DNA of 64,000 bases from Gossypium raimondii (Eukaryota; Streptophyta; Magnoliopsida; Malvales; Malvaceae). Both the position numbers and the translations under genes were made by a program. The stretch covers positions 39,411,192 through 39,475,191 of the forward strand of contig NC_068566.1 in assembly GCF_025698545.1 (NCBI RefSeq). Direction: 5' to 3'. Below are positions 1 through 64,000 of the stretch, piece by piece. The notes beneath the pieces were generated by a model. That model did not search any database. It was not told the origin of the DNA and was given only the letters and a program-made list of their open reading frames with translations. How positions within the stretch are numbered: position 1 is the stretch's first letter; every line of letters begins with the position of its first letter.

Positions 1-1965
1 TTAATTGATAAAAGGACCAAATTGCATGAAATGCAAAAGTTGAGTTTTAGTATCTATAAGTATCAAATAGCTATGGAATTCAAAATTTGATATCCTTATA
101 TGACAATTAGTTCATTAAGAGGAGTTAGTAAATAAGTATGATGATTTATCCATGGAAAATTAAATAAAGAAAATGACTAAATTGGAAAGGTGAAATAATG
201 AAAGATGGTATTTTAATTAAATAAGAAATATCATCATTTTATATGATCTTTCTCGAATTAAAGACATGGACCCTAGTTATGGGTGTTGAACTCAAGCAAG
301 CTATTTTAGCTTAATTAGGTATGTTTTCTTGTCCATTTTTAATAATTTTCATATTTCTGAGATCGTAATAGCTTAATCTAGCTATCTCGGGGATTGATTT
401 GTAAAGTTATCAAAGTGTTAGGATTTTGTCATGGATGAATATAGTTGAACTATGAAATTTTATGGTGGAAAATGAAAGGTTGTTGATAGATAAAACAACT
501 TTTGTAAATGGAATTTTGATGAAAATATGATTTAGGGACTAAATTGAAAAGTTGTAAAATTCATGGAAAAATTCTAAATTTTATGAAATACATGGGCTGC
601 TATTGTGATATGTAAAAATTGGCTAGGCTTGGAATAAGGATTAAATTTCATGAATTTTATTTTCAGAGCCTAGGGACGAATTGTAATTAAATAAAAGTAT
701 AGGGAAAAAATGGTAATTTTTCCTAAGATGTGAATTGGATTTAATTGAATATGAATTGTATTAAATTAAGCTAAATTTACTCGTATAGATCCGGATAGAC
801 GAAATTCGGAGTTAGATCGTAGAAAAGAAAAAGTGTCGGATTAGTAGATTTTGCGTACACGAACAATTGTCGAGATAAGTTCGTATAACTAAATTATAAA
901 ATTATATGTTTGAATTGAATGTTATGTATGTTATTGTATAACTGACATGTATGAAAATCGGTCACATATCCGGTAATGCCCGACAAGTATTAAGTCTCGT
1001 TTGAATAAATGAAATTCGATGGATACAGGGTTCCTGAATTGGTTGTGGACCTGCATATGTTGCGGACACATCATAGATCGAAAGAGCGTCCCGTTATTAT
1101 CTCTCATAAGCATCCCAATATTTGGCTCTCTCGAGCTTCTTTATATGGTTCTTGCAAGCTTCCTGTTTATAGCTCTTCGGAGCATCCCGATTGGTTGACT
1201 CTGCATGTGTTGTAGACACACCACAACTCTTATGAGCGTCCTGATATATGGCTTTCCGGAGCTTCCTAATATTGGCTCGCTTGAACTTCTCGATATAAGG
1301 CTATTCAGAGCTTATTGAATATGGCTCTTATGAGCTTCCCGTTATACATCCTGGATAAGCTTCTCATTATATGACTCGAGAGAGAGCTTTCCGTTTATGT
1401 GCTTATATGAGCATTCTCGAATATGAATTTACGGATTACAGTTTTGTACACTTCAAGTGTACTACCTGTGTATCTTTCGATATTTCATGTAAATTCAATA
1501 GGCAAAGTTCTGACATGGAATAATCTGAACTTGAGATGAAATGTATATGTTATATGAATATATGATGTGGAAAACATATGTATATGAAAATTGTTATGTT
1601 ATGAACTCATCCTTGTTTCTTGATATTCAATTGAAGTTCATGACTAACATGTTGCTTGAGATCATATGTGTTTAGGCAAATTGCCAAATTTCTTTGGATA
1701 AATATTTGTATGCTTACCTTATGTGTGAAATAATGGTAAGTTAAATTTTATGTTATCCGAACTTACTAAGAATTAAATGCTTACTATGTTTTATTACCTC
1801 TATTTTATAGTAATTCGGAAGCTCGTTGGGTTGGAGGCTTGGCAGATATATCATCACACTATCCCTCGGCTTATCTCAGTATAATTAGTAAATTACTTTT
1901 AATTATAATGGCATGTATAGGTTGAATTGGGATATTAATGACATGTATGTGATTTTGGTTGTAAC
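1..1965. mobile_element. LTR-retrotransposon remnant, left part, split by the CACTA element
   Basis: No open frame of retroelement type is present. The text (AT-rich stretches of the type 'ggactaaattgaaaag', a tandem repeat block near 1.1-1.4 kb) resembles the LTR body of the Gypsy element at 10.7-13.5 kb. The sequence resumes after the CACTA element and ends at 9210 in a typical LTR end, GGGTGTTACA. I infer one old LTR into which the CACTA element inserted. The left LTR boundary lies outside the window, so its full length and orientation are unknown. Confidence 0.55.
1071..1430. repeat. Degenerate tandem repeat inside an LTR
   Basis: About a dozen diverged copies of a unit near 28 bp, built on words such as 'gagcatcccgatat', 'ggctctt' and 'gagcttcc', follow one another. 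Units vary in length and sequence, which indicates age. Small open frames across this stretch come from the repeat and are not genes. Confidence 0.6.
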
Positions 1966-2262
1966 CACTACAGCAAAATAGACTTTTAGCGGCGTTTTTT
2001 TAGGCCTTTAGTGGCGCTTTTAAGCGCCACTAAAAGTATTAGCGGCGCTTTCACAAGTGCTGCAAAAAGCGCCGCTTGCCAACGCCACTAAGTTTAGCGA
2101 CGTTTATGTGAAAAAACGTTGTTAAAGGCTATGACCCTTAGCGGCGCTTTTGTGATAAACGCCGCTAAAGAACATGACCTTTAGCGGCGCTTCTGTCACA
2201 AACGCCACTAAAGAACAAACCTTTAGCGACGCTTTTTGCAAAAACGCCACAAAAAACATAAC
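1966..2262. repeat. Left subterminal hairpin repeats of the CACTA element
   Basis: Five or more units of the form AGCGGCGCTTTT...AAAACGCC(A/G)CTAAAG occur, each nearly self-complementary. They mirror the array at the right end. Confidence 0.85.
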
Positions 2263-3399
2263 ATTTAAAAAAATATATTTTAATCAAATAATATTTATTT
2301 TTATGATAAATATTGTATTATGTTTTATTTTTAAAATTTGAACTTTAAATATACTTTTAAGGATAAATAAAAAAATATTATTTAAATTAAATTTTCTATG
2401 AAAATGATAAAAGAAGGCAAATAAAGGAAACTTAAATAATAATAAAAATTAATAAAAGTGAGAAAACGTAAATAATTAATAAAAATTAAAAATTATAAAA
2501 TCAACACCAATGCAATGCAATGCAAGCCATTGTTGAGTCTAATACAAGTGAAGAAACTAAGATCCTAAGAAGAGAATCCTATTTTACTAATAGCAGTAAA
2601 TGCAACTGACAAGAAATATCCATACTTTGTCCAGTATTTATATTGAAAAATCAGATCAGAAGAAGCAATCTCTTTGCACACCATTTAAATTCCTAGTAAG
2701 GCCTTCGAAAGTAGTTGATGAAAGCCGGCATACACATCCGATCAAACCTGTACATAGAGAAAATTGTTTAGGGGGAACAATTCAAATTCTAACACAAAAG
2801 GCATATGACACCACGAAACTAGCAGTGCAAATTAATAATTGAATTCACCAAATATTTGGAACCAATTGCAATAAATAGTTAGTATAAAAAGACTCAGATA
2901 CCTATAAAGCTACCTCACAATCAATTACTACACAATATAAGTTATTTTGTTTAAGAAATAAGCTTATGAAGAACAAGTACTTCGAGTACTGCTCCCTAAA
3001 GTGTATTGCAACAGATACTAGAATACACACCCATTCGCCTGTGCAGGAAGATCTTTTTAGTGATATATAATGAACCAAAATTGATATTGTGTGAAAAAAT
3101 CAAACATAATGCACATACATACCATCTGATTGCATCTGCAGCCAATCTTGTGTGCATATCAATTCAGTGAGCTTCGACGGTTGGGGGATGTAAGATATAG
3201 ATGATACTGCCAAAGCTAAATTACATTGCTCCAGTATTTATAGAACTTTGCTTTCCTCTTCCCTGCCAATGAACTAAGAAAAGTATTAGGGCTCTTGCAC
3301 AATTCAATCAACAGTATGTAAACATGACAGATTTTAGAAAAAAAATGTATATTTGCAGTAGGACTTTTGTTAGTAGAGAAGACATTAATGGTTTCAACA
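2263..3399. other. CACTA interior, AT-rich, no clear gene
   Basis: AT-rich filler up to about 2500, then more complex sequence that may contain further introns or exons of the captured gene on the minus strand. I could not assign any of it. A frame at 2600-2842 (+) looks like chance. Confidence 0.4.
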
Positions 3400-4540
3400 A
3401 ATAGCTTGAAATAGCCAGTAATGGAACTTGCCCATTCCCACTCATCGTCACCTGAAGCAAGGTCTGAAATTCAGATCAAGCTCTTATTAAAAACTACAAT
3501 GAAATATAGTGATTATATTCCTTCCGAATATAATGATTTGGAAGCCAATGAAGAATACTCTAGATCAAATAATTTCGCAGTATAGTGATTATATTCCTTC
3601 CGAATCTTATTTGCATCTACAGAAACACAAAATATGAGACATAATAAACTTAATTTGATTATGAATTCTTTATAGAACAACAAATATTGGCAACCATAAC
3701 TTCGTGCTTACCTAGATTAGCGACAGGGATTGAAAACAAGTTAATAGACTGAAGGAAATTCTGAGCAGTTTCCTGTATCTTATCCAACCAAGATTTACCG
3801 CTTGGAGTTGCTATATCTAAAGATATCATCAAAAAAAGGTTTAAAGATGTACATATTACAGTGCAAGTTATTCTTTTCGCAACTGCTTCAGAAGAGCTAA
3901 AACCTGACGAGTTTTTAAGATCTTGTTCCCCACTCTTTTTCCCCGTCCAGCGTGATTCAACGAGGCGACCAAGTTCTTCTCTTGACAATCCTTCAGAACT
4001 TTCATGCTCATCTTTTTCATTCTAAAACCAATAGATTCTTAAGCAGTAATGGTCAATATTCTCAAAGAAATTATTTCCCTACTGTTAATAAAGCAGATTG
4101 AAACATGGAAAGACCCAATTGTTTGTCTATGTTTAAGTGTGTTAGATTTGCTAAGCGACATACGATGTTACAATTTAAATAACAAGATCATATTGTCACT
4201 CCTCCAGGTGTTAATAGTATCCGATGTTCAATCGATGGTGCAGTCTGTGATAAACTGAAAGAGGATGGGAAAATATGAAACACATAATTGAATTGAAAAC
4301 AAAAATAGGCGGCAGATGGTACGCATCAAATTGACTTGCTTTATATTTAACCTGATCTGATGGAGATTCACCAGCTTGCCCCTGTTTTTCAACATCTGAT
4401 GCTTTCATGGGTTCTATTTGGCTGTCAACATTCTTATCGGGTCCACTCTCTTCGTTTTCAACTTTCTCATTCCGAGCTTCTCTCATCTTATCATCTTTCT
4501 CTTGGGGCTCCTGCTCCAACTTCCGAACTTGCCCTTCATG
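3400..4540 (-). pseudogene. Captured exons of glucosidase II beta subunit (PRKCSH family)
   Basis: Reading the minus strand, an acidic, Glu/Lys-rich exon (about 4540-4353) ends at a GT donor. An exon at about 4023-3945 reads DEHESSEGLSREELGRLV followed by SRWTGKK, the hallmark of plant glucosidase II beta subunits. A further exon near 3810-3710 reads SWLDKIQETAQNFLQ then SINLF, with a GT donor after it; the family has SWLEKIQ...NLF at the same place. A possible extra exon (GDDEWEWASS) lies at 3410-3465. The family partners the catalytic alpha subunit in ER glycoprotein trimming. The N-terminal LDL-receptor-like part and the C-terminal mannose-6-phosphate-receptor-homology (MRH) domain were not found, so this is a partial genomic copy with introns, picked up by the transposon. 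It cannot make a working subunit. Exon borders are approximate. Confidence 0.8.
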
Positions 4541-7084
4541 TATAATGTCGGGAATGAAATCAAATAAACAAGAGATATAACAAAGACATAAATTATGTCC
4601 CTTAGCAAAATTGTACTATTTACATCTCAATCTATGAAACAAAAATGACATCCAACAAATCTTCTTCGAGATAGATGCACAATTTTATATTAATTGTTTA
4701 CTTCTATAATAATAAATTCATCTAAGTAATTAAAACAGGAATTTAGAAAATAAAACATTAGGTAGAAAGCCAGATAAATTTTGGCAGTAACCATGACAAA
4801 GAACAAGAAACCTACCTAGAACCAGCGATTGGTAATTCTCCTCGACCTGACACGAACAGCAAAGCCACCGACGCATCCTCATTCTTTTCTTCAAAAACTT
4901 AAAAAGAGTAACTCTCTCTAACAACTCCTAGGCCTAGGCCTGGGCCAATTTGTTCACCTTAAAAGCACTAAATTACCCAATCCATTTTGAGTAACAAATT
5001 CAATCAATGATTTCTCTAAACAGCTAATTAAAACATGTCACTGGGATTAACAAGGAAAAATAAAATCCATTTCCCACTACATCTTTATTGAAAAAGAAAT
5101 GTCTTTTAGTGTAAGATCTTGCGGTACACAGTATACCATACAAAGCATGTGATTTGGCCAACATGTAAGCAACAAGAAACGAAAAATTTGGGTAATTTTG
5201 ATTGAAATCACAAACTTTAGACAGTAATCAAAATACCATGATCAAATATATCTTTATAATTGAAAGAAACCTAACCTCAAAAGCAAGAATTTTTAAGATT
5301 ACTCGTTAAAGATTTGTTGTACCAAATACAAAAAAAGAAGTACTTGATAACAAAGAAAGCACAAAGTTTGGGAGATGAAAGAAAAAAGAAGTATGATTTC
5401 AAAAATTGTCAACAGCAACAAAACAAACAATCACAGGTGAAGGGATTCACACAAATAATCTTGGGTGCATAAAACCAACTTAAAACCCAGAGTAAGAAAA
5501 TGGCAGAGCATTGAAAGAACAACATATTGAATCAAGAAAAAGAGAGGAACCTGTAGTTAATTTCCCAGCCATATTGGGAACTTATTGAAGATTGAATCAG
5601 AAAGAAAGCAATGGAATGGCCAAAATCCCCAAGTTTTCAGCAGATTAAAAGGGAAAAAAAATTAAGTACAAAATTTGGGGTATTTAAGGCGCGCGATGGA
5701 GATGAGGAGAAGAGGGAGTAACTAGCGGGTAACCAAAAATTTGGATTTTGAATATCTTTTTTCTTTAATAAAAACGCCGCAAAAAATTATTTTATTTTTG
5801 TAAAAATCTTATATTTTTTCTGTTAAAAATTATTTTAAAGTAAAATTATTTTTTGTAGCGTTTTTTATAAAAATGCCGCTATTGCTTACCTTTTGCGGTA
5901 TTTTTCATAAAAACGCCGCAAAAAATTATTTCATTTTAAATCTGTTAATATTTATTAGTTAAGTGATTTTATAAAATATTTATTATTATTTTTTATAAAT
6001 TGAATTTTTTTATTAGTTTTATATGGATAAAATTTTTATATGGATAAGCCTGTATAACAAAGTCGGCCCAAAATTTTTATATGGACATGCCCGTATAACA
6101 AAGTCGGCCCAAAATCGTAGAACTTACGGTGTAATGAATGCAGTACCCTATATATGCGCTTTTGAAATTTAAAAGGAAATCTCTACATTTTAATTTTGAG
6201 ATATTAAATTTTTTATTTTTTTAATTTAAACATCTAATTTTACGGTTAAAATTATCAATGTAGCAATTAGAAAATGATAAAATAATTTTGTAGTCTTTAA
6301 TGTTTGTAATTTTATTAATTTTTATTTTGTTTTTATAAATTGATTTTTTTATGCTTTTTATGAAAACGCCACTAAATGTTTTTCTATATAAAATGGCTAT
6401 TTTTAAAGAAAAATTATTTCTTGTATGCTTTTTATAAAAACGCTAAATATTTTGCTATATGAAATGGCACTATTTTTTAAAGTAAAATTATTTTACTATC
6501 AAATAATCTCTCACATATCAAATTTCTATTAAAGATTGAGACGTTAATTATGATTTTATATTGTTCATTTCGATCTAATCTCCATTTTATTAGAGATATT
6601 TCTTGCTAACTAAAATATAATTATTTTGCTAGATGTTCGATGTGGAATGATTTTAGTTTTGTATTTTATTTTTATTTGTTATAATTTGGTCCTATATATC
6701 TAAAATAGATAGTTACCTATCCGTATCACTTTGTTACATTTTTTTATTTATTAATTTTTTAAATCTAATATTTAAATATATCAAATGGTTTAAATTAAAT
6801 ACTTTTTAGTCATAAACACGCTAATGTTACCTTTTCCGGCGTTTACAGAAGAAACGCCACTAATAAATTAAATTATTGTAATGAAACGACACCGTTTTGA
6901 AAAATTCTAAATCATATTAGCGGCATTTTGGCTATAAACGCCGCCAAAGCTTGCATATTTTACAATTTTTTATATTCAATTATTGTATATTGCATATTAG
7001 TTTTAAACTAATAATCTTTACAATTTATTATTTCTCTTTTACAATTATATAAGAACTTATTTAATATACAAATTAAAAAATACT
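4541..7084. other. CACTA interior, AT-rich, with scattered CGCCGC motifs
   Basis: 4541-5760 is moderately complex and may include upstream parts of the captured gene; no exon could be assigned. 5760-7084 is very AT-rich with isolated copies of the subterminal motif (AAAAACGCCGCAAAA near 5770, 5860-5920, 6365 and 6840-6950), which suggests the element grew by internal repetition or by insertion of a relative. Confidence 0.5.
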
Positions 7085-7545
7085 AATTAATCTAAACCTT
7101 AAACCCTAACTCGACCTCGAATCTCTAAACCCTAAATTAGTAACTCTTAACCCTAAACCCCAAACCACTAACCTCTAAACCTTATTTAATATAGAAATTA
7201 AAAAACACTAATTAATCTAAATCATAAACCCTAACCTGGCCCCAAATCCCTAACCCCTAAACATTATGTAATATATAAATTAAAACACACTAATTAATCT
7301 AAACCATAAACCCTAACCTAACACTAAATCTATAAACCCTAAATCTCTAACTCTTAATCTCTAACCCTTAACCCCTATCCCCTAACCCATAAACCTTAAA
7401 TCACAACTCTTAAATCAGAATCCCTAATTCATAATCCCTAATTCCATAATTTATAAACCTTAAAATTGCAACTCTTAACCAGCCCTAAATCCTAAATTAA
7501 CCATATATATACCCTAAACCATATATATTAAACCCTAAATTATAA
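7085..7545. repeat. Degenerate telomere-like repeat tract
   Basis: Dozens of variants of CCCTAAA/CTCTAAACC (plant telomere unit CCCTAAA) alternate with AT-rich words. The units are too diverged for a recent telomere. It is an interstitial tract within the transposon. Confidence 0.7.
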
Positions 7546-7825
7546 TGATAATTAAATTAAATATTTTAAAATTAATACTATCGTATCTTTTACAATTATA
7601 TTTGAAATTATTTAATATATAAATTAAAAATCAATCAATCATGTACACAAAAAATTTTAAAATTATTTTAAATAATAGTATTTTAATTTCTTCATTTTTA
7701 ACAAATATTTTTCTATGTTTTTTTATTTCAAATTATTTTTACGTGTCATTATTTCAAATTTATCCATTTTTAACAAATATTCAATTAAAAATAAATTAAA
7801 TAGTAAATAGCAGATAAAATGTTTT

Positions 7826-8272
7826 TGCGGCGCTTTTTCAAAAACGCCACTAAAGCCCTGAGCATTAGCGGCGCTTTTTCAAAAACGCCGCTAAAGATCT
7901 GAGCATTAGTGGCGCTTTTTTAAAAACGCCGCTAAAGATCTAAGCATTAGCGGCGCTTTATCAAAAACGCCGCTAAAGATCTGAGCATTAGTGGCGCTTT
8001 CTCAAAAAATGCCGCAAAAGATCTGAGCATTAGCGGCGCTTTTTTTAAAAACGCCGCTAAAGATCTGAAAGGTACAAAACGATGTCGTTGGACTTAGACT
8101 TTTTGCGGCGTTTTTTCGAAAAACGCCGCTAATGCTAATTTTTAGCGGCGCTTTCCTAGAAACACCGCTAACGCTCGATCTTTAGAGGCGTTTTACGTAA
8201 AACGCCGCTATTGCTCGATTTTTAGTGGCGTTTTTTATCCAAACGCCGCTAAAAGTCTGTTTTGGTGTAGTG
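7826..8272. repeat. Right subterminal hairpin array of the CACTA element
   Basis: At least six units with a period near 60 bp, 'gagcattagcggcgc...' followed by 'aaaaacgccgctaaagatct'. Each unit can fold into a GCGGCG/CGCCGC stem. The array is more regular than the left one, pointing to local amplification. Confidence 0.88.
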
Positions 8273-9210
8273 AACTAGCCTTTGGAATGACTTGTGATAG
8301 ATATGTTTTGAAAAGTATATAAGAGTTTAGACATAGTTTATATGTGCTTGAAATGGATGAGTGGTGGAAATCATATGGATAAATTGATGAGCGGATGAAA
8401 TGACATATTTAGTACAAAGATGTTTTTATATGTATTAGGTTAACTTGATAAAAATAAAGACTTGGTCATAAGTATTAATATGTCATATATGATACTTGAT
8501 ATTGGCTTGATTTGGATGTATTGTATTGTCTTGAGAATATGTTTAAGTGTTTATGTAGGTGGAAGGCAAATTTGGGTGAGAAATATGGCTTGGGAATAAC
8601 CTATTCCGTCCACACGGGTAGAGACATGGGCGTGTGTCTCAGCCGTGTGTGACACACAGCCTAGCACATGGACATGTGTTTTGGCCGTGTGTCCCCTGCA
8701 TCTTAAAAATTTCAAAACAGAATGTTTAAAGTTGATCACACGACCTGGCACACGGGCATGTGGCTTGGCCATGTGACCTCTGTACCTAGTTCATGCAAGT
8801 TAAATTGTTCACATGGCCTAACACACGGGCATGTGACCCAAGTTAGAGTGTTACACGGGTACGAACATAAGTTGGGACACGGTCGTGTCTCTATTTTGAA
8901 TGCCCATACAGCCTCAGACACGGGCGTGTCACTTGGTCGTGTGAGCTATACGGCTTGACCACACGGGCGTGTGTGTCCCCTGCACTTTGGAAAAATTTTG
9001 ACATTTTTCGAAAAATTCTTTGAGTACCTAGTTTAGTCCTGACTTGTTTCTAATGAATGTTTTGGGCCTTGAGAGCTTTTGTAAGGGACTTTATGATTAA
9101 TTCCTGATATGATTGTATAAATTATATGAATTGTCTGTATTTTAATCTGTAAATTCTAATAATACTCTGAAACCCTATTCCGATGATGGATATGGGTTAG
9201 GGGTGTTACA
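8273..9210. mobile_element. LTR-retrotransposon remnant, right part
   Basis: Continuation of the sequence interrupted by the CACTA element. It ends in GGGTTAGGGGTGTTACA at 9210, the inverse of the TGTAACACCCC start seen at 10703 and 18274. No coding capacity is visible. Confidence 0.6.
8600..8990. repeat. CACACGGGCGTGTG-type imperfect palindrome repeats
   Basis: Roughly ten copies of 'cacacgggcatgtg' or 'cacgggcgtgtg' variants, separated by 20-50 bp, in both orientations. Each copy is a near-palindrome. Small frames on both strands here come from the repeat. Confidence 0.75.
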
Positions 9211-10076
9211 GTGACAATATTCACAATTTGATGTGTTGGTTGGACGAGTTTTGGAAAAACTTGATTTTGACGTGTAGCAGAGATGGGTAGGACCGTTTTC
9301 CTAAAATCTGAATCGTTTTACAAATTATGCATTGGCATCATCATGCATGATATGCTTATGAAATATTAAGATATGTGATTTTATGGCTTTGTATCATATA
9401 TGTTTTATATTGTGAATAAGTTTATGTTAATCTCACACCGGGCTTAAAAAACTCACTCCATTAATATTTCAACCTTTCAGGTAACACTCAAACATAGAAC
9501 TTGGATCAGCACTTGGTGGAGCATTTCGGAAAATTTTACATCATGAATATTTATTGGATTTTTAACTATTTTGATTTTGGGTTGTGTTTTTGTGAACTTT
9601 TAGACTTTGAAATTTACCTTTATTTTGGTTGTGATTTAGATTTTTATGACTTTAAAACTATCATGCATGCATGCAAAATTATGGAATTTTAAGTATTTTT
9701 AATAATGTCATTTTCTAAATTAATTGTATTTTTCTTAAAATTTAAACGAAATAATAATTCGTAAATTTCCTAAATAGATTTATGAAAATTGCCACGGGCT
9801 TCTTTATAAAAATCATTTTATAATTATAATATAAGATCCTTCATATTTAGATGTTTTCAAATGACATTACAATTAAATGATGCTTTTCTTTTAAAAATAA
9901 ATATATTTTACTAAATATTTTTCGAAAAGATAAAATTAGACAATTTTAGAAATTTTTACGATTTCAAACTCAAACCTCTACTCGTTTTTTTCAAAATAAA
10001 CAAATAATTTCACAAGTCGTTAATGTAATTTTTGAAATTCAGTCATAATGTCTGGGTCAGGTTTAGGGGTGTTACA
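9211..10076. mobile_element. Second LTR-like remnant
   Basis: Non-coding, AT-rich, ending at 10076 in GGTTTAGGGGTGTTACA, another LTR-type terminus of the same family style. Its start is not resolved. It may be a tandem or nested LTR fragment of the preceding remnant. Confidence 0.4.
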
Positions 10077-10167
10077 GAACCATCGTACACGGTTCTTAAA
10101 CATCATGTTCTTCACTTAATGGAGTGAAATATTCAATTAGCTCCACATCAGTTAACTCAACAAACAA

Positions 10168-10371
10168 CTAAATCGGTTCAGTGTTGCCACTCTGATTCTG
10201 GCAATAAAGTGCGACCATTGTCTCGACGTCTTCATCGTCTACAAGTTCCATCTTAGTGAATTTGACGAGATTTGTCGAAATTGGGAATTTGTAGAATAGT
10301 TTCGAGATCCTCCTCTCACAAAGTCTAATAATTTTTGCACTGATCATTTCTTTCATATCATTAATCGACAC
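10168..10371 (-). pseudogene. Possible MULE (MuDR-like) transposase N-terminal fragment
   Basis: The minus strand encodes a 67-residue frame with MELVDDEDVETMVALYC, which I associate with the N-terminal part of Mutator-like transposase proteins common in cotton-type genomes. It is cut off at the Gypsy insertion site downstream and has no catalytic region. The surrounding 10,077-10,702 has no other recognisable feature. The family call rests on recall of a short motif. Confidence 0.35.
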
Positions 10372-10702
10372 ATTTCTATTAAATCTTATTGATAATTATT
10401 GGTGACATATATATCCAACTGTTGTTGTCAAAATTACCTCATCGAAATAAACACATACGAAGAATTAATTATTCATCTTTAATACTAAGTCTTTAAAAAT
10501 AATTACATTTCTCAATATTTTATTTCAAAAAATATATACTGTAAAAGAAAATAAAATTCATATGTATTAACTTTACAAATTCTTCTCTGTTTTTTTTTTT
10601 CTTCAATTTTTTCCCTATTCTCTTCTTCTCTGCTAAACGTTCAAAAAAATATTGCTTAAGTAGGGTTTGGTGCAGCCTGATAATGCTCCTCCACCTGGGT
10701 GC

Positions 10703-13472
10703 TGTAACACCCCTTACCCGAGACTGTTGCCGGAGTTGAGCATGGGGCGTTACTTGACTTAACTTATTAGTTCGGGGAATAAAAATTTGATTTTAAAATT
10801 TATTTCACTGTTTACCATAATGCTATGCACCTGTGCAGTAGTCACTAATTTAACTATAACTCGAGTTAAAAAACTCAAAATTTAGATCCGTAAATTTTCC
10901 CTGAAACTAGACTCATATATTATCTTACCATAAAATTTTCAGAATTTTTGGTTTAGTCAATTAGTACAGTTTATTCATTAAATTCTCCCCTATTTCACTA
11001 CCTGACGGTTCTGACCTTTATTCACTAAAAATCAATTTTCTCATCGTATGATTTTCATATGGTGTTCTCACTTGTTTCTACAAAAAATAGAATCACTAAG
11101 GAATCTAGAAATATAAATTATAACTCATAATTATTTTTGTACAATATTTAATGATTTTCTAAATTCAGAACAGGGGTCTCCCGAAACCATTCTGACCCTG
11201 TCTAACAAAAATTCAAATATCTCAGAATATAAAATTCCTTTACCCACACCGTTATTTTTCTATGAAAATAGACTCGATAAGATTTAATTCTATATATCAT
11301 TAACTCTCTAATTCATTTTATACTATCCTTGGTGATTTTTCAAAGTCACGTCACTGCTGCTGTCCCAAAACTGTTTCATTGCAAATTTTTACTCTTTCAT
11401 AATTTCTAGGTATAAATTATCAACTAGGCATACATAATACCAAACATATTCTTACTTAGCCATTTTAATAGCTAAATATTATCACATATTTACACGTCAT
11501 CCTTTAGCAATATCATAAGGACATACATTCAAAATGACTAAGTCCCTATACATGCCATAGCTCAAACATTGATCATCATAAAATACCGAGTTGTTGTTGT
11601 TGATAGTGTAAGCGCTCTCCGACGTCTTTAAGATCCCCGAATTAGCTTTGCAATACTATAAAAGAAGGAAAATAAAAGAAGTAAGCATAAAGCTTAGTAA
11701 CTTTACAAGAAAATAAATAACAACATTTAACACAAATAATTATACTTAAATGTCATGATATTTAATTTCCTCTTTACTTACTCTCTTACTCGTTCACTTG
11801 TTTACTTAGATAACTCATGATTATAACTTACTCTTCTCTTGCCGAAATGTTTGTTCTCAATTGATAACATAATATGATTATAACTTACTCTTATAACTCA
11901 CCTGAATTTGCTATTTATGCTTTTACCTGAACTTTCATGAAACATAATTTGTTTATTATCCCGTTGAGCCACATTGGAATAATAAGGATACTTGGGTCTC
12001 TTTTCTGATAATAACATGCCAAAGCCATGTCCCAGACATGGTCTTACATGGGATGTTTCTTGTACTGCCAATGTCATATCCCAGATATGGTCTTACATGG
12101 GAGTTCTCATATCGGTGCCCATGCCATGTCCCAGACATGGTCTTACGGGGGACCTCTCATCTCGGTGCCAACGCCATGTCCCAGACATGGTCTTACATGG
12201 GACCTCTCATAATCTCAATGATACCAATGTCATGTCCCAAACATGGTCTTACATGGGATCTCTTTACCCAAATGTCATGACATTTGTATTCGATACATTC
12301 ATTATATTTCAACGGGACTTTTTAACACTAATTCTCTATCATCTCATACTTGAGCCAACATTAAATAATTTCATAAAATAAATACATCATTGCTGTAAAA
12401 TAGCAGTATTAATAATAATTATTGAAATATTGTATTTATTTACCGTAAACTTACCTCAGTACAAAATATGGCCAAATCTATCAACTTAGTCTTTAACCTT
12501 TTTCTTTCCTCGTTCTAACCCCGGATTTCGTTCTTCTTAATTTATAATATAAAATTTAGTTTATTTAATACTCACATTTATCAAAACAGCCCTCGACTCT
12601 AACTTTGGAAAAATTACAATTTTGCCCCTAAACTTTTACATATTTACACTTTTGCCCCAAATCTCGGAAATTAAACTTCATCCCATATTCTTATGTTTTA
12701 TAACATGCTGAACATTTTTCCTTTTATGGTAACATCAAATTCCCATTCTAACACTTACTTATGAACATTAGGTATTTTTACCGATTATGTCGTTTTACTC
12801 TTTTTCACTTAAAATCGCTTAGCAAAAGTTGTTTAACATAATTTCAAGTTTCATATTCTACCATAAACATCAAAATAAACACATTTTACCTATGGGTATT
12901 TTTCCAAATATGAAACCTAGGTTAAATTATTACTAGAATAAGCTAAATCAAGTTACCGAGGCTTCAAAAACGTAAAGAACATTAAAAATGGGGCTTAGAA
13001 TCACTTACTATAGAGCTTGGAAGCTTTAAAACCCTCACTATGGCTTCCCCCCTTGCTAATTTCGGCCAAATGAAGAAGATGAGCACAATTTGCCATCCTT
13101 TTCCCTTTTAATTCATTTTAATTACTAAATTACCAAAATGCCCCTAACTTAAAAATTTCCTATTTCACTTATCTCATGTCCATTTTTGTCCATAACTTAA
13201 CCAATGGTCTAATTACCATATAAAGACCTCCAATTTAAAATTTCATAACAATTGTACACCTCTGACGTGTAGAACTCAACTTTTACACTTTTTACAATTT
13301 AGTCCTTTTGACTAAATTGAGTGCCCAAACGTCGAAATTTTTGAACGAAATTTTCACGAAATCATTCCCTGAGATTGTAGGCCATAAAAATATAGTAAAA
13401 ATGAATTTTTCCTCATCGAATTTGTGGTCCCGAAACTACTGTTTCGACTAGGCCCAAAATTAGGATGTTACA
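10703..13472 (-). repeat. 3' LTR (left, 2770 bp) of the Del/Tekay-like element
   Basis: This LTR starts TGTAACACCCC and ends GGATGTTACA. It is about 2.2 kb longer than its partner at 18,274-18,786, with which it aligns at both ends. The extra middle holds a tandem repeat block. The long form is likely the original and the short one a deletion. Confidence 0.92.
12005..12270. repeat. Tandem repeat within the LTR, about five units
   Basis: Units of 47-60 bp share the words 'catgtcccagacatggtc' and 'ttacatgggacctctcat'. The word CATGTCCCAGACATG is itself near-palindromic. Overlapping frames of up to 129 codons across it are by-products of the repeat. Confidence 0.85.
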
Positions 13473-13490
13473 TTTCTCCTCCCTTTATGG
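13473..13490 (-). other. Polypurine tract of the Del/Tekay-like element
   Basis: Immediately inside the left LTR, the minus strand reads AAAGGGAGGAGAAA, the expected plus-strand primer of reverse transcription. Confidence 0.8.
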
Positions 13491-13532
13491 ATTTTCGTCC
13501 CCGAAAATCTTACCTGTGAAGAGATTTGGGTA

Positions 13533-14315
13533 CTATTTTTGCATAGCCTCTTCGGGCTCCCATGTAGCCTCATCAACCCCATGCCTATTCCATAACACTT
13601 TCACAAGTGCAATACTCTTGTTCCTTAGTTGTTTAATCTCTCTATCTAGAATTTTTACCGGTTCTTCAACATAAGTCATGTCTGGCTGAATCTCAACCTC
13701 TGTTGGTGGGATCATATGTGACGGATTGAAATGGTAATGACGTAACATAGAAACATGGAATACATTATGAATCTTCTCTAACTCAGTTGGCAAAGCTAAC
13801 AGAGATGCTAAGGGCTCAATTCTTTCAGTCACCTCAAACGGTCCAATGAAACGTGGACTTAGTTTGCCTTTCTTGCTAAATCTAAAAATTTTCTTCCACG
13901 GGGATACTTTCAAAAACACTTTGTCACCAACTTGATACTCGATCTCTTTTCTTTTTAAATCTGTATAAGACTTCTGTCTGTCTGAAATTGCTTTTAAACA
14001 ATCTCTGATAACTTTTACTATCTCTTCTGTTTCTTTGACTAAATCAATCCCGTAAATCTAATTTTCCTTAATCTCTGTCCAATATAAAGGCATACAACAC
14101 TTACGTCCATACAAAGCTTCATAAGGAACCATCTTCAAACTCGACTGATAACTATTATTATAGGCAAACTCTACCAACGGCAAATATTTCTCCCAACTGC
14201 CTTGAAATTCTAAAACACAACATCTGAGCATATCTTCAAGTAGCTGAATAACTCTCTCTGACTGACCATCGGTCTGAGGATGGAAAGTTGTACTGAAGTT
14301 CAACTTTGTACCCAA
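13533..14315 (-). pseudogene. Integrase C-terminal half and chromodomain (Del/Tekay-like)
   Basis: The part at 14315-14058 has FHPQTDGQSERVIQ, which includes the last acidic residue of the integrase catalytic triad, and PYEALYGRKC. The frame at 13919-13533 continues with the family motif PRFIGPFEV and ends with a chromodomain-like module (VKVLWNRHGVDEATWEPEE), which in chromoviruses directs integration to chromatin. The two pieces lie in different frames, separated by a frame-breaking change and a stop near 14,057. The C terminus ends close to the polypurine tract, as usual. Confidence 0.85.
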
Positions 14316-14321
14316 AGCTTT

Positions 14322-14828
14322 CTACAATTTCCTCCAAAATCGCGAAGTAAATCTCGGATCTCTGTTTGAGATAATCGATAACGGTACCCCATGTAGTCTG
14401 ACTATCTCTGAAACATACAATCCAGCCAACTTGTCAAGTGAATAATCCATATGAACCGAGATAAAATGAGCTGACTTTGTTAACTTATCAATCACAACCC
14501 ATACTACATCTTTCTTTTTCGGTGTCAACGGCAACCCTGCTACAAAATCCATGGTAACTCGGTCCCATTTCCACTTAGGAACTAACACAGGCTGCAATAA
14601 ACCTGAAGGTACCTGATGTTCGACCTTTACTTGTTGACAGATCAAGCATCTAAAAACAAATTTTGAAATATCTCTTTTCATTCCTGCCCACCAGTACATT
14701 TTCTTTAAATCGTTATACATCTTTATACTACCTGGATGAAAAGACAGAGAACTACTATGTGCTTCTTGTAAGATCTTCCAAATAATCTCATCATTCTTTG
14801 GTACACATTCTCTGTCTCTGAACATCAA
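14322..14828 (-). pseudogene. Integrase core, with altered catalytic residue
   Basis: Contains the second half of the zinc-binding region ([12 protein letters not shown]) and the core with TMDFVAGLP, carrying the first catalytic Asp. The usual SDRDPRF motif reads SNRDPRF here, so the second catalytic Asp is Asn. The frame is lost just after SRFWRKL, where the next piece continues in another frame. Loss of this residue should abolish strand transfer. Confidence 0.85.
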
Positions 14829-14891
14829 ACAAACATCAAAACCGATCTAAAAATCAGACTCTACACCCGACTCGCACTGAGCTTTTCTAGC

Positions 14892-15741
14892 CTACAACTC
14901 ACTGTCATCTTTCTGAGCTTCATAGATTTCTTCGAGAAACATCGGTTCAGCCATCAACTCAGCTAAAATGGAACCATCATCAGATAAAGTCAAACTGGTA
15001 TTCAAAGCTCTGAATACAAATAAAGATTTTCTACTCAAGGCATCAGGAACAACATTTGCCTTACCAAGATGGTAATCGATCACTAACTCATAATCTTTAA
15101 TCAACTCTAGCCATTTTCTTTGCCTCAAGTTCAAATCTTTCTGAGTCATCAAGTACTTCAAGCTTTTATGGTCAGTAAATATTTGACACTTTTCACAGTA
15201 CAAGTAATGTCTCCAGATCTTCAACGCAAATACAATGGCAGCCAGCTCTAAGTCGTGCATCAGATAGTTTTTCTCATGTGGCTTTAACTGTCTAGAAGCA
15301 TATGCGATGACTTTATCTTCTAGCATAAGTACACAACCCAATCCGTTCAAGGATGCATCACTGTAAATCACAAATTCTTTACCTGGTTCTGGTTGTACTA
15401 AAACAGGAACTTCAGTCAACAATGCATTTAACTTGTCAAAACTCTGCTGACATTTTTCAGTCCATTCAAACTTGATATCTTTCTGCAACAACCTTGTCAA
15501 TGGGGTAACTATCATGGAAAATCCCTTTACAAATCGTCTATAATCCAAGAAAGCTTCTAACCTCTGATACATTTCTAGGAGGCTTCCAATTAAGAATTGC
15601 TGAAATTTTACTCGGATCAACTTTAATACCATCACCTGAGACAATGTGTCCAAGGAATCCAACTTTTCGAAACCAGAACTCACTTTTACTAAACTTGGCA
15701 TAAAACTTATTATCTCTCAAAATCTGTAAAACGGTTCTCAA
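14892..15741 (-). pseudogene. Reverse transcriptase C-terminal part and RNase H
   Basis: Two overlapping frames cover this region. The first (15741-15538) holds the RT connection with [14 protein letters not shown]. The second (15701-14892) holds [15 protein letters not shown], then the RNase H domain with [40 protein letters not shown] and [10 protein letters not shown]. The frame change between the two shows an indel near 15,560. Confidence 0.85.
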
Positions 15742-16190
15742 ATGCTTGGCATGTTCAATCTCATCACGGAATAAATCAGAATATCATCAATGAACACAAC
15801 TACAAATTTATCCAAGTAAGGTCTGAAAATTCGGTTCATTAAGTCCATGAAAATAGCAGGAGCATTAGTCAAGCCAAATGGCATCACAAGAAACTCATAG
15901 TGACCATACCTAGTCTGGAAAGTAGTCTTTGGAACATCTGACTCTTTAACCCTCAATTGGTAATAACCAAATCTCAAATCTATCTTCAAAAACACAGTAG
16001 CTCCCTTCATTTTGTCAAATAGATCATCAATTCTAGGCAATGGATATTTTTTTCTTTATAGTTACTTTGTTAAGCTGCCGGTAATATATACATAATCTCG
16101 TTGAACCGTCTTTCTTTTTAACAAAAAGCACTGGTGCACCCCACGGAGAACAACTAGGCCTTGCAAAACCTTTATCAGTTAATTCCTGCA
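15738..16190 (-). pseudogene. Reverse transcriptase core (Del/Tekay-like)
   Basis: Fingers and palm are readable: the stretch near 16,150-16,040 contains [15 protein letters not shown], then [32 protein letters not shown] and the active-site [11 protein letters not shown]. The FIDD box is complete. The upstream join to the protease frame contains a nonsense codon at 16,192-16,194 and a frame change near 16,040. Confidence 0.88.
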
Positions 16191-16191
16191 A

Positions 16192-16965
16192 CTAAGCTTT
16201 CAATTCTTTCAATTCCAACGAGGCCATTCTATAAGAAGCAATAGAAATAGGAGTTGTACCTGGAATCAACTTAATATCAAATTCAACTTCTCTAATAGGA
16301 GGCAAACCTAACAATTTTTCCGGAAACACATCTAAATACTCACGTACCACTAGCACTGATTCAATTTTCAACTCTGGATCTCTAGTATTCAATACAAAAG
16401 CAAGATAAGCTTCACACCCTTTTCTCAAACATTTCTGAGAAAACATAACAGAAATCATAGCGAGAAAACCATCTGACTCATCTGAATCAACCCGGATAAT
16501 ATCACCATTTCCACATTTCAACTCAATGTATTTCTTTTCATAATTCACTATCACATCATGGGCAATCAACCAATCCATACCAAGAATCGCATCAAACTCA
16601 TCAAATGGAAATAGCATGAGATCGGCCGGAAAACAGTGACCTTTAATCATCAAAGGGCAACTCTTACATACTTTGTCTACTAACACATAGTAGCCTAATG
16701 GATTTGATACTTTAATTACAAATTCAGTAGATTCTATAGGCATATTCATACTAGGCATCAATCTCATACAAACATAAGAATGGGTCGAACCCGAATCAAT
16801 TAAAGCAATAACATTAGTATCATAGAGAGAAAATGTACCCGTAATCATATCAGGGGAGGATGCCTCTTCACGAGCACAGATAGCGTATGTCCTTGCGAGT
16901 GCTCTAACATCTGGTCTAGCTATTAAGTATCTGGGCGTACCCCTGTTACTTGCTCCAACTCCCAA
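16192..16965 (-). pseudogene. Aspartic protease region (Del/Tekay-like)
   Basis: Shows the catalytic ALIDSGSTHSYV motif, FDAILGMDWL further on and LPPIREVEFDIKLIPG at the end, which leads into reverse transcriptase in this lineage. The catalytic DSG triplet is intact. The frame ends in a stop where the family usually has a Gln codon. Confidence 0.88.
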
Positions 16966-18205
16966 ATTCCTCTGTGGTCTGCCTCTAGTAGGAGCATTTC
17001 CCGATCTCGCACTCGGTATTATTTCTCTTTTAACTGTTTCAGGACAATCCCGAATATAGTGATCTGGTGCACCACATCTAAAGCAATCATTTTCATTTGC
17101 TCTGCACTCTCCAGGATGACTCTACCGTATTGGGCACATTCTGGCCTAGGTGGTCGAGTACTACCCGTACTTGCGACTGTAGTAGTCTGAGCTCTTGGAC
17201 CCTTAAATCTTCTACCTCTGTTTCGGCTAGAATACATGGCTGAAAAATTTGATCCACTAGAGAACTCTCTAGGTCTCTTGGACGTAGACTGAAATGATCT
17301 GCTCATTTGTCTTTTCTTCTTGTCTTGCATTTCAATTTCAATTTTGCCCTTCTCTTTTTCTTTTAACAAATCTTCTGCCTTACAGGCTCTTTCAACCAGA
17401 ACAACAAACTCTCTGATTTCTAAAACACCCACTGACAGTCGGATATCATCATTGAGCCCATCTTCAAATCTTTTGCACATATTAGCTTCAGTGGACACAA
17501 ACTCCCGAGCATATTTACTAAGTCTGACAAATTTACATTCATACTCAGTCACAGTCATCTTACCTTGTTTTAACTCAAGAAACTCTTTTCTTTTTTGAGC
17601 TATAAACCTCTGACTGATATACTTTTTACGGAACTCCTCCTGAAAGAAATCCCAAGTAATTCTCTCACTCGGTACCACTGACACAAGAGTCTTCCACCAA
17701 TGATAGGCCGAATCTCTGAGAAGTGAGACAACACACTTCATGCATTCTTCAGGTGTACAGGATAATTCATCAAAAACTCTGATAGTATTCTTGAGCCAAA
17801 ATTCAGCTTTCTCTACATCATCATCTTTAGTAGCCCGAAACTCTTCAGCCTCTTGTTTTCTGATCTTATCAACTGTTGGTCTTTCTCTTCTAACTATACC
17901 TGCGGTTGGAGAAGTTACATGGGAACCTGAGAATCATGAGGGGGTGGAGGTCTAACAGCTGGATTCGTACGAACGAACTCAGCAAACCAATCATTCATAG
18001 CTTGGAAGAAGGCTTATCGAGCCCCTCCTCCCTGACTAACTGATACGAGCCTTTCACTACTATCGAGTGGCACCGTCCCTTCTGCGGGAGCGGGCGCATT
18101 ACTCTCTACATCATCTGCACCAGCTCGTTCGAAATCCATAACTATAAAAGAAAATATTTTAAAATCGTCAGGAGTCGTCACACTATCAAAATATAGGTAT
18201 GGCAT
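16966..18205 (-). pseudogene. Gag (Del/Tekay-like), broken
   Basis: The start region (MDFERAGADDVES, about 18,137) is followed by a stop after QGGGAR. The capsid part at 17,741-17,019 is well kept: SAYHWWKTLV, EEFRKKYISQRF, KQGKMTVTEYECKFVRLSKY and FEDGLNDDIR. A CCHC knuckle can be read near 17,080-17,030 in a shifted frame (CFRCGAPDHYIRDC). At least one nonsense codon and two frame shifts are present. Confidence 0.85.
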
Positions 18206-18253
18206 GTATAACTAGACTCTTATTCACACTGAATGTTCCGAGAACTAACTAAA

Positions 18254-18268
18254 CTGGCTTTGATACCA
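18254..18268 (-). other. Primer-binding site, initiator tRNA-Met type
   Basis: The minus strand reads TGGTATCAAAGCCAG just inside the right LTR, close to the TGGTATCAGAGCCA complement of the initiator tRNA-Met 3' end. Its place fixes the right LTR as the 5' LTR. Confidence 0.85.
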
Positions 18269-18273
18269 ATAAA

Positions 18274-18786
18274 TGTAACACCCCTTACCCGAGACCGTTG
18301 CCGGAGTTGAGTGTGGGGCATTACTTGACTTAACTTATTAGTTCAGGGTATAAAAATTTGCTTTTAAAATTTATTTCACTGTTCACCATAATGTTGTGCA
18401 CCTGCGCAGCAGTCACTAATTTAACTATAACTCGAGTTACGAAACTCGAAATTTAGATCCGTAAATTTTCCCTGAAACTAGACTCATATATTATCTTACC
18501 ATAAAATTTTTAGAATTTTTGGTTTAGCCAATTAGTACAGTTTATTCATTAAAGTCTCCCCTGTTTCACTGTCTGATGGTTCTGACCTTTATTCATTAAA
18601 AATCAATTTTCTCACTAAGGAATCTAGAAATATAAATTATAACTCATAATTATTTTTGTACAATTTTTAATGAAATCATTCTGTGAAATTGTATGCCATA
18701 AAAATATAGTTAAAATAAATTTTTCCTCATTGGATTTGTGGTTCCGAAACCACTGTTCAAACTAGGCCCAAAATCAGGATGTTACA
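18274..18786 (-). repeat. 5' LTR (right, 513 bp), internally deleted
   Basis: Begins TGTAACACCCCTTACCCGAG and ends GGATGTTACA. It aligns with the first ~460 bp and last ~110 bp of the left LTR; a ~2.2-kb middle part and a separate ~50-bp piece are missing. Confidence 0.9.
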
Positions 18787-18791
18787 GGTGC

Positions 18792-21001
18792 TGCCTATTA
18801 GAAACCCTCCAACCCTTTAACTCGTATTTTAACTCAGTTCTCATTGTACATAAGTACAAAATACTGGTGCCGCCATCCATACGCCCTCCACCACTTAAAT
18901 ATATATTTTAACACAAATCATATGCTAATGATGAGGGTATGATTGGGTAGAAAAACAATGGTGGTGCTGCCACCTTATCTCCCTCCACACCTCAACACTA
19001 TTCAATTCATACCATTTTGATATTTAAACATTGTTTTTGTATTATCTACCCATTCAAATCTTTCCTCCATTTTGCGAGGTCATTACTACATATTAAAACC
19101 TTCTATTCAGTTTCTATTAATTAATTCATCATAAATAGGTCACTTTTTCTCATTTTCACTAAGCGCAAATTATGGCTTAGAAGATCCCCAAATTATGTTC
19201 AATTATGGCTCTGGTTTTGACCCTCTCAGCCATGCAAGTAGGAACATGATGTAACTATTACTGTTCAAAGTTTGCGTCCCTTAACCATACTTGTAACAAT
19301 TCTCAAGATGAATACATCAATGTTTTAAACTCATAAACTCAAAAGTCTTTTCACAAGGTGGTAGTCTTAATACTGTGCTTCCTCATTCACTCATTTGGAT
19401 CCTCTTCCTCTTTTTTGTATTCAAAATTTTCCGCCATGTTCCAATTTGGATCTTCTTCTATTTACCTACATAAAACATGGATGAAGCTCAACATTTAAAT
19501 TATCCATTCATGGCAGACAAGTCATTCTTTGTTTCCTATTACGTTTTTGCAACTCAACGCTCAATGCAGCAGTCCTCTTTGCACTGCTGTTAATGCAAAA
19601 CTTATAACCAAATTCTCATATGTTTGTGCTCACATCATTCTCCAAACATTTAATCCTTTTCTCGAAAATTCGAATTTAAATTCATCCTTACCAATTTTTC
19701 GTTTTTAACATTTAATAAATTCATTCTAATTTCTCAAAAATTCTATTATGTACATACCCGAAACAGTGCCATTAGTTGTACTGGAAATTTTGGGTGTTAC
19801 CGTTTTTCTTTTAATTGTCATAAATAAATCCACATTTCTTATTTTTAGGCTTCCATTTTTTTTTCAATTAGCACTGCCATGTTGATGACATGATTGTGAG
19901 ATATGATGAAAAAATGATAAAACAATAAAATTTATAAAAATATAGAGAATAATATTTAAAGTTATTATCTCCTCTACATGTCATGACATGTTGAGGGAAA
20001 TGATAAAAAATTATTAAAATAAATTAAAACGATAAAAATTATAACAATATGGAAAAATATTTTATAATAAAATTAACAGAAACCCTTTTATAGATATGAA
20101 GATTATGCAGTAATAGGGAAAAATAAAAGCAAAGACACAAAGAAACTGTAAAGAGATGCATTGTGGGAAGGCTGTGTTTAGGTGGGAAGTGTTTGGCAGG
20201 CAATGGATTAAAATAATTTCTTTTATAATTTTATAATTTTTAATAATCTTTTACATTTCTATATTTTATTAGCATTTTAATAAATTTTTAATATTTTCCT
20301 ATATATTTTAATTTTTATTGATTTTAATTATTTTTTATCATTTTTCCACCACGTGTCACAACCACGGCGTGACACGTGGCAAAGATAATAACTTTAAAAT
20401 TGATAAAAGAAATTTATATTTTTTTTCTGTATTTTCAAATAATTCTATATGTTTATATTTTATAATTTTTTTAATAATTTTCTATATTTTTAATTTTTTA
20501 AATAAAATTTAAATATTTTTATTGAGTTTTATCATTTTTCACCATATGTCACAACCACAACGTGGCACTGTAAAATTAACACTCAAAGTGTCTTTTTGAT
20601 GCGTTTTGAGAGTTCAAATATTTAATTGAGTGCAAGAAAGAAGAAAGAAGATTTAATTGTTGATTTAGAAAAAGTTTTACCCCTCAAACCTACTTATTGT
20701 TGTTTTTATAGGTAAGATGGAGAAAATATGCGCATTGGAGTAACATTATGATGCTTTTGTGTTTTAATTTGAAGTAAATTAATGGGCAAATGTTATATCT
20801 GGTTAGGCTCTTTTGATGGAATAATGTTGAATTAGACTCACAGAAGTATTTAGATTTAGTTATTGAACAAGTTATGTCAAAAAAAAATCAAGAATTTATT
20901 TTTAATCCAACTCAAACTTGAATACCACATGTGCCATTTGACACATCGCCATGCAAGCTACCAACTTTGAAACCATTATTTAATCAATAATAGCCAATAT
21001 A
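18792..21001. other. AT-rich spacer without a recognisable gene
   Basis: No coding sequence found. 19,870-20,640 holds a repeat shared with 53.9-54.6 kb. 20,900-21,189 may include the 3' untranslated region of the minus-strand gene that ends at 21,190. Confidence 0.5.
19870..20400. repeat. Fold-back repeat with palindromic cores
   Basis: The palindrome ACATGTCATGACATGT (19,976-19,991) is preceded by 'aaagttattatct'. A perfect 11-bp inverted pair, CCACGTGTCAC/GTGACACGTGG (20,349-20,359 and 20,369-20,379, 9-base loop), is followed by the inverse, 'agataataacttt'. The two halves are therefore in opposite orientation. The stem contains CACGTG G-box cores. It may be a MITE-like fold-back element; the outer ends were not found. 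Confidence 0.5.
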
Positions 21002-21189
21002 TTGCGGAGAGATTCAGAAGCGCAAAACAACAAAGTCAGAGATGACAAAAGAACCAAAGTTAACTCCCCACATGTAGTAAGCCCCTACCACTTTTCATAC
21101 CAGCAAAACATAAACAGATTATTAGAAGCTAAGTACTGGAAGAGCTCTACACAATATGAACACCAGGGTATTAGCCATGTATACATCAT

Positions 21190-22807
21190 TCAAGCCCTCA
21201 TGTTATCACGCCCATACGACGATTTTCGGAAACCTTCACCACCACCATCTTCCGAGCTATCTTGTTTGTTTCCTTGAATGTTCATGAAATTGTTACCCAT
21301 ACCAGTTTGCACCCCGAGATAAGTGCCACTAGGGGCAACAGATCTTAACCCAACTTGTGGCTGGTTGAACTGCTGCTGCTGGAGATACACGGACTGCTCT
21401 GGTTGCTGCTGCTGTGGCTGATCATTCAAATGGAAAGGCAACTTTGGGGCTAAGAAACAGGGATGCTGCTTAGCCATTGCAGCTTGTGCAGACTGAACAT
21501 GCTGCTCTTGTGGTATTGCAGACTGTGGAGGCATCTGCAACGGCTGCAATGTTTCATAAATAAGTTGAAATAATATGCATTCTTGGTTTTTCCAAAGATA
21601 TTAAACGGAAGAAATCTCCGAGACACAACCTGGGAAGATGCCGATGCCGATGCCTGTGGTTGTGAATCAGCAATTTTAGCTAGATACATTAGGTTCTGCT
21701 GCAGCTGTGCTTGATACCTGAATCATATTTTTTTTTTCTATATAAAATGAGAGAATATATCATAATTTACAGTACTGGTTAACCAACAGTAATACACAAA
21801 GACTTAAAAATATACAGATCTACCATAGTTCTTCCACCATGACAGTCACTGTTCTTCAGCTCTTCAAATTATAGGCAAACCAATGGCAAACAATCATTCA
21901 TCTCATCTTTAAAATATAGATGACCAAGTGTTTATCGGCTGTTGTTTTGCAGTTTTTGCTACATCATCTTTTAAAATGTATCTTCGATAACACAAAAATG
22001 CTACAAGTTGAGCACTAAACTAGCACTGAATTGCACATACAACTTAATAACTTCATTATCAAAGAATAATGTTTCTGGTGAAGAACTCAATTTAGGGGCT
22101 GACCAGGAACACCACTCAAAGATTTGCCAACCAATAGGGGGTCTATTACCATTTAAAGGTGAAATGCAAGAAAAAAGGGTCTATAACAACTGGTATAATG
22201 CTGTAAGTAATGGAAGAATGACGTGATCTAAACATTCAGCTCAACGACAAAAAATGGACAGCAAAGGGCCTATAACAACTGGTACAACGCTGCAAGCAAA
22301 GAATAAGAAGAACAATATTTAAAGAAAGGGGCCACTCACGAGGCACTCTCAGCCAACTTTCCCTGGTTTTGGTTCTCCATTATTGCCATAATCAACTCCT
22401 TATTCTCGTCCAGGTACTACAAGATACATGATCCATTATCGTATCAATATTCGCACAGATAAATAGATATAATTTTTTCTCAACAAATTACGCTTGTTTC
22501 TTTAATGGAAAATCAACTGTTGAGAATAAATTTAACTCGTCCAAGTAAGAAAACAAATGACATGATCATGAAACTGTGGTAAATATGATGAAGAACGCCA
22601 AGAACCCAAGAGAAATCTAGTTTGATTACAAATAATACATACAGTAAACAATGCATGCAAAACCCATCAATAGAAAACCCATTAAACATCCAGTCAACCA
22701 AAATGCATATACATATAATGGGGCGCAATGCTGTAAAAGAAAAAAAAAAAGAAAACCTTTTGAATCTGCTCAGTGGTGATGTTCATCAACTGTGGAGGCT
22801 GCTGCAT
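21190..22807 (-). CDS. GIF: GRF-interacting factor (SSXT/SS18 family transcription coactivator)
   Basis: Four exons with GT/AG borders and consistent phase: 22807-22757, 22416-22340, 21717-21630 and 21543-21190, giving 189 residues. Exon 1 reads MQQPPQLMNITTEQIQK, exon 2 YLDENKELIMAIMENQNQG and exon 3 YQAQLQQNLMYLAKIADSQP. Together these are the SSXT domain that binds growth-regulating-factor (GRF) transcription factors and SWI/SNF remodelers in the nucleus to promote cell proliferation in leaves and flowers. The C-terminal part is Gln-rich (QPQQQQPEQ) and ends with acidic and Gly-rich sequence (QDSSEDGGGEG). The NITTEQIQKYLDENK wording is closer to GIF2/GIF3 than GIF1; the exact paralogue is not settled. 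The protein is near the short end for the family. No lesion seen. It lies head-to-head with the exon at 23,162. Confidence 0.85.
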
Positions 22808-22940
22808 ATTTTCCTCTTCACAAAAGGAAAGAAACCCAAACCCTAAATTTTCTTTGAAACGGAAATAAAGATTGAAGAAGGGGCCAAAGTGGGGTGTTTT
22901 GCTCCACACTGAAACGTGTATTTTTGGCTTTCACTCTCTG

Positions 22941-22950
22941 TTTTATATAT
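22941..22950 (-). promoter_or_regulatory. TATA box of the GRF-interacting factor gene
   Basis: The minus strand reads ATATATAAAA about 135 bases upstream of the start codon, which leaves a 5' untranslated region of about 100 bases. Confidence 0.55.
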
Positions 22951-23120
22951 TGGCTTTGCCTCTGCTCAACATATGTTCGATTTCAACCCGCAACAAAAAT
23001 ATATATATATACTACTAAAACGACAACGTTAGGTATCGTTAAGTGACCAAAAGTGGTGCCGTTTTAAGTTTCTTTCATGAAAACAGTGGTGTAAATTTTG
23101 AAAGAGAAAAAAGAACATAA

Positions 23121-23146
23121 AGAAGAAGAAGAAGAAGAAGAAGAAA
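23121..23146 (+). repeat. (GAA)n microsatellite in a probable 5' leader
   Basis: About eight GAA units lie just upstream of the ATG at 23,162. Purine-rich leaders of this type are common in plant 5' untranslated regions. Confidence 0.7.
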
Positions 23147-23161
23147 AGGGGAAGGTGAAAG

Positions 23162-23285
23162 ATGAGGTACGTATTGAGGGTGAGATTGGATTCATTCTTG
23201 ACGGAGGCCGCAACGGCGTCGTCTCTGGGTATCTACTTTCCTCTACAAGGATTACATGGTTGCCCATGAATCCATCACCCAACAG
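23162..23285 (+). pseudogene. First exon of a small uncharacterised plant protein, frameshifted
   Basis: From the ATG the frame reads MRYVLRVRLDSFLTEAATAS then SLGIYFPLQ and soon stops. Switching frame near 23,243 gives KDYMVAHESITQQ, ending at a GT donor (23,286). I recall a family of ~70-residue plant proteins with an N-terminal hydrophobic segment built on this pattern (MRYV...SFxAGAATAS...KDYKxAHESIxQQ), function unknown. If that is right, one or two bases are missing and the exon is dead, or the sequence has an error here. No second exon was found up to 23,900. Placed head-to-head with the GRF-interacting factor gene about 350 bases away. Confidence 0.4.
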
Positions 23286-23920
23286 GTACTCTCCCATTTT
23301 CCTTTTTCTTTCATAGCATATTGGGTGCCTTTCGCTTTCTTATGGAATTTATGAATTAATTTTAGGCTTACAGATTTAGCTCATTTGCAAAAGTTGTTGG
23401 AGGTTTGGCAAGATTGGGTATTATTTGATAGTCTTTCATCCATGTGGTTGATGCTGCTGCTGAATTTTTCCCCCTATGCATTTGCAAGTTGAAGGAGGCA
23501 TTGCGTTGCACATATAGCTGTTTGGAGGATTGTAGATGGTTATATGAACAGTAAAGGAATATGTTGGTTTGGTTCTTTGTTCTGGTTCGGGAGATAAGAG
23601 TGTTACAGATCTCTTGTGGATCATATTTCATGGTCTAAATTAACCCAATCATAGGTGGCTTGCGTTAAGAGTAGAATCTTGTGTTGTTTGGTAGGGGAAG
23701 AGAAAATGCTGTCTTCGATGAAAAGGCTCGATTTTGATACGTAACTAGTAAAACTCACACTGCTTGCTTATTATACCTGAATAAGTACAGTTGACTTCAG
23801 TCAATGATATGAAGCTTTGATGCTAGTATACGTGGCATATTACCTATAAATATGTATAGAGAGTACCGTAATAATTTAGAACTATATTTACATTGGGGCG
23901 TAGATGATCGTATGGAAGGA
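23286..23920. other. Spacer between the small exon and the NPC1 3' end
   Basis: No coding feature recognised. Short frames on both strands lack codon-like pattern. The last part probably holds the 3' untranslated region of the minus-strand phospholipase gene. Confidence 0.5.
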
Positions 23921-26188
23921 CTAATAGGCTTCCACATGTTGACCCCGATCCTCGATTCGACTGGTAAGAGAAGGCCTCATCGTAACAATTGCAGATTCAT
24001 TAGCTCCGGCTCTTATAGCAGCCTTTCCGGCTTCCAGGAACCTCTTGACTGCATCCTCTACGTATCGGTTGGCTTCACCTACTCGCATGCTTTTCCCAAT
24101 ATAAGGGTAAGTATTGAGGACGTAATCACCATTGAGCTGTGATGCAAGCTGAACCAGCTCAACTTGGAATTCTGAGAGGCTAGCATCTTCTTTTGGCCCC
24201 CATGGCCTCAATGAAGTCGTCACCTCTGGAAGAGTTTCTGCATCCAAATTCCTAGATATATTATAAACTGTTTCGGCCAAATTAAAAGCATTTCAACTCT
24301 ATATCTGACAATTATGAGACACGATATGCTTTTGATATTTGAAATCAAAACCACCTTTACTTCTTCAGGGGACCGTGTGGGTGAAAGCTACGATTTTAGG
24401 GAGGAAAAGGATAACAATCCCGAGCAATGCCAAGAGCGAGCACAGATAAAAGCATTGCATAAAGAACATGGAATTTGAGCATACCAGGACAGTCAGTTCG
24501 TGGAGTAGTACGTAGCTTAAAATAATTTTCAAATGTAGCAGCCCAGGCATCCCTCTTTGTCAGGAAATTTGAATTCAGGTTGAAGAGCTTCTTCACAGTT
24601 GCAGGGATGGAAGAATGTTCAAATTGGGAAGACGGTGTTGGCCCAGTTGGCTCGTGGATCACTGTACCAACACCAAGGGAGAGTTAAAGATATGAAATAT
24701 CCCACCATTAGAAGCAAAGCAATAATATCCTCTCCATTATCACGTAAAGGACAAGACGTCAAACCAACACCATTACTGATTAACCTCAAACCAAACCTTA
24801 TAAGCAACCATTTCCGTCAAGCCTTCCTCTAAATGACATTCAATTACTTTCATCTTTGATTTCCTGAACTGTCTTAATCGACAATTAACTTGTACACGTA
24901 AAGACAACAAAAATCAACACCATCACAAAAACAAAAAGGAAATTTTTTGTAACAAATTATAAAATTTATTAGCCCATCAAATGCAATCTCATTGAAATAA
25001 TTTTTAAAGAGGAACCCATCAAAAATATCTAAGCTAATTTGACTTTTAGAAGAAAAAAAACACAGAAAATAAAATCTTACCAGTTGCCTTATCGATCCAG
25101 GGAGAGACCAAGAGAGTGGGGACCCTAACACCAAGCCTATTGAACTTGAAATAAAACGGGTCGGGTCCAACTATTCCGTCCGGGTTAGGAACACCCGACA
25201 CAGGTGTCGGCACGTGATCATAAAACCCTCCGTGCTCATCGTACGTGATCAGAAGCGCCATCTCTTTCCACTGCGGGCTACTTCTCAGTATCTCGTACAC
25301 CTCCTTCACGAACCTCTGCCCACGCGCCACGTCATGCGACGGGTGGTCGTCGTTCGCCGGAAACTCCTTCACGTCGAAGTAACGCTGCTCCACCACCACG
25401 TAATTCGGCAGCTTCCCAAGCCGCGCGTGAAGCCGGAACTTCAAAGCGTAGTTGTGGAATTTGGTCAAGAACTTTAATTTCCTTAGGCTTTTGAAGAAAA
25501 GGGTGGCCGGGATGTTTTGGTAATAAATGCCGAAGCTGAGGCCATTTTCGTCCAACGAATCGAAAATCGTCTTTTGGGGGAATCCATGGATGAGGTCTTT
25601 CTTGACATTACTCGTCGCCCCAAACGACGTTGCTGAATGAACGTAAAACCTGTTCGGTTGAGTCGAAGCCGGAACCGAAGCAAACCACCGGTCGAAAACG
25701 CCGAACTCGTTCGCTAACTTCGTGTAAACCGGTAACCGACTCGGTTTAAATCCGCTCATCACGGTTCTTCCCATTCCTTCACCCATGCTCTCCGCTTGTT
25801 GGGCGAAGCCGTTCATTGGAGCCGAGTCAGCAGAGCTGTCGTTCGACCCGAAAATCTGTTCTCTGATCGCTTGAAAAGAGTGGCCTGGGTCGGAGTCAAC
25901 AAAGAGAGCGTCGTCGGAGACAGAGATAAAGGGGGAGTTGGGGTCGGCGACGTTGACTGGGTTTGACTCTGTGCCGGAGAGACCGTCTATGTCGGGTCGG
26001 GTCGATTTGAGCCAACCCAAAAGATGGTCAAAAGAACGGTTTTCCATCACGAGGACGACTAAAGTTTTAATGGGTCCTTTGATTTTGTGTTTCTTTCGGA
26101 AATTATAGTTAGAAGTAAGAGAGTGAGATGAAACTAAAAGGCAAAAGAAGAGAACAATGGTGAAGGGTACCCGCCTGCCGGAACTCAT
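23921..26188 (-). CDS. NPC1: Non-specific phospholipase C, NPC1 type
   Basis: Three exons with GT/AG borders and matching phase: 26188-25081, 24661-24485 and 24237-23921, giving 533 residues, the length usual for plant NPC1. The N terminus has a secretion signal ([13 protein letters not shown], residues 11-23). The phosphoesterase domain shows ENRSFDH (49-55), [23 protein letters not shown] and [13 protein letters not shown], all expected metal- or substrate-site motifs of the family. The C-terminal part reads [16 protein letters not shown] and [12 protein letters not shown], ending with [10 protein letters not shown]. The enzyme cleaves the headgroup from phosphatidylcholine and related lipids to yield diacylglycerol, in the secretory or endomembrane system. 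No frame damage seen. Closest by eye to Arabidopsis NPC1; NPC2 and NPC6 are less similar. Confidence 0.93.
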
Positions 26189-26519
26189 ATTCCGTCGACC
26201 GGTAAAACTAGAAATAGGGTTTCGGTTGTCGGCAAGTTATTTGGAAGACAAAACTGGTAGTTTAAAAAAAGTCTAGTTTTATGGCAGCCTTGTTTCATTC
26301 GTAAGTTCTGGGTACATTCAAAGGTACCACAAGTTGCCACGCGTCAATTTCATCTACTTTGTACCTGCTTTGACTTATAATATGAGAAATCAATTAGATA
26401 ATTAACCCAAAAAGGTTTTTTAAAAAATAATTTTATCTGAAAAGGTTAGGTTTTTCTTTTGGCTAAAATCCTAAAATTTGGGATTCAAAATTAGGGTTTT
26501 GTCCTGAAAAAAACTAAAC

Positions 26520-27260
26520 AGAAAATTGGGGATTTTGGAGGAAGAACTAGAACTCCCGATGAATCCATTGACGTTAGTAAAGCGATTGCAAAACATAACG
26601 GCAAAAAGAAAAGGCATGGTGACAATGAGGTTCAGCCTAGGCTTAATGGGGATCATGACAGGCGAAACAAAAAATAAAGGAATGAATCAAAATCTTATCC
26701 AAGAGAAGATTGTGTTAACAAGGGAGAAAAAAATGGTCAGCCTATAACTGGGTTGAACATGGAGAGAGGGATTAATGAGCGTAAGTTGGGCAGATAAAAG
26801 TTTTTCATATGCAGAGATGTGCTTGACCTTTACTTGTATGGTGCTAGGTAAATCTCTCATACACTAAAAAGTCATGATCTACTTACCTTGACCTGGGTTT
26901 GTCCTAGCATTTGTTTGAAATATCCCTATTGTTGTAAATATTTAATGAGCAAATGCACAATATTGTATAATTTTTGATGATTTATTGTTGTTTAATCTAT
27001 AATCCCTCGTACGATATTTCATGAGCATGTTGTGTATAGAACAGAAGTAAGCCTATTTTGTATTGCAGGAGCGGTTTATGTACATTCCCTGTTTGATAGT
27101 TAAGACTGTAAGGCCATCAACAGGAAACATCCAAATATTGAGAAGAAAACCTACTAGGATGCAAAATGAGATGAAGCAACCAGCTCCACTGCTTGTATTG
27201 TATTGAAGCAACTGGGAAGCGCAACAAGATGTCCAATGATGGAACAAGTATATCCTGGAA
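26520..27260 (+). pseudogene. Exon-like remnants of an unrecognised gene
   Basis: A reading frame at about 26,540-26,790 gives a hydrophilic protein segment (TRTPDESIDVSKAIAKHNG, then KKKRHGDNEV) with one internal stop. A second stretch after an AG at 27,069 reads ERFMYIPCLIVKTVRPSTG. The composition looks coding rather than random, and the two could belong to one lost gene. I do not recognise the family. Confidence 0.25.
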
Positions 27261-29241
<1,981 letters not shown>

Positions 29242-29351
29242 TTTCCATTTGTATAGGAAATCTTGTACCAATGGCATGCAGTTTATGCTATAATAATTTT
29301 TTTAATGTTCTATATTAACAGAATATCAAACTAGAATGCATTCAGCTTTCT

Positions 29352-29506
29352 GTATATCGTCTGCCATCTCATCTCTACAGCTAATCCTAATTCCTTCACC
29401 ATCTTAAATGCATTCAGCTGTTGGTCAGTGCTCATAGGCCATGTTACGATTGACACAACGAACCACAAGCTCTCCAGGATCAAGTTCCAACCACAATGAG
29501 ATATAA
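29352..29506 (-). pseudogene. UGT71-like glycosyltransferase fragment
   Basis: The minus strand reads [16 protein letters not shown], then IVTWPM, and further on [17 protein letters not shown]. This is the end of the plant UDP-glycosyltransferase signature (PSPG box) and what follows. It has substitutions in conserved places (SLI for NSI, STD for YAE). Only about 50 codons remain. It points toward the chitinase and is opposite to the larger UGT copy at 30,019. Confidence 0.85.
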
Positions 29507-30018
29507 ACCCACCTTATTGATTTGTTCAGGTTTCCATGTTTTTGTCTATATGCAATTGCTACTAAGGTCAAACAATCTTTAAAAATATTGGTGCAGTAGG
29601 GTTTTTCTAATAAAAGCTCCTTTATTTATTTTGCAGTTGAAGTCGAAAGGCAGACATGATAATGCCAGTTTTATATTGAAGTTGATCACTTACCAACCGG
29701 TATTATTAATCCTTTTATTAAATACAAAAACGTGTCGGCTTGAGGAATTCAACTTTGTACATTAATCTTTTGTTAAATATAGTTTTCAGTTTCGAATCTG
29801 CCAACCCCAGCTAAATGCCTCCTTTTACCAAAAACAAAAAAGTATATGTAATCCAGCTTTTCAATATTTGTTGCCTTTAGGAATATTTTTTTGTTTATCA
29901 TACTCTTAGTGGAACATGTCCCATATTAAAACCTGTTTGCTGAACTACTTCCAATAAAATATAGAGTACAATAATTGCTACAGAAGTGAAAAACAGCAGG
30001 CATCAAACAAGCTGAGAG
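29507..30018. other. Spacer / presumed promoter of the UGT copy
   Basis: No coding feature; AT-rich. A weak TATA-like word (aaatatagag) lies at about 29,958. Confidence 0.4.
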
Positions 30019-31367
30019 ATGAAGAAAGTAGAGCTCATTTTCGTTCCAACGCCAGGAATTGGCCACTTGGTCTCAACTGTTGAATTCGCAAAGCTCCTGA
30101 TCGATCACAATGATCGGATTTGGGTTATTATTCTTTCCATGAAGTGGTTTCCAGATGCTGCTTTAGATGCGTACACCAAATCCCTCACTGCTTTGCCACC
30201 TGATGGAATCCAACTCATTGACCTCCCTCGAGTGGATCCTCCCTCCAAAGCTCCTTGGAAGTCAGCCGAAAGCATCATAGATTCGTTCATCAAGTGCTAC
30301 ATCCCTCCTGTTAGAAACGCTGTCAGAGACATTGTTTCAATGAAATGTAGCTCGGATGAAACCAGAGTTGCGGGATTAGTTCTTGATCTCTTTTGTTCAC
30401 CCATGGTTGATATTGCAACTGACTTTGATCTTCCTTCTTATATATTCATCACCTCAAATGCAGCCTTCTTGGGTCTCATGTTTATCTACCAACTCGACAT
30501 AGCCTGAACAGCTCCGAATTCCAAAGCTCAGATCCTGAACATGTGATCCCAGGCTTTGTCAGTCCTGTCCCTACATATGTTCTTCCATCGGCTGTATTTA
30601 GCAAGGATGGAGGTTATGCCGCATATGTCAAAGTTGCTGAAAGGTTCAAGGATGCCAAAGGTATAATAATTAATACATTTGAAGAAGTTGAGCATTACGC
30701 TCTTAACTGTTTCTCCAACGGCCAAAACCCTCCAGTTTATCCAGTTGGACCAGTGATTAACCTCAATGGTCTGAGTTACTCAGACTCAGATGATAAGGTC
30801 ATGAAATGGCTCGATGATCAGCCTCAATCATCAGTGGTGTTCCTTTGCTTCGGAAGCATGGGAAGCTTTAAAGCACCCCAAGTGAAAGAAACAGCACTGG
30901 GGCTGGAGCAAAGTGGGTTCAGGTTCTTATGTTCCTTGCGTGTGCAACCACCGCAAAATGATGCTTCAAACATGTTACCGGAAGGGTTCCTGGAAAGGGT
31001 CCAAGGGAGAGGGATGATATGCAGTTTTATATCTCATTGTGGTTGGAACTCAATCCTGGAAAGCTTGTGGTTCGGTTTACCAATTGTAACATGGCCTCTG
31101 TATGCTGAACAACAGCTCAATGCATACAAGATGGTGAAGGAATTAGGATTAGCAGTGGAGATGAGGTTGAACTATAGGAAAGATAGTGATGAAGTGGTGA
31201 TGGCGGATGAGATAGAGAAAGCTGTGGGGATGGTAATGGATGGTGGAAGTGAAATGAGAAAGAAAGTGAAGGAAATGGGTGAGATAGCAAGGAAGAGTGT
31301 TATGGAAGGTGGAACTTCATTCAATTCTATTGGAAAACTGATAGAGAACATGATAGGCAACAACTGA
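30019..31367 (+). pseudogene. UDP-glycosyltransferase, UGT71-like, with two lesions
   Basis: The N terminus MKKVELIFVPTPGIGHLVS is typical of family 71 UGTs, cytosolic enzymes that put glucose on small molecules such as flavonoids and other phenolics. The first frame (162 codons) ends at 30,505. From about 30,483 the protein continues in another frame ([27 protein letters not shown]), consistent with loss of one T in a T run at 30,481-30,483. The second half is open to 31,367, with [14 protein letters not shown] and [17 protein letters not shown], then WPLYAEQQ. The front of the PSPG box, usually starting with WAPQ and about 14 residues long, is absent between GMIC and SFISHCGW (near 31,025), an in-frame deletion. 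That segment contacts the uridine ring, so the protein should be inactive even without the frameshift. Single-exon gene, near-normal length otherwise. Confidence 0.9.
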
Positions 31368-33024
31368 TATGGAATCATAGCTGGTGTCATTGATACTGTT
31401 AATTTATTTGTACAACTGACATGGTATCACTGCTCCATTTTTCCTTGTAATAAAACAAGAATGAACGAAGTCTTTTTGTTTACCTTGCTTTTCTTTCTTT
31501 TTTATTTTTCACTTTCTTTTAATCCAAATGTAAAGTTTAGTGAAACAGTGCAGGAATAAGTGAGCATCAGAGTTATGATGTCCTTTAGTTAGTCTCTGGA
31601 CTCTGGTGATTAATATCCATTAGGTTGTATTTTACCTTTGTGAAATATAGATTGATTTAAGCATGCTGGTCTTAATTGTTGCTGTTGTGTTGTGTGGTGC
31701 TCCAATGCCCTTGGACGGCCATCTATTGCAGGTATTTAAGGTCGTCAATTTTGAGATATCATGTTAATTTAATCAAATAAGTTTAATCTAAAAGTTATTT
31801 CATGAAATATAATTAATTTACGAATATGTTATTCATTATAATTATTTAATAGAGTTATTTTAACCGACATTTGTATTAAAATTAATGTTAAAAATTGCTT
31901 TAAGAAAATGAGATTAAATGACTAACTTACCATATGTCAGGACCAAGGCTGTTAAGCACTGAAGACTTAATGTCTGATTAGTCATCTAATCAGTCAAGAC
32001 TTGTCATCTGATCCAGCGATTGATTGACTGATCAATGAAGACATTAGGATAGCCAGAGTATTTTATTCATTGGCTGATTTGACTTGGGTTTTTCATATGA
32101 CGTTTCCATAACCAAATAGACTTTTAGGATGTGTTTTATGGATGTGATTTATTGTGCCTCATAGTCATGATCAAATCGGAGTCTTGAGGAAGTTGAGATC
32201 GACTTAACTTTGTGGATAAGGCTTGTGCTTATCATTTATCCTTTATAAATTTATGTGTTGAGTTGAAGGAGATTATTTCTACTTTATTTTGCGATAATTA
32301 TTGAAGATAACTCAAGAAGATATATTTAGATTATAATTGAGAGTTTTACTTTGAGAAGATGTCAATTTTAGCCTTAAAGAGATTGTTGTGCCACACATTT
32401 GAAGATGTCTTTTGGTGGATTACTTGTGTACCTTTTACTTGGGATTTTTGCACTTTACCTTATTTTTTTGTGTAAGGGCAGGTTAGACTTAAACCTATAA
32501 ATTATTTGAAAGATTGTCAAATAAGAATTATTCACTGAGCGAGATTGTTTTCAAAGTATGTTAACAAATCTCTTGTGTTTATTTATCTCTTTTTCTTATG
32601 TTCTTTTCCAACTCATGTTCAAATATCTATTTGTGTCTAAATACTTGATTGAGCATCTATCTGAACAATCAAACTTAGAGAGCAAATCAAGAGTCTTACG
32701 CCTTATAAATTCTCATAGACGAAAGAGAAAATGAGTTTAAATAACCATTTTAACTTTATTATTTTTATGCATTAAAGTGGAGCTTGAAGTAATTATTATA
32801 TAGATACGTGTACGTATTTTTCATATATAATATATTTTAAATATTTTAAAATTATTGATAAATTTAAAATACAACACCAAATATTTAGATAACATTACAT
32901 ACTAATTTTGCTATTACTCTATGTATTTTGTGAAAATTATAGGTTTAGTTTCTGTACTTTTCGAATTGGTCAAATTTAGTCATTGTACTTTTTAAATTTT
33001 AAAATTTTAGTTCTAACCTAAACA
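31368..33024. other. Spacer downstream of UGT, no gene
   Basis: 31,368-31,530 matches, inverted, the sequence beyond the second UGT copy (61,610-61,787). 31,930-32,740 has the look of an old non-coding retroelement leader but shows no LTR ends I can trust. No open frames of note. Confidence 0.45.
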
Positions 33025-33029
33025 GTAGT

Positions 33030-34092
33030 TGTTGAAACCATTTTTATTTTGGAAAAAAAAATTAGTTGTCGACTTTAAAAAAGCAAAAATTGGGAGTCGC
33101 CACCAATCTTTTATTGAGGTGTGATTGGATCACCTAAAAAATAGTTTTGGTCTACGAGTTTTAGAAAAACGGATTCGGGAGTCAGTTACGTACGAGGAAG
33201 AATTAGCACCCTCGTAACGCCCAAAAATTGGTACCAAATTGATTAATTAATGTCTTAAAGTCGAGAGTTTTAAAAATGCGATCCTTAATTAAATTAAATT
33301 ATTTATTAAGACTTTATCATTTTGAAAAAAGAAAAATATCACACCCAATGCGTTAGGGCACGACATTTTATTCTCTTCAAAATGAGTTAGTCCAAAAAAA
33401 TCATGTAATAAAATTTAAGAAAATATCTAATTGTTTAAAATTTATGAAGAAATCGCAGTCCAATACGTTAGGGCACAATTTCCTAAAATCCCAAACATTC
33501 AATATTTCCTTTATTTTTTTAAAAAATCTTTGTCTCGAGAAATCAACGTGTCACATCCAATACGTTAGGACACAACCTATTGAATTCCCGATGATAAGTT
33601 TTATTTTGTTTGATTAAAGAGCAATCCTGGATTGTTAGATTTTACGAAGAAAATCAGAACCCAATACGTTAGGGCTCAATTTTCTTGAAAATCCTAAATA
33701 CGAGTATTATCTCTATTTTGAAAAACTCTATTTTTAAATTCGAGTAAAAAGATGACGTGGTGTTATAATATATATATGCCACAATAATAAATACAACAAT
33801 AATAATCAATGGCATAGAAATAATGTATATAAATAAATAAATGAAGTTAATACACATAAAAATGACATGTAAAGTATTAAATAAACGAGCAAAATAATAT
33901 AAATGAAAACATAAATTAATAAACAAATGAAGGAACTAAATAAAAGAATAAAGAATAAAAGGTACATAATATATACATTAAATTATAAAGAATAAAAGAC
34001 GTAAACATAACTTACACATATAATTTTGAGTTATAAAATTTATATATATATAAAATACATAATGCATTTATGAAAAAAAATATAAATATATA
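33030..34092 (-). mobile_element. Old solo LTR, left part (Tat-like family)
   Basis: Begins TGTTGAAACC after the target duplication GTAGT (33,025-33,029). It is related to, but clearly diverged from, the LTR that starts at 34,093 (shared words GGGAGTCGCCACCAATC and AGCACCCTCGTAACGCCC). It is cut at 34,092 by the nested element and resumes at 50,707. Confidence 0.85.
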
Positions 34093-36458
34093 TGTTGACA
34101 CCATTTTTTTTTTGCTAAAACGGGGTCGACTTGGATTTTGAAAAAAAAAAAAACGAACATGGGAGTCGCCACCAATCCTTTTTTGATGAGGTGTGATCGG
34201 TTCACCTCGAAAAGTGGTTGTTTTTAATAAATGATTTGATTTTATTAAAACAACGAATTTGGTTTACGAAATTCAGAAAAATGGGTTCGGGAGTCGATTA
34301 CGTACGAGAAAGGATTAGCACCCTCGTAACGCCCAAAATTGGTATCTAGTTGATTACTTAATGTCTTGGTGTCGAAAATTAAAAAACTCGAAAAGAATTT
34401 AAAAATACGATCCCTCATTATATTGTGTTATTTTAAAATTACTCGAATAAATCAAAATGGAAAATGCCTCCTTATCTCGAAGTAACAAGATGTCACATCC
34501 AGTAAGTTAGGACACAACACCTCGTATTTTGAGAGTAAGCTTGCATTTCACTTTTTATTTAAACCTCATTCGTTTTAATTTTAAAAGGATATTCGATTAT
34601 TTAGGATCAACGCGAAAAAAATCGAAGCCTAGTAAGTTAGGGCACGATTTCTCAAATTTTCTAAATACGGAATATTGCCTTTATTTTTAAAATTTTATGT
34701 GTTTGGAAATTTAAAAGGATATTTTGCTATTTAGGTTTAACGAGAAAATCGGGACCTAGTAAGTTAGGGTACAATTTCTCGAATTTCCAAAATGTAAAAT
34801 ATTGCCTTATTTGAAATTTGTTTCGAATTTGGGTAAAAGAATAGCGAAATGTAAAAAACAAATACACATTTAATTCATTAGTCTTTAGAGAAATCGTTTA
34901 ATACGTAAATGAAATTATACGTGGCTAGATACAATAGTACGACATACATTTGAAATAGCCATGACATAATGTATATAATAAAATGTAACATGCATAACAT
35001 TGTCACTCATGAATCACAAGGTTAACAAACACAAACAATAATAAGGATAATGTTAACGATAACACAAGTAATAATAATAACTATATGAGTGACATGCCCA
35101 ACAACAACAATAATAATAAACTACAATAAAGATGATATCAAGGAATCTAACGTTAAAAAAATTGAAGATTAGCAAGTAATTAGATAATGAAATGATAGTA
35201 ATAACAATGACATATATAAAATACACAAACTAATACATATAAAATAACAATAAATAAAATAAATAATGGTGTAAGTTTGATTAAAAATTAAAAAATAAGT
35301 AACTACAAAACATTAATTGAATTATTTAATAAAACTGTTTTTTTTAAATATATATATAAATAGAAGTAATAAAAAACAATAAATAGGCAAGATAAAAAAA
35401 GGAAATAATAAAACAAGTAGGGACCGAATTGAAGTCAGGCAAAAAATCAGAGTTTAAATTGTAAATAAATGAAATAGGTTGCTAGGGGATTGAAATAAAT
35501 TGCGCTGAGGACATGGGGGACCGATTATGCAATATCCCCGTCCCTTATGCGCATTGCTTTGCGCAAGACCAGATTGGAACAGGCGCAAAATTATGTGTCA
35601 AAAATAGAAAATAATAAAAAGGTCAGATTGCACCTCAGCGCCAGATGGAGCGACCGAATGCGCAAATTACCTATTAGAGCAAAGAGGCGCAGGTCACCCC
35701 CTTCAAACGGCGCCGTTTTGCTTAGTGCATTTAAGCAAAATTTCCATTCTAGCCTCTGTCCTCTTTTTTTCTTTTCTTAGTTTCAAAGCCTTTCCCCCTT
35801 TTCTTTCAAGCACCCGACCCTTGGGTTTCTTAGCCCCTGGAGCGCCACCGCCACAACCATAAAGACCGGTGGCCGACGATGAAGGAGAGACCCCCCGGCG
35901 GCATGGTCACGACCAACTCCGGTGAGTTTCTCTTCCCCTTATTTTTGCTTTTGATTTTTTTATTATAGTTATTTAAAATAGATTTGCAAAAGAAGGAAAT
36001 AAAAATAAAAATAAAATAAGATAAGATAACAAATAAATAAATAAATAAATAAGGGAAAATGAAGAGGAAATAACAAGGATTCCACCTTTTTAAAATTTCT
36101 ATTCGGCTTTTGATTTCTAATGTGGGTAAAAAAATACTAAGATTAGATCCAGGTTTTTATAGACTTATACAACTATTAATAAATTTTTTATCTGCCTATA
36201 TTTGCCATTACTGTTGGCATGCTCCTGTTATTGCATTTAATTTGCAGAAGTTTCAAGGCCAACGGTGGTGGCAGAGGCATGCGTGAGGAGGCTGGCGGCT
36301 AGGGGTGTCAGACGCGTGGAAAGGCTAGTGGCTGGGGGTGGACTTAGGTGCAGCAGTAGCAACAGCAGCTAGGGTTTCCTATTGCAATTTTTTAATTTTG
36401 TTGGGCTTTAGGTGTAGGTTTTTATTTTTTACTAGGCCAGCAAATTTGGGCTTCTACA
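34093..36458 (-). repeat. 3' LTR (left) of the Tat-like element
   Basis: 2366 bp, TG...CA. It differs from the right copy mainly by small indels, including about 50 extra bp near 36,320-36,370. It contains three spaced copies of a GTTAGG(G/A)(C/T)ACAA motif and an antisense exon-intron-exon structure. Confidence 0.93.
35879..36372 (+). other. Two-exon ORF antisense within the LTR
   Basis: On the strand opposite to gag-pol, ATG at 35,879 opens an exon to 35,921 followed by a good donor (G|GTGAGT). A 326-base intron ends TTTGCAG at 36,247. Exon 2 continues in frame to a TAG at 36,370-36,372, giving 55 residues (MKERPPGGMVTTNSE, then VSRPTVVAEACVRRLAARG). Upstream are the palindrome AAACGGCGCCGTTTTG (35,705-35,720), a pyrimidine-rich leader and a GC-rich stretch, as in a plant gene promoter. 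The other LTR keeps donor, acceptor and frame. The product resembles nothing I know; it may be a non-coding or captured 5' gene end rather than a protein. Confidence 0.45.
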
Positions 36459-36475
36459 GCTGCCCCTCTTTGTTC
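36459..36475 (-). other. Polypurine tract of the Tat-like element
   Basis: The minus strand reads AAAGAGGGGCAGC immediately before the left LTR. Confidence 0.75.
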
Positions 36476-36589
36476 GTTTTCGTGTAACGAGAATAGAGCA
36501 AAGACTAAGAAGGACCAAATTTGCCTAGCCTTGCTGAGGCTTGACTTCTTTGGGTGCTTCTCTTCAAGTAGCTTCATTCCAATCTACTG

Positions 36590-37400
36590 TGTCTTGTTGC
36601 TTTGATCCATTTTATAGCATCTTTAGAGAGATATGACTTCAATCTACTCTGCTGCGACTCCATGGGGATGAGATTTGGTTTTAATCCGCTCCACTGCAAA
36701 TTCAGGGAGATAGTATTATTTTTTTCCATCTGCTCCACTACTGCTTAGGGAGATAAGACTTGATGCGATTTGCTCCACTACTGCTTAGGGAGATAAGATC
36801 TGTAGTTTTAATCCGTTCCACTGCAACTTCAGGGAGATAGGATTAGTTTCCTTTGTCTGCTCCACTACTTCTTAGGGAGATAAGACTTGATGCAATCTAC
36901 TCCACTACTGCTTAGGGAGATAAGACATGTGGTTTTAATCCACTCCACTGCAACTTCAGGAAGATAGGATTGGTTTCTCTCGTCTGCTCCACTACTGCTT
37001 CTGCTTAGGGAGATAAGACATGTGGTTTTAATCCACTCCACTGCAACTTCAGGGAGATAGGATTGGTTTCTCTCGTCTGCTCCACTACTGCCTAGGGAGA
37101 TAAGACTTGTTGCGATCTGCTCCACTACTGCTTACGGAGATAAGACCCGTGGTTTTAATCTGCTCCACTACAACTTCAGGGAGATAGGATTGGTTTCCTT
37201 TGTCTGCTCCACTACTGCTTAGGGAGATCAGACTTGAGGCGATCTGCTCCACTACTGCTTAGGGAGATAAGACATGTAGTTCTGTCTGCTCTACTACTTC
37301 AGGGAAGTAAGATTCGCCGTTGTAACTTTAATCTGCTCCACTGCATCGCCATGGAAGTAAGATTCGCCGTTGCGGCTTCAATCTTTTAAATTGCAACCTT
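36590..37400 (-). repeat. Minisatellite in the 3' region of the Tat-like element
   Basis: About fifteen units of 40-50 bp, alternating two types: 'ctgctccactactgcttagg' with 'gagataagac', and 'actgcaacttcagggagata' with 'ggattggttt'. A minus-strand frame of 86 codons here is repeat translation. Tandem arrays between integrase and 3' LTR are usual in the Tat lineage. Confidence 0.88.
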
Positions 37401-38738
37401 AGGGGTATGAGTAATTCCATTGATCTATTCTCTGGGGAACATGACCTGCGAAATCCATTTCATGGACCTATTTATGCCTAGTGTTTAGGGTGTCATGATT
37501 AGAATGAATCAAATGCTCCTAACTAGATGTGTATGTATGATATTTGTAGAATGTCATGAGAATGATCCCTTTTTAATGCTTAGGTTGTCATTACTCGTTG
37601 TTCATCAAGGTTCTATCACTAATGCTTTCTTGTTCAGCTGGTATCTTTGACAGAAGATTCAAAGAAATAGTCTAAATTTAGATTATCCTTTCTCAAATGT
37701 TTTCAACCCTCAGGTTTGGTCAATTCTAAACAATAATCCTATTTCAAGTCCTCGTATTATTTAAAAACTTTCAGAGTAATATGCAGAACTCCTTCTGCAT
37801 GAGTATTGTCAGTCCATTAAACGTTATTTCAATGAAAAATGCTTGAAAAAGATTATCAAAATGGACAAAATGAAATTTTATTAAGAGCAAAGCTCTAAAC
37901 AAACAAATCAATCAAGATAGAAAATTTTACTGAGATACGAGATGAATAAGATGAAAAAGATTATCATAATGGATAATATGGAAATTTGTTGAGAGCAAAG
38001 CTCTAAATGAACAAATTAATCAAGATAGCAAATTTTTCTAGAATACAAATGAGAATAAATTAATCAAGATGGCGTATTTTGTCAAAAAAATACAAAAAAA
38101 ATGAAAATAGGTGCCCTAGATATCGTAGCATGAACTTCTCTGCCCCAAACTTCTTGAGGACCCTTTTGAACTTGACATGTGTTTAGAAGTCCTAAAAGAC
38201 TTTGTTGATGCCCCAAGATGTAGCATCTCTCCTTCTTATTAACTCGGAGATGATAAGACTACCGTATGCCTCATCTTTGATCAAAAATTTAAACTGCCCA
38301 TTCTTGGGTTTTCAATTCAAAACCCATTTGGTCTCAAAGCGCCCTTGCGGGTTTTCGCCTTGGCCTCTCCTCCTTTTTCTTTTAGGCAAAGTACTTCTTC
38401 ACTGAATCCGAATTCACAGGATTGGCCAAGCTTTTTCCATCCATTTCGATTAAAATTAATGCCCCTCCCGAAAAGGCTTTCTTTACTACATAAGGTCCCT
38501 CTCAGTTTGACATCCACTTTCCTCTAAAGTCTTTTTGTATGGAAAGGATCTTCTTTAGTACCAAGTCCCCTTCAAGGAAGTCCTTAGGATGAACTTTCTT
38601 ATTGTAAGCTCGTATCATTCGCTTCTGGTACATTTGACCATGACGGATAGCTTTCAGCCTCTTTCCTTCAATTAAGTTCAGCTAGTCATATCAGGATTGG
38701 ACCCATTCTGCTTCGTCTAACTTTAGTTCTGATAAAAC
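37401..38738 (-). other. Non-coding 3' internal region of the Tat-like element
   Basis: No retroviral domain seen in 37,401-38,200. 38,200-38,738 reads as a frame-broken continuation of the integrase C terminus; no chromodomain is visible. Confidence 0.5.
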
Positions 38739-39605
38739 TCAAAGAGAGGGAATTTCAACCTCAATTGGTAGCATCGCCTCCATTCCGTAAACCAAAGAGA
38801 ATGGTGTTACCTCGGTAGAAGTCCTGACAGACGTTCGATAAGCATAGAGGGCGAATAGTAACTTCTCGTGCCAATCTGTATAGGTCTCAGTCATTTTCCC
38901 CACAATCTTCTTGATATTCTTATTGGCCGCCTCCACCACACCATTCATTTTTGGACGATATGGTGATGAGTTGTGGTGCTTGATCTTGAATTGACTACAG
39001 ACTTCTGCTATCGTGCTATTGTTCAAGTTCAATGCGTTGTCAGATATAATCCTTTCAGGCATTCCATATCGACATATGATTTCCTTCTTTAGAAACTTGC
39101 TGACGATTGCCTTTGTGACATTGGTGTAAGAAGTAGCTTCTACCCACTTAGTAAAGTAGTCAATCACTACAAAAATGAAACGATGTCTGTTTGAAACCTT
39201 TGGCGATATCGGTCCAATAACGTCCATGCCCCACATGGAGAAAGGCCATGGAGAAGTCATGACGTGAAGAGGTGAGGGAGGCACATGAATTTTGTCTCCG
39301 TAAATCTGGCATTTATGGCACTTCTTAGCATATTTGATGCAGTCTCCTTCCATGGTAGACCAATAATATCTGAATCTCATAATTTGTCTGGCCATTGTGA
39401 AACTGTTAGCATGTGTTCCACAAACACCATCATGGACTTCTTCCAAGATTTGCTTGGCCTCCACAGCGTCCACACATCTTAACATCACCTGAACCTTTCC
39501 TTTTTTGTACAGGATATCTCCATCTAAGACGTAGTCACTAGCAAGTCTCCTCAACATTCTCTTGTCATTCTTAGTTGCTTGGTTTGGGTATTCGCGATTT
39601 TTCAC
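38739..39605 (-). pseudogene. Integrase (Tat-like)
   Basis: 288 codons open. The zinc-binding region shows HDGVCGTHANSF and CIKYAKKCHKCQIYGD. The catalytic core has WGMDVIGPIS (first Asp), ERIISDNALNL (second Asp) and NGVVEAANKN (Glu), so the DDE triad is complete. SPYRPKMNGVVEAA replaces the more usual HPQTDGQAE of chromoviruses, as expected for Tat. The C-terminal end reads FSLVYGMEAMLPIEVEIPS. This is the best-preserved domain of the element. Confidence 0.9.
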
Positions 39606-39608
39606 GTA

Positions 39609-40424
39609 TCACAATATGTTCTGATACCAAGGGTTATCGTCTTTTTCCTCTTCCTCGTCAACGTTACAACAGTGGGCTAGAGCATCATAAATGCTCATTT
39701 GGATAGGCTTCACATCCTCCTGTTTATTTACTTTGATCATGGAAGCCAATGTAGCCAAAGCGTCGGCCATCTGATTCTCGTCTCGTGGGAGATAACAAAA
39801 AGTGATGTCGTCAAACTCCTCAATCAATTCTAAGACTAGCTTTCGATAACTAATCAACTTGGGGTCTCTTGTTTCCCATTCGCCTTTGAGCTGATAAATT
39901 ACCAATGCCGAATCCCCATATACCTCAAGCACCTTGATTTTGCGTTCCATAACCGCACGGATTCCCATGATACATGCTTCATATTCTGCCATGATATTTG
40001 TGTAATCAAAATCTAGTTTACTAGTGAACAGATAATGATCACCGTCTGGAGATACCAAGACTGCCCCAATCCCATTGCCCACAGCATTTGAGGTTCCGTC
40101 AAAGTTTAATTTCCAAGCATTGCTTTCTTGTGTGTTTACTTCAACAGTTGCCACATACATTAGATCCTCATTTGGGAAATAGAAGTTTAAAGGCACATAA
40201 TCATCCAGGGCTCTACTAGCTAGAAAATCTGTTATCGCATTCCCTTTTACAGCCTTTTGATTCACATAGGTTATGTCAAATTCAGATAGTAGAATTTGCC
40301 ATCGGGCCATCCTTCCATTTAGAGCGGTTGACTCCATCATGTATTTCAGAGGGTCTAACTTTGAGATTAACCAAGTCGTATGGTACAATATGTATTGTCT
40401 CAATCTCCGAGTAATCCAAACCAA
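39609..40424 (-). pseudogene. RNase H region with second (archaeal-type) RNase H (Tat-like)
   Basis: The first part reads HTTWLISKLDPLKYMME and GRMARWQILLSEFDI, the end of the ordinary retroviral RNase H. Then comes an independent RNase H domain: WKLNFDGTSNAVGNGIGAVL, MAEYEACIMG, VYGDSALVIYQLKGEW and PRDENQMADALATLA. Its acidic residues (Asp, Glu, Asp, Asp) are all in place. A second RNase H between RT/RNase H and integrase is a marker of the Tat branch. Confidence 0.88.
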
Positions 40425-40772
40425 TGCGCAACATAAATTTTCAATTGGTGAATATCTCGTTTCGCATTCAGTGAACTTCTTGCTGAGATAGTAGATCGCT
40501 CCTTCTTTTCATCCTGACTCATTATGTTGGCTGAGCACGCACCCCATGGAATTCTCAAATACTGTCAAGTATAGTATCAGTGGCTTGTCAGGGCAAGGTG
40601 GCATCAATACTGGGGCGTTGGACAAGTAATGTTTAACTTTTTCGAAAGTTTTCTGGCACTCCTCATCCCATACACCTGGATTGTATTTCCTAAGAAGACG
40701 GAAGATGTGGTCACATTTCTCAGTTAACTGTGAAATGAATCGAGTGATGTAATTTAGTCTTCCTAGAAAACC

Positions 40773-41819
40773 TCAAACTTCCTTTTGAGTACTCGGTGGA
40801 GGTAATTCTTGTATGGTTTTAACTTTGTCTGGGTCAATTTCAATTCTCTTTTCGCTGACTAAGAATTCTAGCAACTTTCCTGATCTAGCCCCGAAAGTAC
40901 ACTTGGCTGGGTTAAGTTTTAGCTGGAACTTCCTTAACCTTAGAAACAGTTTTCTCAGAACTTGCACGTGTTCCCCTTCTGTTCTGGACTTTACGATCAT
41001 GTCATCGACATAGACTTCTATCTCTTTATGCATTATATCATGGAATAATGTTACCATGGCTCTCTGATACATTGCTCCCGCATTTTTTAATCTAAAAGGC
41101 ATCACTTTGTAGCAAAACGTCCCTCACATCGTTACAAATGTGGTCTTCTCCATGTCTTCAGAATGCATCTTAATTTGGTTGTACCCGGAGAAACCATCCA
41201 TGAAAGAGAACAGTGAGTATCCGGCCGTGTTGTCCACTAAGGTATCAATATGGGGCAATGGGAAATTGTCTTTGCGACTGGCCTTGTTCAAATCCCGGTA
41301 GTCCACACGCATTCGCACATTCCCATCTTTCTTAGGAACAGGGACTATATTGGCTGCCCATTCTGAATACTTGACCACCTGTAAGAAACCAGCATCAAAC
41401 TGCTTCTTAACTTCTTCTTTTATTTTTAGCAAGACATCAGGCATCATCCTTCGGAGCTTTTGTTGAACTGGTTTACATTCTTCCTTTATAGGCAGTCGGT
41501 GTACCACGATATCAGTACTTAACCCGAGCATATCTTGATAGGACCATGCGAAGACATCTTTAAACTCTTGAAGCAACTCAACGAGGTTTTGCCTTGTTTT
41601 CTCGGTAATGCCAGCGCCAATCTTTACCTTCCTTCTTTCTTCTAAGCTCACGACTTTCACTGATTCCTTATAGGGTAGGATTTGTTTTTCTTCTTCCTTC
41701 ATCATTCTTAACAAATCCGGAGATAAAATGTTGTCTTGGTCATCTTCAAAATCCTGAGGATCATCCATACTCATGTCTTGTTCAAATAGGGACCCTGAGT
41801 TAGTAACATCGTCGTTCAT
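40773..41819 (-). pseudogene. Reverse transcriptase (Tat-like), interrupted by a stop
   Basis: The 5' half (41,819-41,124) has EWAANIVPVPKKDGNVRM, RVDYRDLNKASRKDNFPLP and FMDGFSGYNQIKM, ending at a stop where the lineage has Trp (TFVTM-stop-GTFCY). The 3' half (41,105-40,773) has MPFRLKNAGAMYQ (normally MPFGLKNAG) and the active site EVYVDDMIVKS. The two halves share a frame, so the main lesion is a nonsense change near 41,122. Further RT thumb sequence goes on below 40,773 with an additional stop. Confidence 0.9.
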
Positions 41820-42611
41820 CTCGTTGATACCTGAAGACTTGTTATTGGGACAAAGGGAGGCCCAAATAAAAAGAATCTAAGAATACTTGTATGCATATTA
41901 TTATAAATGGAATTAAAAGAATGAAAGAATATTTGCTCAAGGTGAGACTGAATGATTAAGTTTTTATTGAAATGAGATTTTGGACATGTACCTTTTACAA
42001 AAGATTCTTATTACCCCCAGGCTTAGGGCAACAAGTGTTCTGAATATTACTCTGAATTAGTTTTAAATTTTACAGGGATCTCTTCTACAGTCCAGTTGTT
42101 CAGAACACTTCCAGGTTCGTAAGGGCGAATACCCGATAAATTTCTTTCCATCCTTTCCTCTTCAGATATGGCATTGATGTCCAACCTTCTGGTCCTTCCT
42201 TTAGTAATTTCATTCTTTCCTTCGGGGTAGACAATTCCCCCTGAAACAAATGTCTTAGATATATGGGGAAAGGTCATTGGTTCCCATTTGGTTTCCATCC
42301 CGCTCAAACGTGCTCTTCTTTTCTCTCGCTTTTTTTTCAATTCCTTCTTCCTTTCTCTTGTGTCAGGCTTATACCCCAAACCAAAACGGTCCTGTTTGTT
42401 AACCAAGATCGGTACTTCGACCCATCCCTGGAGGTATTTTCCAAGTCCTCTTCCAGGCAACGCTCCCTTTTATCATAGGTAGCTGCAAACTCATTGTCGT
42501 AGCTTTGGATATTTTAGGCGCTGGAATTTTGCTCCCCTCGATGACAAATGTTATGTTTATGAATTCCAATGATCGAAATGAACATTCTATTGTTTCACTA
42601 TCAGCCTTTAT

Positions 42612-43484
42612 TTATGGCGTGTCATTGGTAACTGATGCAATGATGTCTTCTTCTACACCTATAGTTACTAATCGGCCCTCTATTACCAATTTCAACTTTT
42701 GGTGAAGTGACGACGGTGCAGCCCCTGCAGAATGGATCCAAGGCCTCCCCAATAGGCAATTGTAAGATGGTTTGATATCCATTACCAAAAAATCCACCTC
42801 GTATGTATTTGGACCAATCGAGAGAGGTATCTCGATTTTTCCCATCACTTTCCTCTCAGTACCAACAAATGCTCTCACTATATTTTGGTATGATTTCATG
42901 TGAAAACTGTCCACAGGCAGCCTGTTTAACGTGGACAGGGGTAAAACATTCAGTGCCGATCCATTGTTAATGAGTACCCCTGGTAGTATGTACCCCTTGC
43001 AACGGGTAGTGATGCGCAGGGCTTTGGTAGATCCCATACCACCTAGCAGGATCTCATCATCGTTGAATAAGATGAAGTTTTTGGTATTTATATTGTTAAC
43101 CAGGCGATCCAACTTGTTCACTGAGATATCATTAGCAACATAAGTCTCATTTAGCACTTTTATCAACGCATTACGATGTGTCTCTGAACTTAGAAGTAGC
43201 TCGAGCACTGAGATGTGAGCCGGTTGCTTATGCAGTTATTCTACCACGCTGTACTCGCTATGCTTTAGGAATTTTAAAAATTCTCTAGCCTCATTCTCAG
43301 TCACTGGTTTGTTAACATGCGATTCAATTCTGGCCATCTCTGCTTCAATTGCTAAGGCTTTTCCTTTTATGGACCCCACTTTTGCATTTGTTGGATCGTA
43401 GCATTTTCCACTATGAGTATAGAAGCCTACATCACTACCTTCTTCTGAAGCGTTTACCGGGTTCTCCTCTCCCGGGATTGTCAC
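42612..43484 (-). pseudogene. Aspartic protease region (Tat-like), active-site Asp replaced
   Basis: Reads FNDDEILLGGMGSTKALRI, then CKGYILPGVLINNGSALNVL. The catalytic motif of this lineage is DNGSALN; here the first residue is Asn. Further on, SYNCLLGRPWIHSAGAAP is the usual end of the fold. The segment 43,484-43,236 lies upstream in another frame, so the gag-protease junction is broken. Confidence 0.85.
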
Positions 43485-43499
43485 ATTGCATTCATAATT

Positions 43500-45343
43500 C
43501 TAATGAACCCTTTTACTATCCTTGTAAGGAAAGGATGCCGGTTTTTGGATTACGACCCTTGGCGCCATTTGTATTTCAGATCCTGTACTCATTGGCCTCG
43601 AAATAATCACCACTGGGTAATTTTGGGCCTTTCCCGTAGGTCCTTCCTCCGAGGCATAGACTTCTCCTTCTTCTAGTCCTTTGATCTCTTCATAAAATTC
43701 CACCTCTTTGTTGTTCATCAGATTTTGTACCATGATTCTGAACTCGGCGTATTTTTGGATGTCATGGCCCTTTTCGGCATGAAACTCGCAGTACGTCCTC
43801 GTTCCTTCGGGTCTTTCCTTTGAATCTTGTTTGATGAGACATTCCTCTATCATTTGTTTCCAAACCCACTTCAGTGGGGTATTTACCTCCGTAATGTCAT
43901 CTTTGATTCTCCTTCCCCCATCCTCAATTATTGCATTTATCCCTTTATCAGAAAGATTGGGTAACGGATTCCCTGCCACGTTTGGTACTGATGGGTTGTC
44001 ACTTTACGATCCCCATCTTAATGAATCTTTCCACAGCCTTCTTAAACGCAGTGCAGTTCTCAATCAAGTGCCCTGGTATCCCCTCATGGTATTCACATTG
44101 GGCATTCATGTCATACCATTTAGGGTATGGAGGTTGCATGGGCTCTAGATAATGTAGAGACACTATGTGCGCATCGAATAGCTTCTAATACAGTTCCTTG
44201 TACGTTATTGGAATTAAAGTCTCTCTGTGTTGGGCCTTGTGTTGGGCTCTTGCCTTGAGGGGCTCTGATGACTAGTGGCTGCCGTTCTTGGAGGGCCAAC
44301 AGTAATCGGTTTTGAATAACTCTTGCTATATTGCTTACATTGTTTACCTCACTTTTTTTTTCAGGGCTGGTCTTTTGGAGCTTCCCCCGCGTCTATTTTA
44401 CCGCTTCTTATTGCATTTTCGATTATTTCACTAGACATTACCATATCCGAAAAGCTCTTAGTAGCACTCCCCAATATGTGGTTGATGAATGGGGCTTTCA
44501 AAGTGTTGATAAACAGCATGGTGACCTCTTTTTCCAAAATGGGTAGCTGGACTTGCGTTGCCACTTCTCTCCATCTCTAGGTGTATTGTCTGAAGCTCTC
44601 ACTAGGCTTTTTTCCATATTCTGTAATGTAATTTGATCGGGTGTTATGTCCGTCACATGACTGTATTGCCTCATGAAAGCTCGCGCCAAGTCTCTCCATG
44701 AACTAACTTTAGTACGACTTAGCTGGTTGTACCATTTAGCTGCAGACCTGATCAAACTGTACTGAAAGCAGTGGATTAACAGTTGATTATTGTTGACGTA
44801 TCCTGTCATTCTTCGACAGAACATAGTTATATGAGCTTTAGGACAACTAGTCCCGTTGTACCTTGTGAACTCCGACATCTTGAACTTAGGTGGGAGCACT
44901 AAATCAGGAACCAAACTCAAATCTTTGGCGTCGACTCCATATTGGTAGTTGGTGTTTTCCATGGCTCTAAATTTTTCCTCTAGCCATCTACACCGTTCTT
45001 CTAGTTGTTTTGGCAGGTCTGTTTTTGCTTTCTCTATCTCCGCTATGTCATCGAGATCAAGTACCACAGGGTTGGTAGGGTTGTCCCCGGGGTTAGAACC
45101 TGAGCCTACTTGAAAATGCATTGGTACCGAAGCACCAGCCAGATATTGAAGTCTAAGGGTAACAGGTACCCTCTGTGGGTACACCTCTGGTTGTGCTTGG
45201 ATGTTAGTTGGGGTGAAACCTGGAGGATAAGCAGGGTCATCGTGATCCTCCCCAGCATCAACTACAGGGCTTTTTCCTTTATCGTTCCCTCCAGCCAATA
45301 ACTGTTTTAATTGGTTCATCATAGTGTTCTGGGATTCTTGCAT
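43500..45343 (-). pseudogene. Gag (Tat-like), in pieces
   Basis: The N-terminal part at 45,343-44,498 has DDPAYPPGFTPTN, then KFKMSEFTRYNGTSCPKAHI, MFCRRMTGYVNNNQLLIHCF and AAKWYNQLSRTKVSSWRDLA, a typical capsid region. The middle (44,580-44,360) lies in a shifted frame. The C-terminal part (43,979-43,500) has RTYCEFHAEKGHDIQKYAEF, a histidine/cysteine knuckle in which one Cys seems to have become Tyr. At least two frame shifts separate the pieces. Confidence 0.82.
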
Positions 45344-45769
45344 GTCTTGCTGGATTTTATCCAGTCGTTCCTACATCTGATCTTGCATCTCCTTTTGTAA
45401 TTGTTCCAATCTTTCTAACCTCTGATCCATTTCTTTCGTTTGGCGACGAGTACCGTAGTGATATTTGATTGGTGGATTTTTGTTGGTTTCTAGGGTAACT
45501 GTCATAATTTTAATTTATTAGGGTCCTTTTATGAAACTTAATGCATGTAATGTAATGTAATGTAATGTAGATGCATGAATGCAAAAAATGCATTTATTCC
45601 AATTCAATTTCATTAGAAGAACTCGATTTAGAAAACAAATTTCTTTACATAAAATAGACTACATATACGGCTTCACATTTATACTCAAAGCCTTAACACT
45701 CCTCAAGAGCCGAGCTAACTCTCGACCTCGGCTTGATTCTGATTCATAATTTAAACTCAATACATCAGC

Positions 45770-46237
45770 CTAAACTACTGGGGTTTGTAGATGATCCGCT
45801 ACTTCTCGTACTTGAGTCACGGCTTCGCCCATAATGTAATCTCTATCTCTAATATGACTTTGAGAATGATGGTATTGCTCTTGCCATTGCTCATTACTCC
45901 TCTCCAGAAGCTCCACTCGCAGCTCAGAATCTTGCAACGCATCTTCGAGCTCTCCTATCCTTCCCTTTAGTTCTTCAATCTTACTTAAACTTGTTCTCAA
46001 TTCGATTAGAGAGTTGCGACTACGATGTAGGTGAAGCGACTTTTCTAACTCTGTTACCCGAGCTTTTAACCTTGCTTCTTCATTCTGACATTCTAGCAAA
46101 CTTCTCTCCAAAGCGCTCTCTCGAGCTCGGGCGTCATGAAATTTCTTCTCCCACTGATCAGCATTGGTTATTTCTTCTTTGATCTCCTGCCGCCATTGTT
46201 CCGATGTTTTTCCCAGATCCGCAGTTCTTATCGACAA
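45770..46237 (-). pseudogene. Coiled-coil segment of the extra upstream ORF
   Basis: 155 codons rich in Glu, Arg, Leu and Gln with heptad spacing (ESALERSLLECQNEEARLKA, then RVTELEKSLHLHRS). It follows the ORF at 46,270-47,814 in reading order and is separated from it by a stop or frame change near 46,255. It is probably the C-terminal coiled coil of the same protein. Confidence 0.65.
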
Positions 46238-46269
46238 ACGTAACTTCTTATAATCCGTTTTTAGACTAT

Positions 46270-47814
46270 CTAAATCTTCTTCAGCTTGTTCTTCCCTTTT
46301 CTTAATTTTTCAGCTTCCAGCTTGTGAATATCGACATCTAATCCCAAACGCATCTTTTCCTCTTCTAATTGCTCAATTTTCTTACCCAGCTCGGAACTTC
46401 TCCTTTCAAAGTCTTGTTTAATGATCTCTAGTTCTGACGGAACCACTTGTAGATGCTCTTCTATCGGTCGAACATCTTCTTGGCTTGATGCGGGGATGTT
46501 ATCATTGATTCTTCTTCCCCACCACAAATTATACTCGGGAGTTGTCATTGGGTTTACAGCAAGTATCTTCATTCTGTGGGTTTGGTTCCAGGCATTTGAT
46601 ATTTCACGAACCTTCTTCTTGTAATTATCTTCTTTGAATGAAAATTCACACCGAGCCAACCCTTGTGTCGTCGGTATGAACTATCTAGATCTGTACGGGC
46701 TCAAGACTAACAAAGGGGCGTATCCAACGGCTCCCCAAATTTCGAGTAAAGGAACCCAATCGAACTCTCCACACTGATACAAAATTTCATTAGGGATCAT
46801 CTATGGGGCTCTCTACTCGACATCCTCCTTTTGAAGGTTTTGGAGAATCACCAACCATTTCTCCTCCGTGATATCGTTTCGTCTTGGTATAGCCACTAGT
46901 TCCTTTAATGGGGAGTAGTTTTCTGAGAAAACCCGATAGGAGACCTTCTCTACTTTTCAAAAGTGACTATGAAACCATACCAATAACAGTTGCGCGCATC
47001 TGACGAACCTTCCTTCACCCGCTCTTCGACACGCATTTAGAGATCTGAAGGTTTCAGTCAAAATTGTTGGGGCTGGTGTGACCCTCCTGTCAACCCTATC
47101 AAACAAATCTGAAACTGCTTCGTCCAAATGCCCTAACACCTTGGGGAAAATGACCAAACCATAAATACTCAAAGGGAAAATATCGACCCTTTTTCTCACA
47201 TCCGGATGTGCCAAGATCAGATCTCGCAAATTTTTCCAAGGCATGCACTTGTTGTCTCTCTTTTGCCTAATCCTGGCTGCAACCCATTGCTCACTCATCC
47301 CTGTAATACTCATTAATTTCTTCAAGAATGTCGGGACATATGCTGCTCTCGAATAGGCCCTATCGACTTGGATCCTCGGACATCGTAGCAAGGTCGTATA
47401 ATCTTCTATCATGGGTACCAAATCTACTTTCCCAAACGTGAAACAACTGTAGGCGGGATTTCAATACTGCACGAGGGCTCGAAACAAGTGTTTGTCTACC
47501 TTTACGTCGAGTAGATAAGGCAAATCACCATAGTTACTGTAGAAGAGCTGTCTGATCTCATCACCCCACTGATCATAAATTTCCTTCAATTCTTGTAGGT
47601 TGTTTTGAGTTACGCTGATTCGAGTGAAGTCCCATAGCTCTGACACGTATCCTTCCATGACGCTATCACCCTTTTCTTGCTGAACTTTTTCGGACCAAAC
47701 TCGGACGGCCGCATTATCTTCTACTTTACCAAGAAACTCCCTTTCCATGTTGAGCTCTCTATTTAAATACTGAACACGAATCAACACCTTTTTTATGATG
47801 AGAATGTCATACAA
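46270..47814 (-). pseudogene. Extra ORF upstream of gag (Ogre/Tat ORF1-like, plant transposon-associated domain)
   Basis: Three frame fragments read LRELYDQWGDE-like sequence (LQELKEIYDQWGDEIRQLFY at 47,600), then MVPMIEDYTTLLRCPRI, WKNLRDLILAHPDVRKRVD and YGLVIFPKVLGHLDEAV, then WNQTHRMKILAVNPMTTPEY. I recognise this as the domain found in the extra ORF of plant Tat/Ogre elements and listed as DUF7745 in some annotations (from memory). Function unknown. Several stops lie between 46,660 and 46,960. Confidence 0.72.
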
Positions 47815-48377
47815 TCACAATCAAGGCAAAAGCAAAGCAAATCAGTATAACAATAAACTAAAATTCAAAAGTATACAAGAAATAATAATTAAAGCTACCA
47901 TTTAGGAAACTACTAGGGTTCAAGGTGGTTCGATCTAGGGTAGGCTCCTAGGGCTCATTACATGCGGTTCGGCTTTAAAGAAAAAGTACCCGAACCAGCA
48001 GATTCCTCGATCCTCACCCATTATAGGCTCATACGGACCGAGTTCGGTTCAGGGGAATACATTTCCCTATGGCTGCACGGAGATGAAAATCTCACGAAGA
48101 CATAGGTACGGATGTATCCCGAAAGCGATCCGCTATCCTGCATGGAGGTGAAAACCTCACGAAGGAGTAGCTTCTCACTCCTACTCAAAAGGGTGTGACC
48201 AGCGGTCATGCAATGCAATGTGCAGAGATATATAAAAAAATAAAATAAAGAATACGATGAAAAATATAACTCAAAATAAAAGAGCTGCAATGAGAGGATC
48301 GTAAATTTAAATCGAATTTTTAACTTTCGACAAAATGACAAAAAATAATCAACACGTGGCTTGACTCTCTTATTTGG
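47815..48377 (-). other. 5' leader of the Tat-like element
   Basis: Region between the primer site and the first ORF. It has a GC-richer stretch near 47,940-48,200, where a 'catggaggtgaaaacctcac' unit occurs about twice. No coding feature. Confidence 0.5.
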
Positions 48378-48396
48378 TCCCCAGTGGAGTCGCCAA
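48378..48396 (-). other. Primer-binding site of the Tat-like element
   Basis: The minus strand reads TTGGCGACTCCACTGGGGA two bases inside the right LTR. It is a typical plant Gypsy primer site; I did not assign the tRNA. Its place marks the right LTR as the 5' LTR. Confidence 0.75.
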
Positions 48397-48398
48397 GC

Positions 48399-50706
48399 TG
48401 TTGACACCATTTTTTTTGCTAAAACGGGGTCGACTTGGATTTTGAAAATAAAAAAAATGAACATGGGAGTCGCCACCAATCCTTTTTTGATAAGGTGTGA
48501 TTGGTTCACCTTGAAAAGTGGTTGTTTTTAATAAACGATTTGATTTTATTAAAACAACGAATTTGGTCTACGAAATTTAGAAGAACGGGTTCGGGAGTCG
48601 ATTACGTACAAGGAAGGATTAGCACCCTCGTACCGCCCAAAATTGGTACCTAGTTGATTACTTAATGTCTTGGTGTCGAAAATTAAAAAACTCGAAAAAA
48701 ATTTAAAAATACGATCCCTCTTTATATTGTGTTATTTTAAAATTACTCGAATAAATCAAATGGAAAATGCCTCCTTATCTCGAAGTAACAAGATGTCACA
48801 TCCAGTAAGTTAGGACACAACACCTCGTATTTTGAGAGTAAGATTGCCTTTCACTTTTTATTTAAACCTTATTCGTTTTAATTTTAAAAGGATATTCGAT
48901 TATTTAGGATCAACGTAAAAAAAATCGAAGCCCAGTAAGTTAGGGCACGATTTCTCAAATTTTCTAAATACGGAATATTGCCTTTATTTTTAAATTTTTA
49001 TGTGTTTGGAAATTTAAAAGGATATTTTGCTATTTAGGTTTAACGAGAAAATCGGGACCCAGTAAGTTAAGGTACAATTTCTCGAATTTCCAAAATGCAA
49101 AATATTGCCTTATTTGAAATTTGTTTCGAATTTGGGTAAAAGAATAGCGAAATGTAAAAAACAAATACACGTTTAATTCATTAGTCTTTAGAGAAATCGT
49201 TTAATACGTAAATGGAATTATACGTGGCTAAATACAATAGTACGACATACATTTGAAATAGCCATGACATAATGTACATAATAAAATGTAACATGCATAA
49301 CAGTGTCACTCATGAATCACAAGGTTAACAAACACAAACAATAATAAGAATAATGTTAACGATAACACAAGTAATAATAATAACTATATGAGTAACATGC
49401 CCAACAACAACAATAATAATAAACTACAATAAAGAAGATATAAAGGAATCCAACGTTAAAAAATTGAAGATTAGCAAGTAATTAGATAATGAAATGATAG
49501 TAATGACAATGACATATATAAAATACACAAACTAATACATATAAAATAACAATAAATAAAATAAATAATGATGTAAGTTTGATTAAAAATTAAAAAATAA
49601 TTAAATACAAAATATTAATTGAATTATTTAATAAAACTATTTTTTTAAATATATATATAAATAGAAGTAATAAAAAACAATAAATAGGCAAGATAAAAAA
49701 GGAAATAATAAAACAAGTCGGGGACCGAATTGAAGTCAGGCCAAAAATCGGAGTTTAAATTGTAAATAAATGAAATAGGTTGCTAGGGGACTGAAATAAA
49801 TTGCGCTGAGGACATGGGGGACCGATTATGCAATATCCCTGTCCCTTATGCGCATTGCTTTCCGCAAGACCAGATTGGAACAGGCGCAAAATTATGTGTC
49901 AAAAATAGAAAATAATAAAAAGGTCAGATTGCACCTCAGCGCCAGATGGAGGGATCGAATGCGCAAATTACCCATTAGGGCAAAGAGGTGCAGGTCACCC
50001 CCTTCAAACGGCGCCGTTTTGCTTAGTGCATTTAAGCAAAATTTCCATTCTAGCCTTTGTCCTCTTTTTTTCTTTTCTTAGTTTCAAAGCCTTTCCCCCT
50101 TTTCTTTCAAGCACCCGACCCTTGGGTTTCTTATCCCCTGAGCGCCACCGCCACAGCCATAAAGACCGGTGGCCGACGATGAAGGAGAGACCCCCCGGCG
50201 GCATGGTCACGGCCAACTCCGGTGAGTTTCTCTTCCCCTTATTTTTGCTTTTGATTTTTTTATTATAGTTATTTAAAATAGATTTGCAAAAGAAGGAAAA
50301 ATAAAATAAAAATAAAATAAGATAACAAATAAATAAATAAATAAGGAAAAACGAAGAGGAAATAACAAGGATTCCACCTTTTTAAAATTTCTATTCGGCT
50401 TTTGATTTCTGATGTGAGTAAAAAAATACCAAGATTAGATCCAGGTTTTTATAGACTTATACAACTATTAATAAATTTTTTATCTGCCTATATTTGTCAT
50501 TACTGTTGGCATGCTCCTGTTATTGCATTTAATTTGCAGAAGTTTCAAGGCCAACGGTGGTGGCAGAGGCATGCGTGAGGAGGCTGGCGGCTAGGGGTGT
50601 CAGACGCGTGGGAAAGCTAGGGTTTCCTGCTGCAATTTTTTAATTTGGTTGGGCTTTAGGTGTAGGTGTTTATTTTTTACTGGGCCAGCAAATTTGGGCT
50701 TCTACA
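48399..50706 (-). repeat. 5' LTR (right) of the Tat-like element
   Basis: 2308 bp, TGTTGACACC...CTTCTACA, closely matching the left LTR over its length with scattered substitutions and small indels. The close match suggests a fairly recent insertion despite the damaged coding region. Confidence 0.93.
50179..50643 (+). other. Two-exon ORF antisense within the right LTR
   Basis: Same structure as at 35,879: ATG at 50,179, donor after 50,221, acceptor before 50,540. Exon 2 is open to TAA at 50,641-50,643, so the frame survives although the ~50-bp deletion changes the C terminus. The palindrome AAACGGCGCCGTTTTG lies about 175 bases upstream. Confidence 0.42.
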
Positions 50707-50796
50707 ATATACATATATTCATTAATTATAAAATATGTGTTAAAAATATAAGTAGGTAGTTAAACATTTTGAAAATAAATAAAAATAAATAGATAC

Positions 50797-50836
<40 letters not shown>

Positions 50837-51007
50837 GAACATTCATTAGAAAAAAATAAATATGTATACATGTACACATAAAATATATAAAAATAATTAA
50901 ATAATATTTACATTATCAATTTTAATTATAAAAATATGTGTATATATATTATAAAATGAATGCGTGCATAAATATAGAAATGATAATAATAAATAATAAC
51001 AAGAATG

Positions 51008-51052
<45 letters not shown>

Positions 51053-52180
51053 TTAACAATAATATAATAAATAAATAATGGTATAACATAATTATGATAA
51101 TAACACTAAAAAATAATTAAATAATAAAATAGCTAAAAAAAAGACTAAATTGAACTTAAAAACGAAAAAATGGGGTAGATTCGCAATAAATTAAAAGACA
51201 GGACTAACTTGAATGCGCTAACAACAACGGAGGGCTAAAAGGGAAATTAATCCTGCCCTGCAAAATGCTGCGCAGTGACGGACCAAATTGAAACAAAAAT
51301 GAAATATGCGGCTAAATTTTAAAAAGAACAAAATGGGTTTGATTGTAGTGCGTCGCAAAAAGAAGTGGCTAATTGAGAAAATTTCCCCTTTATGCCAGAA
51401 CGCGCGGACCTGACCCCCCTCAAACGGCACCGTTTTGCTAACGTGATTTAAAACAGTTTTTCCTTAAAAAAAACATGCTTGCTGCAGTAAGAAGAAAAAA
51501 ATTAAAAAAATAAGAACTCTCTGCTAGGGTTTTTCAACCCCAGCTCTTAAATGTCGTCGTTCTCAGGCGAGCCGATCCCCAGCGCTCCGTCAAGCTCCGA
51601 TCTGAGCGAGGCGGACGGAGTTTCGACGGCGAATCCTCGAAGGTATTACCCCTCTCCTCTTTTATATTATTATTTTACAAAATAAGAAAAAATCGACAAG
51701 AATAGAAAAAAAAATAGAAAACGCGATTCACCTTTAAACTTTGATTCTTTTTCTCTCTTATTTTTAGTATCTGTCCCCTATTTGAACTCTCTGTGTTGCA
51801 AAAATAATAGCTTTCTTTTTTATTGATTTTCGGCTCTCGTATACAATACATCCATGGCTTTTTTATAGCCGAATCGAACCATGTAAAGAAGAAACTAATT
51901 TCTTTTTATTTGATTTGTGAATCTTTGATTTTGTTTCTTTTTTTTTTTGTGTGTTTATTTGCTGTGCAGGTGAAGATCCGGGGCTGTGGTGCTTGGAGGG
52001 CATGGTTGCGGCGGCTGAAGATTAGAAACCCTAGGGTTTCTGATGATTTTGGGCCATCGCAATTTGGGCCTTTGTTTTATTCTGGGTTTGGGTCATATAG
52101 GCCTGTTTGTAATTTGGATTTGGTTTTGTAAAAAAAAAAAGAATTGTTTATTAGGGGCCGGGTAAAATTTAGGTATTACA
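50707..52180 (-). mobile_element. Old solo LTR, right part
   Basis: Starts with the ATATA duplication of the nested element and ends TTAGGTATTACA at 52,180, followed by GTAGT (52,181-52,185), the same target duplication as at 33,025. Without the insert the LTR is about 2.53 kb. No internal element region follows on either side, so it is a solo LTR left by LTR-LTR recombination. It contains (AT)n at 50,799-50,833 and (AAT)n at 51,006-51,051. Confidence 0.88.
51551..51642 (+). other. Antisense exon-like ORF start in the old LTR
   Basis: ATG at 51,551 opens MSSFSGEPIPSAPSSSDLSE and further codons up to a GT donor at 51,643. A plausible acceptor (TGTGCAG) is at 51,969, after an intron of about 327 bases. 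The layout, including AAACGGCACCGTTTTG about 130 bases upstream, matches the antisense unit of the younger LTR although the exon sequence differs. Joining to that acceptor gives an early stop. Confidence 0.4.
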
Positions 52181-52185
52181 GTAGT

Positions 52186-54809
52186 CATTAATTCTTTTTG
52201 GTTAAATTTAACTATAGTCATGTATCATATCTACAATTGTAGATTTAGGCTATATTCTCTAACGGGTCATTCTAAGTCTTTATATTTTTTAATTTTAAAA
52301 TTTACGTCTTAATGCAAATAATAGTAATTACTTCATTAATTAAATTTTAGTTAGTAATATGAGTAATATGTGGATCTTCTTGCCTTTAATTTTGTATTAA
52401 TATTACATTTTCATATATTAGTTCTAAAATTTACATCTTTTATTAGTATTTCATTTCCATGTATAACCTTTATTAACATTTCGTTTTCATCTATTAGTTT
52501 TAATTTATTGGAATAAAACTTACTATTTTTATGTGAAAATAATGTATACAACATATTTTTGGAAAAGATTCATCTAACAAAAAGAGAGATTTGGAAGAAA
52601 AAAAAGATGAGCTTTTTAAAAATAATTTGAAGAAAATTGAATGAAACTTTAGGTCTCCATTAAAATTTGAATAAATAAGTTTACTTCAACAAATTAAGTA
52701 CATTAAACATAAATTATATACATCTTATTTTTAAAATAAAATAAAAATTATATACACAAGCTCAGAAAATGATTATATATGTAAGAACTATGTCATGTGG
52801 GCATTAGATCATGTAGCTAAATTGAGTTTTTTTTTAATTAAAAAGGGCTGAATGATAAAATCTTTTAAAAGATTATGGATGGTGAATAAATTTTTGAAAA
52901 GTCAGGGATGAATAATCGAAAATTTAAAATTTTATGATGAGAAATGAAATATTAATAAAGATTGAGGGTGATAAATACAATTTTCAAAGGTTGTGGATGA
53001 AAATGAAACATTGATAAAAGGTTGTGGATAACTAGTGAATTTTAATAATTTATCTTTGATTTACTAAAAAAAAAAAACAGAGATTGTGATTCATTAGAAA
53101 AGAGAAGACACATGAGGAAGAAAGTAGTGCTGGAAAAAGTGATTTGTGAAAGAAAATTTAGAAGGAAGTGGGCTATGGATGACATTTTTGTACATATTAT
53201 CGGTTATTGATTCTAACATCATTACGTTAATTAAATATTAACTAAAGTTCTCAATTAATCCATCTTCTAACAAAAGTAGAAGGAGAGAATGAAGTTTTCT
53301 ATATTATTTTCGATGCCTTCTTTAGGCTTCTTCTTTCTTTATTTATAAGTAAATTCTAAAACTCTAATTAATTTCTTTTAAATCCCACAGTTTTTTTCTA
53401 AGGATCCTGTCTCTTCATAAACATGGTTACTTCCACGTTGTAATGTCTTGTCATATCATTAATTTTTCCAAAAAAGATAATTTTATTATTTATATAACCA
53501 AAAATATTATTTTTATTTTTAATGTATAATGTTATATGGGCATTGTCATATGACTTGTAACAATTGATACAAGTTATATTGTGATGTCATCTAGCTATTG
53601 GTGAATTGTAATTGAGTAGAAAAAGTGGATGATTTTGATAGTTGGACCTCTCAAATAGTGAAGTGATGGTGTTTGTAAGTTATATTACTATTTGCTACTA
53701 TTATTATGTATTATGCATTACTATTTTACAATGATTAATCTTTGTATTAAGAAATATACTATTAATATTTGCTCATCCAATTAATCCTTTTATTTTTCAA
53801 AACATTTACAATTTTAAAACATGAATTTTCGGGACTTGGAAATTTATATAATTTAAAGGCTTATGGGTGCAAAAGTCCAATTTTTTTAAAAAATTGTACT
53901 TAAGCCCTACTTTTATAAAAAAATTAAAATTAATAAAAGCTATAAATATTATAAAATTTTAATAAAATTCAAATATTAAAATTTATTAAAATATGAAAAA
54001 TATAAAATTTTATAAAAATCATAAAAATTTTAAAATATATAGAAATATAAACTTTTATAAAAATTTATAAAGTCGTAAGAAAATTATACAAAATGTAAAG
54101 AAATATAAATTTCATAAAAAATTATAAAATTATCGTACCAAAGGAAGCATTTTATAATTTTTCTATAACATTATTGATTTTAATTTTTATCATCTTTTAC
54201 CATATGTCACGTTTGTGTTGTAACACATGATAACTTTAATTGAAAAAAAACTACTGGTTGTTACTTTTTTATGATTTTTATAAAAATTTAATTTTTAATA
54301 AAATTTTAATTTTAATAAAATTTAATCATTTTATAATATTTTTTATCTTTTATAATTTTTTCTAACTTTTAATAAGAGCAAGGGCTTAATTGTTTTTTCA
54401 AAATTTTGAAATTTTTTGATGCATTTTGAAAGCTCAAATACTCAATTGAGTGGAAAAAAACCAATAGTTTAATTAATTTTTTAATGAATTTTTAGAGTTG
54501 AAGTGCTCAATTTATTGCAAAAAGAAATATTGAATTATTTTTAAAAAGTTTAAGGACTAATTTAACTTCTAAAATTAATGTTACAATAATGATGACGTTT
54601 ATAAATGTATTAAAAAAATTTCATTTTCTCTAATTTCTCTATTAAACAGTTTCGAGGAGGATTATAATTTTAAAATAAAATATAATTAAAAATCTTTAAG
54701 TGTTTCTTCCTTTAGACATTGCCCATTTGATTATATGTAATCAAACAGGTAAAAAATTGCAGTTAAAAAAACACACACAGAACCACTCTAACCCTCTCAC
54801 GATTACAAC
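52186..54809. other. AT-rich spacer without a gene
   Basis: No coding feature. 52,840-53,050 has weakly repeated phrases ('aaaagattgtggatg', 'gatgagaaatgaaa'). A dispersed repeat follows at 53,930-54,560. Confidence 0.5.
53930..54560. repeat. Dispersed repeat shared with 19.9-20.6 kb
   Basis: Shares with 20,200-20,640 the words 'ttttaccatatgtcac', 'gataactttaa' and, at the end, 'gatgcattttgaaagctcaa' against 'gatgcgttttgagagttcaa', in the same order and orientation. Non-coding and AT-rich; family unknown. Confidence 0.55.
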
Positions 54810-54812
54810 TTT

Positions 54813-54962
54813 GGGTGAGTTTGGATGAGCGGTGTGTTTACTTGCGGTTAGTGTAAAAACAGCAGTGGCGGTGAGATTAGATACTGTAGTGATACTGTAG
54901 CATGAGATAAAAAGTAAGCTAAACGCACCGCATCGCACCCAATCTTTCATCCAAACCCACCC
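54813..54962. mobile_element. MITE, about 150 bp
   Basis: Imperfect terminal inverted repeats GGGTGAGTTTGGATGAG and TTCATCCAAACCCACCC, with TTT on each side (54,810-54,812 and 54,963-54,965) as a possible 3-bp target duplication. The GGG...GTTTGGATG terminus recalls Tourist/PIF-Harbinger MITEs, although the target there is usually TAA/TTA. Confidence 0.7.
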
Positions 54963-55179
54963 TTTGTTCCCCTCCACTGCTCTCCATTTCTTTTATTATG
55001 TTTTCACGATGGCTTCACTCAGTCCAAAAAGATTTTTAGGGTTTTGTTTGACCTGCAATTTATAAAAAAAAATTGAAAATCGTAGCTTGATATGTCATTA
55101 CCACTGCGATCAAAACTCCTTATTCTCTCTCTTCCAGGTTCAATTTATGGATCGATATTGTTTTGCTAATGATTTATAG

Positions 55180-55299
55180 CATATTTCAATAACGGTGGAG
55201 GAACAATTCTTTTTGAAAGCGGTTAGGAAAGAATGCCTGTGGGAGAATTTGCCCAAACGGCTTCAAGCCATTTATAACTTCCAAGAAGAATGGCACAAG
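55180..55299 (+). pseudogene. FAM91-like first exon fragment, interrupted by a retroelement
   Basis: Reads TVEEQFFLKAVRKECLWENL, then PKRLQAIYNFQEEWHK. Plant FAM91-type proteins begin with a very similar stretch (EEQ...KAIREECPWENLPKRLQ...EEWHRR), as far as I recall. FAM91 proteins act in vesicle tethering at the trans-Golgi in animals. The usual start ATG is missing, and the codon upstream in frame is a stop. The exon is cut by the LTR element at 55,300 and its last bases reappear at 58,695-58,700 before a GT donor. No second exon (TEHCIKKRLQW-type) was found downstream. So this is an isolated dead exon. Confidence 0.65.
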
Positions 55300-55933
55300 T
55301 GTCACGGGCCAAAGTGCAAAGCCCGTGACCGTTGCACAAGATGCGCCCCATGGAGGTCTATCAATTAGATGAGGAACATTTAGCCCACGAGAGCTGGCCC
55401 GATTCAGAGAACTATTGGAGAAGCCTGTCAAATTGAAGCCTGGTTGGCCCGATAATGAAGACATGGCAACTTAGGCTAATATGGTAACTAATCTTAGAAG
55501 ATAGAGAGAATCATATCTTGTAAAGATTAGATTAGATTTGATATGACATATCTTGTAAATCCCTAAAATAAAGGGATATGGTTAATCTCGCCCGTCGATG
55601 TAAATGTATCTTGACTGTCAGTTTTGGGGGAGCTCAACTATAAATAGAGAGCCTCCCCCTTATTTGTACTCATTCCATTGTATGTTAAATTCTTAAGAGT
55701 AATAGAATTCTGAGAGCATTTACTCAAACACCTTATGTGTATTCTTTTCTGTGGCTTTCTATTGTTCTTTGGTTTAGCTTCTTTTGGCATAAATCGCTTT
55801 CGCTCTTCAATTGGTGCCTTGGAGGAGTTCTTAAAGAATCCTCACTTGAGTAAAGGCTGACTTAAAAGAGTTTGGACGAACGGATCTTCTAAGGCCGCAC
55901 GGAGCGCGAGACAAAAACTCTAGACCCATGACA
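55300..55933 (+). repeat. 5' LTR of the TR-GAG-like element
   Basis: TGTCACGGGCC...CCATGACA. It contains a segment of about 50 bp ('attagatttgatatgacata' region, 55,525-55,575) that the right LTR lacks. Confidence 0.9.
55638..55647 (+). promoter_or_regulatory. TATA box in the 5' LTR
   Basis: CTATAAATAG, a strong match to the plant TATA consensus. It is kept in the right LTR at 58,399-58,408. Transcription would start about 30 bases downstream, near 55,675. Confidence 0.75.
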
Positions 55934-55934
55934 A

Positions 55935-55947
55935 TTGGTATCAGAGC
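55935..55947 (+). other. Primer-binding site, initiator tRNA-Met
   Basis: TTGGTATCAGAGC directly follows the left LTR, an exact match to the common plant initiator-Met primer site. Confidence 0.88.
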
Positions 55948-55971
55948 TTTTAGTTTGAAGGCACTGTTGGG

Positions 55972-57024
55972 ATGTCGAAAGAAGTTTTTGGTCAGAGTGA
56001 GCTAATAGAGACCCGAGGAAGGACCAGAAAAGCGAGTCGATTAAGGGACTTATTGTCAGCTTTGCAGGATCGAGTCGTCACTCTCGAGGAGTCCATGGAA
56101 GACGTCAAGGAGAGGATCGGCGATGTCGATAATAGACACAATGATGGGTTGCGAACATTGTAAGAGGAGCTCAAGGAATTTGTGTGGGATATTATCAGTT
56201 CCTCAGAGAATAAACTGGTTGGAAAGGACGATGCTCTCGAGGCTATGGTGACAGCTTTGAAGGAGGAGATCAATGAGCTTAAGGGGGAGCTCAAGATTTT
56301 CAACGCTGCCATAGGGAATGGAATGTAGGCTTCAAAGTCGAAGCCACAAGCAATGGATGTGCCCAAGCCAAAGGCGTTTAAAGGGCCAATGTCTGCAAGT
56401 GAAGTGGACAACTTTTTTTGGGCCATAGAGCAATACTTCCGTACGATGAACATCGAGGATGATGTCACAAAGGTAAACATTGTTGCTATGTATTTCACTG
56501 ACGTTGCTTTATTATGGTGGCGACGTAGGTCCACTGATGTGAGACGTGGTGGAACCGAGATTGGGACTTGGAAAGAGTTTCAAAATAAATTTAAAGCACA
56601 GTTTTACCCCGAGTATACCGATGATGAAGCTCGAGCAAAGTTGCGACGGCTAACGTAAGGAGGCACGATTAGGGAGTATGTGCGGGAATTCAGTGAACTC
56701 ATGCTCCAAATCTCTAATTTGAGCGAGAATGAAGCATTTTTCTCCTTTACAGATGGGCTGAAATCATGAGCGAAGCAAGAATTGAAACGTCGAGGAGTTC
56801 AGGAACTTACCAATGCCATGATGGTAGCGGAGTCCATCGTGGAACTTGCTCCGAGAATGGACAGGTTTGAATTTTCCAAGCCCAACAAGAGGGGCAATAC
56901 TGGGTACTATGAGGAGGATGAAGAGGGACAAAGCTATGATGGCAACGGTAGTAGCATCGATGGTGATGATAGGAAACCACGAAATAGGAAGTGGAGACCT
57001 AATAGCCCGAAAGAAAAAAGGTGA
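55972..57024 (+). pseudogene. Gag of the TR-GAG-like element, with in-frame stops
   Basis: One frame runs through: an N-terminal coiled-coil part (LSALQDRVVTLEESMEDVKE), the capsid-type core (DVALLWWRRRSTDV, TWKEFQNKFKAQFYPEYTDD, REYVREFSELMLQISNLSE) and a charged tail. Four in-frame stops occur (about 56,161, 56,326, 56,656 and 56,767). At least two lie where Gln is likely (TAG, TAA). The capsid core resembles the Gypsy retrotransposon gag family. No CCHC knuckle was seen. Confidence 0.82.
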
Positions 57025-57692
57025 AACATATTGAGGGAAAGCCATCGAGGGTCAATTCGATGGTGCTCATTCCTAAGAAGAGGAATGGTAAAGAAGGGTT
57101 GATGTTTGTAGACATCAACATTGCGGGTCAGAAGCGGAGTGCTCTTATTGATACGGGAGCATCGAACTTTTTCATATCGGAAAAGGCTGTAAGGAAGCTT
57201 GGTCTGTCGATTAAGAAATCGAATAAGAAGATCAAGACAGTAAATTCCGAGGAAGCCCCAACTGTGAGAGTAGTTCAGGGTGTAGAGCTACAAATCTGTA
57301 AATGGAAGGGCAAGGAAGACTTTGAGGTAATCCAATTAGATGATTACGATTATGTACTTGGCTTAAACTTCCTTGACAGGATTCAGACAGTTCTGTATCC
57401 ATGGGCCGATCAAATTTATATTATCACCGGTCTGTTAACAAAGATTGTTGTGCCGGTGCATCGAGATATGAAAGTGGGGGCAAAGGTGTTGTCGTCAATC
57501 CAACTAGTCGAGGATGTTTCGTATGAGAGGAACATTGACTCGATAGAACGGGTAGTTACGAAAGCTCCTTCAGAAGTGTTAGTGGCGCAAGAGTTCGATA
57601 TGAAGCCTATAGATTCGACTATGGGGCCGACACCTTTGGGAAAGGTGGGTTGTGCATCAGGCTTCAAGAAAAAGAGAGCGATACGAAAATAG
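57021..57692 (+). CDS. Aspartic protease ORF of the TR-GAG-like element
   Basis: 223 codons, in a different frame from Gag and overlapping its end by four bases, so a frameshift or re-start would be needed. The protease fold is clear: LMFVDINIAGQKRSALIDTG followed by ASNFFIS (catalytic DTG), then VNSEEAPTVRVVQGVELQI and YDYVLGLNFLDRI. It is open and without lesion. The C-terminal ~80 residues have no known domain. After 57,692 the remaining ~400 bases show a further broken frame but no reverse transcriptase motif. Confidence 0.82.
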   Translation: MKHIEGKPSRVNSMVLIPKKRNGKEGLMFVDINIAGQKRSALIDTGASNFFISEKAVRKLGLSIKKSNKKIKTVNSEEAPTVRVVQGVELQICKWKGKEDFEVIQLDDYDYVLGLNFLDRIQTVLYPWADQIYIITGLLTKIVVPVHRDMKVGAKVLSSIQLVEDVSYERNIDSIERVVTKAPSEVLVAQEFDMKPIDSTMGPTPLGKVGCASGFKKKRAIRK

Positions 57693-58090
57693 TCGGGACA
57701 AGTAAATGTTGCGAGTAAGGTACATTGTGAACACGTTGATAGTGTTTTGAATTCTGACTTGTTGGCTTGGCAAGGTCGTAGGGGCCCTTTCAAAGTTCGT
57801 GAGCAAGGAGGCCAAGGGACTGTGGGCAATACGAAGCCAAGATGTGAGAATCGAGATGATTCAAGAGAGAATAAGTCAAAGTTGAGGCAAGTAAGAGCGG
57901 AGACTTCTTACCAACAAGATGTACCAACGAGTGCAACGGTTCAAGCGAAGACGCGACGGAAGCTGAGGTAAAGGTTCCGAAAGAATGAACAACCTGATCG
58001 CAAGGCAAGTCAGGAAGAAGCCAAGGCAACGAGAGGGTTCAAAGGCGAATCAAGTCAGTGCCATTTAGAAGTCGCAACGAGGGCGTTGCG

Positions 58091-58108
58091 GAAATGGGTG
58101 GGGTAGAA
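58091..58108 (+). other. Polypurine tract of the TR-GAG-like element
   Basis: GGAAATGGGTGGGGTAGAA directly before the right LTR. Confidence 0.75.
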
Positions 58109-58694
58109 TGTCACGGGCCAAAGTGCAAAGCCCGTGACCGTTACACAAGATGCGCCCCATGGAGGTCTATCGATTAGATGGGGAACATTTAGCCCACGAG
58201 AGCTAGCCCGATTCAGAGAACTATTGGAGAAGTCTGTCAAATTGAAGCCTGGTTGGCCCGATAGTGAATACATTGAAACTTAGGCTAATATGGTAACTAA
58301 TCTTAGAAGACAGAGGGAATCATATCTTGTAAAGAGATATGGTTAATCTCGTCCGTCGATGTAAATGTATCTTGACTGTCAGTTTTGGGGGAGCTCAACT
58401 ATAAATAGAGAGCCTCCCCCTCATTTGTACTCATTCAATTGTATGTTGAATTCTTAAGAGTAATAGAATTCTGAGAGCATTTACTCAAACACCTTATGTG
58501 CATTCTTTTCTGTGGCTTTCTATTGTTTTTTGGTTTAGCTTCTTTTGGCATAAATTGCTTCTGCTCTTCAATTGGTGCCTTGGAGGAGTTCTTAAGGAAT
58601 CCTCACTTGAGTAAAGGTTGACTTAGGCGAGTTTGGACGAACGGATCGCCTAAGGCCGCACGGATCACGAAACGAGAACTCTAGTCCCATGACA
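58109..58694 (+). repeat. 3' LTR of the TR-GAG-like element
   Basis: Same ends as the left LTR and high similarity, with one larger deletion near 58,335 and scattered substitutions, including changes at CG positions typical of methylation decay. Confidence 0.9.
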
Positions 58695-58700
58695 CAAGAG
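58695..58700 (+). pseudogene. Last bases of the FAM91-like exon after the insertion
   Basis: CAAGAG, of which CAAG is the duplicated target. It is followed by the donor GTTAGT, which closes the exon started at 55,180. Confidence 0.55.
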
Positions 58701-59193
58701 GTTAGTTTTGACTTTGCCGCTTACTCTTTGTCTTTTACCTTTTAAAGTGCAGTTGTAAGGATCATTTAGTTTGTATCTTTGAAAAACTTCATTGTTTTTC
58801 TAAGAGAGAAATATAGGATAAAATTTAGCAAACGAGGAAATACTCATTTCATGCTTGTAATATTATAGATGGAAGTTAACCTTACGGTGAGCGAATTTGG
58901 GAAAGAGCTTTTAAAACTAATTAGAAGTAAAAAGAACTATATTAGTATGATGGTCAGGGTCAATGATAGAATTTAACCTAAAAGATTTTATTAAGTTATT
59001 GATTTCATATTCTCCCAACTAAATAAAAGAATCTTCAAATTCTATAAACTAATATATATATATATATATATATATATCATTGTCAATAGTGTTAACTAAT
59101 ATAAAAAGCCACAAATATTAGGAGGAAATTAACAAATTCGAATGTAGGTTTTATCTTGTTGATTGATTTAATTCGATTGATTTGATTCTAACC

Positions 59194-59237
<44 letters not shown>

Positions 59238-60502
59238 CTTCTTCACAATGACTGATTTCCTTCTTGTTTAACAGCTAATCACATACTTTTATCATAATTA
59301 TTTTATCTATTTATAACTAAAGAGATGTACTACTTAGATTGTCTTATTATTTCATTATATAATTCATCAACTCTTCTTTTTGTGTATACTTTTTATTTCA
59401 TTAATTGGGGAAAATTAAAAGAAAAAAAACTTTAGGATATTAATTTAGTTGAGAGAATATAGAATAACTTAATAACATATTTTATTTAATTGTAAATTTA
59501 CTAATGGCTAAATTTATTTGTCCCTCATTTGTAACGATTGTTAGGAGCTTAACAGTGAACGATTAACTTGTAACTTTCAAATAGTTTAGTGATCAATTTA
59601 TAATTTTTAAAATTGAATGATCAAAATATAAAGTTATCATAACAAATAATATTTGTATAATGGTTATGTTCTTAAAAATAAGAATTAAATATAGTTTAAA
59701 ATATTTAACTAAAATTTCATATTTATTTTAAATAAAATAATAAAATTGAATCCTGATTGGCCGTGTTGATTGTATCACCCATGTGATGGGATCTACTCAC
59801 AATGATTTCTTGTAAACAAAAACCATTTATATACGTGTTTTAAAAGATAAAATAATTTGTACTAACCTTATCTATAAAATGTTTTATATTTCAGTACTAC
59901 ATCATATTTCTCTCACCACAGCTCTTCTAATCAATCTTTCTTCCTTTCAACACCTAACATACATGTTTCATTACTCAAAAGCCATCTTTATCTCTTTCTC
60001 ATGTGACTCTGAAGCCTGACAACTTTGTTCTTTCTTTCCTTCAACATACCCATGGTAAAGTTTTCTCAACTTCTTCTCAATCATTCATTTCCATCTACTT
60101 GCCTTTCTGTTTCAATTCTTCATGACTTTGGAATTTCTTGCATAAATTACTATGAAGACAATAATGCTGATGTAAATATATGTACGTATATAGTTCTGGA
60201 ATCACTTTAAGCAAGCTGATTGATGGCTTATAATCATAATAAAAAAAAACCCTATTCTTCTGGTTGGTTTATGGATACAAATTACAGGTTTGAACTTTGA
60301 AGAGTAAGTTGTGCGTGGATTGGGGTAATCTGTAATAATCTCAAGTCTTGATGATAATTTTCAATTTTATAATGTCAAGGACTTTCACAGCTTTTAAAGG
60401 GGAATCATTTAGTTTTGGTCAAATCCTATGGAGTGAGTTAAATATTGGATTCATCACACAGACATAAGCAATTGGTTCAAATATCAGAGCTCAATTGCAG
60501 CT
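58701..60502. other. AT-rich spacer with (AT)n microsatellites
   Basis: (AT)n at 59,052-59,077 and 59,199-59,236. No coding sequence seen. The last few hundred bases should include the promoter and leader of the quinone reductase gene; I found no confident TATA box. Confidence 0.5.
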
Positions 60503-61497
60503 ATGGCAGCAACAAAGTTGTATGTAGTGTGAGTGTTGATCCTTCATCAACCCATTTGCATTACCTCAAATTTGCTATAGCTTTCCCCTATTTTCTCCGG
60601 TCCTTGAATTATATAACCTTGGATAGGTATTACTCGTTGTACCGTCATGTCGAGATCATGGCAAGGGAGGTGCAAAGGGGGGCTAATTCAGTTCAAGATG
60701 TTGAGGCAACACTTTGGCAGGTAATTACCAGAAGAGAAATAGGATGTCTTGAATTAAAATGACCTTTTTGGTCTTACTTAGGCGACTGGTTGGATTCAAC
60801 AGGTACCTGAGACGCTATCCAATACAATACTGCAAAAGATGAACGCACCAGCTAAAGCAGCTGATGTACCAGAGATTAGGCCAGAACAGCTTTTGGAAGC
60901 TGATGGTTTTCTCTTCGGGTTTCCTTCTCGTTTCGGTGTGATGGCAGCTCAGTTTAAGGCCTTCTTTGATGCTACTAACGACCTGTGGGAACACCAAGCA
61001 CTTGCTGGCAAGCCTGCTGGTATCTTCTGGAGTACTGGTTTCCATGGGGGAGGACAGGAGCTCACTGCGTAAGTTCCTTCGCAGTTTACATATTCCCACA
61101 GCTCTATCTGTTCTTATCTATAAACATGGAAAGACCTGTTGGAAGATCTATTATGTTTGTGTTTAATTATATTTATATCCATTATTTGGCTTCAAATCAG
61201 TGCTTGTGCTAACGAATCTTATGTTTTCTTTTCTCTTTGTTTTACCTGATATGCAGATTAACTGCTATAACACAGTTAGCACATCATGGTATGATATTTG
61301 TGCCTCTTGGATACACTTTTGGCAGTGGCATGTTTGAGATGAATCAGGTAAAAGGTGGCTCCTCTTATGGTGCTGGCACTTATGCAGCCGATGGATCCCG
61401 TGAACCCACTGAGCTAGAGCTCCAACAGGCCTTTTACCAAGGTAAATATGTTGCGGAAATAACCAAGAAACTCAAGAACAAGCCCCTCGCATCATAA
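60503..61497 (+). CDS. NAD(P)H:quinone oxidoreductase, WrbA/FQR1-like flavodoxin-fold enzyme
   Basis: Four exons with GT/AG borders and matching phase: 60503-60528, 60627-60720, 60803-61068 and 61257-61497, giving 208 residues (FQR1 proteins have about 204). Start [20 protein letters not shown]; then [75 protein letters not shown] and the end [20 protein letters not shown]. The family reduces quinones by two electrons with FMN and NAD(P)H at the plasma membrane or cytosol, protecting from radical formation; FQR1 is auxin-induced in Arabidopsis. Odd points: the FMN-binding loop normally reads S-M-Y-G-H and has Arg instead of Gly here, and the usual ATGGLW is ATNDLW. It may therefore be a diverged paralogue with weak cofactor binding. 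The reading frame is intact. Confidence 0.9.
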
Positions 61498-61787
61498 AAC
61501 ACCACTTCAAGCTGCAGTAAAAGGTCCTACCACTTCAAGCTGAGGGATATCAATCACCGAAGTGTCCAGCGACTAACAGAAGGACAACATAATTATACTT
61601 TATGTTTGGATTGAAAGAAAGTGATAAAGAAAAGCAAGGGAAACAAAGAAAACTTCTTCCATTATTGTTTGGTTACAAGGGAAAATGGAGCAGTGATACC
61701 ATCTCAGTTGTACTGCATATATATCATTATAATCTCAAATGTAGTGAAATAAATTAATAGTACAATGACAACAGCTATGATTCCATA

Positions 61788-62066
61788 TCAGTTGTTGCCT
61801 ATCATGTCCTCTATCAGTTTTCCAATAGAATTGAATGAAGATCCACCTTCCATAACACTCTTCCTTGCAATCTCTGACATTTCCTTCACTTTCTTTCTCA
61901 CTTCACTTCCACCATCCATTACCATCCCCACAGCTTTCTCTATCTCATCTATCATCACCACTTCATCACTGTCTTTCCTATAGTTCAACCTCGTCTCCAC
62001 TGCTAACCCTAATTCCTTCACCATCTTGAATGCATTGAGCTGTTGTTCAGCATACAGAGGCCAAGG
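61788..62066 (-). pseudogene. UGT71-like glycosyltransferase, C-terminal part (second copy)
   Basis: The minus strand reads [20 protein letters not shown], then [20 protein letters not shown] and on to [12 protein letters not shown] and a stop. It is almost identical to the end of the copy at 30,019-31,367. The sequence is cut at about 62,066, in the codon run for the PSPG box end, where LTR-type sequence begins. The 3' flank (61,610-61,787) also matches the flank of the other copy, so the duplication included downstream sequence. Confidence 0.9.
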
Positions 62067-63922
62067 TCCGCGTGTTTTTGCGCCATATGGACTATTTGTG
62101 CTGCGGGTACTTCCACATTGTCACCCCCTTTCAATTTAGTACTTAGACTCTTCATTTCGTGTTTTAGTTTGGCCCCGCGGTTTTTGCGTTTATTTCAATT
62201 TGGTCCTGAACGAAATGATGCGCTAAAGGTTGGGGATATTCTCCCAATCAGCCCCTCGCTCTTTCAGCGCGTTTTATTTTGGTCCTTGGGGGCCCCTTTT
62301 CTGTTTATTTGCACTTTAGACCCCATGTTTTGTTTCTAAATTCAATTTAGTCGATTTGTTTTGTTATTTTAGTTATTTTACTAATAATATTAATAAATTT
62401 GATACTATCATGATTATTATTATTATTTGTATTACTGTTGTTATATGTTATTTATATTAACTTATTTAAATATCAAAGATATTTGTCTTTATATTGATAT
62501 TACTATATTTATATTATATTGATATTATTTATATCCTTCTTATTTTTCAAACTTTGTTACATATGTGTAATGAATATATCTTTATACATAGTTTTTTTTT
62601 ATAACTCGTATATATACATACATACATATTTATCTTTGGTTTTATACTTCTAAAATACATATGTACATACATACATTTTCATAATATATATATGTACACT
62701 TAGATATTTTTATAACTTATTTTATATATACATAGAAACTCATATATACATATTTTTATTTATTTTGTAATTTATACATATCTATATATATGTACATATT
62801 TTTTATTTTCATGAATATATATACATACTTATATTTTTATATTTTATAATTTTTATATACATATATATACATACATATATATCTTTTTACATTTTTATAA
62901 TTTTATTCATCTTCTTTATTTATTTATTTATTTACGTTTTCATTATCATTTTGGAAGAATGTTTTAATTTTGTTCGCTTATATACTTGTTATTTTGTATG
63001 TTATTGATTTGTCCTTTTATTTATCTTATCTTGTTGCTATTGCTCGTATTATTTTTTTATACCATCGTATTTAATATTGCTTTGCACGCATATTAACCTC
63101 GTGTTTCATTTCTACTATTTCAAGTTAGATTAATTTATCTCGACGCATAAGTTTCGACTTTCAAATAAGCAAGATTTTATGTTTAGATTTGAGAGAATTG
63201 AGCCCTAACGCGTTGGGTTCCAATTTTTTTGGATCTAAATAATCGAAAACGCTTTTAATCAAAAAAACATAAATAAAAAGCTCATCATCGGGAATTCAAC
63301 ACATTGTGTCCTAACGTATTGGATATGACACGTTATTTTCTCGAGATGAGGATTTTCTTAAATAATAAATAAAGGCAATATTCAATGTTTCGTATTTTGA
63401 GAAATTGTGCCCTAATGTATTGGGTCACAATTTTTATACGACTTAAACAATTGAATATTCTTTTAAATTTTATTGTGCGAGCTCTTAGATAAGCTCATTT
63501 TCGAAGAGGCGAAATATTGTGCCCTAACTCATTAGGTGTGACATTTTCCTTTTCGAAATGAGAAAATCTTAATGAATATCTCGTTCCATATAAGTTTTAA
63601 AATATAGGGTCGTATTCTAAATCTCTTTAAAGTTTTTAATTTTCGACATTAAGACATTAACTAATCAACTAGGTACCAATTTTTGGGCGTTACGAGGGTG
63701 TTAATCCTTCCTCGTACGTAACCGACTCCTAAACCCGTTTTTCTAAATTTCGTGAACCAAAATCGTTGTTTTAATAAAATTAAATCGTTTATTAAAAACA
63801 ACTACTTTTTAAGGTGATCCTATCACACCTTATCAAAAAGGATTGGTGACGACTCCCGTTTTCATTTTCGTTTTCAAAACCCAAGTCGACCATGTTTTTA
63901 TCAAAAAAAAATGGTGTCAACA
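62067..63922 (+). mobile_element. Truncated Tat-type LTR inserted in the second UGT copy
   Basis: Ends GGTGTCAACA at 63,922, the inverse of the TGTTGACACC start at 34,093, and contains inverse versions of the shared words (GGGCGTTACGAGGGTG at 63,687) and the spaced 'ccctaacgcgttgggt' units. The other end lacks the canonical TG and has no matching duplication, so it is truncated. The host gene part that should lie between (about 150 codons) is missing, so a deletion accompanied or followed the insertion. Confidence 0.78.
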
Positions 63923-64000
63923 ATATTGATTATGATACCTTTGGCATCCTTGAACCTTTCAGCAACTTTGACATATGTAGTGTAACCTCCATCCTTGCAA
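63923..64000 (-). pseudogene. UGT71-like glycosyltransferase, middle part (second copy), runs off the window
   Basis: The minus strand reads LQGWRLHYICQS in one frame, but at nucleotide level it is a close match to 30,603-30,680 of the first copy (KDGGY...[15 protein letters not shown]). It ends at the LTR boundary 63,922. The 5' part of this gene copy lies beyond the window. Confidence 0.85.

Follow-up and report, generated by a model that had tools for sequence, protein, structure and literature searches.

A predicted spliced antisense unit facing the sense promoter in Tat/Ogre-type LTRs of cotton

In HTLV-I a spliced antisense transcript, HBZ, is described as arising from the 3' LTR (PMC1459196). 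For plant elements, antisense promoters are named in PMC7264820 for AtRE1, for the apple element Mdoryco1-1 and for Grande. The accounts in PMC7264820 and PMC11963269 also include aORF-3R, a long antisense ORF in the interval between pol and the 3' LTR which often carries a TRP28 domain, and about half of Retand elements are reported to have tandem repeats between pol and the 3' LTR (PMC11963269). A sequence-only reading of a cotton retrotransposon had proposed that each of its LTRs carries an antisense, spliced unit with its own promoter, and had held such a unit to be undescribed in the lineage. None is described among the literature matches listed; antisense promoters of other plant LTR elements and the spliced antisense gene of the HTLV-I 3' LTR are known. 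The main text of PMC11656987, a study of motifs in plant LTRs, contains neither of the words "antisense" and "palindrom". Among the papers matching shorter palindrome words, the 40 listed of 76 lie mostly far from plants.

The window, that is, the whole stretch of 64,000 nucleotides of Gossypium raimondii DNA analyzed here, contains a full element whose gag-pol strand is minus and whose TSD is ATATA. Its two LTRs are 94.4% identical (2367 aligned columns, 72 mismatches). The main parts of the element are as follows:

34093–36458, minus: 3' LTR, left copy (LTR alignment); the polypurine tract GAGGGGCAGC (minus) adjoins its right side
36678–37312, no strand assigned: tandem repeats between pol and the 3' LTR, in the path of a putative 3'-LTR antisense RNA
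38739–47814, minus: coding region (domain profile matches)
48399–50706, minus: 5' LTR, right copy (LTR alignment)

The coding region is broken by stops. It shows integrase, RVT_3 (the second RNase H), RNase H, RT, a weak gag match (44,498–45,370) with a score under its cut-off, and, upstream of the latter, a DUF7745 ORF (46,957–47,460, minus). A double RNase H between RT and integrase is a mark of the Tat/Ogre group, and Ogre possesses an additional ORF upstream of gag. Since the RT–integrase interval of the window element, like that of L069 and L071, has RT_RNaseH followed by RVT_3, and since an ORF precedes gag, we place the window element by these criteria in the Tat/Ogre group of plant Ty3/gypsy elements. 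Grande and Retand are counted among the Tat group. The primer site of Ogre is tRNA-Arg; the minus strand adjoining the 5' LTR here reads GCTTGGCGACTCCACTGG. Tandem repeats between pol and the 3' LTR are also present in L070, where large arrays with periods of 86, 134 and 401 (L070:612–3688) adjoin the LTR. A possible hairpin at the polypurine tract was noticed by eye in 10 elements, in the form of an inverted repeat (CTCTTTGCTCG...GAGCAAAGA) with a few mismatches; it occupies 36459–36520 in the window and the starts of the stretches of L069–L071 and L086–L091 beside their LTRs.

On the strand opposite to gag-pol, both LTRs were found to contain the palindrome, first exon, donor, intron, acceptor and second exon that had been proposed. 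Exon 1 ends at 35,921 and 50,221, immediately before GTGAGT, and TTTGCAG ends at 36,247 and 50,539, in agreement with the junctions given earlier. Three things are additional to that first description: a TATA-like box on the antisense strand, a TATA box on the opposite strand within the intron, and a third LTR that shares the layout. The features of the two LTRs are:

35705–35718, no strand assigned: palindrome AAACGGCGCCGTTT, left LTR (palindrome search)
35729–35734, plus: antisense TATA-like box (ATTTAA), left LTR (promoter word search)
35758–35921, plus: predicted antisense exon 1, left LTR (start estimated as palindrome start + 53)
35922–36247, plus: predicted antisense intron GTGAGT...TTTGCAG, left LTR (splice signals)
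36154–36162, minus: putative sense TATA box in the antisense intron, left LTR (footprint alignment)
36248–36458, plus: predicted antisense exon 2 to the left LTR end; would enter the element's 3' untranslated region
36371–36378, minus: GAAACCCT (minus), presumably a telo-box, conserved within the sense U3
50006–50019, no strand assigned: palindrome, right LTR (palindrome search)
50030–50035, plus: antisense TATA-like box, right LTR (promoter word search)
50059–50221, plus: predicted antisense exon 1, right LTR (start estimated as palindrome start + 53)
50222–50539, plus: predicted antisense intron, right LTR (splice signals)
50446–50454, minus: putative sense TATA box in the antisense intron, right LTR (motif search)
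50540–50706, plus: predicted antisense exon 2 to the right LTR end; would enter flanking DNA

Taken alone, the window copy gave p 0.040 for the donor and p 0.144 for the acceptor against local shuffles, and the initiator word YCATT is missing at its usual place in both window LTRs. It is the comparison of related LTRs that supports the proposal of an antisense, promoter-equipped and apparently spliced unit, and hence of two promoters per LTR.

One related LTR lies in the window itself. This solo LTR of a different family is split by the full element (~33,030–34,092 and 50,707–52,180, TSD GTAGT) and is older than the inserted element. It too shows the antisense layout on the plus strand:

51422–51435, no strand assigned: palindrome with one mismatch, third LTR (palindrome search; LTR end at 52,180)
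51446–51451, plus: antisense TATA-like box, third LTR (promoter word search)
51643–51969, plus: predicted antisense intron GTATTA...GTGCAG, third LTR (splice signals)
51,859–51,868, minus: opposite-strand TATA box in this intron (motif search)

No antisense LTR unit was found beside a further one-mismatch palindrome of the window, at 6,884–6,897.

Throughout the 751-Mb genome (281 contigs) the 18-base palindrome CAAAACGRCGYCGTTTTG has 1335 sites and its reversed control none; the 14-base core with TATWWA within 5–12 bp gave 2196 matches, a few places being matched twice, and again none for the control. Because the palindrome is symmetric, splice pairs can be compared in both directions from it. 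This was done for 14 palindromes obtained by stepping through the site listing with no further criterion, all of them on contig C1. An opposite-strand TATA box was present at 383–597 bp, on one side only, in 12 of the 14, and in nine of these 12 the better splice pair lay on the TATA side (scores of 15.4–22.9 versus 6.8–14.8), the other three (L075, L083 and L085) having no directional splice pair. L074 and L079, in which no TATA box was recognized, had one-sided pairs scoring 20.0 and 23.7 versus 9.1 and 11.1. With these two, 11 of the 14 sampled palindromes have the better pair on the expected side; in ten of the 11 it outscores 57 or more of the 60 shuffles, while the pair in L082 was equalled by 16 of 60. 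In four of the 14 a polypurine tract of the kind typical of this element group lies at most 1 kb away.

Several LTRs (L045, L053, L072, L076, L085 and others) have a second palindrome at a distance of ~36 bp; in some, a third one lies ~180–215 bp upstream. The palindrome core also sits in Pto-F78, reported as a novel poplar microRNA (PMC3646847), which hints that the palindrome is older than cotton; Pto-F78 may be a small RNA derived from an LTR. The inner 12-mer of the palindrome is found inside a potato eIF4E coding sequence (PMC9326172).

For comparisons across families the palindrome and the opposite-strand TATA box were used as anchors; 58 of 74 oriented loci had both, and the remaining 16 were set aside. 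These 58 form 35 clusters at 80% identity, each represented below by one piece; the LTR pieces number 59, with the third LTR counted twice (L011 and L039). In 54 of the 59 pieces and 33 of the 35 representatives a TATA-like word from a loose word list starts at a distance of 21–25 bp from the palindrome start, in the interchangeable forms TATAAATA, TATTTAAG, TATATAAA and ATTTAAAA. YCATT is found 18–48 bp past this word in 23 of the 35 representatives (0.09 expected per window further on), with a spacing of 28–31 bp in 19 of the 23. The pyrimidine-rich leader of the sequence-only reading is not a general feature, many clusters having A-rich leaders. In several clusters the antisense (GGCTATTTAAGCC) and sense (GGCTATAAAAAGCC) TATA boxes are both framed as GGC-TATA-GCC, so that each core promoter looks like an inverted copy of its counterpart.

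A footprint alignment of the 35 clusters contains 14 conserved blocks. Seven of them are two palindromes, the antisense TATA box, the putative sense TATA box, the acceptor TTTGCAGGTGA, the presumed telo-box and a TTTTGGGC word. The intronic TATA at 36,154–36,162 is of the GGCTTTTTATAGCC type on the plus strand and reads GGCTATAAAAAGCC on the minus strand. Based upon its information content, the highest of the 14 blocks, and its position ~300 bp from the U3 end, we infer that this minus-strand TATA box inside the antisense intron is the sense core promoter. At the sense U3 end (36371–36458) the telo-box and TGGGC words, the latter presumably site II-like, are conserved across clusters. The donor is missing from the 14 blocks, which is explained by the variable length of exon 1.

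Splice sites were scored with approximate, rounded plant site frequencies rather than with a trained model, and the best donor and acceptor between the anchors in the 35 representatives were compared with those in local dinucleotide shuffles. The acceptor reached p<0.05 in 24 of the 35 (Fisher 1.8e-21) and the donor in six (Fisher 2.2e-5), as against one and none on the other strand (Fisher 0.95 and 0.999); since the clusters are related, the 35 are not independent and the Fisher values overstate independence. A good acceptor lies 69–128 bp past the opposite-strand TATA box in 29 representatives and is wanting in six. Among these 29 the exons have 50–55% GC as against 27% in the introns, where T makes up 40%. 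AG is rare before the acceptor (42 observed versus ~75 expected). At real 3' splice sites AG is likewise scarce just ahead. A donor score of at least 6 together with an acceptor score of at least 8 was obtained for only 20 of the 35 representatives and 36 of the 59 pieces; in these 36 pieces the mean intron is 302 bases.

Three groups comprising 44 of the 59 pieces were aligned, the groups having been formed after the donor contexts were seen. GT at the donor position is present in 16/16, 10/10 and 16/18 copies, and in the three groups no other GT is kept better, one being equal. The AG of the aligned acceptor is present in 14/16, 3/10 and 14/18 copies, ranking 1/22, 5/11 and 5/12 among AGs, with homologous acceptor columns that are uncertain because intron lengths vary. 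A search for intronless copies in two families gave no alignment that passes the junction by over 10 bases (37/37 and 40/92 candidates scored). The sequence-only reading had suggested testing whether donor, acceptor and reading frame are kept above background in related LTRs; the two splice signals do exceed it, and a kept frame is not supported. The anatomy of the unit, its conservation and its strand polarity are evident from these comparisons.

As to coding potential, the spliced frame is indeed open in both window LTRs (55 and 48 codons) as claimed, but it is borderline against shuffles (p 0.05 and 0.07). An ATG-led frame crosses the junction in 27 of 36 pieces, exon 1 is without an ATG in 5 of 36, and the frame has p of at most 0.1 against shuffles in 13 of 36 pieces and 5 of 20 representatives. 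This mild excess of open frames, in pieces that are related, tells against an entirely non-coding reading and leaves some room for coding. Peptide likeness tracks DNA relatedness, few matches bridge groups, and the exon 1 peptides are mostly unrelated. With small counts and no correction, pN is near pS in most pairs, lying below it in L034/L037 (0.31 vs 0.52) and L011/L056 (0.13 vs 0.40). In view of the pN values and the lack of a widely shared peptide, the idea that the spliced frame encodes a conserved protein was rejected as unsupported. When the spliced peptide of the window was searched against proteins, one match was obtained, a predicted gene model of G. barbadense (GOBAR_DD06228, 78 aa), which is without nine residues past the donor, a gap compatible with the same donor and an acceptor 27 nt further in; the 108-aa peptide of L081 gave no match. 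The predicted spliced antisense RNA is probably non-coding.

We put at roughly three in four the probability that the LTRs of this Tat/Ogre-type element, and those of dozens of diverged clusters in its genome, contain two convergent core promoters, the antisense one giving rise to a spliced, probably non-coding RNA through which the element may regulate itself. It might be argued that the conserved blocks serve the sense strand only, as parts of U3, R and U5, and that the antisense splice signals are coincidences passed on by common descent. All of these LTRs do share ancestry, some half of the 14 blocks are other than antisense signals, and the telo-box, the TGGGC words and the sense TATA box could well belong to a sense promoter. 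The donor, the acceptor and the base composition of the intron are, however, polar and fit the antisense strand. TATA variants replace each other at a fixed spacing from the palindrome, with the initiator word ~30 bp on, and the donor GT is unsurpassed in the three groups. Nor can a sense poly(A) signal explain the 8-letter TATA-like words, since none of those listed spells AATAAA on the sense strand. On balance we consider the sense-only explanation unlikely.

Instead, the element might carry an antisense gene comparable to aORF-3R of Grande and Retand, the LTR unit supplying its promoter and 5' leader. Tat relatives are reported to have such ORFs (PMC7264820, PMC11963269), and antisense frames of up to 255 codons stay open through the tandem arrays of L070. 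Among 10 stretches beside 3' LTRs (the window, L069–L071 and L086–L091), about half of which reach a recognizable pol, none has a shared antisense ORF of at least 85–90 codons outside repeats. Nine antisense ORFs scanned against Pfam yielded no match above the cut-off, the best (E 2.4e-4, sub-threshold) belonging to a repeat ORF. A Grande/Retand-like antisense protein with its leader in the LTR was therefore rejected as a candidate; lacking a shared ORF beside the 3' LTRs it is unsupported here, and we judge this alternative very improbable. Less credible still is the earlier suggestion that the 5' end of one host gene was captured and spread with the LTRs. The layout is common to many diverged clusters with mostly unrelated exon 1 peptides, and no host gene was recognized in 44 + 51 genome matches, not all inspected singly, however much the unit may resemble a plant gene start with an exon 1 richer in G+C than the intron.

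Under the preferred reading of two convergent promoters, the sense promoter with its GGCTATAAAAAGCC-type TATA box would start the element RNA. Some 380–620 bp on, a second promoter composed of the palindrome AAACGRCGYCGTTT, the TATA-like box and often a CA initiator ~30 bp further would start an antisense Pol II transcript which crosses the sense core promoter. The U-rich intron of ~300 bases, with the sense promoter inside it, would be spliced out. The mature RNA would then consist of exon 1, exon 2 and sequence past the LTR end, the last being the 3' tandem repeats in the case of a 3' LTR and flanking DNA in that of a 5' or solo LTR. Such an RNA would most likely act upon the element, through convergent transcription across the sense promoter and through a 5' leader able to pair with the sense RNA. 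Antisense transcription, splicing and the regulatory role are what we infer from the arrangement of signals. The wider proposition, that face-to-face LTR promoters are a property of the whole clade, retained while its families diverged, and that a backward, spliced, non-coding RNA whose intron removes the forward promoter regulates the element, is put forward tentatively, at slightly less than even odds.

Many LTRs of this group are present in plant genomes. Should each of them hold a spliced antisense promoter, antisense RNA would be a part of the life cycle of a major group of retrotransposons, as it is in HTLV-I, and not an accident of a single copy. Perhaps a thousand LTR copies of the genome studied would then send spliced transcripts into adjacent host DNA, and such promoters might account for a part of the small RNAs, of the read-out transcripts and of the short, spurious gene models found close to these LTRs. 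The 14-base palindrome offers a mark for finding copies and for testing the proposal in existing RNA data.

The unit as predicted would resemble HBZ of HTLV-I, as described, in having its antisense start and first exon in the LTR and in being spliced. HBZ encodes a protein, whereas no conserved frame was found in the cotton LTR unit; moreover, unlike that of HBZ, the predicted intron of the cotton unit lies within the LTR and brackets the putative sense core promoter. With AtRE1 and Mdoryco1-1 it has in common an antisense promoter, in our case a predicted one, in a plant LTR element (PMC7264820). These two are described singly, and a family-wide unit of palindrome, TATA box and intron forms no part of that account (PMC7264820). 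Grande with its gene23 and Retand with its aORFs come close in that the region near their 3' LTR has tandem repeats and is transcribed in antisense or has antisense ORFs (PMC7264820, PMC11963269). Their promoter, according to the same sources (PMC7264820, PMC11963269), is upstream of a coding antisense ORF in the interval between pol and the 3' LTR, whereas the cotton unit, with no shared ORF after it in the 10 stretches read, has its predicted promoter inside both LTRs.
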